A stretch of DNA of 50,863 nucleotides, taken from positions 1-50,863 of the forward strand of contig JAKPZU010000419.1 in the NCBI GenBank assembly GCA_029559915.1, read 5' to 3'. The position numbers and the translations under genes are program-made. The notes under the pieces were generated by a model, which saw only the letters and a program-made list of their open reading frames with translations, was not told the DNA's origin and did no database searches. Origin of the DNA: Bacillota bacterium (lineage in GTDB: Bacteria; Bacillota_I; Bacilli_A; Izemoplasmatales; Hujiaoplasmataceae). Every line of letters starts with the position of its first letter. Positions within the stretch are counted from its first letter, which is position 1. This document shows, one piece after another, positions 1 to 50,863 of the stretch.

Positions 1-257
1 AGAAAATCGAAACTTTAGTAATCAACGAAGCTTATACTTCAAAAGCATCATATATTGATTAAGATGAATTAATCTTACAAGACAGTTTTAGTGGTAAAAG
101 AAGCAAACGAGGCTTATATCAAAGCAAAGACAAAATCTTGATCAATACGGATTTAAACGCCGCATTAAACATTATTAGAAAAGGTAACCCCGAAGCCAAA
201 CGGATAGGGACTAGAGGTTGGAACACGCCTAAGCGCACTTACCCGTTTAGTGAGTGA
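1..257 (+). pseudogene. tnpB: 3' remnant of an IS200/IS605-family tnpB (OrfB) transposase, interrupted by an in-frame stop
   Basis: Frame 3 (codons from base 3) reads the C-terminal RuvC part of TnpB: NEAYTSKASYID, then a TAA at 60-62, then in the same frame SGKRSKRGLYQSKD and INTDLNAALNIIRK, ending at TGA 255-257. YTSKAS and the Asp of the INxDxNxA motif (third RuvC carboxylate) are family hallmarks. This subgroup lacks the usual four-Cys zinc ribbon, and no Cys is visible here. The TAA sits where relatives often carry a polar residue, so one substitution explains it. The gene starts outside the window. In this family an omega guide RNA commonly overlaps the 3' end of tnpB and the element's right end; I cannot delimit one here. 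Confidence 0.8.
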
Positions 258-270
258 TCGTTTTAAAAGT

Positions 271-300
271 ATAATTCGTTAGAATTATTTTTGTTCTTTA
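271..300 (+). terminator. AT-rich hairpin with T-tract downstream of tnpB remnant, overlapping the end of orr
   Basis: ATAATTC-gtta-GAATTAT (271-288) is a perfect 7-bp stem followed on the plus strand by TTTTTGTTCTTT. It can act as a weak intrinsic terminator of plus-strand transcription from the IS remnant. The last codons of orr (minus strand) lie inside it. On the minus strand the hairpin is followed only by ACTTTTAAAAC, so it is a poor terminator for the ornithine operon. Confidence 0.4.
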
Positions 301-1352
301 TAGTTTCTTTTAATATAAGGTGAATTCATCAAATGCAAAAGTCCAGGGTAATTTACTTCGAATTCCACAATATCACCGAGCTTATAATCGGTATTGGTGA
401 CATCCATAATCAAATGATCGCTACTGCCGCCAATTATTGATATTCTATTGTCGATTGGGAAAATGTTGTTAAGTTGAACATCTTGTTTGCCAATTGCTAG
501 TATTGCCCTTTTCATTAAACCCTTATCTTCAATTTCAACTTTTTCACCAAAGGAATTGATTGACATTTCTCCATCAGGGAAAGATGGCTTTGTTTTACAT
601 TCTATAATTTCTGCTTCAAGTGTGAATATTGTATGGTTCAAACCAGGAATCAAAGTTGAATAAGCCGTTTCTTTTCCGAAAAAAATTGCTTCGCCAATCC
701 TGAGAGAATTGATTTCAGAAGGTATTTCGTCCTTATCAAATAAGAAAACTGAAGAAGAATTCCCGCCAGATATTATTTCTAGATTCATATCGAATGTCTT
801 TTCAATGTTTTTCTTTATTTCTACTAATCTTTGAAGTATTTTTTTGTTTGGGACAACGCCACCGTAGCAGGTCAGGTTAGTGCCGATACCTTTAAAAATA
901 ATGTTTTTTAACTTGATGATGTCTTTGATGTCTTCAAGATATTTGTCTTTGTAAAAAATGCCTTCTCTCAGGTCGCCCAGGTCAAACATGAAAATAATTT
1001 CATGTTTTTTATTTTGACGTTTAGCCTCCATATCTAGAGCTAAAACAGTTTTTATTTCGCTGTTTAAGGAAATATCAGAAAATGTTATAACGTCTTTAAT
1101 TTGTGATAAGGCCGGCAGCCTCAGAAGCAGTTTTTTAACCGGTAAACTGCTATAAAGTTTTAAATTTTCTAGTCTGGAATCACTTAATATATCGAATCCT
1201 GCGTCGATGAATACATTAGCTACCTTAATATCACCAGCGACAACTTTTACAACCGGCATGATAAAATCGATGCCGTTATTTTTAGCTAAATCTTTCATCA
1301 AAATGCAGTTTTCTTTCAATCTTTTAAGATTGATATTTATTCTGGGATACAT
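285..1352 (-). CDS. orr: Ornithine racemase (PLP-dependent, alanine racemase N-terminal fold)
   Basis: Probably interconverts L- and D-ornithine, supplying the D-isomer used by ornithine 4,5-aminomutase. The 355-aa protein begins like a fold-type III racemase: MYPRININL, then MPVVKVVAGD, in which K36 is the expected PLP lysine. FDLGDLREGI matches the ornithine racemase/YhfX-like branch rather than biosynthetic alanine racemase, and the gene is the last of an otherwise complete ornithine oxidation operon. ATG 1352 abuts the stop of the preceding reactivase gene with no gap, so the two are probably translationally coupled. Alternative: a broad-specificity amino-acid racemase. The operon context makes ornithine the best substrate call. 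Confidence 0.86.
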   Translation of the reverse strand: MYPRININLKRLKENCILMKDLAKNNGIDFIMPVVKVVAGDIKVANVFIDAGFDILSDSRLENLKLYSSLPVKKLLLRLPALSQIKDVITFSDISLNSEIKTVLALDMEAKRQNKKHEIIFMFDLGDLREGIFYKDKYLEDIKDIIKLKNIIFKGIGTNLTCYGGVVPNKKILQRLVEIKKNIEKTFDMNLEIISGGNSSSVFLFDKDEIPSEINSLRIGEAIFFGKETAYSTLIPGLNHTIFTLEAEIIECKTKPSFPDGEMSINSFGEKVEIEDKGLMKRAILAIGKQDVQLNNIFPIDNRISIIGGSSDHLIMDVTNTDYKLGDIVEFEVNYPGLLHLMNSPYIKRNYKEQK

Positions 1353-2723
1353 TTATTCAATCCTCAAACTTTTTTTCAATAGTTTTAAAGCAGCTATTGG
1401 ATATTTCTTCGATAACACGCCTAAAGAAGCCATAACATAATCGTTATCAATTAGAATGGTTGTCTTGGGTGAAGGTGACAAGACGAGGTCGCTTTGTTTA
1501 TTCAAAACATTTTTTATAATTTCCAGACGATTAGGTAGTTTTGTCAAAGCTCCACCAGTAGCCACAAGGTATTTTATGTCAGTTAGATCTTTTCCCTCTG
1601 CATAAGCGACTTTACCGCTGCTGTTGTACATGTAAACTAATTTTCCTGCATGTCTTTTTAAAGAAATGTCAAACGCAATTTCAGTCAATTTTTCTGTCAA
1701 AGGTATTTGTTTATCATCTGGAATCGGTTTGTAATCTTCTAACAGGTCATTGAGTTTTTCATAAGAAATACTCAAACTTTTCAATAAAGATTCTTGTCCG
1801 ACCATCTCGATAATAGCATCTTTGTTGACATATACACCCAAATTACCTTCTACTGTTCTTTTGGAAAAGGGTTCAGGTGCAATCAATATTTTATTTATTT
1901 CTTCTTTACCCTGAGTTACTGAATGGATGTCAGTAGTCGCTCCACCAACATCGACGGTTATTAAATCGCCAATGGCGCTTTGCAATAGTTTTGCTGCTTC
2001 CATTACAGCGCCGGGAGTTGGAATGATTGTCTCATTTACTATTTCTTTAACATGTTCCATTCCCGGCGCTTGGATAATGTGTTTTTCAAAAACATTCTGG
2101 ATTATCTTTCTAGTATTATCTACCTCTAAACAATCAATTTTAGGATAGACATTGTTGCTGATATAAAGGTATTGTTCTTGATGATTTTCTTCGAAAAACT
2201 TTCGAATCCACGCATGATTTTGAATGTTTCCGGCGTAGATAACAGGAATATTCAGTTTTAATCCAGAGATTATTTTCGCATTTTCAAGCGCAGTTTTTCT
2301 TTCTCCAAAGTCAACTCCGCCGGAAATCATAATAATATTCAGTTTTTCTTTTTTAATGTTTTCTATTTGATATTCATCAAGAATTCCAGAAGTAATTATT
2401 TTTAAATTTGCTCCTGCGCCTAAGGCAGCTTCCTTTGCGGCTTTTACAGTCATGTCATAGACTAGTCCGTGAACACTCATTTTTAAACCGCCAGCAGCAC
2501 TAGAACTCGCAAAAACATCTTTGGCAAGCAATTCCGTAACATTCAAATTTTGCATTAAGTTGATTTTTGCTTGGTTCAAACCAATATTTACATCGCCCTG
2601 AGCGACTGTCGTCGCTGCGAATCCGCTGCCTAAAAAAACTGGATTGTCCGTATTTAATCCATCAAAGGCATTCATGATTGTGGTGGTTGAACCAATTTCA
2701 GCTACTAATGCATCAATTTTCAT
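1353..2723 (-). CDS. GlmL/MutL-like reactivating factor for the B12-dependent ornithine aminomutase
   Basis: A 456-aa ASKHA-fold protein of the GlmL family, named after the glutamate mutase accessory protein. Two phosphate-binding loops are visible: VAEIGSTTTIMNAFDG at the N-terminus and TVDVGGATTDIHSV near the middle. By analogy with GlmL and diol dehydratase reactivases it should use ATP to eject damaged cobalamin from OraSE; that role is inferred. Relatives were often annotated 'MutL' from the old glutamate mutase name; there is no relation to mismatch-repair MutL. The start overlaps the 3' end of oraE by 11 bp, consistent with coupled translation and a dedicated partner role. Confidence 0.82.
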   Translation of the reverse strand: MKIDALVAEIGSTTTIMNAFDGLNTDNPVFLGSGFAATTVAQGDVNIGLNQAKINLMQNLNVTELLAKDVFASSSAAGGLKMSVHGLVYDMTVKAAKEAALGAGANLKIITSGILDEYQIENIKKEKLNIIMISGGVDFGERKTALENAKIISGLKLNIPVIYAGNIQNHAWIRKFFEENHQEQYLYISNNVYPKIDCLEVDNTRKIIQNVFEKHIIQAPGMEHVKEIVNETIIPTPGAVMEAAKLLQSAIGDLITVDVGGATTDIHSVTQGKEEINKILIAPEPFSKRTVEGNLGVYVNKDAIIEMVGQESLLKSLSISYEKLNDLLEDYKPIPDDKQIPLTEKLTEIAFDISLKRHAGKLVYMYNSSGKVAYAEGKDLTDIKYLVATGGALTKLPNRLEIIKNVLNKQSDLVLSPSPKTTILIDNDYVMASLGVLSKKYPIAALKLLKKSLRIE

Positions 2724-4914
2724 TCATCTCAACCTTTTTCTTAACTAAGAATGAGGCAACGTGATGACCTTTCGTGCCTCTTGAAAATCCAGCGTCCATT
2801 CCATTTTTTACTGCTAATTCTGGTGTTACTTGAGTTCCTCCGGCAATAATGATTATTTTATCTCGCACGCCTTTTTCCACAGCATACTCATGTGTCTTCT
2901 TCATATTTTTGTAATGAACATCATCATGAGAAATGATAGTAGATATCAAGATTGCATCGGCGTTAGCTTCGATAGCTGCATCAACTAATTTTGTGATTGG
3001 CACTGAAGTTCCAAGATAGATACAGTTGATACCATATTTCTCGATACCTCCATGTTTAATGTCTATAATCTCTCTTAAGCCTACAGAATGTTCATCTTCA
3101 CCTACTGTACCGGCAATGATGGTCATCGGATTGTTACTGATGTATTCTCTGATTTCTGTATCACTCAATAAATCAGGTTCTTTGGCTAAAACAAGAGTGT
3201 TAAGGTCAATTTCAACATCAAGTCTGCCTTTGATTTGTATCCTAGTTGCTTCAGCGTTTTGTAAGACTTCACGATGGATTATTTCAGCATCTAGAAGATT
3301 CATTTTTTTTGCTATTACCAAAGCAGCTGCTTCAGCATATCTAATTGAGGTTGGAAGAGTCACATCAACTACTAATATTCCGTCTCCCGCCCATTCAACC
3401 TCAGGTTTTATAAGATTAGAATTCAAGTATTTCTTAGTAGTCTCTAGTCTTACATTAACATTATCTTCTTCGTCAAGTTCGTCTATATATTGTATTTTAT
3501 TTCTGTCTTCAAAAGTAGAACCACCTATTAATTTTGCTGGTGATTCATCAGCGCTTAATCCGTATTGAAAGACATTGTTATATCCGAAATGAGCAGTAAC
3601 AGGAGCGAAATAATCTTCATCTCTTTCGAATACTGTATTGGCACCTATTCCACCATTGATTTTTCTTGAAATTCCATCATAATTTCTTTCGGGATAAATT
3701 CCTGAGTCAATAAAGAAACCGTCTTCGACAGCTTGGAAATATCCGCCCGAAGCAAGCAGTTCCTCAAAAAATAAAATTGCTCGTTCTTTCAATTCTCTGA
3801 CTTTATTTGGCAGGTATCCATCTTTTTTGAGATCAACCATTTCCAAAAGTCCGTCCATCCCGATTAAAGCTTGTTTTGCTGTATCACAAGCCTCAACATT
3901 GTACATGTGCCATGGCACATTTCTGCCTTCATCTGGTGTGATGGTCGATTGGATATCGGCGGAAGTCAATTTGGAGATCATCATATTAAGAACATGAGTA
4001 ACTGTAGCTTCTCTGGTTGATGATTCCATGTATTTCGTATTCATTTGTGCTCGCATCTTATATTTATCAAAAAAGTCTCTCAAAGCTTTTGCATAAGGGA
4101 GATTGATTTTTAAATCCGGTGCAGGAGCGGCAGTAGGTGGAACTGTAGATAAAGCAATATTTCCTGGTTTCATGCCAATCTTTTCCGAAAAAAGACTGTT
4201 TATTGCATGTTGAACCATAAGTTCAGGCATGACTTTCCACGCTACCATGGCGGTTGCATTGGCATTGTGAGCACCATCGATTTGCAAAATATCCGCCCAA
4301 GCCATGATTTTCTTGCTTTCTGCGGCATCGACAAAAGACCTAACCATGTTTATGTTTCGATACAAAACATTGTATTGTGGATCCTGATGCGCACCATTAA
4401 CGCCTTCCTCTGCGAACATTACAGCGATATCCGGACCAGCAACACCACTAACATATGAATGAAAGTTAATCGGCCTTCCGACTTCGTCCTCAATAATGTC
4501 TAGAGCCTTTCTTTGAGCTCTTACTTGTTTTCTGGTAATTGGAACACCACCAACACCTTGTGGGCTTCCTTCAATCAACCCATCGTAATGTGATTGACCG
4601 GCAGTTCTAATAACCATAAGGTGATCAGCTCCGTGCCAAGCAGCCATTCTCATTCTTCTAATATCATCTTCAAACCTACCGCTAGCAATTTCTGAAGTTA
4701 TCACTTGAATTGGTTGAGGATCAATATTGTCAAAATATTTTGCAGCTGGCAGGGGTATGCTGTTTTTCAAAGGTTTGGAAGCGTCAGAATAAGTGTTACC
4801 CGCCATTTCCAAGTTTGCTACTGGTTCACGCCATGCCCAACCGCGACGCCTTGGTTCATATTTATCCAAATCTTTTAATATTTCTAAGATATTCAGTTTA
4901 TCATTTTTATTCAT
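2713..4914 (-). CDS. oraE: D-ornithine 4,5-aminomutase, large subunit (adenosylcobalamin and PLP)
   Basis: Catalyses the radical 1,2-amino shift of D-ornithine to 2,4-diaminopentanoate, in complex with OraS. The 733-aa length fits OraE (about 85 kDa). The C-terminal Rossmann-like B12 domain carries the base-off/His-on motif DEHSVG (D607, H609, G612). K620, 11 residues after the axial His, falls in IIDIKHGG and corresponds to the PLP lysine known in the Clostridium sticklandii enzyme. GGTQV and SRGTKGHH follow near the C-terminus, as in other B12-binding domains. The start overlaps the oraS stop by 8 bp. Nothing suggests truncation. Confidence 0.96.
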   Translation of the reverse strand: MNKNDKLNILEILKDLDKYEPRRRGWAWREPVANLEMAGNTYSDASKPLKNSIPLPAAKYFDNIDPQPIQVITSEIASGRFEDDIRRMRMAAWHGADHLMVIRTAGQSHYDGLIEGSPQGVGGVPITRKQVRAQRKALDIIEDEVGRPINFHSYVSGVAGPDIAVMFAEEGVNGAHQDPQYNVLYRNINMVRSFVDAAESKKIMAWADILQIDGAHNANATAMVAWKVMPELMVQHAINSLFSEKIGMKPGNIALSTVPPTAAPAPDLKINLPYAKALRDFFDKYKMRAQMNTKYMESSTREATVTHVLNMMISKLTSADIQSTITPDEGRNVPWHMYNVEACDTAKQALIGMDGLLEMVDLKKDGYLPNKVRELKERAILFFEELLASGGYFQAVEDGFFIDSGIYPERNYDGISRKINGGIGANTVFERDEDYFAPVTAHFGYNNVFQYGLSADESPAKLIGGSTFEDRNKIQYIDELDEEDNVNVRLETTKKYLNSNLIKPEVEWAGDGILVVDVTLPTSIRYAEAAALVIAKKMNLLDAEIIHREVLQNAEATRIQIKGRLDVEIDLNTLVLAKEPDLLSDTEIREYISNNPMTIIAGTVGEDEHSVGLREIIDIKHGGIEKYGINCIYLGTSVPITKLVDAAIEANADAILISTIISHDDVHYKNMKKTHEYAVEKGVRDKIIIIAGGTQVTPELAVKNGMDAGFSRGTKGHHVASFLVKKKVEMNEN

Positions 4915-5287
4915 GATTTTTCACCCCAAAGCTTTTTTTAACTTTATCCCAACCATGATTGCTTATCAATTTTAAACCAGCTTCCCTAATATCAATTTTT
5001 TCGATTTGGGATAAACGATAAACCACGTGTCCAGCGCCCTTGCCAATCAATCCATTGTTTATAACTTTTTCAACTATGTCTTTTGCTTCCAAGGAGGAAA
5101 AACCCATACGAAGCAAAACACTTCTCTCAATGGCAGGAGTAGTGTTTTTATATGCTAAATCGATTAACGGAGTGACAGTTTGATCTGCAAGCTCCCAAAA
5201 TCTGTTTTTTAGTTCTTCATCGCTCAATTGTTCTAAATGCTTTCTTCTTATCTCGAAATCATCTTCGCGAAATTTGCGGTTGCTCAA
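4907..5287 (-). CDS. oraS: D-ornithine 4,5-aminomutase, small subunit
   Basis: A 126-aa helical protein (MSNRKFREDDFEIRRKHL at the start) matching the small OraS subunit, which packs against the TIM barrel of OraE and is needed for activity. It lies immediately upstream of oraE, overlapping it by 8 bp, the usual oraS-oraE order. ATG 5287 is one base from the ortB stop. Its C-terminal part (NHGWDKVKKSFGV) is typical of the family. Identification rests on length, sequence feel and strict gene order. Confidence 0.93.
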   Translation of the reverse strand: MSNRKFREDDFEIRRKHLEQLSDEELKNRFWELADQTVTPLIDLAYKNTTPAIERSVLLRMGFSSLEAKDIVEKVINNGLIGKGAGHVVYRLSQIEKIDIREAGLKLISNHGWDKVKKSFGVKNHE

Positions 5288-5288
5288 T

Positions 5289-6701
5289 TTAATCTTCCAC
5301 CTTTACATTATATTTTTTGAGTTCTGTCATAACAAAATCTCGGGAGGTATTAGTTTCAACTACAAGAAAATCAATATCGGTTTGGCATATTATATTTGAT
5401 TTTAAAATTTGATTATGCAGATATTTTTTCCTGATAGAATCAAGATCCAAATCAATAGCTTTAATCATATTTATTGCTTTAGGTAAAACAATTGATTCAC
5501 CGGGTATTTCATCTTGCGGATCGCCAAAATAAATACATATTCCGTTTTCCCTAGCAAATGAGAGTTGTGCCTGATGATGCTTTCCCGCTGAGGTGTATTC
5601 TGTTTCTTGGACGATAATAATCTGATCTTGCTTTAATTCTTGTGACAATGAGAAAGCAGCTGCCAAAGAAGTGTTTCCGGCAGGTCCACGTTCAATTCCT
5701 TCAAGTATTGCCAAAGCTTCCGTCATGAAGAAAACCTCTCCTTGATTGACGGTAACATAGCGATCTATGTAGCGCAAAGGTCTTGCGGAAGAACGAGGGA
5801 CATCACTTCTATCTGGGTTAATGATGAAAGGAAGACCGAAACCAGTGTGTCCAGTAGTAAAAGATTTTTTATTGAAATCTAAATCATCGGCCATATGCAA
5901 TCCCTTGAGATTGACGCTGGAACCAACGATTGTAATTACTTTATCAGTTGTCTTTTTAATTCCTCTGGCAGTACCGGTAAGATTTCCGCCGCCAGCATTT
6001 GTACACACGACCATATCAGGTTCTTTGCCAGTTAATTTTAGGCAATCGTCAATTAGCTCTTTACCTAAAGTTTCTATACCCATTATGCCATAAGGAGTGT
6101 ATAAAGAAGCGTTAAAATAACCTGTTTCCTCAAGCAACAGTAAAAACTTGTAGAATAATTCAGGTCCAACACTCAGTTGTATTACTTCTGCGCCGTAAGC
6201 TTCGCATGCTCTTGCTTTTTCTATTATTTCCGGTTGGCCAATACCGTGCGAATCGTAACATTCCTGAACAATTATGCACTTTAAGCCATATTTAGCCGCT
6301 TGAGAAGCGACAGCAGCGCCATAGTTACCGCTGGTTGCGGCTATAACACCTTTGAAACCAAGTTTTTTTGCTTGATAACATGATATGCTAGCTCGCCTAG
6401 CCTTAAAACTTCCGGAATCATTGAGGGCTTCATCCTTTATGAAAATTCTCGCTCCATAACCTGGTTTAGCAACTTTTCTTGCTAATGCAGTAATATTTTT
6501 GCACTCTTTGAGGGGAGTGTTGCCTACACCGTTATTCTGCTGAATTTCTTTTATGATTTCTAGACTTAAATTTCCTTCTTTCAATAATGCTTCATAATCG
6601 AAGCCAATGTGTCCGGTTTCAAATTTATCAAAATCAATGCCAACTGACTTGCGCATAATTTCATTTTTTCTTGCCATTACACTTTCATAGGAGTTATTCA
6701 T
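5289..6701 (-). CDS. ortB: 2-amino-4-oxopentanoate thiolase, beta subunit (PLP-dependent)
   Basis: With OrtA, cleaves 2-amino-4-oxopentanoate with CoA to give alanine and acetyl-CoA. It has the fold-type II PLP architecture shared with threonine synthase: DSGSFKARRAS contains the expected PLP lysine (K100 from the chosen start) and NAGGGNLTGTA is the phosphate-binding glycine loop. The frame stays open to 6776, but that would overlap most of the end of ortA. ATG 6701 follows the ortA TGA (6703-6705) by one base, and GGGAG lies 11 nt upstream, so I chose it (470 aa). ATG 6710 is a possible alternative. Confidence 0.93.
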   Translation of the reverse strand: MNNSYESVMARKNEIMRKSVGIDFDKFETGHIGFDYEALLKEGNLSLEIIKEIQQNNGVGNTPLKECKNITALARKVAKPGYGARIFIKDEALNDSGSFKARRASISCYQAKKLGFKGVIAATSGNYGAAVASQAAKYGLKCIIVQECYDSHGIGQPEIIEKARACEAYGAEVIQLSVGPELFYKFLLLLEETGYFNASLYTPYGIMGIETLGKELIDDCLKLTGKEPDMVVCTNAGGGNLTGTARGIKKTTDKVITIVGSSVNLKGLHMADDLDFNKKSFTTGHTGFGLPFIINPDRSDVPRSSARPLRYIDRYVTVNQGEVFFMTEALAILEGIERGPAGNTSLAAAFSLSQELKQDQIIIVQETEYTSAGKHHQAQLSFARENGICIYFGDPQDEIPGESIVLPKAINMIKAIDLDLDSIRKKYLHNQILKSNIICQTDIDFLVVETNTSRDFVMTELKKYNVKVED

Positions 6702-6702
6702 A

Positions 6703-7011
6703 TCAATCATCACTCCCATATAAAGTTTTTTTAAGCATGATGTCAACTTCGTGAATTTCCGGAATATACTTACCATAAGTATGAAGGAAACTTGGATTAT
6801 CGCATATCAATTCTCCATTTTCGATTCTTCCGGTCACTGTTTTAATATTGACATTACTTCCAATTTCTGCATCTTCCAACAGAGTGCCTTTGATCCACAT
6901 TAAAAGCGGAACATTTCTGGTGGCTTCTGGTAGAGTTTTAGCTCTTTGTTCCGGTTTTAAAACGATTTTTCTAATTTGGACCCAAGTATCCTTTTTTATC
7001 AAGATAATCAA
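6703..7011 (-). CDS. ortA: 2-amino-4-oxopentanoate thiolase, alpha subunit
   Basis: A 102-aa protein with the OrtA pattern: KKDTWVQIRKIVLKPEQRA near the start, then VPLLMWIKGTL, DAEIGSNV and IKTVTGR, ending in the aromatic segment HTYGKYIPE. It is the small partner of OrtB; both are needed for thiolysis in Clostridium sticklandii. ATG 7011 overlaps the ord stop by 4 bp (ATGA), and its own stop is one base before ortB. It has no recognisable catalytic residues alone, as is normal for this subunit. Confidence 0.92.
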   Translation of the reverse strand: MIILIKKDTWVQIRKIVLKPEQRAKTLPEATRNVPLLMWIKGTLLEDAEIGSNVNIKTVTGRIENGELICDNPSFLHTYGKYIPEIHEVDIMLKKTLYGSDD

Positions 7012-8063
7012 TCCTCCTTTATTAGATTTCTGACGTCTCCCATTATAGCTCGTGGTACTGGCAAATCAATCATAGTGACCAGGCCAGCCTTAGAATTAAT
7101 TACATGTGGAATCATATTTACACAAATTGCAATAGTACCAATTCCACCCTCTACTTCCGGGACATTTCCTAAATTAATTTCTGGTTTTCCAGAAATTTTT
7201 ATGTAATCTCCAGTGCTAACTCCAGCCATTTCAGGCTCAATTTGTTGTGGATGATATAGTTTGATTTTGATATTATCTTCCAACATAACTGTAGCACTCA
7301 TCTCTACGCCACAAACATCACCTGCTTTAGCATAGCCATATTTGCTTTTACGGTCGATGTCGGTGATTATTGGTTTCATTGCCTGAGAGAATGATTCTAC
7401 CTTTAAGCCCATTGCATCAGCTATCATATATGCAGATTCTTTAAATCCGACATGTCCGGCAATTTCGTTTTTTTCCAGCTTTTCATTGAATTCTTTTAAA
7501 CTTAAACCAACTCCTTGTTCTTCCATTACTGTCTTTCCAAATGGGGACAGGGAGTTGATTCTCGAAATTTCAAATTCCTTTACATTTTCAGTTACACCAC
7601 TGATGCAAATGGCCAATAAATCCATCATCATACCCGGATTTACGCCTGTACCCAAAACCGTAACGTTGTGTACTTTTGCCAATCGATGGATTTCATTGGC
7701 AAGTTTCGGTTGATTGGCTTTAGGATATGACATTTCTTCAGCTGTGGAAATAACGTTCACACCATATTCAACAATTTTCTTGATTTTAGGGAAAGCAGAA
7801 GCGGTAAATGAGTCCGTTGCCAAAAGAACAATATCTGGCTTATTACTTCGTAAAATTACATCAATATTATCGTTTATCAGCACATCATGATCATAAGGGT
7901 TGTCAATGTTCAATATCTGGAAGATACTTTTTCCGACTATACCATGATAAACGTCACAAACTCCAACAATTTCAAATCCTTTTTTTTCAAGAATCATTTT
8001 GGCCATTCCTGAACCCATTGCGCCGAATCCCCAAATGACTACTTTTACATTACTAGTTCTCAT
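7008..8063 (-). CDS. ord: 2,4-diaminopentanoate dehydrogenase, NAD(P)-dependent
   Basis: Oxidatively deaminates 2,4-diaminopentanoate to 2-amino-4-oxopentanoate, releasing ammonia and NAD(P)H; this is the reductant-yielding step of the pathway. The 351-aa protein opens with a Rossmann fold, VVIWGFGAMGSGMAKMI (GxGxxG type), as in the dihydrodipicolinate reductase-like family that includes Ord. GTGVNPGMMMD follows in the middle. It overlaps arcC by one base (TGATG) and ortA by four, so it sits at the join between the arginine-type and ornithine-type halves of the operon. Coenzyme preference cannot be read from the sequence with confidence. Confidence 0.93.
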   Translation of the reverse strand: MRTSNVKVVIWGFGAMGSGMAKMILEKKGFEIVGVCDVYHGIVGKSIFQILNIDNPYDHDVLINDNIDVILRSNKPDIVLLATDSFTASAFPKIKKIVEYGVNVISTAEEMSYPKANQPKLANEIHRLAKVHNVTVLGTGVNPGMMMDLLAICISGVTENVKEFEISRINSLSPFGKTVMEEQGVGLSLKEFNEKLEKNEIAGHVGFKESAYMIADAMGLKVESFSQAMKPIITDIDRKSKYGYAKAGDVCGVEMSATVMLEDNIKIKLYHPQQIEPEMAGVSTGDYIKISGKPEINLGNVPEVEGGIGTIAICVNMIPHVINSKAGLVTMIDLPVPRAIMGDVRNLIKED

Positions 8064-8995
8064 CAGTTAGTTATCCTCGTTCCCGTATACCCTAATAGAG
8101 CTTCTTTTGCTTCCTCTAAAGATGCAATTATGGCTATACGATGTTTCTTTCCGCTCACAAACATTTTAGCAGCTTCAATCTTTGGCAACATTGAACCTTT
8201 CAAAAAATGTCCCTGAGAAATCAGTTCATCGATTTCCTTGATGGTAATATTATCCAAATCTTTCTCTTCAGGAGTATTAAAATTAATTTTTACTTTATTT
8301 ACAGCCGTCAGAATGACCAGCATATCTACATCCAACAAATCTGCTAATTTTGCACTCGCAAAATCCTTGTCAATGACTGCAGGAACACCAATATATTCAT
8401 TTCCTTCTTTAATTACAGGAATTCCACCACCGCCGACAGTAATAACCAAATGTCCAGCCTTAACCATCGATTTTATGATTTCTAACTCCACAATGTTAAC
8501 CGGCTTAGGACTAGCAACTACTCTTCTGTAACCTCGAGAAGCGTCTTCAACCATGATATATCCTTTTTCTTTGGTAAATCTTTCAGCTGTTTCCAAATCA
8601 TAGAATTTACCTATGGGTTTTGTTGGATTTTGAAAAGCGGGATCGTCTTTGTCCACTTCCACTTGAGTAATAATAGTCGCAACATGCTGTTTTAAGCCTT
8701 TGTTTTTTAATTCTGTCAGAAGTGAGTTTTGCAAGTGATAACCAATATAGCCCTGTGACATGGCTCCACATTCCGGAAAAGGCATGTCTGGATTTTTGTT
8801 GGAAACATTGTAACTTGTTTCAAAGGCCAAATTAATCATTCCGACTTGTGGACCGTTACCGTGGGCCAATACAACTTCATTACCTTGTTCGACCAATTCA
8901 ACGATTGGTTTAACAGCGTGTTTTACTTTTTCAATTTGATCTTGAGAATTATGCCCCAGTGCATTTCCGCCTAAAGCAACAACAATTTTTCTCAT
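8063..8995 (-). CDS. arcC: Carbamate kinase
   Basis: Transfers phosphate from carbamoyl phosphate to ADP, yielding ATP, CO2 and ammonia. The 310-aa sequence has the carbamate kinase signatures: [10 protein letters not shown] at the N-terminus, [19 protein letters not shown] and [12 protein letters not shown]. It overlaps arcB by 4 bp upstream and ord by 1 bp downstream. Pairing with a catabolic carbamoyltransferase indicates an energy-yielding role rather than carbamoyl phosphate synthesis. No arcA (arginine deiminase) or arcD exchanger is present in the window. Confidence 0.96.
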
Positions 8996-9993
8996 TTTTC
9001 CTCCTTGAGACTAGCATACATAACAGCTTTAATAGTGTGCAAACGATTTTCTGCTTCATCGAATACAACTGATTGACTTGATTCAAAAACGTCTTCAGTT
9101 ACTTCGAGGGCACTTAAACCGAATTTTTGATATATATCTTCACCGACAGCTGTTTCGCGATTATGAAAAGCAGGCAAGCAGTGCATAAAAATAGCGGTCT
9201 CATTGGCCATTTTCATAATGTTACTATTAACTTGATAAGGAGCTAATTTTTCAATTCTTTCTTTCCAGACTGATTCAGGTTCTCCCATTGATACCCATAC
9301 GTCAGTATAGATAACGTCAGCGTTTTTTGCACCTTCAGAAATATCTTCGGTGAACTTTAATTTAGCGCCAGAAACTCGCGCTAATTCATAACACTTGTCT
9401 ATCAAGTCTTTGCTTGGCCATAAATCATTAGGAGCACAAGCAGTGAAATTCATACCCATAATAGCACAACCAATCATCAAGGAATTTCCCATGTTATTTC
9501 TGGCGTCACCGTAATAGGTGAAGTTAATTCCTTCCAAATGACCGAATTTTTCTATAATTGTTAAAAAGTCAGCGAGAATTTGAGTAGGATGATATTTGTC
9601 AGTTAAACCGTTCCACACAGGAACACCTGAATATTTAGCGAGAATTTCCACTGTTTCTTGCTTAAAACCGCGGTATTCTATTCCGTCATACATTCTTCCC
9701 AAAACTCTAGCTGTATCTTTAATACTCTCTTTTTTACCCATTTGCGACCCTGTAGGTCCTAGATAAGTAACATTCATGCCCAAATCAAAAGCGCCAACCT
9801 CAAAAGCACATCTGGTTCTGGTTGAATCCTTTTCAAAAATCAATACTACATTTTTGCCCTTCAGAGGTGAACACTCGAGACCAGCATGCTTTTTAGCTTT
9901 TAATTTTGCAGCTAAATGCAATAAGGTTTGAATTTCCTCTTTTGTGTAATCTAGTAATGTCAATAAACTTCTTCCATAAAAATTGTGTTTCAT
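8992..9993 (-). CDS. arcB: Ornithine carbamoyltransferase, probably catabolic
   Basis: Phosphorolyses citrulline to ornithine and carbamoyl phosphate in the inferred direction. The 333-aa protein carries the carbamoyl phosphate loop [18 protein letters not shown] and the HCLPAFHN signature around the ornithine-binding Cys. It is first in the operon, followed at a 4-bp overlap by carbamate kinase, which argues for the catabolic ArcB role over anabolic ArgF. No argG/argH neighbours are seen. A strong ribosome binding site (GGGAGG, 10001-10006 on the minus strand) precedes ATG 9993. It delivers its ornithine directly to the downstream orr/oraSE/ord/ortAB genes. Confidence 0.94.
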
Positions 9994-10052
9994 AAAATTA
10001 CCTCCCGAATTTATTTAAATTTTGCCTTTATACAAAAAAAATACCCATAAAG

Positions 10053-10081
10053 ATTATATCACTAAAGCGCTTACAAATAAA
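10053..10081 (-). promoter_or_regulatory. Promoter of the arc-ornithine operon with a cre-like CcpA site in the spacer
   Basis: On the minus strand TATAAT (10053-10058) is preceded, after a 17-nt spacer, by a weak -35 TTTATT (10076-10081). The spacer contains TGTAAGCGCTTTAG (10062-10075), which matches 12 of 14 positions of the cre consensus TGWAANCGNTNWCA and centres on AAGCGCTT. CcpA bound there would block RNA polymerase, so catabolite repression of the whole operon is predicted. A CcpA homologue is encoded at 24978-25985. Confidence 0.7.
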
Positions 10082-10175
10082 CACCAAAATGTCTAAAATT
10101 TAACGCGGGCGAATACAAAAACAAATAATAGAAATATTCAAACTTTTGTAGTATAATCTTCATTAGGGTGATAAT

Positions 10176-10568
10176 ATGGCGTATGATAAAGTAGTTCTTA
10201 AGTGGGACATGAATTATGTGGGAGAACTGTATTCCCCTACTGGAATAGCGAAGTTAGGAGATCAGGATGATGGTTTATATCCATACCATCTTTTTTTTGG
10301 AGCGCTTGGATCATGTTTCTATGCAACCTTCATTTCTATTGCATTAAAAATGCGACTGGAATTTGAAAGCGCCAAGATTGAAGTTAGTGGATCTAAAAAT
10401 AATCCTGATTCAAAAATAATAGAAGTTGTTGACATGAAAATGACAATCAAGAATCCTAATGACAAAGAAAAACTACAAAAAGCCGCTGAATTGGGAACTA
10501 AATATTGTTCAATTCATGAGCTGGTTTCTCGTTCGGCTCAAGTCAATCTAATTGTAGAATTTGAATAA
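10176..10568 (+). CDS. OsmC/Ohr-family protein
   Basis: A 130-aa protein of the OsmC-like fold, which typically reduces organic or lipid hydroperoxides using two cysteines. The pair is visible: C47 in GALGSCFYATF (start of the central helix) and C111 in GTKYCSIHELV. Sequence details favour the short YhfA/OsmC-like group rather than classical Ohr. ATG 10176 has AGGGTGA upstream, and a TATAAT lies near 10150 with only a weak -35. It is a single gene closed by the terminator at 10577. The physiological substrate is unknown. Confidence 0.82.
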   Translation: MAYDKVVLKWDMNYVGELYSPTGIAKLGDQDDGLYPYHLFFGALGSCFYATFISIALKMRLEFESAKIEVSGSKNNPDSKIIEVVDMKMTIKNPNDKEKLQKAAELGTKYCSIHELVSRSAQVNLIVEFE

Positions 10569-10576
10569 TTTAGATA

Positions 10577-10616
10577 AACCTTTTATCAACCACGATAAGA
10601 GGTTTTCTTTCGTTTT
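10577..10616 (+). terminator. Intrinsic terminator after the OsmC-like gene
   Basis: AACCTTTTATC (10577-10587), loop AACCAC, GATAAGAGGTT (10594-10604) forms an 11-bp stem with one G-U pair, followed by a T-rich run to about 10616. Confidence 0.85.
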
Positions 10617-10623
10617 ACCTTGG

Positions 10624-10652
10624 TTGTTTATTGTTGTGATTTTTGTTATAAT
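10624..10652 (+). promoter_or_regulatory. Sigma-A-type promoter of the THUMP methyltransferase gene
   Basis: TTGTTT (10624-10629), 17-nt spacer, TATAAT (10647-10652), about 22 bases upstream of ATG 10675. Confidence 0.65.
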
Positions 10653-10674
10653 GAATTAGAAATGAGATGATAAA

Positions 10675-11820
10675 ATGAAGACATATGAATTGATTGCCAC
10701 AACTACATTTGGTCTTGAAGCCGTAGTAAAAAGAGAACTTATTGATCTAGGGTTTGAAATCATTGAAACTGAAAATGGTAAAGTTACTTTTAAATCTGAT
10801 ATAAGTGGTATTGCTAAAGCCAATTTATGGTTAAGGTGTGCTGATAGAGTATTATTGAAAGTAGCTCAGTTCAAGGCCATAACATTTGATGAACTTTTTG
10901 AAAAAACAAAGAAAATCGATTGGAGTGAATTTATCCCCAAAAATGGAAGGTTTCCAGTCGATGGACAATCTGTTAAATCGACGCTTTTTTCTATATCCGA
11001 TTCACAAGCAATCGTAAAAAAAGCAATTGTCGAAAACCTGAAGACAAAGTATAAAATTGAATGGTTCCCAGAAGACGGACCTGTTTTTAATGTAAAAGTG
11101 TCGTTGCTGAAAGATATTGCCACTTTGACTATCGATACCTCTGGAAATGCTCTTCATAAAAGAGGTTATCGTCAAAATGCTGTGGTTGCTCCACTTAAAG
11201 AGACTTTGGCAGCTGCATTGGTAAAGTTAAGCTTCTGGAATAAAGATAGAGTTTTAATCGATCCGTTTTGTGGTTCTGGAACAATTGCAATCGAAGCGGC
11301 TTTAATCGGAAAAAATATAGCCCCTGGATTATATCGTGAATTTGCTTCCATGTCATGGCCATTGATTGAAAATGAAATTTGGAATGAAGCAAAACGAGAA
11401 GCATTAACTATGATTGATAACACTTCTAATATTGAAATTTTTGGATACGATAATGTACAGGAGAATATCGACGCTTCAATTGCTAATGCAGAAGAAGCAG
11501 GAGTGTTAGATTGCATAAAATTTGAACTCATGGACTTTTACAATTTGAATCTTAATGATGATTATAGTGTAATAATCACAAATCCACCTTATGGTGAAAG
11601 ACTTTCTGAATTGGAGGAAGTTAAGAATCTCTATAAAGTTTTTGGCCAAAAATTAAGTAAATTAGAAACTTTATCAATTTATGTCATTACCTCTGATATG
11701 GAGTTTGAAAAAATATTTGGCAGAATTGCGGATAGAAGAAGAAAACTCTACAATGGCAGGATTGAAACAATATATTATCAATTTCATGGAAAAAATCCAA
11801 AAAAAGAAGCGACTACATAG
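10675..11820 (+). CDS. THUMP-domain SAM-dependent 23S rRNA (guanine-N2) methyltransferase, RlmL/YpsC-like
   Basis: 381 aa, matching the Bacillus YpsC size rather than the long two-domain E. coli RlmL. The N-terminal region holds a ferredoxin-like part and a THUMP RNA-binding domain (roughly residues 1-160). The C-terminal Rossmann methyltransferase has DPFCGSGT at residues 196-203 (SAM site) and the N2/N6 amino-methylation motif NPPY at 303-306 followed by GERL. Older annotations call this family 'N6-adenine DNA methylase'; the THUMP domain argues for RNA. Its last 8 bases overlap the convergent antiporter gene. The exact modified base is not readable from sequence. Confidence 0.88.
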   Translation: MKTYELIATTTFGLEAVVKRELIDLGFEIIETENGKVTFKSDISGIAKANLWLRCADRVLLKVAQFKAITFDELFEKTKKIDWSEFIPKNGRFPVDGQSVKSTLFSISDSQAIVKKAIVENLKTKYKIEWFPEDGPVFNVKVSLLKDIATLTIDTSGNALHKRGYRQNAVVAPLKETLAAALVKLSFWNKDRVLIDPFCGSGTIAIEAALIGKNIAPGLYREFASMSWPLIENEIWNEAKREALTMIDNTSNIEIFGYDNVQENIDASIANAEEAGVLDCIKFELMDFYNLNLNDDYSVIITNPPYGERLSELEEVKNLYKVFGQKLSKLETLSIYVITSDMEFEKIFGRIADRRRKLYNGRIETIYYQFHGKNPKKEATT

Positions 11821-13006
11821 CTAGAGTCGCTTTTCTTTTTAGCAAAAATTCTTGTGTTTGATCGATTAGAATTGCTCCTAGTGGTGCTGTAATAAAAATC
11901 GAAAGAACGGAAACCCCTAAAATCAATTCGCCGGAAGGCATGCCAAGTTGTAAAGGTATTGCGCCAATCGCTGCTTGTACAGTTGCTTTAGGTAAATAGG
12001 AAAAGAAGATAAATAATCTTTCCTTAAAGTTGAAGTTTAGTTTTGCTGTTGAAACCAATACTGCAATAAATCTTACAATTATGGCCAAAACTAATAGTAA
12101 AACAAAACTAAAACCTACATTACCAATCACGGTTATATTAACTAAAGCTCCGATGAGGACAAAGAGAATCATTTCAGAAAATACCCATATTTTTGAAAAT
12201 TTACTAGTGAGTCTTGCGGCCAATATTGGATAAGTTTTAAGTATAGTCAAGCTCATTGTAATGATTGCCAGTAAAGATGAAAAAGGTAGGATATTCTTAA
12301 GTGAACTTTCCAAAAAGTCTAAAACAAATGCAATTCCAAAAATAATCAACACTTTAATTGTGTCACGCATATGAAACTTTTTAAATAGGTATTGCATTGC
12401 TAGACCTAATATGATTCCGACTATGACTCCTAGTATAATTGATGCAGGCATGAGTAAAATGCTTTGGAAGTCGAAAACACTGGTTTCATAAAATTGAATA
12501 AAGATTGTGAATAGGACAATTGCATAGATGTCATCCAGTGAACTGGCAGCTAAAACCATTTGGGGAATCGCCTTTTCGGTTCCTCTTTTTTTCTCGATTA
12601 AAGAAATCATTCTTGGAACTACTACTGCTGGTGAAACAGCAGCTACGACACTACCCATTATTAAACCTTCAATTATTGTTATTTCGAAAAACAATTGAGA
12701 AATGAATCCAATGGCAATAATTTCAAATGTTGCTGGAAGGAAACTTAAAAGTAAAGCTCCTCTACCAACTGATTTCAAATCATTAATATCTAAGGTCAAC
12801 CCTGCTCTAACCAAAATGACAATCAAAGCTATTTTTCTTAAATCAGAAGATATGTTTAATATATTAGGACTTATAAGGTCCAAAACATATGGACCAAGAA
12901 TGATTCCGGTAATAATGTAGCCAATCAAACTCGGTATCCTGAATCTAGAAATTATTGAATTTAGCGCAAGACCAAGCAATATAATAAGCCCCAAACTTAA
13001 AAGCAT
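11813..13006 (-). CDS. Cation:proton antiporter, CPA2 (Kef/NapA-like) family
   Basis: A 397-aa integral membrane protein with 11-13 hydrophobic segments and no cytoplasmic RCK/TrkA domain. The start has the CPA2 opening FRIPSLIGYIITGIILGPY; AAVSPAVVVPRM and ASSLDDIYAIVLF carry the substrate-site region, the latter with paired Asp residues (DD) as in Na+/H+-exchanging CPA members. It probably exchanges Na+ or K+ for H+ across the plasma membrane. It is convergent with the methyltransferase gene (8-bp overlap) and lies upstream, on the minus strand, of nothing obviously related. A second, distinct CPA2 gene is at 21897-23105. Confidence 0.85.
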   Translation of the reverse strand: MLLSLGLIILLGLALNSIISRFRIPSLIGYIITGIILGPYVLDLISPNILNISSDLRKIALIVILVRAGLTLDINDLKSVGRGALLLSFLPATFEIIAIGFISQLFFEITIIEGLIMGSVVAAVSPAVVVPRMISLIEKKRGTEKAIPQMVLAASSLDDIYAIVLFTIFIQFYETSVFDFQSILLMPASIILGVIVGIILGLAMQYLFKKFHMRDTIKVLIIFGIAFVLDFLESSLKNILPFSSLLAIITMSLTILKTYPILAARLTSKFSKIWVFSEMILFVLIGALVNITVIGNVGFSFVLLLVLAIIVRFIAVLVSTAKLNFNFKERLFIFFSYLPKATVQAAIGAIPLQLGMPSGELILGVSVLSIFITAPLGAILIDQTQEFLLKRKATLAM

Positions 13007-13024
13007 CTTTATCAGTCCCTTATA

Positions 13025-13336
13025 TTAGTTTAGATATAAACCAAATAATCTTTCAATTTTATTGAAGTCAATAAATCTTGATTCCCTAAGAATCTCTTTT
13101 TCATTACTGAAAACCAGTATTGTCGGGACGGTAAAAACAAGATGTTGACCCTGAAACATTTCAACATCCTCGATATACAATTCATAACTTGGAATTTGCG
13201 GATAATCATTCATGAAAATCTTCAATTTTTCTGAAATTGGCTTGCAAACAACACAGGTCTTAGTTTTGGCAATAATAATAGATATATCAGATTTAATTAT
13301 CTTCAGGAATTCTTCATAGTTTTCAATTTTGTTCAT
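13025..13336 (-). CDS. Thioredoxin-like protein with CVVC active site
   Basis: A 103-aa cytoplasmic thioredoxin-fold protein. The redox motif is C28-V-V-C31 in KTKTCVVCKPI, and the cis-proline loop is visible as FTVPTILVF. No signal peptide is seen. The variant CxxC sets it apart from canonical WCGPC thioredoxin; the closest type is the YdbP/YtpP-like small thioredoxins of Bacilli. GAGGT precedes ATG 13336. It is 18 bases upstream of the antiporter gene, so the two are probably cotranscribed. Confidence 0.83.
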   Translation of the reverse strand: MNKIENYEEFLKIIKSDISIIIAKTKTCVVCKPISEKLKIFMNDYPQIPSYELYIEDVEMFQGQHLVFTVPTILVFSNEKEILRESRFIDFNKIERLFGLYLN

Positions 13337-13452
13337 ACATTTACCTCACAACGATAACATTATACTACAAATAATATAAAAAACTAATGTCATATTTTTT
13401 ATTTTGTAAAAACTGTTATAATTATAATTAAAGTATATTTGAGGAGGGTAAT

Positions 13453-15090
13453 ATGAATGAAATTGAAGTTTTAGAACAGAAGATATATCAACGTAACAAA
13501 TGGACTTACAGTGTAAGTGGTATCGGCAGAGACATGATGTATACGTTGGTGGCTTCATTCTTAATGACCTATATCCAGTTCTCGGGTCTAGGATTAACTG
13601 AAGCCGAGTTTTCAGCAATCGGTATCATCCTTGTTTTAGGAAGAATTTGGGATGGTATCAATGATCCAATAATGGGATCGATAGTTGAAAATACCAAATC
13701 TAAATATGGAAAATTTAAACCTTGGATTTTGGTTGGGGCTGTTCTGACAAGCATATCTGTCCTATTAATGTTCAATTATAGACCAAGTGGGACGGCATTT
13801 GTCATATTTTTTGCTATCATCTATTTTGTTTGGGAAATTGCATGGACCTTGAATGATATCCCTTATTGGTCCTTATTACCTAATCTTTCACGAACCAAGA
13901 AGAAGAGAGATCAAATAGCCTCTTTAGTAGTTGTTTTCGCGGCCGTAGGTGCATTCGTAGCCAATGCAATAGTTCAATTCTTCACTGTCGGTAATGCAAT
14001 AAGAGGATATAGAATCATTTCAATAACTTTTGTTGCTTTTTTTATGTTATGTACTTTGTTGACAATTTTTGGCGTTAAAGAACCTAAAGACACGGCGCAA
14101 AATAACGATGAGAAAATCAGTCTTAAACAAATGTTTTTATCAATCAAAAAAAATGACCAACTCCTTTGGATTACCTTGGCATTGTTACTTTACACGATAG
14201 GAAGTGGGATATTAGTAGCTTTAGGCTACAACTTTTTCTATATGGAATTAGGCTATAACGGACTGACTATTTTGATTTTTATTGCTACTTTTGGTGTTGT
14301 AACTATTCTCATCCAAAGCTTTTATACGACTTTGGCAAAGAAGTTTACTCGGGCATCAATGATGAAAATCTCTCTTGTTTCAATAGTATTCGGTTATATC
14401 ATGTTCTTCTTGATGGGATACATTAAATTCATACCGGTAAATATTGTCACTGTCTGTATTTTTGGCACTTTTGCCTTTGCTGGGCAGGCGATAATGTATA
14501 TGGTATTAATCATTAATATGACAAATACTATTGAATATAATGAATATAAAACGGGGAAGAGAAACGAAGCAATCTTGTTTTCATTGCGACCATTTGTTGT
14601 CAAATTGGCTAGCGCCATTCAACAAGGTATAATGACTTTGGTATTGATTGTTTCGGGAATTTACATAATGAGTCAAAATGTTTCTGAACTGGAAGCTCAA
14701 AAAAATTATTACGATAACATGACCATTGCTGAAAAAATAAATTATGAAGCTAACATCGATTCAAGGACAATTATTCTCGATGATTTGGATATTTCCGAAG
14801 ATAGAAAAGAAGCTATTTACGACGCACTGCAAATTGTGGATTACGAGATTAATGAAAAAACTGGAAATAAAGAGATGGTCATAAATGAAGCAGCCGATTC
14901 TGCCTTCAAAGCAAAGGCAACCCCTTCAATGAAATTATCGCTAAGATTATCGATAACAATCTTACCGATTATATTGGTTGGATTGTCTTATGTAATAGTA
15001 AAGTTCAAGTTTATCATAACCGAGGATTTTTATGATAAAATAATAAGTGAGATTGGTAGTAGACATAAACACCCTGAACCAACCTTATGA
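13453..15090 (+). CDS. GPH-family (MelB-like) sugar:cation symporter
   Basis: A 545-aa major facilitator with about 12 membrane segments. The glycoside-pentoside-hexuronide family pattern is visible: RIWDGINDPIMGSIVENTKSK at about 57-77, with the cation-site Asp pair (WDGxNDP), and then KFKPWILVGAV. Substrate is probably a glycoside or uronide, but no sugar-metabolism genes flank it. A hydrophilic stretch of roughly 90 residues (about 405-495, rich in Asp/Glu/Lys) lies between the last two membrane helices, making it longer than MelB (about 470 aa). GAGGAGG precedes ATG 13453. It stands alone. Confidence 0.87.
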   Translation: MNEIEVLEQKIYQRNKWTYSVSGIGRDMMYTLVASFLMTYIQFSGLGLTEAEFSAIGIILVLGRIWDGINDPIMGSIVENTKSKYGKFKPWILVGAVLTSISVLLMFNYRPSGTAFVIFFAIIYFVWEIAWTLNDIPYWSLLPNLSRTKKKRDQIASLVVVFAAVGAFVANAIVQFFTVGNAIRGYRIISITFVAFFMLCTLLTIFGVKEPKDTAQNNDEKISLKQMFLSIKKNDQLLWITLALLLYTIGSGILVALGYNFFYMELGYNGLTILIFIATFGVVTILIQSFYTTLAKKFTRASMMKISLVSIVFGYIMFFLMGYIKFIPVNIVTVCIFGTFAFAGQAIMYMVLIINMTNTIEYNEYKTGKRNEAILFSLRPFVVKLASAIQQGIMTLVLIVSGIYIMSQNVSELEAQKNYYDNMTIAEKINYEANIDSRTIILDDLDISEDRKEAIYDALQIVDYEINEKTGNKEMVINEAADSAFKAKATPSMKLSLRLSITILPIILVGLSYVIVKFKFIITEDFYDKIISEIGSRHKHPEPTL

Positions 15091-15092
15091 TA

Positions 15093-15121
15093 TTGACATA
15101 TGCCAATATTAATAGTACAAT
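15093..15121 (+). promoter_or_regulatory. Strong promoter of the DUF134-NifX unit with a small inverted repeat in the spacer
   Basis: TTGACA (15093-15098), exactly 17-nt spacer, TACAAT (15116-15121), then AAGGAG before ATG 15140. The spacer contains ATATGCCAATAT, a 4-4-4 inverted repeat that could be an operator, possibly for the DUF134 protein it drives; that is inference. Confidence 0.72.
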
Positions 15122-15139
15122 ACTTAAGGAGAAGTAAAA

Positions 15140-15496
15140 ATGTCAAGACCACAAAAACCAAGGTATGTTTGTCACTTGCCAGAGTACACATTATATGGCC
15201 CAAAAGGAATTAAAACGAAAAAATTGGAGACGATTGTTTTGCTCGTTGATGAATTGGAGACAATTAGACTTATCGATTTATTGGAGTATACTCAAGAAGA
15301 AGCAGCTACACAAATGAACGTTGCTAGAACTACAGTCCAGAGGATTTATAATGATGCCAGAAAAAAAATAGCTTCATCTTTAATTGAAGGTAAAGTCCTT
15401 GTTATTGATGGAGGAGAGTATACGTTATGTGATGATGGTTTAGACAGGTGCACTAGGCCTTCGCGTTTAAGAAAAAGACATAATCAGAATAATTAA
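15140..15496 (+). CDS. DUF134 (UPF0251) family helix-turn-helix protein
   Basis: A 118-aa protein with the DUF134 signature: SRPQKPRYVCHLPEYTLYGP at the start (Cys-containing), then a sigma-70 region 4-like HTH, LLEYTQEEAATQMNVARTTVQRIY, at about 47-71 (quoted in part: EEAATQMNVARTTVQ). The tail has CDDGLDRCTRPSR with two more cysteines, so a metal or Fe-S ligand set is plausible. DUF134 genes usually sit beside NifX/NafY-like genes, as here (13-bp gap). It probably regulates its own unit; targets are unknown. Confidence 0.86.
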   Translation: MSRPQKPRYVCHLPEYTLYGPKGIKTKKLETIVLLVDELETIRLIDLLEYTQEEAATQMNVARTTVQRIYNDARKKIASSLIEGKVLVIDGGEYTLCDDGLDRCTRPSRLRKRHNQNN

Positions 15497-15509
15497 AAAG
15501 GAGATATTT

Positions 15510-15857
15510 ATGCATTTAGCTGTAGCAGTAACAAACAACATGGTTGCCGAGCATTTTGGTCACGCCCAGAAGTTTGTCATTTTTCACATCGAACATACTA
15601 AAATCGTTGAAAAAGAAGAACTAGTAAATCCGCCACATCAAAAAAACTTCCTGCCAAGATTTTTAAAAGAATCAAAAATAGACGTTTTGATTGCCGGAGG
15701 TATAGGCGCTATGGCGGTTGAAGGTTTAGAAGCAAACCAAATAAAGGTTTATTGTGGAGTAAGTGGTAATCTGGATGAAGTCATCAATTCTTATCTAGAT
15801 GGAAAACTCATTTCATCAAATAAAGTGTGTATTGAAAATCACGGTCATAATCATTGA
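15510..15857 (+). CDS. NifX/NifB-domain (MTH1175-like) iron-molybdenum-cofactor-type binding protein
   Basis: A 115-aa single-domain protein of the dinitrogenase Fe-Mo cofactor-binding superfamily with an RNase H-like fold. It has AEHFGHAQKFVIF near the start, IDVLIAGGIGAMAVEGLEA in the centre, and a His-rich end (ENHGHNH). No nif genes are present, so a nitrogenase role is unlikely; members of this group are thought to handle Fe-S or other metal clusters. GGAGAT precedes ATG 15510. It forms a two-gene unit with the DUF134 gene. Confidence 0.85.
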   Translation: MHLAVAVTNNMVAEHFGHAQKFVIFHIEHTKIVEKEELVNPPHQKNFLPRFLKESKIDVLIAGGIGAMAVEGLEANQIKVYCGVSGNLDEVINSYLDGKLISSNKVCIENHGHNH

Positions 15858-15924
15858 GCACTTAGGTGGATATAAAAAATTGTAAATGTTATAATTTTAT
15901 TAATATAATTAAGGAGGAAAGAAA

Positions 15925-16608
15925 ATGGAAGAAATTAGGCAAGAAGTTTATTCAATGCCACTAATCGGTGACAAAGCTCCAAGTTTTACGGCGGTTACCA
16001 CGCAAGGAACAATCAATTTTCCAAAAGATTATGAAGGAAAATGGGTAATTCTCTTTTCTCATCCAGCGGATTTTACTCCAGTGTGCACCACAGAGTTCAT
16101 GACTTTTGCAAGCATGATGGATGAGTTCACAGCTTTGAATACTCAACTAATTGGTTTGTCGGTTGATTCGCTATATGCGCATATCGCCTGGTTAAGAAAA
16201 ATCAATGAACTAGAGTGGAAAGGTATGAAGAACATTGAAGTTACCTTCCCGCTAATTGAAGACATCAAAATGGATGTTGCCAGAAAATTTGGTATGATTC
16301 AACCTAATCAAAGCACTACACAGGCAGTAAGAGCTGTTTTCATTATTGATCCGAAAGGTTTTATCAGAACTATACTTTATTATCCATTATCAATGGGAAG
16401 AAATTTTGATGAAATCAAACGTATAATTTTAGCTTTGCAAAAAGCTGATCGCGACCACGTTGCTACCCCAGCGGATTGGCGTCCGGGAGATGATGTCATC
16501 ATACCAACTGCCGGATCTTGTAGCGCCGCAAAAGAAAGAATGGAATCCAAAGATGAAGACAAATATTGTCTTGATTGGTTCATGTGCTTCAAAAGAGAAA
16601 AGAAATAA
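15925..16608 (+). CDS. Peroxiredoxin, Prx6-type with extra C-terminal cysteines
   Basis: A 227-aa thiol peroxidase that reduces H2O2 and alkyl hydroperoxides. The peroxidatic site is PADFTPVCTTEF with C54; the long C-terminal extension places it in the Prx6 family (as in archaeal and Thermotoga enzymes). Three further cysteines (C199, C215, C221) lie in the tail, so it could resolve through an internal disulfide rather than act as a strict 1-Cys enzyme. AAGGAGG precedes ATG 15925, with TATAAT about 20 bases upstream. It is a single gene ended by the shared terminator at 16620. Confidence 0.93.
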   Translation: MEEIRQEVYSMPLIGDKAPSFTAVTTQGTINFPKDYEGKWVILFSHPADFTPVCTTEFMTFASMMDEFTALNTQLIGLSVDSLYAHIAWLRKINELEWKGMKNIEVTFPLIEDIKMDVARKFGMIQPNQSTTQAVRAVFIIDPKGFIRTILYYPLSMGRNFDEIKRIILALQKADRDHVATPADWRPGDDVIIPTAGSCSAAKERMESKDEDKYCLDWFMCFKREKK

Positions 16609-16619
16609 AAATTAAAAAT

Positions 16620-16655
16620 AAAAGCGGACTTTTATCGAATTAAAAGTCCGCTTTT
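16620..16655. terminator. Bidirectional intrinsic terminator between the peroxiredoxin and EAL genes
   Basis: AAAAGCGGACTTTTA (16620-16634), loop TCGAAT, TAAAAGTCCGCTTTT (16641-16655): a perfect 15-bp stem flanked by A-runs on the left and T-runs on the right, so it can stop both converging transcripts. The right arm also encodes the last residues (KKADF) of the minus-strand gene. Confidence 0.93.
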
Positions 16656-19315
16656 TTATTGAGATATTTCCTCACAAGATTCTCGATGTATATAGGTTGG
16701 GAAATGTAATATCCTTGTATTTCATCACAACCACTGATTAATGAAAAATCAACTTGCTCATTAGTTTCTGTTCCTTCGACCAAAACTCCCAGGTTCATAT
16801 TTTTTACCAAAGATACAATGGTTTTGAACATAGCGCCATCATCCTTCTCTGGATAGTCCTTAATGAATGAGCGGTCGATTTTAACTTTATCTATGTGAAT
16901 GTTTTTCAAAACTTCCAAAGAAGAAAACCCTGTACCAAAATCATCGATAGCGACTGTGATTTCTTTACTGTGCAAGTAGTCGATGATGGCATTGGTTTTA
17001 TCTTGATTTTCCAAATAACCACTTTCAGTAATTTCAAAACAGAAATTTTTAGGTGGAATTACACTTTTTTCTATGATGTCGACAAGATTATGGATGATAT
17101 AGTCATTAAAAAAGTCGAAATAAGTCAGGTTTATCGAAATTTTAAAATCATTATTAATGTATTCTGCATATGGAGTAAAATCTTTGATTACTTTGTTGAC
17201 AACCATGATACTTAGTCGATTGATATAAAAACTGTTTTCTATTATGCTAATGAATTCTCCAGGTGATATATTACCTAAAAGCGAATTGTTCCATCTCAAC
17301 AACGCTTCAACTCCAGTGAAAGAGTTTCTTTTTATATCTTTTTGGATTTGATATAACAAGTAAAATTCATCGAAATTAAACCCGTGATCAAGTTGCGCAT
17401 AAATATCCTTTTCTCTCTTTATTATCTTTTTAATTTCATCCGAATAAATTAAATGCTTAATATTTTTTCTGGTCTTTGACATTTGCAAGGCAATAAATGC
17501 ATTCTCGATAACATCAGCTTTTGTTATTGTTTTGTTATCTGCCAAGGCGATGCCAAAATTATATTCCAAGTCCGAGTTGATATTTGGTTGATGTTTGTAT
17601 TTATCAATCAAATTATCGATGAAATCAACGGTATTTTGTAAAGTTTCATCGATAATGTCTAAAGAAACATAAATCATCACATAACTTTCTTTTGGTACAG
17701 CAATTTTGAATTTTGGTCCAAGATTTGACTTCAAGAAATCAGCAAAAGCATATTGGCTGCCGCTATTTTTATTTAAACTTGTAAAAAGTTTTCGATTTTT
17801 TTCGTTAAAGGTTCTAATAACCATAGCCGCAGATTTATTAACTTTCAGTTCCTCGTTTTCAAAAGCTTTAGCAAATAGTTTATAAGTTTCAATAGCATCG
17901 AAGTTAGAGGCAAATGCTAGCGATTCAACTTCAACTTGAGGAGATGAATATATTGCCAAAAAGTGTTTAATATTGCCATTAGCATTAGCTTCTGGTTTAA
18001 TTCGCAAGTGCTTTAAGACATAAATACCTTTATTGTTGATGTTCCAAACATTTTTGGAAAATACCTGTTTGGATTTCATCACAGCGCCTTTAATGCCAAA
18101 ATTGAGATTGCCGAGAACTTTACTTGGTTTCTGACCTTTGATCTTATCTAGCTTATAACCGTAAATATCCTCAAAAGCCTCATTTGTATAGGTTATTTCC
18201 CCTTTTTCGTTAGTGATTAGAACACCATCGTTATTCTTGTCTGATAGATACATATTGGCATTTAGTAAGATTCTATCATCACCTTTACTCTTTAACAACC
18301 AACCAAAAATATATATGATGATGAATGATAAAGCATTTACAAAGTAAATCAAGAATGGATTTCTGACAGCAAAACCTCCGTATTCTTTGAAAACTTGATT
18401 AAAATCCATGACAGCAAAAATTTCATAGAAATCATCAGGGTTATAAACCTCAATGTTGGATATTCCTGTAAGATTGACGTAGCTTCGTATGATTGAGTTG
18501 CCATAAATTTCTAAATTATCATAAAATTCATTGTCAATAGTGTTCCCCAATCCCAAAGCCTCATTAAAACCGGCGGTAATACCCCAAACACTGTTTTCAT
18601 TTATTACCCCTAATTCAATAAATTCAGATTCATCGCTGACATAGGTTTCAAAGACGGATAGAAGATAATTTGCATCATAATCAAGAACTATATAGCCACT
18701 TTTAACCCCTTCATTGTCAAAAACACTAACAATAAGAGTAATTATTTGCTTAGTGACAGTGATGTTGTTGATAATTTCGTTTTCCATGTATAACGGAACA
18801 ATATATAATTTTTTGTCAGTTATCGTGTCAATGTAATCAAAATAACTTTCTTCAGATTTTGATGATAGTTCATCAGTTGGGATAATCGTCAATTCTTGAT
18901 TGATGCGATTTAGCAAGATCAACTGATCTCCATTCAAATTCAAAAACTCTACACTGGAAAATTGTGGTTTGTTATTGGTAATACGGTAAAATAACTGTTC
19001 TACGTCATCAAGATTTACTTCATCTGGATTTTCTAAATAAAACTGCATTTCGTCAGCGTCGCTCATTACTTGCATGTCATTGTATGTGTTTGTCAAAGCA
19101 TTGGAAATGATAAAATCAATGATATTAATCTTTTCATTAGCCAAAGAAACCTGTTGAGATTCAAGTGTTGCTTTTTCTGCATTTACAACCGAAAAATAGC
19201 TCCAGTTAACCAACACTAGAATTGGAACGATGGCAAGCGACAACCCACCATAGTGGTTGAATGTCGAAGATATGTGATGCCAAAACTTTGTTAGAAAAGA
19301 CTTCATTGAAATCAC
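16640..19315 (-). CDS. Membrane cyclic-di-GMP phosphodiesterase: sensor-PAS-degenerate GGDEF-EAL
   Basis: 891 aa. A membrane helix at about 23-44, an extracytoplasmic sensor region to about 318, a second helix at about 319-341, PAS at about 350-460, a GGDEF-like domain at about 490-630 and EAL at about 640-885. The signature site of the GGDEF domain reads PKESY (541-545), so it should not make c-di-GMP. The EAL domain looks catalytic: EALLR (E670), N729, E761 in EITES, D791/D792 in DDFGTGFSSL, K812, E848 and Q867 are all present. It probably hydrolyses c-di-GMP to pGpG in response to an external ligand. GGTGA precedes the ATG. The coding end forms half of the terminator. Confidence 0.92.
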   Translation of the reverse strand: MISMKSFLTKFWHHISSTFNHYGGLSLAIVPILVLVNWSYFSVVNAEKATLESQQVSLANEKINIIDFIISNALTNTYNDMQVMSDADEMQFYLENPDEVNLDDVEQLFYRITNNKPQFSSVEFLNLNGDQLILLNRINQELTIIPTDELSSKSEESYFDYIDTITDKKLYIVPLYMENEIINNITVTKQIITLIVSVFDNEGVKSGYIVLDYDANYLLSVFETYVSDESEFIELGVINENSVWGITAGFNEALGLGNTIDNEFYDNLEIYGNSIIRSYVNLTGISNIEVYNPDDFYEIFAVMDFNQVFKEYGGFAVRNPFLIYFVNALSFIIIYIFGWLLKSKGDDRILLNANMYLSDKNNDGVLITNEKGEITYTNEAFEDIYGYKLDKIKGQKPSKVLGNLNFGIKGAVMKSKQVFSKNVWNINNKGIYVLKHLRIKPEANANGNIKHFLAIYSSPQVEVESLAFASNFDAIETYKLFAKAFENEELKVNKSAAMVIRTFNEKNRKLFTSLNKNSGSQYAFADFLKSNLGPKFKIAVPKESYVMIYVSLDIIDETLQNTVDFIDNLIDKYKHQPNINSDLEYNFGIALADNKTITKADVIENAFIALQMSKTRKNIKHLIYSDEIKKIIKREKDIYAQLDHGFNFDEFYLLYQIQKDIKRNSFTGVEALLRWNNSLLGNISPGEFISIIENSFYINRLSIMVVNKVIKDFTPYAEYINNDFKISINLTYFDFFNDYIIHNLVDIIEKSVIPPKNFCFEITESGYLENQDKTNAIIDYLHSKEITVAIDDFGTGFSSLEVLKNIHIDKVKIDRSFIKDYPEKDDGAMFKTIVSLVKNMNLGVLVEGTETNEQVDFSLISGCDEIQGYYISQPIYIENLVRKYLNKKADF

Positions 19316-19429
19316 CTTTAATGTTCACTATTGATATTTATTATAACATAATAAAAAACACATTTTCCATATTCGCGCTAAAAGAATTCTAATAATTATA
19401 ATTATTATTCGTATTTTTTAAAATGAGTG

Positions 19430-19477
19430 TAAAAAAACTCATTCTTGTCCATATTCGTAAAGGCTCTAAGAATGAGT
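19430..19477 (-). terminator. Intrinsic terminator of the endonuclease/exonuclease/phosphatase gene
   Basis: On the minus strand ACTCATTCTT (19468-19477) pairs with AAGAATGAGT (19437-19446) across a 21-nt loop and is followed by a seven-T tract (19430-19436). A further ACTCATT copy just beyond the T-tract could pair with the same AATGAGT arm instead. Confidence 0.75.
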
Positions 19478-19495
19478 AAATTTTCGAAATTTCTA

Positions 19496-20611
19496 TTAAC
19501 TTATGAAACTGATTGTAATCTTGACCGGGTTATGGTCGCTATAGACAAAATTCTCATCAAGGGTTTCAACCGACTCAATATTAAGATTATTGGATACTAT
19601 AAAGCCATCAATTAAGTAATACTGATTATTATCGGGATTTTCTGCATCATAGGCTTGATGCAAAAGTCTACAACTAGGTGTGGTTATGTCAACGCCAAAA
19701 CTAAAGTCGTTTTCTTCAAACCAAACACCATCCATAGGAAATGCTTGCCAAAATTCATCATTGTTTAATTCAAACAGATATTCGAAATCACTTTCGCCAT
19801 TTTCTATTATTGCTTGAGGGAAAGTTTGATTGAAATCTCCCCCAACGATAACATAATTACCATCTTCATACTCTTGAAGCATCAAAGTTTTTAAAGCTTC
19901 CATCTCTTCCAGTCTCATTGTACCATCATCATAAGCTGATAAATGGACATTGATAACAGTGAGATATTTATCGCTATCCTTGATGGGATACTTGGTAATC
20001 ATCATTGCTCTTTTTAGATTTGCAAGGCTAATTGGCCAACTAAAACTTCCGGGGAGTTGATGTCTCTGTGCCGATTCACCATAGAAACTGCTGAATGTCA
20101 GTATTCCTGAGTTGACTTTACCCATCATCTGCGAAGGATTGGTGTAAGGGAAAGGAACGAATATACAGCGATAATTGTAAGCTAAAACTGAACTCATTTC
20201 CAAGAATGTATTGAAATAATCAAGTTGGTTGATGTTGTAAGAACGATGGCTATCGACATCGACTTCCTGAAACAAATAAATGTCAGCAGGATTACTCTCG
20301 ACTATTCCTTTAATTCCCAGCAAATTTGCTTCAACTTCAGCTTTTGAATCCATTCTGCCCTTAGTGCCACCATCCATCGCGAAATCTTCAGTTTGACTTA
20401 GAGAAGCATAGCCAATATTAAATGTCAAGATTGTCAGAACTTCGTTAATGTCCACGTGGAACTCATCACTATCAATGGGGTTATTTTCAATTGATAGTTC
20501 GGTTATATCTTCAGGGCGATATTCAAAGATTTGTAATGTTAAAATAAAGCCAACTAAAAAGACAAAAATTACTGTAACAAATATCATAAGGATTTTTAAT
20601 GCTCTCTTCAT
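19496..20611 (-). CDS. Membrane-anchored endonuclease/exonuclease/phosphatase-fold hydrolase
   Basis: 371 aa. A hydrophobic helix at about residues 7-27 with basic residues before it (MKRALK) suggests a signal anchor, so the enzyme domain is probably outside the membrane. EEP-fold motifs appear in order: LTFNIGYASL, YLFQEVDVDSHRS (metal-binding Glu), VINVHLSAYDDGT, VGGDFNQTF (Asp/Asn pair) and SDHNPVKI (catalytic His). Substrate could be nucleic acid, sphingomyelin or inositol phosphates; sequence alone does not decide. It is a single gene with its own terminator at 19430-19477, divergent from the esterase gene. Confidence 0.87.
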   Translation of the reverse strand: MKRALKILMIFVTVIFVFLVGFILTLQIFEYRPEDITELSIENNPIDSDEFHVDINEVLTILTFNIGYASLSQTEDFAMDGGTKGRMDSKAEVEANLLGIKGIVESNPADIYLFQEVDVDSHRSYNINQLDYFNTFLEMSSVLAYNYRCIFVPFPYTNPSQMMGKVNSGILTFSSFYGESAQRHQLPGSFSWPISLANLKRAMMITKYPIKDSDKYLTVINVHLSAYDDGTMRLEEMEALKTLMLQEYEDGNYVIVGGDFNQTFPQAIIENGESDFEYLFELNNDEFWQAFPMDGVWFEENDFSFGVDITTPSCRLLHQAYDAENPDNNQYYLIDGFIVSNNLNIESVETLDENFVYSDHNPVKITISFIS

Positions 20612-20712
20612 TCTAATTTACCTCACTTTTCACCATTATTATATCTCATTTATTGAAAAAATACTTATAAAATTAGTTTAATGGTGTATAATTTTTCATA
20701 GGAGGATCTCTT

Positions 20713-21504
20713 ATGGAAAGAACAATTATCAAAGAAATTTTTAGTGAGAATTTAAAGAGAAATAAGAAGATAAGAGTAATTTTACCAGTGGATTATTTTG
20801 ATTCTTCAGATAAAAAATATCCAGTACTATATATGCACGACGGTCAAAATTTAGTTGACCCTTCACCTTTCAGCAATCATTCCTGGGAAGTGTTGAAAAC
20901 CATGGATGAAATGTATCAAGAAATTGGTGGGATTATTATTGTCGGTATCGACAGCGATGAGTTCAGAATTATGGAGTATTCAAATTATTTGAGCAGTTCA
21001 TCAGTTAAAAGATTGAAAAAGCAAAAAATTGAAGATATCCACCCAGAAGGCGATCAATACGGTCTTTTTATTATTGAGGAACTAAAGCCTTTAATCGATA
21101 ATGAATTTAGAACAAATAAAGATCGACTTAATACCTTCCTAGCAGGTAGTTCCTGTGGGGGTAATATCAGCATTTACCTAGGATTGAAGTATCAAGATAT
21201 ATTTTCGTGTATAGGCGCTTTTTCATCCGCTTTTTATTTGGTGAAAAAAGGACTTTATGATTTTTTGGATCATATCAGTTATCGGAAAGATTTTTATGTC
21301 TATCATGACATGGGTACTAAAGAGACTGGTATTTTCAGCCGAGTTTATTTTAATGAACAAAAAGTGTTCCAAAACTATATTTCAACTAAGTTGCCAAAAG
21401 AAAATATCTGCCAGGTGATAGATGAAGGCGCAACTCACTCGGAAGAACATTGGGCCAAAAGATTTCCTAATTTTTTGAGATTTTGTATTAAAAAAACTTC
21501 TTGA
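20713..21504 (+). CDS. Esterase-D-like alpha/beta hydrolase (putative esterase family)
   Basis: 263 aa, cytoplasmic (no signal). Signatures: YPVLYMHDGQNLVDP (oxyanion-side loop), the nucleophile elbow AGSSCGGN with S147, and GATHSEEHW with H242 as the likely catalytic His. These match the Esterase_phd/YbbA-YieL-like 'putative esterase' group that includes enterochelin esterases and S-formylglutathione hydrolases. The usual GSSMGG elbow here has Cys after Ser. GGAGG precedes ATG 20713 and TATAAT lies around 20688. The substrate is unknown; it appears monocistronic. Confidence 0.86.
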   Translation: MERTIIKEIFSENLKRNKKIRVILPVDYFDSSDKKYPVLYMHDGQNLVDPSPFSNHSWEVLKTMDEMYQEIGGIIIVGIDSDEFRIMEYSNYLSSSSVKRLKKQKIEDIHPEGDQYGLFIIEELKPLIDNEFRTNKDRLNTFLAGSSCGGNISIYLGLKYQDIFSCIGAFSSAFYLVKKGLYDFLDHISYRKDFYVYHDMGTKETGIFSRVYFNEQKVFQNYISTKLPKENICQVIDEGATHSEEHWAKRFPNFLRFCIKKTS

Positions 21505-21528
21505 TATTTTTTTCAATGGGAGTATAAT
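21501..21528 (+). promoter_or_regulatory. Promoter of the PII-like/antiporter operon
   Basis: TTGATA (21501-21506), 16-nt spacer, TATAAT (21523-21528). The -35 overlaps the esterase stop codon, so the two-gene unit probably has its own control. Confidence 0.68.
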
Positions 21529-21558
21529 TTAAAAACGACGATATGAGGAGATGAATTT

Positions 21559-21894
21559 ATGAAATTAGTTATTTACGTTATGACCCAAACTAAGATACTG
21601 GAAGAATTTCTGAGTGAACTCAATGCAAACGGAGTCAAGGGAGCCACTATAATCAACGCTACCGGAATGGCTAGAACATTAGCTAAAAGTGACGATATGC
21701 ATATGTTCGGGTCACTGAAATATCTATTCGAAAACCAAAGGCAGGAATCCAATGTTATTTTAATGGCTTTACCTGATGAAAAAGTGAAAACTGTCTATAA
21801 AGTCATTGATACTGTTTGTGGCAATTTACAAGGGCCTGATTCAGGGATTGCCTTTACAGTTCCGATTGAAGATACGGTAGGTTTCAAACTATAA
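21559..21894 (+). CDS. PII-like (GlnB-fold) signalling protein
   Basis: A 111-aa protein with the PII ferredoxin-like layout: MKLVIYVMTQTKILEEFLSE (strand and helix 1), GVKGATIINATGMAR at the start of the loop region, and the C-terminal signature GIAFTVPIEDTVGF, close to PII's GxIFVxPVxxxxxI. The T-loop lacks the uridylylated Tyr motif of GlnB/GlnK, so it belongs to the divergent PII-like groups. Two bases separate it from an antiporter gene, which suggests it binds a small effector and controls that transporter (inference). No glnA, ntrB or amtB lies nearby. AGGAGATGA precedes ATG 21559. Confidence 0.78.
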   Translation: MKLVIYVMTQTKILEEFLSELNANGVKGATIINATGMARTLAKSDDMHMFGSLKYLFENQRQESNVILMALPDEKVKTVYKVIDTVCGNLQGPDSGIAFTVPIEDTVGFKL

Positions 21895-21896
21895 AC

Positions 21897-23105
21897 ATGA
21901 ACTATACAGTTTTACTATATACATCTCTCATAATCGCTACAGGTTTGTTGTTCGGAAAAATAGCCAAATATCTTAGATTGCCAAATGTAACTGGTTATTT
22001 GATTGGTGGTCTTTTGATTGGGCCGTCAATATTTAATCTTATTAAAGAAGAAGCTCTGCCAGGTTTGGAAATAGTCTCGGTAGTAGCTTTGGGATTTATT
22101 GCTTTTACTATCGGAAATGAACTTAAACTTAAATACTTTAAAAAAGTAGGAGTTAAACCGATTGTTATCGCTTTTTTTGAAGCGACAATAGCAGTCATTT
22201 TTGTTTTTGTCGGACTATTGCTTTATTTTTTGATAATTGGTCAACTAAACGTACAAAACATTCGTTTTGCTTTGGTACTATCTGCTATAGCAGCAGCAAC
22301 CGCTCCGGCAGCGACATTGATGGTTATTAGACAGTATAGAGCTAGAGGACCATTGACTGAGACGCTATTAAGCGTTGTGGCAATAGATGATTCGATTGCC
22401 GTTTTGTTGTTCGGTATTTTTGTGGCCATAGCCAATGCTTTGGATCCCACTAGAGAAAGTGTTTCGCTTTTTTTGCAAATAATGCATCCCATATTTGAAA
22501 TTCTGATATCGGTTGGAATTGGCGGTGTTATCGGCCTAATCCTAGTTTTTGGTTGCATTTGGTTCACCGGAAGGGGAAACAGAATATCATTGACTGTAGC
22601 TTCGATTATTTTAACGGTCTACCTGGCTCACCTCTTGGGTGGTTCTTCAATACTGGCAGCGATGGTCATGGGCTTTATCTTTACTAACTTCTCGAGCCAA
22701 CAAGAAAAGGTCAATGAACTGATTTACTTCTTTACTCCCCCAATTTATGTCATGTTCTTTGTACTAAGCGGAGTAGAACTAAAATTGTCAGTTCTAATAA
22801 CGGTGGGAATATTAGGTGTGCTGTACGTAATAATTAGAGTTATTGGAAAAATTGTTGGTGCATATATTGGTGCAAAAGTCACAAAAAGCGATGAGAACAC
22901 CAAAAAGTATCTCGGTTTTGCACTCATTCCGCAAGCAGGTGTGGCAATTGGTCTCAGTTTAGTTGCAACTACTGCTTTAAATCCTGAATTGGGAGCGCAA
23001 ATCCGAGCAATAGTTCTTTCAGCTACAGTTATCTACGAATTGACTGGTCCTCTTATAACTAAAATTGTTCTAAAGAAGGCTGGAGAAATTACGGCTTCAT
23101 TATAA
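21897..23105 (+). CDS. Cation:proton antiporter, CPA2 family, paired with PII-like protein
   Basis: 402 aa with about 12-13 membrane helices and no C-terminal nucleotide-binding domain. CPA2 features: RLPNVTGYLIGGLLIGPS at the N-terminus, AIAAATAPAATLMV (discontinuous helix), VVAIDDSIAVLLFG with the conserved Asp pair, and LIPQAGVAIGLSLV near the end. It likely exchanges Na+ or K+ for H+. ATG 21897 is 2 bases after the PII-like stop without its own strong ribosome binding site, implying translational coupling. It differs clearly from the CPA2 gene at 11813-13006, which has no PII partner. Confidence 0.88.
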   Translation: MNYTVLLYTSLIIATGLLFGKIAKYLRLPNVTGYLIGGLLIGPSIFNLIKEEALPGLEIVSVVALGFIAFTIGNELKLKYFKKVGVKPIVIAFFEATIAVIFVFVGLLLYFLIIGQLNVQNIRFALVLSAIAAATAPAATLMVIRQYRARGPLTETLLSVVAIDDSIAVLLFGIFVAIANALDPTRESVSLFLQIMHPIFEILISVGIGGVIGLILVFGCIWFTGRGNRISLTVASIILTVYLAHLLGGSSILAAMVMGFIFTNFSSQQEKVNELIYFFTPPIYVMFFVLSGVELKLSVLITVGILGVLYVIIRVIGKIVGAYIGAKVTKSDENTKKYLGFALIPQAGVAIGLSLVATTALNPELGAQIRAIVLSATVIYELTGPLITKIVLKKAGEITASL

Positions 23106-23130
23106 AAGGAGGAGAAATCCTTCTTTTTTG
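23104..23130 (+). terminator. Intrinsic terminator after the antiporter gene
   Basis: AAAAGGAGGA (23104-23113), GAAA tetraloop, TCCTTCTTTT (23118-23127), then T's. The left arm overlaps the stop codon TAA. Confidence 0.85.
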
Positions 23131-23190
23131 TTAAAAAAATAGATTAATAGTGATATAATATTACTTAATTAATGATAAGAGGTTGAACAT

Positions 23191-23685
23191 ATGGAATATC
23201 TTAAAATCGCTGAAATCAAAGCAACAAGAGGACTTAAAGGTGAAGTCAAAATAAAGTCCTTGACTAATATGCAAAATAATCGATTCAAAATTGGCAACAA
23301 ACTTTTCGTTATTGAAAACGGCGTATATAAACCGATGGTCATAGTGGGTTATCGAGTGATTAAAGACATAGATATTCTTACGTTTCAAGGTTATGACGAG
23401 ATAAACAAAATTGAGAAATATGTTGGAAGCGACCTCTTTATTGAAAATGTCAAACCTGAAAATTTGGAAGATAATGAATATTTGATTGAAGAGATTATCG
23501 GTTTAAAAGTATATCAGAATCGTGTTCTAAAAGGATACGTCAAAGACGTGGTGACTTTTCCTCAAGGAGATTATCTGGAAGTAGAAACTGAAGATGGATT
23601 GAAGCTTGTCCCTTTTAGAAGTGAGTTTGTCTTGAAACAAAATGATGAAGAAATAACCATTATTGAAATGGAGGGATTATTATAA
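23191..23685 (+). CDS. rimM: Ribosome maturation factor RimM
   Basis: A 164-aa protein that assists 30S assembly, near the S19/head region. The N-terminal beta-barrel begins MEYLKIAEIKATRGLKGEVK, matching the family GxxxxxHGLKGExK pattern except that Thr-Arg replaces the usual His-containing turn. The C-terminal PRC-barrel follows (EEIIGLKVY, then GDYLEVE and LVPFRSEFV). It is transcribed from a TTAAAA-17-TATAAT promoter just upstream and overlaps trmD at an ATAA junction. The usual upstream partners rpsP and a KH-domain gene are absent here. Confidence 0.95.
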   Translation: MEYLKIAEIKATRGLKGEVKIKSLTNMQNNRFKIGNKLFVIENGVYKPMVIVGYRVIKDIDILTFQGYDEINKIEKYVGSDLFIENVKPENLEDNEYLIEEIIGLKVYQNRVLKGYVKDVVTFPQGDYLEVETEDGLKLVPFRSEFVLKQNDEEITIIEMEGLL

Positions 23686-24347
23686 AAATTACGATTTTAA
23701 CACTATTTCCCGAGATGATAGAACCGATTATAAATGCATCGATTTTAAAACGAGCTCAAGAAAACAAACTTATAGAGTTTTACATCATTAATTTTCGAGA
23801 TTTTTCTACAAACAAACATAAAACTGTCGATGATACTCCGTTTGGTGGCGGCAGCGGTATGGTAATATCCGTAGAACCCATATATTATGCCTTAAAATCC
23901 CTTACCGGAAACACTCGTAAAATATTGATGTCTCCTCAAGGAAAAACATTTAATCAAAATAAAGCTAAAGAATTGCTAAAAGAAGAACATTTAGTCTTTG
24001 TGTGCGGCCATTATGAAGGCTTTGATGAAAGAGTTTATGAATTTGTTGATGAAGAAATTTCCCTGGGTGATTTCGTCATGACTGGTGGCGAAGTAGCTGC
24101 ATTGGCAATGATAGACGCAATAGTGAGGATGATTCCAGGAGTTTTGGGCTCACAGGAATCTTATGAAAAAGATTCATTTTTCGACAATTATTTGGATTAT
24201 CCCCAATACACTAAACCGAGAGAATTTATGGGACTAAAAGTCCCTGATGTCTTGCTGTCTGGAAACCACGCTGAGATTGAAAAATGGCGAAAAGAAATGC
24301 GTGAAAAAAAGACAAGTGAAAAACGTCCCGATCTATTAAAAAAATGA
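23682..24347 (+). CDS. trmD: tRNA (guanine-37-N1)-methyltransferase; probable AUA start
   Basis: Methylates G37 of tRNAs with G36, preventing +1 frameshifting. SPOUT-class knot residues are visible: DDTPFGGGSGM, LMSPQGKTFNQ, CGHYEGFDERV and EISLGDFVMTGGE. The first in-frame ATG is 23715, but it would remove the conserved first strand; the reading frame upstream of it spells KITILTLFPEM, the canonical TrmD N-terminus. The only codon at the right place is ATA 23682-23684, six bases after GGAGGG (23670-23675) and overlapping the rimM stop (ATAA). ATT at 23679 is an alternative with 3-nt spacing. From ATA the product is 221 aa. Confidence 0.93.
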   Translation: MKITILTLFPEMIEPIINASILKRAQENKLIEFYIINFRDFSTNKHKTVDDTPFGGGSGMVISVEPIYYALKSLTGNTRKILMSPQGKTFNQNKAKELLKEEHLVFVCGHYEGFDERVYEFVDEEISLGDFVMTGGEVAALAMIDAIVRMIPGVLGSQESYEKDSFFDNYLDYPQYTKPREFMGLKVPDVLLSGNHAEIEKWRKEMREKKTSEKRPDLLKK

Positions 24348-24369
24348 TATGTTTAACGGAAAAAAATAT

Positions 24370-24398
24370 TTGCTTTAAAGATTGGCATATGATATAAT
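24370..24398 (+). promoter_or_regulatory. Promoter of rplS
   Basis: TTGCTT (24370-24375), 17-nt spacer, TATAAT (24393-24398). It separates rplS from the rimM-trmD transcript and leaves an untranslated leader of about 75 bases. Confidence 0.72.
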
Positions 24399-24404
24399 AC
24401 TTAT

Positions 24405-24472
24405 CGCTGAAAAGAATATACCGTGCCTATGTTCCGCTAGATTACTATGAACACTGGCCTAAGAAAAAGGAG
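24405..24472 (+). ncRNA. Putative L19 ribosomal-protein leader
   Basis: The rplS 5' leader can fold as GCC (24425-24427), internal loop, TGTTC (24430-24434), 14-nt loop, GAACA (24449-24453), internal loop, GGC (24456-24458). Low-GC Gram-positive bacteria are known to carry an L19 leader thought to mediate autoregulation. Position and hairpin shape fit; I could not match the full consensus. Confidence 0.5.
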
Positions 24473-24481
24473 TTGACCAAA

Positions 24482-24829
24482 ATGTCGCAGCAATTGATTA
24501 AAGATGTCACACAAGAGTTTGTGAGAAATGACATCCCTGAATTTCGTCCTGGAGACACTGTAGAAGTCGGTGTCAAGATTAAGGAAGGAAACAGAGAAAG
24601 AATCCAGATTTTCGAAGGTCTTTGCATTAAAAGACAAGGTGGTGGAGTTAGTGAAACTTTCACAGTAAGAAAAATTTCTTATGGTGTTGGTGTAGAAAAA
24701 ACTTTCTTGGTACATTCACCATTAATCGACAAAATCAATGTAGTTCGTCGTGGAAAAGTAAGAAGAGCCCACCTTGGATACATTCGTGGATTATCTGCAA
24801 AACAATCAAGAATCAAAGAAAAAAGATAA
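24482..24829 (+). CDS. rplS: 50S ribosomal protein L19
   Basis: 115 aa, the standard L19 length. It shows [51 protein letters not shown] and the C-terminal [17 protein letters not shown] nine bases upstream (24473) is in frame but sits directly against the Shine-Dalgarno sequence AAAGGAG; ATG 24482 has proper 9-nt spacing and gives the conserved length. Located after rimM-trmD as in most bacteria, with its own promoter and leader. Confidence 0.97.
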
Positions 24830-24839
24830 CTTTAAAAAT

Positions 24840-24870
24840 AAAGGCGAGAATTTTTCGTCTTTGTTTTTTT
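24840..24870 (+). terminator. Intrinsic terminator after rplS
   Basis: AAAGGCGA (24840-24847), 7-nt loop, TCGTCTTT (24855-24862, one G-U pair), then GTTTTTTTT. Confidence 0.85.
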
Positions 24871-24889
24871 TAAAACAAATGTTTAGATT

Positions 24890-24940
24890 ATGAAAATTTT
24901 TCATAAAAGCGATTGAATACCTAAAAATATGTGTTAAAAT
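24890..24940 (+). promoter_or_regulatory. ccpA promoter with an upstream perfect palindrome
   Basis: TTGAAT (24913-24918), 16-nt spacer, TAAAAT (24935-24940), then AAGGAGG before ATG 24978. Just upstream, ATGAAAATTTTTCAT (24890-24904) is a perfect 7-1-7 inverted repeat. It is AT-rich and is not a cre site. Confidence 0.6.
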
Positions 24941-24977
24941 ATACTCAATCAATACCTTAAACAAGGAGGTTTTTAGT

Positions 24978-25985
24978 ATGAGCAAAGCCACAATATACAA
25001 TGTTGCCATTAAGGCTGGAGTATCTTTAGCAACGGTTTCAAGGACATTAAACAATCCTGAAAAAGTTAAGCCTGAAACTAGAGAAAAAGTAATGCAAGTC
25101 ATCAAAGAGTTGGGATATAAACCAAATGCTTATGCTAAAGGTCTTGCAAGCAGAAAATCGACAGCTGTTGCTTTGGTTGTCCCTGATATGTCTCGTTCTT
25201 CTGTTGCAGAGATGGTAAATGGTATTGCCATAGAAGCGAAAAAATATAATTATTCTTTAATACTTTATGTTCTTAAGGATAAATATGATGATGAAACTGA
25301 ATTGCTTCAAGAAATTGTAGCTTCACAGGCAGACGGAATCCTTTATATGAATGATGAAATTAACGAACAACAATACAAAGCCCTGACAATCATAAAGGAA
25401 GAATACGGAATTCCTGTTGTTTTAGCCAATACAGTATATCCTTACGATGATTATTTAACCACAGTTTCCATTGATTACTACAAAGCGGGATATGAAATAA
25501 CGAAAAAACTGATTGAAGAAGGAAGAAAAAACATCTACTTGCTGACAACGGCACGTAAGTATATGGTTAATGATCTTAAGGAAGCTGGATATCAAAAAGC
25601 AATGGAAGAAGCATCGCTACCGATGAACATTTTCCGCACTAGTGGTGACATCGTCGTCAATACAGTTCACTTCAATGAATTGTTTAGAGAAAAAGGTCAC
25701 AAAATTGATGGTGTAGTTGCCGTTAGAGATTCAATTGCCGTTTCATTCATTAACTGCATGATTGAAAAAGGCGTTAAGATTCCTCAAGATATTTCTGTCT
25801 TCGGTTTTCAAAACACCAAATACGCTTCATTATCAAGACCAAAATTATCTTGTGTAGATATCCCAATTATTGATATTGGTGTAAAAGCGATGCATTTGTT
25901 GAAGTTGGAAATTGATGGACAGACCATCAACGAAAAATTCAACGAATTACCTCATAACATAATTTCAAGAGAAACAACTAAATAG
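24978..25985 (+). CDS. ccpA: LacI-family catabolite control protein
   Basis: 335 aa, the length of Bacillus CcpA. The DNA-binding head (TIYNVAIKAGVSLATVSRTL) and the hinge NAYAKGLASRK are near-identical to CcpA, and the C-terminal SRPKLS (R287) and final LPHNIISRETTK parallel the CcpA end. CcpA with HPr-Ser-P binds cre sites to repress or activate carbon genes; a cre-like site precedes the arc-ornithine operon in this window. Oddity: the LacI-family GFDNT motif reads GFQNT (Q278), and VGTDEMA reads AVRDSIA, so effector sensing may differ. tyrS follows, as it lies near ccpA in Bacillus too. Confidence 0.88.
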   Translation: MSKATIYNVAIKAGVSLATVSRTLNNPEKVKPETREKVMQVIKELGYKPNAYAKGLASRKSTAVALVVPDMSRSSVAEMVNGIAIEAKKYNYSLILYVLKDKYDDETELLQEIVASQADGILYMNDEINEQQYKALTIIKEEYGIPVVLANTVYPYDDYLTTVSIDYYKAGYEITKKLIEEGRKNIYLLTTARKYMVNDLKEAGYQKAMEEASLPMNIFRTSGDIVVNTVHFNELFREKGHKIDGVVAVRDSIAVSFINCMIEKGVKIPQDISVFGFQNTKYASLSRPKLSCVDIPIIDIGVKAMHLLKLEIDGQTINEKFNELPHNIISRETTK

Positions 25986-25989
25986 ACTG

Positions 25990-26200
25990 TGATTGAGCGA
26001 GAAAGATAAACCTATTTATCCAGAGAGACGACGGATGGTGAAAGTCGTAGAAGTAGTTATCATTCACTACACTCAGGAGTCTTGCCATAAAGGCACGGTA
26101 AAACCGTTATCTTTATAAGTGCGCTTTTTACAAAAAAGTGAATTAAGGTGGTACCGCGGTATTTAATCGTCCTTTAGCAAAGGGGCGATTTTTATTTTGA
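25990..26200 (+). promoter_or_regulatory. T-box riboswitch, tyrosine specific, controlling tyrS
   Basis: The T-box bulge sequence AAGGTGGTACCGCGGT is at 26145-26160. Stem I shows GGATGGTGAAAGTC, and the likely specifier codon TAC (Tyr) is at 26068-26070 in CACTACACTCAGGAG. The terminator is AATCGTCCTTT (26165-26175) pairing with AAGGGGCGATT (26180-26190), then a T-run to 26198. Uncharged tRNA-Tyr should stabilise the antiterminator. Confidence 0.94.
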
Positions 26201-26216
26201 AAAGGAGAAAATTACG

Positions 26217-27455
26217 ATGAATTTATATGAAGATTTAAAGTGGAGAGGACTACTCTACCAACAAACTGATGATGATTTGTCAGATAAACTTAATAAAGAA
26301 AGCTTGACTTTTTATTTGGGAGCTGACCCGACTGCAGATAGCTTGCATATTGGTCATCTTTTAGCCTACCTTGTCGCTAAAAGACTGGAAAATCATGGCC
26401 ATAGACCAATTCTTGTCATCGGCGGCGGAACTGGTCTTATTGGCGATCCGAGCTTTAAGAGTCAGGAAAGAAAATTATTAAGTATTGAAGACTCTTTAAA
26501 AAACGCAGAGGGTATTGCAAGACAAGCGAGACATTTATTGCCCGAAGCCACAATCGTGAATAATTATGATTGGCTATCATCATTGAATGCCATTGAATTT
26601 CTTAGAGACATTGGAAAACATTTCAATGTTGCCTACATGATGAGTAAAGATTCAGTAAAGTCTAGAATTGAAAACGGCATATCTTTTACTGAATTCTCTT
26701 ACCAAATCATCCAAGCTTGGGATTTTGAACACTTATACCGAAACTATAATTGTGTGTTGCAAATTGGTGGTCAAGATCAATGGGGCAATATTACTGCCGG
26801 AATGGAGTTAATAAGAAAAATACATACAGTTGATGCAAAAGTATACGGAATTACTTTCCCATTGGTCACTAAAGCTGATGGAACTAAATTCGGTAAAACA
26901 GAATCAGGTGCTGTTTGGTTAGATAAAAACAAGACTTCTGTCTTTGAATTTTATCAATACTGGATAAACACCGCTGATCAAGACGTCATAAATAGGCTTA
27001 AACAATTTACTTTTTTATCCAAAGAAGCAATAGACGAACTTGAAGTATCGATTCAGACCGAACCTGAAAAACGTTTGGCACAGAGAGTTTTAGCCGAAGA
27101 GATTACAAAAATCGTTCATGGAGAAAACGAATTAAAGAAAGCTCTTCGCGTTACTGAAGCTTTATTCAGTGGTGAAGTTGGCAATCTTGATCTTGAAGAA
27201 GTTGAAATGGGTTTCAGCAATCTTGATTCAATGGAAATAACCGAAGACGCTCTATTAGTCGATTGTTTAGTAGCCTTGAATCTTGCATCTTCAAAAAGAC
27301 AATCCAGAGAATTAATTACAGCAAATGCCATCACTGTCAACGGAATCAAGGTTACTGATGTACTAACGGCAGTTAATAAAAAAAATGCGTTGCATGGCAA
27401 ATACACCATTATTAGAAAGGGTAAAAAGAAATACGCCGTCATCGAACATAGATAG
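26217..27455 (+). CDS. tyrS: Tyrosyl-tRNA synthetase
   Basis: A 412-aa class I synthetase. Signatures: ADPTADSLHIGHLLAYL (HIGH motif), GGQDQWGNITAGMELIRK (tyrosine-binding region) and KADGTKFGKTESG (KMSKS-equivalent KFGKT). The C-terminal S4-like RNA-binding domain starts around residue 345 (SSKRQSRELI). AAGGAG precedes ATG 26217. It is governed by the Tyr T-box and closed by a strong bidirectional hairpin. Confidence 0.97.
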   Translation: MNLYEDLKWRGLLYQQTDDDLSDKLNKESLTFYLGADPTADSLHIGHLLAYLVAKRLENHGHRPILVIGGGTGLIGDPSFKSQERKLLSIEDSLKNAEGIARQARHLLPEATIVNNYDWLSSLNAIEFLRDIGKHFNVAYMMSKDSVKSRIENGISFTEFSYQIIQAWDFEHLYRNYNCVLQIGGQDQWGNITAGMELIRKIHTVDAKVYGITFPLVTKADGTKFGKTESGAVWLDKNKTSVFEFYQYWINTADQDVINRLKQFTFLSKEAIDELEVSIQTEPEKRLAQRVLAEEITKIVHGENELKKALRVTEALFSGEVGNLDLEEVEMGFSNLDSMEITEDALLVDCLVALNLASSKRQSRELITANAITVNGIKVTDVLTAVNKKNALHGKYTIIRKGKKKYAVIEHR

Positions 27456-27457
27456 CA

Positions 27458-27485
27458 AAAACCTCTCGAATTTTCGAGAGGTTTT
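27458..27485. terminator. Bidirectional intrinsic terminator between tyrS and the P-type ATPase gene
   Basis: AAAACCTCTCGA (27458-27469), loop ATTT, TCGAGAGGTTTT (27474-27485). The perfect stem with A/T flanks serves both convergent genes. Confidence 0.92.
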
Positions 27486-27487
27486 AT

Positions 27488-29611
27488 TTATTCATTTAGA
27501 TATTTTTTTTGGTATATAACTCTTAAAGCGTTCAAAACACAAAGGATTGCCACTCCGACATCAGCAAAGATTGAAAGCCACATCCACATTAAGCCAAGAG
27601 CTGACATTACCAAAAACACAATTTTTACAATTAGAGAAAATATGATGTTTTGAGCGGAAATACTTCTTGTTTTTTTGGCTATTCTGATTGCCTTGTCCAG
27701 TAGTCTAATATCATTGTTGATAATTATGACGTCACTTACCTCAATGGCTAAATCGGTTGCGCTTCCTAAAGACACGCCGATATCCGCGTTTTTTAATAAA
27801 GGTGCATCGTTTATTCCGTCACCTACATATAAAGATACCGAGTTTGTCCTTATGTCATTGAACTTATTTAATTTCTCTTCAGGAAGTAATTCAGAGTAAT
27901 ATTCAATTCCGCCTAATTGCATTGCTATGTCTCGGGCAGAATTTTCATTATCTCCAGTCAGCATGACTGTATCGTATGTTTTCGTGAAAGTTCTAACAGT
28001 TTCCATTGAAGTTTCCTTCAACTCGTCTTTTACGACAATATAACCAATGTATTGCCCGTCAAAAGCTACGAATGTAAATGAACCTAGAGGGAATTTTTCT
28101 TCAGTGATTTTGATATTTGCTTGTTCCATAAATTTACGGCTTCCCGCCAATAACACTTTGCCGTCAATTTCACCACTGATACCATATCCCGGGATTTCTT
28201 TGACATTATCAACCTTATAAGCAGGAAAATTATTGAATTGAACAATCGCTTTGGCAATAGGATGATTTGAGAATTTTTCTATTGAAGCTGCAAGCATCAA
28301 TGTTTCCGTATTGCTATATTGCTTGACGAAGAAATCGCCATGGGTTAACGTGCCGGTTTTATCTAAGGCAATTAATTCTACTTCGGTAATGGCGTGCAAG
28401 TAAGCTGAACCTTTAAATAAAATACCATTCTTAGCCGCTGTTCCGATACCGGCATAGTAACTTAACGGAACTGATAATACTAATGAGCATGGACAAGAAA
28501 TTACTAGAAAGATGGCGGCGCGATAGATATAATCATCAATGTCAACTCGATGCCAAATCAATCCATAAATAACTAATAAAGCTGCTAAACCTACAACGAT
28601 AGGTGTATAAATTTTAGCGAATTTGGTAATGAACATTTCTCTCTTTGACTTTTTATTCGTCGCATTTTCGATTAAATCGATAATTTTTGCCAAAGTTGAA
28701 TTTTCATATTCTTGAGTCACTTCAATATGGATGACATCGCCAACGTTAATATTTCCAGACAAAACTTCACTGCCAACGTTAACTGTTTTAAGTTTTGCTT
28801 CTCCAGTCAATTCTGAAGTATTAAGGGATGTTGAACCCATTATTATTTTTCCATCCATAGGAATTCTTTCGCCATTTTTAACAATGATTACGTCGCCAAT
28901 TTTGACTTGTGATGGATCTTTAACTATGACCTTGTTGTTGACAAGAACATTTGCATAATCAACTTTTAAATTTATCAAGGATGAAATTTCATTTTTTGAT
29001 TTTTCAACAGCTCGATTCTGGAGATACTCTCCAAAAGAGTAAAGGATTACAACAGCAACGCTCTCTTCATATTTGCCAATCCACATTGCCGCAAAAGTAG
29101 CGATAATCATTAAAGTGTTTTCATTGAAAATATCAAATTTTCTTATCCCTTTAATTTGGATAAAAAGAAGTTTGGAGATTAGGAATAAATATCCAATCCA
29201 ATAGAGGATATTTTTAGTGAGTCCTTTTATATACGCAAGGTCAGTATTTAGGGTCTGGTTGACAAAAGGAATTATTCGATACGAAGAAAATGTGAATAAA
29301 ATCAATAAGACGCCAAAAAGAACGAACTTATACTCAAAGAAGAAATTAGTTTTCTTGATTTCGACTTTTTGTTCGTAATAATGGGTAATAATATTATCTT
29401 CTAATACATCGACAATTGCCTTGATTTCTTTCAAAGCCTTGTCTTCATCATAATCATCTTTAAAATCAACCAGTAAAATCTGTTTAGCATAGTTGAACGA
29501 CGCTGAGTTCACATAAGGGAGTCTTGTTGTACGTCTTTCAACTTTAGCGATACAGTTGGAACAGGTAAGATTTTTCATTTCAATCTTTCTAACCATATTT
29601 TCAACCCGCAT
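27488..29611 (-). CDS. Heavy-metal P1B-type ATPase, Zn/Cd/Pb exporter-like
   Basis: 707 aa. An N-terminal HMA metal-binding domain carries T-C17-S-N-C20. The transmembrane metal site is C373-P-C375, followed by SLVLSVPLSYY; the phosphorylation site is D417KTGT; GDGxND-type VGDGINDAP and the late helix with a Lys/Asp site are present. CPC plus a GxGxxAKxGILFKG sequence fits the ZntA/CadA (P1B-2) group better than copper pumps, but metal choice is inferred. The first ATG (29611) lacks a good Shine-Dalgarno sequence; ATG 29596 is an alternative. No ArsR/MerR regulator lies nearby, but the promoter carries an 18-bp palindrome. Confidence 0.9.
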   Translation of the reverse strand: MRVENMVRKIEMKNLTCSNCIAKVERRTTRLPYVNSASFNYAKQILLVDFKDDYDEDKALKEIKAIVDVLEDNIITHYYEQKVEIKKTNFFFEYKFVLFGVLLILFTFSSYRIIPFVNQTLNTDLAYIKGLTKNILYWIGYLFLISKLLFIQIKGIRKFDIFNENTLMIIATFAAMWIGKYEESVAVVILYSFGEYLQNRAVEKSKNEISSLINLKVDYANVLVNNKVIVKDPSQVKIGDVIIVKNGERIPMDGKIIMGSTSLNTSELTGEAKLKTVNVGSEVLSGNINVGDVIHIEVTQEYENSTLAKIIDLIENATNKKSKREMFITKFAKIYTPIVVGLAALLVIYGLIWHRVDIDDYIYRAAIFLVISCPCSLVLSVPLSYYAGIGTAAKNGILFKGSAYLHAITEVELIALDKTGTLTHGDFFVKQYSNTETLMLAASIEKFSNHPIAKAIVQFNNFPAYKVDNVKEIPGYGISGEIDGKVLLAGSRKFMEQANIKITEEKFPLGSFTFVAFDGQYIGYIVVKDELKETSMETVRTFTKTYDTVMLTGDNENSARDIAMQLGGIEYYSELLPEEKLNKFNDIRTNSVSLYVGDGINDAPLLKNADIGVSLGSATDLAIEVSDVIIINNDIRLLDKAIRIAKKTRSISAQNIIFSLIVKIVFLVMSALGLMWMWLSIFADVGVAILCVLNALRVIYQKKYLNE

Positions 29612-29618
29612 TTCTAAA

Positions 29619-29672
29619 ATAAAACTTAAGTTTTATACTATTGTATTATACTTTAACTTATCTTAATGTCAA
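29619..29672 (-). promoter_or_regulatory. P-type ATPase promoter with an 18-bp perfect palindrome at the transcription start
   Basis: On the minus strand TTGACA (29667-29672), 16-nt spacer, TATAAT (29645-29650). The palindrome ATAAAACTTAAGTTTTAT (29619-29636) lies around the expected start point. Near-consensus boxes with a roadblock-type operator suggest metal-responsive repression by an unlinked regulator. Confidence 0.72.
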
Positions 29673-29763
29673 ATAAATCTATATTTATCCCATATTTCTA
29701 GGTCATATTCTTTAAAAATACCTTTGCTTATGGTAAAATATTTCATGAAAGGATGTGAAATCT

Positions 29764-31116
29764 ATGGATTGGTTAGAGATCGCAAGAAAGTATCAAGATG
29801 AATATGTTAATTTAGTGAAGAAGTTATTGAAAATTCCTACTGTTTTGGAAAAATATGAGCCAAGCAATAAACAGGCTCCTTTTGGCAAAGATATTAAAAA
29901 AGCTTTAGATTTAATGTTAAAGACAGCCAAAGATGACGGTTTTGTTGTTAAAAACATCGATAATTACGCCGGGCATATTGAAATCGGAGACGGTGAAGAA
30001 GTCTTGGGCGTCTTGGGACATCTTGACGTTGTTCCAGCTGGAGGCAAGTGGCACAATCCTCCATTTTCAGCCTATGAAGCGGATGGAAAAATTTATGCTC
30101 GTGGCGCTATGGATGACAAAGGGCCTACAATTGCTGCTTATATCGCCATGAAAATGATTAAAGACGCAAATATCAAACTGAATAAAAAAGTTAGGTTAAT
30201 ATTGGGATGTGACGAAGAAAGTGGCATGAGATGTATCACACGTTATTTGGAAAGCGAAAAGATGCCTGACTTAGGATTCGCTCCTGACGCAGAATTCCCT
30301 TTGATATATGCGGAAAAGGGAATTTATAGTTTTGATCTTGAAGGCGATTTTGAAGATGATTTGATTGAATCTTTAAAAGCTGGTGAAAGATATAATGTTG
30401 TACCAGATGAATGTGTGGTCGTAGTAAAAAAGAATTTACAAAAAGAGTTTATCAAGTATCTTCAAGATACCAAAACTCACGGAACAGTATATAAGAATAC
30501 TTATACGGTCTTTGGTAAGAATGCTCATGCAGCATGGCCGCATTTAGGAAACAACGCTATTTATTTGATGGTTAATTTCTTGAAAAATCATACAACTAAT
30601 CCTTTGGTTCATTTCATAGACAAATATCTTAATGCCGATCATTATGGAAAAAAAATAGGTATTGAAGTTTTCGATAGAGAAATGAAGGAATTGACGCTTA
30701 ATACCGGTTTTGTAGTATACGATGGATCAAAAGCAAAATTAGGTTTGAATATCAGATATCCAAAGAATTATGATTTTAACAAGGGAGAAGCGAAAATCAA
30801 GAAGGCAGCTGGGGAGTTCAAACTTTCCTATAGCTTGAGTGGAAATTCAACACCTCACTATGTCTCACCTGAGGATGAATTAGTGAAATCGCTCCATCAG
30901 GCATATAAGAAATATACAGGCGATCATGATTCTAAGATTATGAGTATTGGCGGTGGAACTTACGCAAGAATCCTTAAAAAAGCTGTAGCATTTGGACCTA
31001 ACTTGCCAGGTAAAGAAGATTTGGCACATCAACCGAATGAATATTTGGTAATAAAAGATATGATTACCGCTGCAGCAATTTACGCAGAAAGCATAGTGAT
31101 GTTAGCGGGGGCTTAA
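29764..31116 (+). CDS. pepV: Dipeptidase PepV, M20 family
   Basis: A 450-aa zinc metallopeptidase that cleaves dipeptides (Xaa-Xaa) in the cytoplasm. Metal and catalytic motifs: LGVLGHLDVVPAG (His and Asp ligands), YARGAMDDKGPT (bridging Asp), GCDEESGM (general base Glu and ligand), DAEFPLIYAEKG, and a late GGGTYARIL plus GKEDLAHQPNE (His ligand). GTG 29755 is in frame but sits inside the Shine-Dalgarno region AAAGGATG; ATG 29764 is preferred. trmB follows after 3 bases, and the M42 peptidase gene lies beyond it. Confidence 0.94.
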   Translation: MDWLEIARKYQDEYVNLVKKLLKIPTVLEKYEPSNKQAPFGKDIKKALDLMLKTAKDDGFVVKNIDNYAGHIEIGDGEEVLGVLGHLDVVPAGGKWHNPPFSAYEADGKIYARGAMDDKGPTIAAYIAMKMIKDANIKLNKKVRLILGCDEESGMRCITRYLESEKMPDLGFAPDAEFPLIYAEKGIYSFDLEGDFEDDLIESLKAGERYNVVPDECVVVVKKNLQKEFIKYLQDTKTHGTVYKNTYTVFGKNAHAAWPHLGNNAIYLMVNFLKNHTTNPLVHFIDKYLNADHYGKKIGIEVFDREMKELTLNTGFVVYDGSKAKLGLNIRYPKNYDFNKGEAKIKKAAGEFKLSYSLSGNSTPHYVSPEDELVKSLHQAYKKYTGDHDSKIMSIGGGTYARILKKAVAFGPNLPGKEDLAHQPNEYLVIKDMITAAAIYAESIVMLAGA

Positions 31117-31119
31117 ATA

Positions 31120-31773
31120 ATGCGACTGAGAAAAGTGCCTTACGCTACAGAATTGCTTTCTGAATATCCCGAGTACGTTGTAAAAGAACCAAAGAGACAT
31201 TCTGGTATCTGGAATAGTCTATTTGAGAATGATAATCCGATTGAACTGGAAATAGGCTCTGGTAAAGGTAAATTCATTTATGAAAAAGCAGAAAATAATA
31301 TTAACATAAATTATATTGGCATTGAAAAGTTTGATTCTGTACTAGTAAGAGCTCTAGAAAAAATGATTTATAAATCTCTTCCAAATCTAAGACTAATCAG
31401 ATTTGATGCTCAACATCTCGACGAAATTTTTTCAAACAATGAGATTAGTAATATCTATCTGAATTTTTCTGATCCTTGGCCAAAGAAAAGACAAGAAAAG
31501 CGAAGACTTACCAGTCCGATATTTTTAAGGAAGTACGCAAAAATTTTGAAACCTTTGGGAGCAATTCACCTTAAAACTGACAATTATTGTCTATTTGAAT
31601 ATTCAATGATGACCTTGAGTGACAGCGAAGAGTATATTATTGAAAAAGTAGTATTGGATTTATACCAAGATTTGCCTAAAGATAATGTTCAAACTGAATT
31701 TGAAATGAGATTTATCCAACAGAACAAACCTATTTATTATATAAAAGCGAAATTTAAAGGAGAGACTGAATGA
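31120..31773 (+). CDS. trmB: tRNA (guanine-46-N7)-methyltransferase
   Basis: 217 aa. It has the SAM-binding ELEIGSGKGKFIYEKA, GIEKFDSVLVRALEK and the TrmB hallmark LNFSDPWPKKRQEKRRL with the catalytic Asp-Pro-Trp-Pro. The C-terminal part contains TEFEMRF, also conserved. It starts 3 bases after pepV and its end overlaps the next peptidase gene by 4 bp (ATGA), so the three form one operon. Confidence 0.97.
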   Translation: MRLRKVPYATELLSEYPEYVVKEPKRHSGIWNSLFENDNPIELEIGSGKGKFIYEKAENNININYIGIEKFDSVLVRALEKMIYKSLPNLRLIRFDAQHLDEIFSNNEISNIYLNFSDPWPKKRQEKRRLTSPIFLRKYAKILKPLGAIHLKTDNYCLFEYSMMTLSDSEEYIIEKVVLDLYQDLPKDNVQTEFEMRFIQQNKPIYYIKAKFKGETE

Positions 31774-32834
31774 AAAAGTACTATCGAGATTTAGTTGATT
31801 TGCCTGGAGTTTCTGGACAAGAAAAGTATGTTAGAAACTACATGAGAAAAGAATTGGAACGATTGGCCGATGAAGTTTTTGAAGACAATTTGGGCTCGAT
31901 ATTTGGGGGGATCAACCTTGATTATGACGGACCAACAGTTATGATTGCCGGACACATGGATGAAGTTGGAGGCATTGTCAAAGAAATAACCAAAAATGGC
32001 ATGATTAAATTGATTCCTATAGGCGGTATCAGCCCAACAGTGGCAATCTCGCAGCATATGAATGTTGTTTTGGATGATGGCAGTTTTGTGCCAGGAGTCA
32101 TTGGTGCTAAACCACCCCACCTACTAAGGGACAACAAAACCCAACAAGTATCAAGTTTTGACGATTTCTTTTTGGATATATGCGCAAATGATTATAATCA
32201 CGCAAAAGAAATGGGAATCAAAATTGGTCAGCAAGTCGTCTTCGAAAACAATTACAAGGAATCCAAAGACGGAAAAAAGATTTTTTCCAAAGCTTGGGAT
32301 GATCGCTTTGGTTCAGCGATGGCATTGGATATTTTGGAATCGGTTGATAAAAAAGATTTAAAGTGTCGTTTGTATGCCGGTGCAAACGTTCAAGAAGAAG
32401 TGGGCTTAAGAGGTGCTACAACCTCATCTTTCAAGCTTCAACCAGATTTATTCATCGCCGTTGATTGTTCACCGTGTTCGGATACATTCGAACCAAGCGA
32501 AGTCGGTGGCACTTTGGGTGCTGGTTTTATGGTGAGATTCTATGACCCAAAAGCTTTATTGCATCAAGGTATGAAAAGATTCATTGAAGAAACTGCACAA
32601 AAAAACAATATCAAATTCCAATACTATAACTCCATGGGGGGAACAGATGCAGCAGCTGTTCAATTGACAAGAGAAGGAGTTTTGGTGTGTACCATTGGTA
32701 TGCCATCAAGGTATATTCATTCCACTACCTCAATAATCCATAAAGATGATTATGCAGCTGTAAAAAATCAGATACTGGCAATGTTGAAAGAAATCGATTA
32801 TAATAAGATTAAAGAAATAAAAAGCAACGTATAA
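31770..32834 (+). CDS. M42-family aminopeptidase (glutamyl aminopeptidase/endoglucanase-type)
   Basis: 354 aa, the usual M42 length. Zn-site motifs are present: IAGHMDEVGGIV (His ligand), AWDDRFGSAMALD (bridging Asp), NVQEEVGLRGAT (catalytic base and ligand Glu), FIAVDCSP (Asp ligand) and the C-terminal RYIHSTTS (His ligand). It trims N-terminal residues from peptides, probably assembling into a large tetrahedral complex as other M42 enzymes do. It overlaps trmB by 4 bp; with pepV it forms a peptide-utilisation pair that could feed amino-acid fermentation. Confidence 0.94.
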   Translation: MKKYYRDLVDLPGVSGQEKYVRNYMRKELERLADEVFEDNLGSIFGGINLDYDGPTVMIAGHMDEVGGIVKEITKNGMIKLIPIGGISPTVAISQHMNVVLDDGSFVPGVIGAKPPHLLRDNKTQQVSSFDDFFLDICANDYNHAKEMGIKIGQQVVFENNYKESKDGKKIFSKAWDDRFGSAMALDILESVDKKDLKCRLYAGANVQEEVGLRGATTSSFKLQPDLFIAVDCSPCSDTFEPSEVGGTLGAGFMVRFYDPKALLHQGMKRFIEETAQKNNIKFQYYNSMGGTDAAAVQLTREGVLVCTIGMPSRYIHSTTSIIHKDDYAAVKNQILAMLKEIDYNKIKEIKSNV

Positions 32835-32888
32835 TTGAATAATAATTAACTTAGGAGACCACTTTAAGTGGCTTGGAAAGGGAAAAAA

Positions 32889-33545
32889 ATGAAGAAAGAA
32901 CTAACAAAACGAGAAAGCACTCGTCAAATGACTATTTTGTCAATGTTTATTGCGATAATCGCTGTCTTGGGATTGGTGCCAAATGGTTTAGGCGGCACAT
33001 TAGGATTTATTAAAATCGCTCCAACTTTGGAGGCTACAATCATTCACATTCCTGTTTTGATTGGAGCGGCTCTATTGGGCCGTAAGTTCGGGATTTATCT
33101 AGGATTGGCTTTCGGTGTAATATCGAATATTGCTGCTTTTATTTATGGCAGCCCATTATTTTATTATCCCTGGGTTGCGATTTTACCTAGATTTATTTTT
33201 GGACTATTAATTTATGATGTGACTATGTTTTTTGTAAGGATAACAAAAAACAAACTAATTGGCACAGGCATTAGTTTCTTTGTAATGACACTTTTACATA
33301 CTCTCATGGTTTTAACGATGATGCTTACATCATATTCAATGGTTTTGGGTTCAGGAAATATAATTGATGATTTCATTCCTTATGTTACTTTACTATTTGT
33401 ACTCAATGTTCCATGGGCTAGTCTGATTGAAATGACAATTGCAGCCATAGTTGGTGCAATTATTGTTGTTCGCTTATCGAAATACTTGTCTTATTCGGAA
33501 AACTCTGCTTATAGCGAGGAAATTTCAAATGAAGATAACTATTGA
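32889..33545 (+). CDS. ECF transporter substrate-binding (S) component, possibly pantothenate-specific
   Basis: 218 aa with about six membrane helices and no ATPase domain, typical of an energy-coupling-factor S component (PF12822-like). It has KIAPTLEATIIHIPVLIGAALLG near the start (quoted in part: PTLEATIIHIPVLIG) and YYPWVAILPRFIFGLLIY. The substrate is inferred: the gene overlaps coaX (pantothenate kinase) by 17 bp, pointing to pantothenate, but folate or another vitamin is possible. A GTG at 32868 is an alternative start with GGAGA upstream; ATG 32889 has AAAGGG at 6 nt. The ECF module genes (ecfA/T) are not in the window. Confidence 0.8.
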   Translation: MKKELTKRESTRQMTILSMFIAIIAVLGLVPNGLGGTLGFIKIAPTLEATIIHIPVLIGAALLGRKFGIYLGLAFGVISNIAAFIYGSPLFYYPWVAILPRFIFGLLIYDVTMFFVRITKNKLIGTGISFFVMTLLHTLMVLTMMLTSYSMVLGSGNIIDDFIPYVTLLFVLNVPWASLIEMTIAAIVGAIIVVRLSKYLSYSENSAYSEEISNEDNY

Positions 33546-34281
33546 TATAGGTAATACAACCATTGCAATTGGGTTATCTAAAACCGGAGAAACGATAGAT
33601 AAAATCTATCGGATCAACACCGAGAAAAACAAATCTTCAGATGAATATTCACTTTTGCTAAATGATTTTATCAAGGATTGCAAAGAGGTTATAATTTCAT
33701 CGGTAGTTCCTGAATTAAACGAAGTTTTTCGTGATTATTTTTGGCAAAGATTTGATATTGAGGCATTGTTCGTCGGCACGGGTATAAAAACCGGTTTAAA
33801 AATAAATTCCGACAATCCTAAAGAAGTTGGCTCGGATTTGATAGGCAATAGCGTCGCAGCAATTAATCTCTATTCAGAGACTTGCCTTGTCGTTGATTTA
33901 GGTACAGCGACTACATTCACTTATTTGGAGAAAAAGATACTTAAAGGAGTTGTAATTGCTCCTGGTCTTACAACCAGCAAAAACGCTCTTGTATCTCAAA
34001 CATCACTACTCCCTCAGGTTGGATTGGAAGCACCAAAAAGAGTGCTGGGCACCAACTCGGTCGACTGTATTAAATCAGGTCTCATTTTTGGACATGCATC
34101 AATGATTGATGGTATGATCAAAAGAATAAAAGCTGAAACCAACACACCAGATTTAAAAGTAATCATTACTGGTGGACACGCAAAAATTGTGTATCCTTAT
34201 TGCACAGAAGAACTGATAAAAGATGAATCCTTAATTTTAAAAGGACTTTTGATTATCTTAGAAAAGAATAGAAGACATTAA
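33529..34281 (+). CDS. coaX: Type III pantothenate kinase
   Basis: Phosphorylates pantothenate, the first step of CoA synthesis. The 250-aa ASKHA-fold protein starts MKITIDIGNTTIAIGL (the DxGNT phosphate loop with catalytic Asp), followed by GSDLIGNSVAA and LVVDLGTATTFTY (second Asp), with GGVIAPGL-like KGVVIAPGL and ITGGHAK later. ATG 33529 has GAGGAAA upstream and lies inside the end of the ECF gene in another frame. With coaE at 37808 the window holds both ends of CoA synthesis; acetyl-CoA is made by OrtAB here. Confidence 0.95.
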   Translation: MKITIDIGNTTIAIGLSKTGETIDKIYRINTEKNKSSDEYSLLLNDFIKDCKEVIISSVVPELNEVFRDYFWQRFDIEALFVGTGIKTGLKINSDNPKEVGSDLIGNSVAAINLYSETCLVVDLGTATTFTYLEKKILKGVVIAPGLTTSKNALVSQTSLLPQVGLEAPKRVLGTNSVDCIKSGLIFGHASMIDGMIKRIKAETNTPDLKVIITGGHAKIVYPYCTEELIKDESLILKGLLIILEKNRRH

Positions 34282-34283
34282 TT

Positions 34284-34312
34284 AAAATGCACTGTACAAG
34301 TGCATTTTTTCT
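34284..34312 (+). terminator. Intrinsic terminator after coaX
   Basis: AAAATGCACT (34284-34293), 5-nt loop, AGTGCATTTT (34299-34308), then T's. Confidence 0.88.
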
Positions 34313-34357
34313 ATTAATATGGTAAAATAAATCACGCAATATACAAGAGGTGAATAC

Positions 34358-36979
34358 ATGGGAAATAAATTATTGTTAGTCGATGCCAGCAACCTACTGT
34401 TCCGCTCCTATTATGCGACAGCCTATACTGGAAATTTAATGCAGACACAGGAGGGATTATATACCAATGGCATATTTGGTTTTGCTCATGCCATGTCAAA
34501 GCTGTTGGAAAATGGATATACCCATATTCTCGTTGCGTTGGACACAGATGGTAAAACTCACAGACATGAAATATTTGAAGAATATAAGGGCACGAGAAAA
34601 GAAACTCCAGTTGAATTAATCGAGCAGTTTCCTTATATGAAAGAATACCTTGAAGCTCTTGGCGTATATTTTTATGAACAAAAAACAATGGAAGCTGATG
34701 ATATTATCGGCTACGTTGTTACTCATTTCAAGGATCAGTTTGATGAAATTACTATCTACTCAAATGACCATGATTTAGTTCAACTGTTGGATAAAAATGT
34801 CAATCAGATTATATCTCGAAAAGGCCTAAAAGATATAGAAATTTATACTCCTGAATATGTGATGGAAAAACTTGGGTTTTCGACTTCACAAGTTACAGAT
34901 TATAAAGCTTTGGTTGGTGACGCATCAGATAATATTCCTGGCGTTCCAGGAATTGGTGAAAAGACAGCCGTTAAACTTCTTTCTGATTATCATAACATCG
35001 AAAATCTGTATGAACACATCGATGAAATTAGTGGAAAACTTAAAGAAAAACTTTTAGATAATAAAGATAAGGCTTTCTTTTCAAAAAAGTTAGCTACAAT
35101 AAAAACCGATTTTTCTAACAATATCGATATTGCCAAAAGCCGATATACCGGAGCCAATGAAGACATGTTGGTAAAGTTTTATCAAAAGATGAATTTTAAT
35201 TCTTTTATCAAAAATATGAAAAAAAATACAGAAGTGACCGACAATGAGTTTTATATTTTGGATACTGTCGACAAAATCGATAAATTAAATTATAAAGAAG
35301 CTTATTTGCATTTAGAGATTTTTGGCGAGAATTATCATACTGATCAAAAGATTGGCTTCGGATTATATTTAGACAACAAAGCATATTACATCCCATATTT
35401 AGCTGCTATAAAATCGAGCAAATTCAGAAACTTCTTGAACGACAAGAAAATCAAAAAATACGTATATGATTTGAAGAAAATTAAAGTTGCACTCATGTGG
35501 GATGATATTCCAATTGATGGAATTGTTTTTGATTTGTTGCTGGCGGCGTATTTAATCAACCCAGCCATAAAACAAGATGATTTTTCCTTAGTGGTACAAA
35601 GCTTGGATTATAATGAAGTAATGTCAGATGACTTGGTTTATGGCAGAGGAGCGAAAGCTGCAATGCCGGAAGATGCAACACTTGTTAAACACGTAATTAC
35701 AAAAGTAAAAGCGATTAAAGACCTAAAACAGATAGCTTTAGATAAAAACGAGGAATCTAATCAATTACAATTGTTGAATGAAATTGAAATCCCACTTGCT
35801 CATCTTTTGGCAGAAATGGAGTATAAAGGAATCTTAATCGACCAAGATATTTTGAATGAGTTTGGGGAAAATTTATCAAGTCATTTAAAACAATTGGAAG
35901 AAAAAATATATAATTTGGCTGGACAGGAATTTAACATCAATAGTCCCAAGCAACTTGGTGAAATTCTTTTTGACAACTTGAATTTACCAACTAACAAAAA
36001 AACTAAATCCGGTTACTCAACGGACATTTCAGTTTTAACCAAATTAAAATTCATTCACCCAATAATTGCGGAGATAATTTCATATAGAACTTATAGTAAA
36101 TTATATTCTACCTACTATATAGGTTTGTTGGAATCGCTTAAAATGAAATCTGATTCAAGAATTCACACCATTTACCAACAAGCTTTGACAAAAACCGGTA
36201 GGCTTTCATCGAAAGAACCCAATCTGCAAAATATTCCTATAAAAACTGAAGAAGGCAAGGAACTAAGAAAAGTATTTGTTGCCAATAAAGATAATCTTTT
36301 ATTATCATTTGACTACTCGCAAATTGAATTGAGAGTAGTTTGTGAACTAGCGGAAATCAAGAATTTACAGATTGCCTTTGCCAATAATCTCGATATTCAT
36401 TATGAAACTGCCAAAAAGATATTTGGAAAAGAGCGTATCAATGATTACGAAAGGTCGATTGCCAAAGCCATTAATTTCAGTATCATCTACGGAAAAACTG
36501 CTTGGGGTCTTTCTGAAGATTTGGATATTACCCCAAAAGAAGCAGAAAGATTTATCAATAGTTATTTTGAAACCTATCCTGAAATCAAGACATATATGGA
36601 TAGGCAAATTGAGTATGCTGAAAATAACGGTTATGTAAAAACCTTATTTAACCGTAAGACATATATACCGGAAATGAAGTCTAACAACTATATGACTAGA
36701 CAATTTGGCAGAAGAATTGCAATGAACGCACCAATTCAGGGTACAGCAGCTGATATACTGAAAATTGCAATGGTTAAAATAAGGGAAAATTTCTTGAAAG
36801 CTAATCTTAAGTCACAAATAATACTGCAAATCCATGATGAAGTGGTTTTGGATGTTTATCCTGAAGAACTTGACCTTGTAACAAAAATAACGAAGGAAAC
36901 TATGGAAAAAGCAGTGCCATTTAAAACCAAATTAGTCGTAAACTATTCTAGCGGAAAGAATTTATTTGAGGTGAAATAG
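34358..36979 (+). CDS. polA: DNA polymerase I (active 5'-3' nuclease and polymerase, degenerate 3'-5' exonuclease)
   Basis: 873 aa. The 5'-nuclease domain (about 1-290) has LLVDASNLLFRSYYAT, EADDIIGYV, SNDHDLVQL and DNIPGVPGIGEKTA. The middle exonuclease-like domain has lost its metal ligands: the DxE motif reads HLEI, and the second motif reads YDLKKIKV; only FDLLLAAYLINP remains recognisable. Proofreading is therefore unlikely, as in Bacillus PolA. The polymerase domain is intact: motif A LSFDYSQIELRVV, motif B RSIAKAINFSIIYG, motif C LQIHDEVVLDV. It leads an operon with mutM and coaE, as in Bacilli. AGAGGTG precedes the ATG. Confidence 0.97.
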   Translation: MGNKLLLVDASNLLFRSYYATAYTGNLMQTQEGLYTNGIFGFAHAMSKLLENGYTHILVALDTDGKTHRHEIFEEYKGTRKETPVELIEQFPYMKEYLEALGVYFYEQKTMEADDIIGYVVTHFKDQFDEITIYSNDHDLVQLLDKNVNQIISRKGLKDIEIYTPEYVMEKLGFSTSQVTDYKALVGDASDNIPGVPGIGEKTAVKLLSDYHNIENLYEHIDEISGKLKEKLLDNKDKAFFSKKLATIKTDFSNNIDIAKSRYTGANEDMLVKFYQKMNFNSFIKNMKKNTEVTDNEFYILDTVDKIDKLNYKEAYLHLEIFGENYHTDQKIGFGLYLDNKAYYIPYLAAIKSSKFRNFLNDKKIKKYVYDLKKIKVALMWDDIPIDGIVFDLLLAAYLINPAIKQDDFSLVVQSLDYNEVMSDDLVYGRGAKAAMPEDATLVKHVITKVKAIKDLKQIALDKNEESNQLQLLNEIEIPLAHLLAEMEYKGILIDQDILNEFGENLSSHLKQLEEKIYNLAGQEFNINSPKQLGEILFDNLNLPTNKKTKSGYSTDISVLTKLKFIHPIIAEIISYRTYSKLYSTYYIGLLESLKMKSDSRIHTIYQQALTKTGRLSSKEPNLQNIPIKTEEGKELRKVFVANKDNLLLSFDYSQIELRVVCELAEIKNLQIAFANNLDIHYETAKKIFGKERINDYERSIAKAINFSIIYGKTAWGLSEDLDITPKEAERFINSYFETYPEIKTYMDRQIEYAENNGYVKTLFNRKTYIPEMKSNNYMTRQFGRRIAMNAPIQGTAADILKIAMVKIRENFLKANLKSQIILQIHDEVVLDVYPEELDLVTKITKETMEKAVPFKTKLVVNYSSGKNLFEVK

Positions 36980-36980
36980 T

Positions 36981-37811
36981 ATGCCTGAACTTCCAGAAGT
37001 AGAAACGGTTAAAGAAACTTTAAAAATTCGTTTGTTAGGGTTAAAAATAGTTGATGTTATTGCTCCTTATCCCTTGATAATAAAAATGGATTTCACTGAA
37101 TTTAAATTTAAAGTAATTAATCAGACATTTCGTGATATTAGGCGTTATGGTAAATATCTTTTCTTTGTCTTGGACGATTACACCTTGGTTAGTCACCTAA
37201 GAATGGAAGGAAAATATTTCTTGAGAGAAAATTTGGGCCAAATTACCAAACATGAGCATGTAGTTTTTTCATTGAGTAACGGCTTGAAATTAGCCTATCA
37301 TGACGTTAGAAAATTTGGAACGATGGAATTAGTGAAAAAAGGAGAAGAATTCACGCTTTTAAGCGTTAAGAAATTAGGGTTGGAAGCCAATGATCCCAGC
37401 ATAGACAAAAATGAGGTTTTTAGAAAAATTTCTAAAGCAAACAGACCGATAAAATCGGTTTTGTTGGATCAATCGATTTTGACTGGTTTAGGAAACATCT
37501 ATGTTGATGAAACATTATTCCGATCAAGAATACATCCTGAGGAGTTAGCAGCAAATTTATCTGAAAAAGAAGTATTTGAAATTATCGATAACGCCAAGAT
37601 TATCTTAAATAAAGCCATCAATCTCGGCGGAACGACAATTAGAACATATCAATCAAGTTTTGGCGTGGACGGTCGCTTTCAAAATGAATTGAAAGTTCAT
37701 ACCTTGGCAGGAAAACCGTGTCAGGAATGCAAAACGCCAATTGAAAAAATCAAGGTTGGAGGAAGAGGCACATATTTTTGTCCTAAATGCCAAGTGAGGA
37801 AACCGTTATGA
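36981..37811 (+). CDS. mutM: Formamidopyrimidine-DNA glycosylase
   Basis: Removes 8-oxoguanine and FaPy lesions; bifunctional glycosylase/AP lyase. 276 aa starting MPELPEVETV with the catalytic Pro2 and Glu3. The H2TH region contains GLGNIYVDE. The C-terminal zinc finger is complete: CQECKTPI, then RGTYFCPKCQ (four Cys). It starts one base after polA's stop and overlaps coaE by 4 bp (ATGA). Confidence 0.97.
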   Translation: MPELPEVETVKETLKIRLLGLKIVDVIAPYPLIIKMDFTEFKFKVINQTFRDIRRYGKYLFFVLDDYTLVSHLRMEGKYFLRENLGQITKHEHVVFSLSNGLKLAYHDVRKFGTMELVKKGEEFTLLSVKKLGLEANDPSIDKNEVFRKISKANRPIKSVLLDQSILTGLGNIYVDETLFRSRIHPEELAANLSEKEVFEIIDNAKIILNKAINLGGTTIRTYQSSFGVDGRFQNELKVHTLAGKPCQECKTPIEKIKVGGRGTYFCPKCQVRKPL

Positions 37812-38380
37812 AAGTGATAGGTTTGACTGGAGGAATCGCATCGGGTAAATCTTTGGTCAGTCGTTTTTTTGAAAAAGAAAACGTCGTTGTTCTGGATGCA
37901 GACAAAATCTATAAAAATCTATTAAAAAGAAATAAAATAATGTATAATGAAATTAAGAATGCTTTTTCACTTACTGAACTTGATTTGAATACATTATCTA
38001 ATATCGTTTTTAACGATGAACAAAAATTGAAAATATTGAATTCAATAGCTCATCCTTATGTTAAAAAGGCAATGCTTAAGAGAATTCAAAGGCTAAAAAA
38101 GACTGAAAAGCTTATTGTTTTAGATATCCCATTGCTATTTGAAGCTAAGATGGAAAATCTTTGTGATCAAATAATTTGTGTTTATTCGGAAGAAAAAGTT
38201 CAACTTGAACGCTTGTTGAAAAGAAATGATTTATCATTAGACTCAGCATTAAAGAGAATAAATTCTCAAATGCCTTTAACTGACAAGTGTACTTTAAGCG
38301 ACTATGTAATTGATAATTCCTTTGATATTGATAATACATATCGACAGTTCAAAAATATATTTAGTAAAATTAAGGAGTAA
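37808..38380 (+). CDS. coaE: Dephospho-CoA kinase
   Basis: Last step of CoA synthesis: phosphorylates the 3'-OH of dephospho-CoA. 190 aa with the P-loop GLTGGIASGKS at the start, VLDADKI, and LVLDIPLLFEAKM-type LDIPLLFEAKM. ATG 37808 overlaps the mutM TGA (ATGA) and is chosen over an in-frame upstream codon at 37787 because it gives the conserved MKVIGLTGG start. Confidence 0.95.
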   Translation: MKVIGLTGGIASGKSLVSRFFEKENVVVLDADKIYKNLLKRNKIMYNEIKNAFSLTELDLNTLSNIVFNDEQKLKILNSIAHPYVKKAMLKRIQRLKKTEKLIVLDIPLLFEAKMENLCDQIICVYSEEKVQLERLLKRNDLSLDSALKRINSQMPLTDKCTLSDYVIDNSFDIDNTYRQFKNIFSKIKE

Positions 38381-38384
38381 AGAG

Positions 38385-38750
38385 ATGTCACTAAAAAGTT
38401 TTTTTGCGAATACAGTGGAGACTAGAGAGTTACATCCTGATCCATCACTAAGAACAAACTACTATCGAAACAATTATACTCAAGTTACTGAAGCATTAAA
38501 AATACTCGCTAAAGTAGATAAATTAGAAGTCAGAGACATCAACAGTGTCCATCGAGAAATCTATATGTTGGGTAATGGATATGATGTAATCGTTACACTC
38601 TATGAGATAACTCCAGCTGAAATTGGAGTTGATTTCAAAGTCAATTGGTTCGGTGGCTTTGGTTATAATCGACCAAAGAAAAAAGTTCTATTATATTATG
38701 CAAAACTTAAAGAAGTTTTGAGATTTAAAGGCGTCTCACTTCATCCATAG
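38385..38750 (+). CDS. Conserved-looking hypothetical protein in the coaE-dnaB interval
   Basis: A 121-aa soluble protein that I do not recognise. It has no signal peptide, membrane helix or Cys cluster. An amphipathic N-terminal half (TQVTEALKILAKVDKLEVRD) is followed by predicted beta-strands (HREIYMLG, YDVIVTLYEI, GVDFKVNWFGGFGY) and a basic PKKK turn, ending KGVSLHP. AAGGAG precedes ATG 38385, five bases after coaE. In Bacilli the zinc-finger regulator nrdR often occupies the slot before dnaB; this protein has no such motif. Cotranscription with the replication loader genes suggests, without proof, a DNA-related role. Confidence 0.75.
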   Translation: MSLKSFFANTVETRELHPDPSLRTNYYRNNYTQVTEALKILAKVDKLEVRDINSVHREIYMLGNGYDVIVTLYEITPAEIGVDFKVNWFGGFGYNRPKKKVLLYYAKLKEVLRFKGVSLHP

Positions 38751-38760
38751 GAGGATTTTT

Positions 38761-39963
38761 TTGGAAACACTGAGAAGAAGCGATACTTTTATTGTTTCAG
38801 GGGAAGGCTTGTGTTCAGAAATAGATTATCAAGTTTTATCTTTACTATACCAACCGATAATCGGACAAAGAGCTTTTACCCTATATATGACGTTAATGAA
38901 TTTAATGAATCGTCAGGATTTTATCTCCGACGAGTATTTACATTCGGATTTGGAGTCAATTCTTGGACTAAAAGTGTCGGAAATTGAGCAAGAAAGATTT
39001 AAATTGGAAGCAATTGGGTTGTTGGATACATTCTTTGCCAATGATGCTTTTTCTTATGAAATAAAGTTGCCTTTAAGCGCAAGAAACTTCATCAATGATG
39101 GTATCTTAGGCGAGTACTTAATCGCAGCAATAACCAAAACAAGATTTAAAAAATTGTTAAAGATCTTTAAAGTAAAAGCTCCCAACAAAAAACAAAAATA
39201 TAATATTTCCAAAGCATTTAATGAGATATTTCCAGCGATTGACACAGAAGAAAATGAATACGAAGGCGATTTGGTCGCCAATAAAACCAGAACATTTTCT
39301 CGACTCAGCAATTACAATTTTGACTGGAGACTTTTCTCGGAAAGCATTGACAAAGAAATATATGACGTCGAGAATCTTACTGAAGCAGTTAAAGCAAAAA
39401 TTGAACAGTTGAGTTATGTTTACAGTCTCGATGAACTTAGAATGGCAGAAATTTTTTTAAAATCCCTTGATGATGACAATATGATCAACATCGAGTTACT
39501 GTCGAAAAATGCCAGGTCAAATTATACTACAGATCAAATCGATCCAAACCGTGAGGAAGTGCAAACCAAACCTATTGACACTGACAATCTAGTTGATTAT
39601 TTCAAAACAATTAGTCCTAAAGATTTGTTGAGCGAACTGGGTGATGGATTGGTGTCTTCGGCAGATTTAAGACATGTGGAAAGACTTATCGATGAAGTCG
39701 GATTGAATTCCGGCGTTGTTAATGTTCTTTTAGCGTATATTGCCAAAACAAAAGGAGCGAATTTGCCAAGTTATCAATATATCCAGAAAGTTGGCATGGG
39801 TTGGAAAAGAGATAAAATTGATTCAGTGGAATTGGCACTTGACTATATTAAACATTTGGACAGTTCTAAAGACAGACAATCGAAAAATAAAAGCACTCGG
39901 CCTGACGTAAAACCAGACTGGCTTGAAGACTATATTAGGGAAACAGAAGGAGGGGGACAATAG
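38761..39963 (+). CDS. dnaB: Replication initiation/membrane attachment protein DnaB (DnaD-like); TTG start
   Basis: A 400-aa helicase-loading protein of the Gram-positive DnaA-DnaD-DnaB-DnaI cascade; not the replicative helicase. The N-terminal winged-helix region includes EIDYQVLSLLYQPIIGQRAF, and a C-terminal DnaB/DnaD (DDBH) domain around residues 290-360 contains GVVNVLLAYIAKTKGANLP-type residues (VLLAYIAKTK) and YIQKVGMGWKRD, the YxxxIxxxW-like hallmark. TTG 38761 is used, with GGAGG 7-8 bases upstream; no ATG lies at the right place. dnaI follows directly. Confidence 0.93.
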   Translation: METLRRSDTFIVSGEGLCSEIDYQVLSLLYQPIIGQRAFTLYMTLMNLMNRQDFISDEYLHSDLESILGLKVSEIEQERFKLEAIGLLDTFFANDAFSYEIKLPLSARNFINDGILGEYLIAAITKTRFKKLLKIFKVKAPNKKQKYNISKAFNEIFPAIDTEENEYEGDLVANKTRTFSRLSNYNFDWRLFSESIDKEIYDVENLTEAVKAKIEQLSYVYSLDELRMAEIFLKSLDDDNMINIELLSKNARSNYTTDQIDPNREEVQTKPIDTDNLVDYFKTISPKDLLSELGDGLVSSADLRHVERLIDEVGLNSGVVNVLLAYIAKTKGANLPSYQYIQKVGMGWKRDKIDSVELALDYIKHLDSSKDRQSKNKSTRPDVKPDWLEDYIRETEGGGQ

Positions 39964-40863
39964 ATGAAACCGGTAAAAGAACTGATTAACTATCAGGATT
40001 CTGACATTGATTATGATAATATAATCGATGGTTTGATGATGGACTCAGTTATAAAAAAGTTTATCCTTGATCATGATTTGACTCATGACGACGTAATAAA
40101 ATCGCTTAACGTCTTCTTGGCTTTTCGCGACGAAAAAACTATTTGCGATAAATGTAGTGGTCTTGAAAATTGTCAAATAGCAACCGTTGGATATACTCCT
40201 GTTTTGGAATATAATAAGGATTATATATCATTGGCTTACCGAAGATGCCAATACAATAAATTAAGTAATGCCATCGATAACATCTTTGCCATGTATGTGC
40301 CAAAAAAGATTTTTAATGCCTCTTTGGATGATTTTGATTTGGTGGGTGAAACAAGAAAATCAATAAACAATTATATGTTGAAATTCTTGAAAGACTACCG
40401 CAAAGATAACTTTGTAAAAGGTATGTATGTCTGCGGGAAATATGGTACTGGAAAAACCTATATCCTTGCTATTTTAGCCAATGAGCTTGCTAAATTGGGT
40501 CATAAAGTTTATTTTGCATATTATCCAGATTTGGCGCGCGAGTTAAAATCCTCGATTGGTGATGGCAGTTTGGAGGATAAGATAACAGCCATCAAAGAGA
40601 CAGAGATTTTGATGCTTGATGACATCGGTGGCGAGTATTTTTCTGAATTCATCCGAGATGAAGTTTTGGGACCTATCCTTCAACATCGACTACTAGATAA
40701 TAAGCCAACCTTCTTTTCATCAAATTTAAATTACAATGATTTGGCTAAATCGTTCCGAAAAACCGATAACAACCTTGAAACAATTGCATCTTATCGAATT
40801 GTAGAAAGAATCAAAAGAATGACTGTAGAATTTGTTTTAACAGAAATGCCTCATATTTCTTGA
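39964..40863 (+). CDS. dnaI: Primosomal helicase loader DnaI
   Basis: A 299-aa AAA+ ATPase that loads the replicative helicase. The N-terminal domain carries zinc-type cysteines in CDKCSGLENC (about 59-68). The AAA+ part has Walker A CGKYGTGKTY (G158-T165), Walker B EILMLDDIGGE and SNLNYNDLAKSF (sensor region). ATG 39964 follows the dnaB TAG directly. Order dnaB-dnaI-thrS is conserved in Bacilli. Confidence 0.96.
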   Translation: MKPVKELINYQDSDIDYDNIIDGLMMDSVIKKFILDHDLTHDDVIKSLNVFLAFRDEKTICDKCSGLENCQIATVGYTPVLEYNKDYISLAYRRCQYNKLSNAIDNIFAMYVPKKIFNASLDDFDLVGETRKSINNYMLKFLKDYRKDNFVKGMYVCGKYGTGKTYILAILANELAKLGHKVYFAYYPDLARELKSSIGDGSLEDKITAIKETEILMLDDIGGEYFSEFIRDEVLGPILQHRLLDNKPTFFSSNLNYNDLAKSFRKTDNNLETIASYRIVERIKRMTVEFVLTEMPHIS

Positions 40864-40887
40864 CAAAACGAAAAATGCTTATATAAT
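40860..40887 (+). promoter_or_regulatory. Promoter of the thrS T-box transcript
   Basis: TTGACA (40860-40865) with 16-nt spacing to TATAAT (40882-40887). The -35 box overlaps the dnaI stop codon. Confidence 0.8.
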
Positions 40888-40899
40888 TAATATTATAAA

Positions 40900-41098
40900 A
40901 CGAAGACGAGGATATGATTGTTATAAATCTTTATTCAAGCAAGAGTAGGTTGATGCGAGCTACTTATAAAGTTATATCAGTTACCACCTCTAAGTGACTT
41001 TTGAAAAAGTCCGTACCAGGCGTTAACGGTTAGAGTGAAAAATTAAGGTGGTACCGCGATTATCAATCGCCCTTTGAACAAGGGCGATTTTTTATTTT
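40900..41098 (+). promoter_or_regulatory. T-box riboswitch, threonine specific, controlling thrS
   Basis: The T-box AAGGTGGTACCGCGAT lies at 41045-41060. The likely specifier is ACC (Thr) at 40983-40985, in GTTACCACCTC. The terminator is AATCGCCCTT (41065-41074), 5-nt loop, AAGGGCGATT (41080-41089), T-run. The overall layout is like the Tyr T-box at 25990-26200. Confidence 0.94.
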
Positions 41099-41112
41099 TA
41101 AGGAGGACAAAA

Positions 41113-43017
41113 ATGAAGATAATTCTACCTAATGGTTCTTTCAAAGAATATCAAGAACCTAAATCATTGAATGAGATTGCAGAAGATATTTCGATTTCAT
41201 TGAAAAAAAGCAGTGTAGCAGCTAAAGTCGAAGATAAAATACTTGATATGGATAGAATCATTACTACAGATTCTCATGTACAGTTTTTGACTGAGAATGA
41301 CCCTGAAGCCATTGAGGTTTTAAGACACTCGACAGCTCATCTTTTAGCTGAAGCAGTAAAAAGACTATACCCACATGCTCATTTTGGTGTTGGTCCAGTA
41401 ATTGAGGATGGTTTTTTCTATGATATAGACTTGGGTGATGATGTTTTGAGTGAAACAGATTTATTAACTATCGAAAAAGAAATGAAAAAAGTTGTGGCGC
41501 AAAACTCGAAAATCGAAAGAGAAGTTTTATCACGTGATCAAGCTTTGGAATTGTTTAAAGATGACCCGTACAAAATCGAACTGATTAGAGATTTGCCTGT
41601 GGAGGAAGAAATCAGCATCTATAAACAAAGTCACTTCATAGATTTATGCAGAGGGCCCCATTTACCGAGCACAAAGTGGATAAAAAATTTTAAACTTTTA
41701 AGTCTAGCTGGCGCTTATTGGCGTGGGAATTCTGCAAATAAGCAATTGACTAGAGTATACGGAACTGCCTTTTTCAACAAAGAGGAGTTAGATGAGCATC
41801 TCGCGAATTTGGAAGAACGCAAAAAGCGCGATCATCGCAAACTTGGAAAACAATTAGACTTGTTCATGCTGAGCGAATATGGACCTGGGTTCCCTTTTTG
41901 GTTACCAAACGGAATGATTCTTCGTCGAGAATTGGAAAACTTTTGGTATGAAGTACATCTTAAAGAAGGATATAAATTAATCCAGACTCCAATCATGCTC
42001 AACAAAGAACTTTGGGAAGTGTCTGGTCATTGGTTCAATTATCGTGAAAATATGTACATTTCAGAGATTGACGATATGGAATTTGCAATAAAACCAATGA
42101 ACTGTCCAGGAGGAATGTTGGTTTATAAAAGAGATATTCATTCTTATAAAGATTTTCCTTTGAAAGTTGGTGAATTGGGATTGGTTCATCGCCACGAAGC
42201 TAGTGGTGCACTTAATGGTTTATTCCGAGTGAGAAACTTCACCCAAGATGATGCCCATATTTTTATGACAGAAGATATGATAGTTCAAGAAGTTAAAGAA
42301 TTGGTTAGACTTTACGAATACATGTATTCAGTTTTCGGATTGGAGTACCATATTGAGTTATCAACAAGGCCGGAAGAAAAATTCATCGGCGAAATAGCTA
42401 CCTGGGATAAAGCTGAAAAGGCTTTGGCCGATGCTTTGGAAGCTATTGGCAAAGAATATAAAGTCAACCCTGGAGATGGTGCCTTCTATGGCCCTAAGTT
42501 AGATTTCAAACTTCGAGACTCGATGAAACGAATTTGGCAATGTGGAACCATACAGTTAGACATGAATTTACCGGAAAGATTCGACTTGACCTATATTGAC
42601 AAGAATGGCGAAAAGAAGAGACCTGTAATGCTTCATAGAGCTTTATACGGTTCGATAGAGAGATTTATTGGTATTCTGATTGAACACTATGGTGGAGCTT
42701 TTCCAACTTGGATTGCACCTGTTCAAGTAAAGGTAATTCCTGTTAACAATGAATTCCATCTAGATTTTTCCCGAAAATTAAAGAGTTTGCTTGAAGATAA
42801 ACGAATCAGGGTAGAAATGGATGATCGCGACGAAAAACTTGGTTATAAGATTCGTGAAGCTCAAACCAAGAAAATCCCTTATCAATTGGTTGTGGGTGAC
42901 AAGGAAGTCAGTGAAAACGAAGTTACCTACCGTCGTTATGGAGAACAGGAACAAACCACAGTAAAAGTCGAAGAATTTATTGAATTGATAACTAAAGAAA
43001 TTAAGAACAAAGCATAA
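41113..43017 (+). CDS. thrS: Threonyl-tRNA synthetase
   Basis: A 634-aa class II synthetase. Domains in order: TGS (MKIILPNGSFKEY), editing domain with HSTAHLLAEAVKRL and HFIDLCRGPHLP, then the catalytic core with KPMNCPGGMLVY (zinc Cys), GLVHRHEASG (motif 2) and RALYGSIERFIGIL (motif 3), and the anticodon-binding domain (PVQVKVIPV). ATG 41113 has AGGAGG upstream; an in-frame upstream codon at 41074 lies inside the T-box terminator and is rejected. Controlled by the Thr T-box. Confidence 0.97.
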   Translation: MKIILPNGSFKEYQEPKSLNEIAEDISISLKKSSVAAKVEDKILDMDRIITTDSHVQFLTENDPEAIEVLRHSTAHLLAEAVKRLYPHAHFGVGPVIEDGFFYDIDLGDDVLSETDLLTIEKEMKKVVAQNSKIEREVLSRDQALELFKDDPYKIELIRDLPVEEEISIYKQSHFIDLCRGPHLPSTKWIKNFKLLSLAGAYWRGNSANKQLTRVYGTAFFNKEELDEHLANLEERKKRDHRKLGKQLDLFMLSEYGPGFPFWLPNGMILRRELENFWYEVHLKEGYKLIQTPIMLNKELWEVSGHWFNYRENMYISEIDDMEFAIKPMNCPGGMLVYKRDIHSYKDFPLKVGELGLVHRHEASGALNGLFRVRNFTQDDAHIFMTEDMIVQEVKELVRLYEYMYSVFGLEYHIELSTRPEEKFIGEIATWDKAEKALADALEAIGKEYKVNPGDGAFYGPKLDFKLRDSMKRIWQCGTIQLDMNLPERFDLTYIDKNGEKKRPVMLHRALYGSIERFIGILIEHYGGAFPTWIAPVQVKVIPVNNEFHLDFSRKLKSLLEDKRIRVEMDDRDEKLGYKIREAQTKKIPYQLVVGDKEVSENEVTYRRYGEQEQTTVKVEEFIELITKEIKNKA

Positions 43018-43020
43018 TAA

Positions 43021-43055
43021 GAGGAAAGGCGCTTTACCCTTTCCTCAGTTTTTTT
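43021..43055. terminator. Terminator after thrS, overlapping the end of rqcH
   Basis: GAGGAAAGG (43021-43029), 8-nt loop, CCTTTCCTC (43038-43046), followed by AGTTTTTTT for thrS. The minus-strand rqcH stop (43034-43036) is within the loop. Confidence 0.85.
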
Positions 43056-44677
43056 ATTTGCGATTCATCGGGGTCTATGTATATGGTTTTTTGATTGGTG
43101 TAGGTGACGTAAGACCCGTTTTCACCAGGTACTTTTTTAACATTCTTAATTTTAGTATAATCAATCGGTACAGAACTAGACAATTTGCTTTTGGAATAAT
43201 ACGCTGCCAGATTAGCCGCAGCTCTAATGGTCGATTCCTTAAGTTCTTGGTTGGTCATTACGACTGTGTGTGATCCTCTTTGGTTTTGCACATGAAACCA
43301 AAGATAATCTTTTTTTGCTAATTTGTGGGTTATGAAATTATTCTGAATGTTGTTTTTCCCAACAATGATTTGAATGCCTTCTTCATCATAATATATATCG
43401 TAGTTTGGAGTTTTGGTTTTTGATTTATCTTTTCTTTTTGGCAAATATTTATTCAAAATTAATTCTTCTTGAATTTCTTCTAGATCTTTCAAATCGTAAT
43501 TCTCAAGAACTTGTTGGTTCAGTTCTTCAAAATAAGCAATTTCTTTTTTAGTCAACTCCATTTGACCATTAATATGATTGATGGCACTTTTTTGTTTCTT
43601 ATATTTGGCAAAATATTTATTTGCGTTATCAATCGGACAAGCCATACGGTCAATTTCGATATTGATTTCTTCATTTAGTTCATAACTGTACAATTTGACT
43701 TCTGTCTTTGTTTTATCAATCAAATTATTATTCTGTAGTAATAAATCACCCTTTATTCGGTTGATTTGATTATTTTCCGCTTCACGGAGATCTTTAGTAA
43801 GTTTTTCTAGCTTATTGACATTTTTTTCAAGTTGATTTTTTATATAAGTACTTAAATTTTTATGAATTTGCTTGACTCTTTCCAAACTTGAAGCTTCCAT
43901 AAATTGATCCTCCAATAACTCTGATAAACTTTCATAATATATTTTATTATTATCAAAAATGTCTATGCAGTAAAAAAGCTTGGAAGATTTCGTTGGTAAT
44001 GTCTCTTTGAAGTAAAGTTCTTTATAAACATCAAACATCCTATAAGATTGGTAGTTTGCATCGGAGATTATCCGCTTGGCAAAAATTGGCGAGATACCCC
44101 TGATCTTATTGATTATATCTTGATAACCAATATTATCTTGCTTGAAAAACTCGGAAATTCCCATAAAATCATCAGCACTTAACTTTTCATCTTGTGGTAA
44201 GACATACTTAATACCATTTACAATGATTCGATCAGGATTTTCAAAAGGATGAATATGTTTGAAAGCATTGATAATTGTTCTATCCGAATCCAAAACAATA
44301 AGGTTGGCATAACGCCCAAACAACTCGATTATAAGATAGTAGTCCGTCAAATCGCCAATGTCGTTTCGATTGTTTACCTTGATTTCAATGATTCGGTCGG
44401 AGTTTAAAGCTTTAATTTCGGTTATAATGCCTTTTTCAATGTGTTTCCGTAGAAACATGCAAAAACCACCCGGAGTTATGAAATTGTTATATTTGCTTTT
44501 CGCTAAATGAACTCTAGCCATGGAAGTAGATAACGATAAATAAAGATTTTCATCCAAATTAAGGTAAAACAAAAAATCAGCTCGAGAAAGCTGCGATATT
44601 TTATTTATCCTTACATTTTTCATCTTTTCATTGAGTTCTATTGCTAAATGGGAAATAAAACGTCCGTCAACACTCAT
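43034..44677 (-). CDS. rqcH: Ribosome quality-control protein RqcH (NFACT family)
   Basis: 547 aa. Binds obstructed 50S subunits carrying peptidyl-tRNA and recruits tRNA-Ala to add C-terminal alanine tails (role known from Bacillus RqcH). NFACT-N includes the conserved Asp-Arg pair (NSDRIIEI); a coiled-coil middle region (about 255-310 and 350-395) is rich in Lys/Glu; NFACT-R near the C-terminus has DYLWFHVQNQRGSHTVV. Older names are FbpA/fibronectin-binding. It is convergent with thrS and divergent from gmk. GGTGA precedes ATG 44677. Confidence 0.94.
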   Translation of the reverse strand: MSVDGRFISHLAIELNEKMKNVRINKISQLSRADFLFYLNLDENLYLSLSTSMARVHLAKSKYNNFITPGGFCMFLRKHIEKGIITEIKALNSDRIIEIKVNNRNDIGDLTDYYLIIELFGRYANLIVLDSDRTIINAFKHIHPFENPDRIIVNGIKYVLPQDEKLSADDFMGISEFFKQDNIGYQDIINKIRGISPIFAKRIISDANYQSYRMFDVYKELYFKETLPTKSSKLFYCIDIFDNNKIYYESLSELLEDQFMEASSLERVKQIHKNLSTYIKNQLEKNVNKLEKLTKDLREAENNQINRIKGDLLLQNNNLIDKTKTEVKLYSYELNEEINIEIDRMACPIDNANKYFAKYKKQKSAINHINGQMELTKKEIAYFEELNQQVLENYDLKDLEEIQEELILNKYLPKRKDKSKTKTPNYDIYYDEEGIQIIVGKNNIQNNFITHKLAKKDYLWFHVQNQRGSHTVVMTNQELKESTIRAAANLAAYYSKSKLSSSVPIDYTKIKNVKKVPGENGSYVTYTNQKTIYIDPDESQIKKLRKG

Positions 44678-44724
44678 ATAATCACCGAATTAATTATAAC
44701 ATAGTTTAAATAATTAAAAATAAT

Positions 44725-44753
44725 TTTACTATTTATATCTTTTGTGCTATGAT
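44725..44753 (+). promoter_or_regulatory. Putative promoter of gmk-rpoZ
   Basis: TTTACT (44725-44730), 17-nt spacer, TATGAT (44748-44753). Transcription should start near 44760, leaving about 35-40 bases before the CTG start of gmk. Confidence 0.5.
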
Positions 44754-44798
44754 ATAAAATAACAAATATGGCTTTTTTTGGCAATTGGAGGGATTACT

Positions 44799-45422
44799 CT
44801 GAAACTAAATGAACGGGGACTGCTTGTCATCATCAGTGGTCCATCAGGAGTAGGAAAAGGGACAATTCGTAAAGCGCTATTTGAAATAACCGATAACAAT
44901 TTTTGTTATTCTGTTTCAATGACCACCAGAAAACCTCGACCAGGTGAAATCGATGGCGTAGATTACTTTTTTGTGACGAGAGAAGAGTTTGAAAAAAGAA
45001 TCAAAAGCAATGGATTTCTAGAATATGCAGAATTTGTTGGCGAATACTATGGCACTCCGATTGACTTCATCGAGACGATGATGGAGAAAGGCAAAGAAGT
45101 TATTGTTGAAATTGAAGTTGAAGGAGCTTTGCAAGTTAGAGAAAAAAATCCGGAAGCTGTTTTCATCTTTATAGTTCCACCATCAAGAAAAGCTTTAATT
45201 GATCGTTTGAAAAACCGAGGAACCGATTCCTTGGAAACGATAAAAAAACGGATAGATAAAGCGGAGCGGGAATTTCATTTGGCATATAAGTACGATTACA
45301 TTGTCGTAAACGACGAAGTAGTGAATGCCGCCGATAGAATTTATGCAATTATTCGAGCAGAACATGCCAAAACCGAAAGATCAATCCATAAATATTACAA
45401 ACTCCTGGAGGGGAAAGAATGA
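44799..45422 (+). CDS. gmk: Guanylate kinase; probable CUG start
   Basis: Phosphorylates GMP to GDP. From CTG 44799 the product is 207 aa and starts KLNERGLLVIISGPSGVGKGT (quoted in two parts: KLNERGLLVII and SGPSGVGKGT), the normal guanylate kinase N-terminus with P-loop. SMTTRKPRPGEIDGVDYFFV is the GMP-binding region. GGAGGG (44787-44792) sits six bases before this CTG. An in-frame TTG at 44778 lies upstream of that Shine-Dalgarno sequence and has none of its own; no in-frame ATG exists before the P-loop. It overlaps rpoZ by 4 bp (ATGA). Confidence 0.94.
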   Translation: MKLNERGLLVIISGPSGVGKGTIRKALFEITDNNFCYSVSMTTRKPRPGEIDGVDYFFVTREEFEKRIKSNGFLEYAEFVGEYYGTPIDFIETMMEKGKEVIVEIEVEGALQVREKNPEAVFIFIVPPSRKALIDRLKNRGTDSLETIKKRIDKAEREFHLAYKYDYIVVNDEVVNAADRIYAIIRAEHAKTERSIHKYYKLLEGKE

Positions 45423-45850
45423 TTAAGGATAAACACGAATTAAATCAGGAAAAACTTCTGGAAATGAAAGAAAAAATGCTTGGTGAAGATACTCATAACG
45501 AGCATACTGATTACGATGACAGAAGTTCAAAAGCAAATACAAAATACGATCCAAAAGAATTCAATTTTCAAGCATATTCTTACGGTGATTATGAAACCGG
45601 AGATATGGTGTTTGATGAAGAAGATGACAAAAAACAAAACAAACTAGTAAATCATGAAGGTTTACGTTACCCTTCGATTGATGACTTATTGGAAGTTGTC
45701 GATTCAAAGTACAAACTAGCCTACATTGCTGCAAAAAGAGCTAAAATAATTAAAAACGACAATTATTCTTCAGTCAATAACAAATGTGTTAAGGCTGTAG
45801 GTCAAGCTCTAGAAGAAATTCTGGCTGGAAAAGTTACTGCAAAATTTTAG
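45419..45850 (+). CDS. rpoZ: RNA polymerase omega subunit with acidic N-terminal extension
   Basis: 143 aa, about twice the usual omega length. The C-terminal 60 residues are omega: RYPSIDDLLEVVDSKYKLAY, AAKRAKII and the KAVGQALEEILAGKV helix. The first roughly 80 residues are hydrophilic and acidic (GDYETGDMVFDEEDDKK) with no recognised domain. The position directly after gmk is the classical gmk-rpoZ arrangement. GGAGGGG within the end of gmk serves as ribosome binding site for ATG 45419. Confidence 0.9.
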   Translation: MIKDKHELNQEKLLEMKEKMLGEDTHNEHTDYDDRSSKANTKYDPKEFNFQAYSYGDYETGDMVFDEEDDKKQNKLVNHEGLRYPSIDDLLEVVDSKYKLAYIAAKRAKIIKNDNYSSVNNKCVKAVGQALEEILAGKVTAKF

Positions 45851-45876
45851 AAAACAGCTTCGGCTGTTTTTTTTAT
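45851..45876 (+). terminator. Intrinsic terminator after rpoZ
   Basis: AAAACAGC (45851-45858), UUCG tetraloop, GCTGTTTT (45863-45870), further T's. Confidence 0.93.
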
Positions 45877-45945
45877 GTTTTGAATTTTGACCATTAAAAA
45901 ATAAGATTATTATGATATAATAAAGTAGTTATTGGAGATGATATT

Positions 45946-48900
45946 TTGGATAAGATAAAAGCTTTACTCGAAAGATTGGATTTACAGGATAAAATCATAG
46001 AAGAATATTGTCGCATAGATACAGTTGAAGTGGACAAGTTGAATGATGCTTGGACTTTTTTCTTTATTTTCGAAAAAGTTGTACCGATAATGCATTTTCG
46101 TAATTTTATTCAAAAGTTACATAACTTGACCACTATTTATGAAAGCGTAAAAGCAGTTGACTTTAGAGTGACTTTTTTGGATACGGAAGGGGATATTCTT
46201 GATTATTATGATTTGGCGATTGATTTGATTGCAAAAGATGATAAGAGAGTACTGCCTCTAAAGGATTATGATAAGGATCTTGATGAAAATACCATAAAGA
46301 TTTATGTTCCCAATGGTGCAGTCTCACCTCAGATGTACAAAACAGCAATCGAAGAACAAATGAAGAAACTGGGGTTTGAAGTGGAAATAACCATTCAAAT
46401 TGACGAAAGCATGGAATCGATTGAAGAAGAAATAAAGAAAAACAATGATCTATTTGTTAAGGAAAACAGACAGCTTCTCAATTCTACTGAAGTAAAATTT
46501 ATAAGTTTGAATCAACCAGCTGATTTTGATGATTTTATAGAAATTTCCTCAATACCGAAAAATGAGATAGAATTTGAGGAGTTCAAAGAAAAGAACCAAG
46601 GCAAGTCAATTCTTTTCGTTGAGGGAATTGTCGTTGAGAATGAGATTAATGACTCAAATAGCAATTCAAGCGTGAAACTAATTGTCACCGACGGTGTCGA
46701 CTCAATATATTTAGTCAAGAGAAAAACAAAACCGACAGATTTAGATTTTTTCAAAGAAATAGAAATAGGCATGGGAATTAAAGCGAAATGCTATGCTCAG
46801 TACGACTCGTACTATGGTGAAGTTACATTGAGTGTTCTCAACATTGCTAGATCAGAAACGCAAATTGATGACAATAGAAGAGAAGATAACTACGAAAACA
46901 AAAGGGTTGAGTTGCACTTACATACGAAAATGTCGACACTTGACGGCGTCAATGATATTGAAGAATATGTCAATCGTGCGATAAGTTTTGGCCATACGGC
47001 TCTAGGGGTCAGCGATCACGGTTCGGTTCAATCCTTCCCTAATTTTGAAAAATACGTAAAAGATAAACCAATAAAACCATTATACGGTTTAGAGATGGTT
47101 TTTGTCGATGATGAAAATATAACAATAACAAGAGGTGAATACCAAGGATTATTGTCAGATGCGACTTTTGTGATATTTGATATCGAGACAACCGGTTTAT
47201 CACTAAATTATGATACTTTGATTGAAATAGCAGGTATTAAAGTAAAAAACGGAGCGATATTGGGTGAATTCTCTGAACTAATCGATCCTGATATGACAAT
47301 ATCCAAATTTACGGAAAATTTAACTCAAATTACCAACTCAATGTTAAAAGGAAAAAGGAAACTAAAGGAAGTTTTAAAGGATTTTCGAGAATTTTCCAAA
47401 GATACCATTCTTGTGGCTCACAATGCCGATTTCGACGTTGATTTTCTTGCCTACAATTATCGTGAATTGGGTATTGACAACAAGATTAACCCTTCCATAG
47501 ATACCTTGATGTTGGCGAAAGTATTGAATCCCGAAAAATCTCGTTATGATTTAAAATCCATGAGCCGTCACTATAAAGTTAACTTGGATGGTCACCATCG
47601 GGCTATCAATGACACTAAAGCCTTGTTTGAGATTTTCTTGCATATGCTAAAGCAATTGCGAAAAGATGGATTTAATCGTTTTCAGGATTTGAATTTAATA
47701 ATTGATCATAAAGAAGTTTATAAATATCCATTCCCTAAACATGTAAATCTCTTGGTAAGGGAACAAGAGGGTTTAAAGAACCTATACATGATTTTATCTG
47801 AAGGTTTAACAACTTATTATGACCGAGAAGCAAAAGTCTTGAAAAGTTTCCTTGATAAACATCGTAACGGACTTTTGGTTTCAAGCGGCTGTTATAATTC
47901 TAGATTCTTTGAGATAGCGCTGAACAAGACGAGAAGGGAATTAGTTAAAGAAGCAAAATATTATGATTACCTCGAAGTCCAACCGCTGAGTTTTTTCCGT
48001 TTTATGGAAACAGAAACTCCTAACTGGCGTAATGTCGTCCAAAGGGTAATTAAAAAAATAGTTGAAGTGGGTAAAGAGCTTAATATACCTGTTGTGGCGA
48101 CGGGCGACGTTCATCATCTTGATCCTAGCGATTACAAATATCGTGAAATTATGATTAACACACCTTTGGTGGGCGGTGGAGGATTCCATGACTTATACTA
48201 TAAGGAATTTAAACCTAACCAGTATTTTATGACTACTGAAGAAATGATGGAAGAGTTCTCGTTTTTGGGCAGTGATGTTGCTTATGAAATCGTTGTGAAA
48301 AACTCTCAAGCTATTGCCAACTTGATTGAAGACATCACCATTATTCCTAATGGCCTATATGCTCCAACCGACGAATTCTTAGCTGAAAAGGGAATCCCTT
48401 CAATCAAAACTAAAGTTGAACACATGGTTAACGACAAGGTAAGAGAATTATATGGAGACCCTCTACCCGAAATCGTTAAGAATCGGGTGGAAAAAGAATT
48501 GAATAGTATTATTGAGCATCATTTTTCTACTATATATTATATATCTCATCTGTTGGTTAAAAAATCTTTGGATGATGGATACTTGGTTGGCTCTAGAGGA
48601 TCTGTTGGTTCTTCGTTTGTTGCGACTTTGATGGGGATAACTGAAGTCAACCCACTACCTCCTCATTACGTTTGTCCTAAATGTCATTTCAATGCATTCA
48701 AAAAAACGGAAGACGAAATCAAGGCATATGGACAGAATGATTTTGAAAAAGAGTATCATGACGTATTTGAAAACTCAGATGCTGGTTGGGATTTGCCAAA
48801 AGCTGAATGCCCAATCTGTAATACGAAATTGCATCGTGATGGTCACGACATTCCTTTCGAAACGTTTTTAGGATTTAAAGGTGACAAAACACCTGACATT

Positions 48901-50409
48901 GACTTGAATTTCTCTGGTGAATATCAAGGAGAAGTTCATGAATATATCAGAAAACTCTTCGGAGTTAACTATGCATTTAGAGCCGGTACAATCGGTACAT
49001 GTGCAGCGAAAACATCTTTTGCCATGGTTAAGGAATATTATAATAAACTCAATATAAAGCGAAAACGACAAGGTTTGGAACCAATATTCGTAAGACATGC
49101 TGAAATGGCTAGGTTAGCCAAAGGCATAGAGGGATCAAAGAGAAGCTCAGGACAACATCCTGGCGGAATAGTGGTCGTTCCGAACAATCGCAGTATTTAT
49201 GATGTCACGCCTATTCAATATCCAGGAGATAGCAAAGATACTTCTTGGAAGACGACTCACTATGAATACCATTCATTCGAAAATAATCTGTTTAAATTAG
49301 ATGTCCTCGGTCATGACGATCCAACTGTTATTCGTTATTTAATGGATCTAGTTAAGCAAAATCCTCAAGATTTTCCTTTCAGCAAGCCTCAAGATATACC
49401 TGTTGATGACATTGATGTCTATAGAATGTTATCGGGTACAGAGGTTTTGGGCTTGACGAGTGATGACATAATGTCTGATGTCGCATCTTATGGCATCCCT
49501 GAATTAGGAACTAGCTTTGTTAGAGGCATGCTTTCAGAATCAAAGCCAAAATCGTTCGCTGATTTAGTTAAAATCTCAGGTCTTTCACATGGTACAGACG
49601 TATATTATGGCAATTCACAAACCTTGATTTTAGGTAAAAATCGTGAGTTTGGCAAGATTGATTTTAAAGATGTCATTGGTTGTCGAGATGATATCATGGT
49701 TCACTTGATTTCCTATGGTTTGAATCCTGATCTAGCTTTTGAAATTATGGAATTTGTCAGAAAAGGAAAAGCAATTACTAATCCTAACAAATGGGCAACA
49801 TATGCCGATGAAATGCGCAAGTACAATGTCCCGGAATGGTATATCTGGTCATGTTCAAAAATCAAATACATGTTCCCGAAAGCCCATGCGACGGCTTATG
49901 TCTTAATGGCAATGAGAATCGCTTGGTTCAAATTGTATCAGCCAATCTATTTTTATTCTTCCTATTTTTCAAAAAGGGCAGTGACATTTGACGTGGATGT
50001 CTTTTATGGCGGTGAAAAAGCGATAATCGACAAACTCAACGAAATTAAAACCAAGGGAAAAGAAGCTACCAATCGCGAACAAGATTTGCAAACAGTATTG
50101 GAAGTAGCTTTGGAAATGGTCAAACGCGGTTTTGAATTCCGACCAATCGATTTATATCGCTCTTTAGTCAAGGATTTTGTTATCGATACTGACAAGAAAG
50201 GGTTAATTCTTCCATTTATCGTAATTGATTCCATGGGTGAAAAAGCTGCTCAATCTGTTATAGAAGCGAGAAATGAAAAGGAATTTATTTCCAAGCAAGA
50301 CATTAAAAATAGAACTAAATTATCTAATGTACTGTTTGAAAAACTCGAGGAATTGGGAGTTTTTGACGGTATGATTGATAAAAATCAAATTTCTATTTTT
50401 GATTTTTAA
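45946..50409 (+). CDS. polC: DNA polymerase III alpha subunit, Gram-positive PolC type; TTG start
   Basis: The 1487-aa replicative polymerase with built-in proofreading. Domains: N-terminal region to about 220, OB fold about 225-315, PHP domain starting at HLHTK (H324), inserted DEDDh exonuclease with FDIETTG (D412, E414), HNADFDVDFL and HHRAINDTKA, then the rest of PHP, a zinc module (CPKCHF and CPICNT) and the polymerase palm with PDIDLNFSG (P983; catalytic D984, D986). The end IDKNQISIFDF resembles the clamp-binding tail. TTG 45946 is preceded by GGAG; the nearby ATG at 45937-ish is out of frame. It is about 50 residues longer than Bacillus PolC. Confidence 0.98.
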   Translation: MDKIKALLERLDLQDKIIEEYCRIDTVEVDKLNDAWTFFFIFEKVVPIMHFRNFIQKLHNLTTIYESVKAVDFRVTFLDTEGDILDYYDLAIDLIAKDDKRVLPLKDYDKDLDENTIKIYVPNGAVSPQMYKTAIEEQMKKLGFEVEITIQIDESMESIEEEIKKNNDLFVKENRQLLNSTEVKFISLNQPADFDDFIEISSIPKNEIEFEEFKEKNQGKSILFVEGIVVENEINDSNSNSSVKLIVTDGVDSIYLVKRKTKPTDLDFFKEIEIGMGIKAKCYAQYDSYYGEVTLSVLNIARSETQIDDNRREDNYENKRVELHLHTKMSTLDGVNDIEEYVNRAISFGHTALGVSDHGSVQSFPNFEKYVKDKPIKPLYGLEMVFVDDENITITRGEYQGLLSDATFVIFDIETTGLSLNYDTLIEIAGIKVKNGAILGEFSELIDPDMTISKFTENLTQITNSMLKGKRKLKEVLKDFREFSKDTILVAHNADFDVDFLAYNYRELGIDNKINPSIDTLMLAKVLNPEKSRYDLKSMSRHYKVNLDGHHRAINDTKALFEIFLHMLKQLRKDGFNRFQDLNLIIDHKEVYKYPFPKHVNLLVREQEGLKNLYMILSEGLTTYYDREAKVLKSFLDKHRNGLLVSSGCYNSRFFEIALNKTRRELVKEAKYYDYLEVQPLSFFRFMETETPNWRNVVQRVIKKIVEVGKELNIPVVATGDVHHLDPSDYKYREIMINTPLVGGGGFHDLYYKEFKPNQYFMTTEEMMEEFSFLGSDVAYEIVVKNSQAIANLIEDITIIPNGLYAPTDEFLAEKGIPSIKTKVEHMVNDKVRELYGDPLPEIVKNRVEKELNSIIEHHFSTIYYISHLLVKKSLDDGYLVGSRGSVGSSFVATLMGITEVNPLPPHYVCPKCHFNAFKKTEDEIKAYGQNDFEKEYHDVFENSDAGWDLPKAECPICNTKLHRDGHDIPFETFLGFKGDKTPDIDLNFSGEYQGEVHEYIRKLFGVNYAFRAGTIGTCAAKTSFAMVKEYYNKLNIKRKRQGLEPIFVRHAEMARLAKGIEGSKRSSGQHPGGIVVVPNNRSIYDVTPIQYPGDSKDTSWKTTHYEYHSFENNLFKLDVLGHDDPTVIRYLMDLVKQNPQDFPFSKPQDIPVDDIDVYRMLSGTEVLGLTSDDIMSDVASYGIPELGTSFVRGMLSESKPKSFADLVKISGLSHGTDVYYGNSQTLILGKNREFGKIDFKDVIGCRDDIMVHLISYGLNPDLAFEIMEFVRKGKAITNPNKWATYADEMRKYNVPEWYIWSCSKIKYMFPKAHATAYVLMAMRIAWFKLYQPIYFYSSYFSKRAVTFDVDVFYGGEKAIIDKLNEIKTKGKEATNREQDLQTVLEVALEMVKRGFEFRPIDLYRSLVKDFVIDTDKKGLILPFIVIDSMGEKAAQSVIEARNEKEFISKQDIKNRTKLSNVLFEKLEELGVFDGMIDKNQISIFDF

Positions 50410-50476
50410 GCAACCATCATATAATCTTCATAATTTTGTATTATAATTATTCTAGATTTTTACAGGAGGTTTTATT

Positions 50477-50863
50477 ATGAGAATGAATAGTTCTAATCCA
50501 GTTTTCAGACAAGCGAATAGTTATACTCTTGCGTCTGACAAGTCGATAACTTATGCCAATGTGGCGATTAAGACGATTATTTTATTAACTGTTGCTTCAA
50601 TCAGTGCTTATTTAACAATGACCAATCTTGAAACTATCAATATTGGTTGGATAATTGGGGCAATGATAGTAGCTTTCATCGCTGTTATTGTTGGTACGAG
50701 ATCTGTTAGAGTAGCTCCTTTTGCGGCCATAATTTACGCTGTGGCAGAAGGATTGGTTTTGGGGATGGTTTCCGTCTCGTATATGTTTTATTTTGGCAAT
50801 CAAATTGTTCCTACAGCCATAGTCACCACTTTTATTGTTTTCTTGGTCATGTTGTTACTCTTT
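50477..50863 (+). CDS. BI-1/YccA-family (Bax inhibitor-like) membrane protein, N-terminal part only
   Basis: 129 codons are visible before the window ends. ATG 50477 has a perfect AGGAGG (50464-50469) six bases upstream. The start NSSNPVFRQANSYT and the motif AVAEGLVLGMVSVSYMF match the bacterial YccA-like group (NPVF..., EGLxLGxxS). Hydrophobic segments at about 31-48, 55-72, 78-100 and 108-129 indicate a polytopic membrane protein; family members are pH-sensitive calcium leak channels or FtsH modulators, but the function here is unknown. Confidence 0.82.
   Translation, partial: MRMNSSNPVFRQANSYTLASDKSITYANVAIKTIILLTVASISAYLTMTNLETINIGWIIGAMIVAFIAVIVGTRSVRVAPFAAIIYAVAEGLVLGMVSVSYMFYFGNQIVPTAIVTTFIVFLVMLLLF

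Follow-up and report, generated by a model that had tools for sequence, protein, structure and literature searches.

Probable initiation of trmD at an AUA codon overlapping the rimM stop codon in three species of one bacterial genus

The question raised by this locus is from which codon trmD, the gene of an essential-type tRNA-modifying enzyme, is translated. The window, by which we mean the whole stretch of 50,863 nucleotides analysed here, is contig C20 of the draft MAG of an uncultured Izemoplasmatales-like bacterium (430 contigs totalling 2.49 Mb; completeness 83%, contamination 5.5%), in which the initial annotation had placed the trmD start at an ATA lying six bases after a GGAGGG and overlapping the TAA of rimM. 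Those positions were confirmed in the sequence, the six-base spacer being ATTATT (23676-23681) and the rimM TAA (23683-23685) sharing bases with the ATA (Table 1). Upstream from the ATA the trmD frame reads TGA(23664) AAT GGA GGG ATT ATT, a stretch that, as had also been stated, contains no ATG, GTG or TTG; and because the TGA closes the frame, an earlier canonical start is excluded. Downstream the frame continues with AAA ATT ACG ATT TTA ACA CTA TTT CCC GAG ATG(23715). We give a probability of about 0.9 to the reading that trmD would be translated from AUA 23682, in coupling with rimM and at a low yield, with the help of a strong Shine-Dalgarno (SD) sequence, the codon having arisen once.

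Table 1. Positions in the window of the rimM-trmD start region and of gmk.
Feature	Position	Strand	Basis
Putative rimM-trmD promoter (TTAAAA-17-TATAAT)	23131..23159	+	10/12 consensus match; weak
rimM, ribosome maturation factor, ATG start, TAA stop	23191..23685	+	TIGR02273 E 2e-25, above cut-off; ORF list
TGA in the trmD frame, 5' of the start	23664..23666	+	Sequence; same-frame TGA also in G005 and G002
SD GGAGGG within the rimM MEGLL codons	23670..23675	+	Anti-SD duplex energy
trmD, tRNA (guanosine(37)-N1)-methyltransferase, 221 aa, TGA stop	23682..24347	+	TIGR00088 E 9.9e-97
trmD ATA start codon	23682..23684	+	Met1 column versus relatives
ATAA overlap, trmD start/rimM stop	23682..23685	+	Sequence; NTGA at the equivalent site in other family relatives
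trmD codons 2-11 (KITILTLFPE), conserved first strand	23685..23714	+	Dropped if the start is ATG 23715
gmk, guanylate kinase, SD GGAGGG 44787-44792, CTG start 44799-44801	44787..45422	+	TIGR03263 E 1.2e-71

When trmD is read from 23682, residues 1-221 match TIGR00088 full-length from profile position 1 (322.8 bits against a curated cut-off of 195), the protein aligns with solved TrmD chains beginning at residue 2, residues 2-7 are predicted to form a beta-strand, with a pLDDT averaging 93 over residues 1-10, and I3, F9 and P10 are invariant across 21 sequences. The profile match and the predicted strand bear out the earlier proposal that the residues encoded ahead of ATG 23715 form the conserved first strand of TrmD. 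That ATG, being the first in the frame, is an alternative start, from which a protein 11 residues shorter would be made; but this strand, with its three invariant residues, would then be lost, and the ATG has no SD, the anti-SD tail forming a duplex of only -1.8 kcal/mol before it versus -15.2 kcal/mol with the 20 bases before the ATA. Moreover, the trmD genes of relatives start 11 codons 5' of the equivalent conserved Met, and the base differences within codons 2-11—seven, in six codons, with respect to G002 and six with respect to G003—are all synonymous even though only 24% of the possible single changes there would be; for which reason these codons are almost certainly translated, and a start at ATG 23715 is very improbable.

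TrmD was found in 53 of the 61 genomes searched, and the codon in its Met1 column is ATA in the genome of the window (G000), in G005 and in G002 (UBA5732), which are three species of the same genus. Of the expectation that relatives would share the codon, then, the part concerning this clade stood, and a genus-wide conservation did not, since the congeners have ATG (G003), GTG (G004) or TTG (G001) in that column; the other genera of the family likewise have ATG, TTG or GTG. A uniform ATG among the close relatives, which would have spoken against the AUA start, was not what we found. Given that the source genome is a draft MAG, an erroneous base call or assembly in place of ATG is conceivable in principle, but ATA also stands in JAQVFZ010000111.1 and DIGC01000030.1, two further assemblies that originate from separate projects, and because these are separate public records such an error is effectively excluded.

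The copies in G005 and in UBA5732 share, respectively, 97% and 86% amino-acid identity with that of the window; the ATA carriers amount to only three genomes, two of them close. Between the window and G005 the trmD dN is 0.016 and the dS 0.43, which values indicate purifying selection, while between the window and G002 the synonymous sites are saturated, 51 of 67 fourfold sites differing, and the split is therefore old. In a tree of RimM plus TrmD the three ATA genomes form one clade (support 95/96); and since the relatives carry NTGA at the same site, a single change of the third base to A would have created the new ATA start and the rimM TAA together. The persistence of that A is not in itself evidence of selection, because 24 of the 39 A- or G-ending codons having A in the window likewise keep A in all three genomes. 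We scanned 395 genomes sampled across the class, together with 90 of the order, for the pattern of a rimM end, ATAA and trmD, which pattern detects only ATA starts overlapping the rimM stop; the rimM-trmD pair was recovered in the genus alone, all other matches being short chance frames. The draft genome of the window contains, in addition, a second and divergent trmD (L002, G000:C112:3350-4015; 49% identity, ATG start), whose contig is probably a contaminant. In G006 the trmD frame (L112, G006:C47) is open for 558 codons, far exceeding the length of the gene.

Homology, the position of the SD, conservation in three species and the lack of an alternative start thus make it very likely that trmD is initiated at the AUA, and the putative non-canonical starts of infC in the order and of gmk in the genus, described below, point the same way. 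Two other readings would use the same bases differently. According to the first, a -1 frameshift near the end of rimM would yield a RimM-TrmD fusion with no AUA initiation at all, trmD being indeed in the -1 frame relative to rimM, and SD-like sequences just upstream being able to stimulate -1 shifting. The shift would have to occur, however, within the 15 bases from TGA 23664-23666 to 23682, where there is no slippery heptamer and the codons GGA TTA TTA TAA would re-pair poorly in the -1 frame; and other family members carry a start codon at exactly the equivalent place, all of which leaves the fusion a slim chance. According to the second, initiation would take place at ATT 23676 or 23679, both of them near-cognate and in frame, AUU starts being known; but these codons lie only 0 and 3 bases from the GGAGGG, which distances are too short for normal placement in the P site, and the start column of the relatives corresponds to 23682, so that we regard this possibility as being about as improbable as the fusion.

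The initial annotation had further suggested that trmD might be coupled to rimM, which proposal is well supported: each of the 21 family members in the tree has the first codon of trmD overlapping the stop codon of rimM, with ATAA in three and NTGA in the others, and this overlap, along with an SD inside rimM, makes a coupled translation likely. The geometry is identical to the ATGA-type coupling in the rimM-trmD pairs of the relatives, with the SD inside the upstream gene, the difference being that an AUA start and a UAA stop replace their NUG and UGA. Under the mechanism that we propose, ribosomes finishing rimM would terminate at the UAA, and the strong SD in the last rimM codons would position either these ribosomes or newly recruited 30S subunits with the AUA in the P site, where the initiator tRNA would pair with the first and second positions and be mismatched at the third; the SD and the overlap would offset that mismatch in part, leaving the yield of TrmD low relative to that of RimM. 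The AUA would have arisen in the ancestor of the three species, when the third base of an older NTG became A and the rimM UGA became UAA. The predicted N-terminus of TrmD would be formyl-Met/Met-KITILTLFPEMIEPIINASILK. The sequences directly show the codon, its column, the SD, the overlap, the conservation and the single clade; the initiation with fMet, the low yield, a contribution of reinitiation and any sensitivity of trmD to IF3 are inferred. An mRNA structure masking the start was considered and rejected, the fold around it being no better than that of shuffled sequences (z 0.20); a search for Rfam elements found none, and promoter-like matches near the rimM-trmD unit were no more numerous than in shuffled sequences.

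Rare start codons of this kind have precedents. The infC gene has an AUU start through which IF3 regulates its own synthesis, and E. coli pcnB has an AUU start as well; trmD resembles both in having an AUH start with a third-position mismatch, and in infC and pcnB such starts limit expression. TrmD nevertheless differs from infC, whose product is IF3 itself and thereby closes a feedback loop, no loop of that type being known to us for TrmD. When initiator codon-anticodon pairs were surveyed in vitro, those weak at the third position were found to be excluded by IF3 (PMC10158994); the tuning of trmD by IF3, which the initial annotation had also raised, is possible on the basis of the known biochemistry of third-position mismatches. 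Further parallels are the natural AUA starts of S. aureus infC, ccpN and citZ, situated behind extended or strong SDs, where the AUA and AUU sites tested gave about 10% of the AUG yield, ccpN reaching at most 30% in rich medium; the start of ccpN, although non-canonical, is described as strongly conserved (PMC13009471). As in those genes, the trmD AUA stands behind a strong SD in a member of the Bacillota; in contrast to them, the gene is a different one and overlaps an upstream stop, and whereas the S. aureus starts were mapped by ribosome profiling, with ccpN and citZ tested in reporters, that of trmD is a predicted one. In Listeria rsbW, an ATA start gave less product than ATG and more than ATT while remaining active, rsbV and rsbW being an overlapping pair (PMC13068326). 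There, too, ATA replaces ATG in the downstream gene of the pair and the yield of rsbW is lowered, although the Listeria codon came from laboratory selection in one strain, whereas the trmD ATA is present in three species. By analogy with these other Bacillota, a reduced yield of TrmD at the AUA may be expected.

Whether that reduction serves regulation is a separate matter. Given the ATG, GTG and TTG starts of the congeners, the AUA does not amount to a regulatory design of the family as a whole and may have been retained by drift; we give a chance only a little short of even to its being used and yet non-regulatory—either neutral or slightly deleterious, and fixed possibly through the gain of the rimM UAA—an explanation that competes with the regulatory reading and not with AUA initiation as such. 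Coupling and the SD would make the identity of the start codon matter little, that codon varies among ATG, GTG, TTG and ATA inside one genus, and A-ending codons often persist anyway (24/39, as given above); the reporter data in other systems, on the other side, indicate a clear loss of yield at AUA (PMC13009471, PMC13068326), and a single transition that would restore ATG has not restored it in any of the three species. Two more general causes were rejected: a reassignment of UGA driving the change from TGA to TAA, in view of TGA ending 12 of the 41 ORFs of the window, trmD included; and a general loss of start stringency, a canonical start with an SD being missing in only 2 of the 151 mappable genes. 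The trmD AUA is genuine and conserved, and would be an instance of a known means of keeping a protein scarce rather than a new mechanism; natural AUA starts having been published for S. aureus infC, ccpN and citZ, trmD would add another. As a core tRNA-modification gene retaining an AUA start through speciation, it constitutes a clean comparative case, and together with the sister species, in which the overlap has ATG, GTG or TTG, it provides a natural allelic series for the trade-offs among start codon, SD strength and coupling.

To see how unusual such starts are in the genus, we set about 0.4 Mb of its sequence, some of it masked, against 1.6 Mb of G028 and could map 151 gene starts: in the aligned column 116 were ATG, 11 TTG and 2 GTG; 18 had a canonical codon nearby; and 4 were flagged, of which trmD and gmk proved real and two were artefacts on inspection. 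In gmk a CTG stands six bases after a GGAGGG, the motif and distance being identical to those in trmD, and it occupies the Met1 column in all nine intact copies (four from genus g1 and five from genus g11). Seven of these nine genomes have no in-frame canonical codon upstream, and in the other two—that of the window and G005—the only one is a TTG seven codons 5' with no SD (-1.5 kcal/mol in the window); five of the nine also lack a canonical codon within 40 codons downstream. Elsewhere the gmk start is TTG in the sister genus g9 and mostly ATG in other genera. On these alignments the apparent CUG start of gmk is more widely fixed than the AUA of trmD. An automatic annotation that admitted ATG, GTG and TTG only would cut 11 residues from TrmD and put the gmk start in the wrong place in these genomes.

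In almost every genome of the order that we examined (loci L120, L128, L129, L137 and others), infC has no ATG, GTG or TTG where its start is expected, the codon there being ATT, ATC or ATA behind an SD of the GGAGGTG type: ATT in G003 and G004, ATC or the next ATT in G005 and G002, and ATA in several genomes from other families. The incomplete (83%) genome of the window itself yielded no infC. These putative non-canonical starts are in keeping with an autoregulation by IF3. That the lineage might have given near-cognate starts and strong SDs to a few genes related to translation and nucleotides, namely infC (AUU/AUC), trmD (AUA), gmk (CUG) and perhaps a NusG II-domain gene (AUC), as a small set with an output following the level of IF3 or the stringency of initiation, we consider unlikely. 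The last of these genes, which codes for a NusG II-domain (PF07009) membrane protein (L194:1297-1818, + strand), has an ATC behind AGGTGAT, which arrangement is also present in the G028 orthologue, where the frame offers no canonical codon; the gene may start at ATC in both genomes. A TATAAT is located just upstream of the G028 orthologue.
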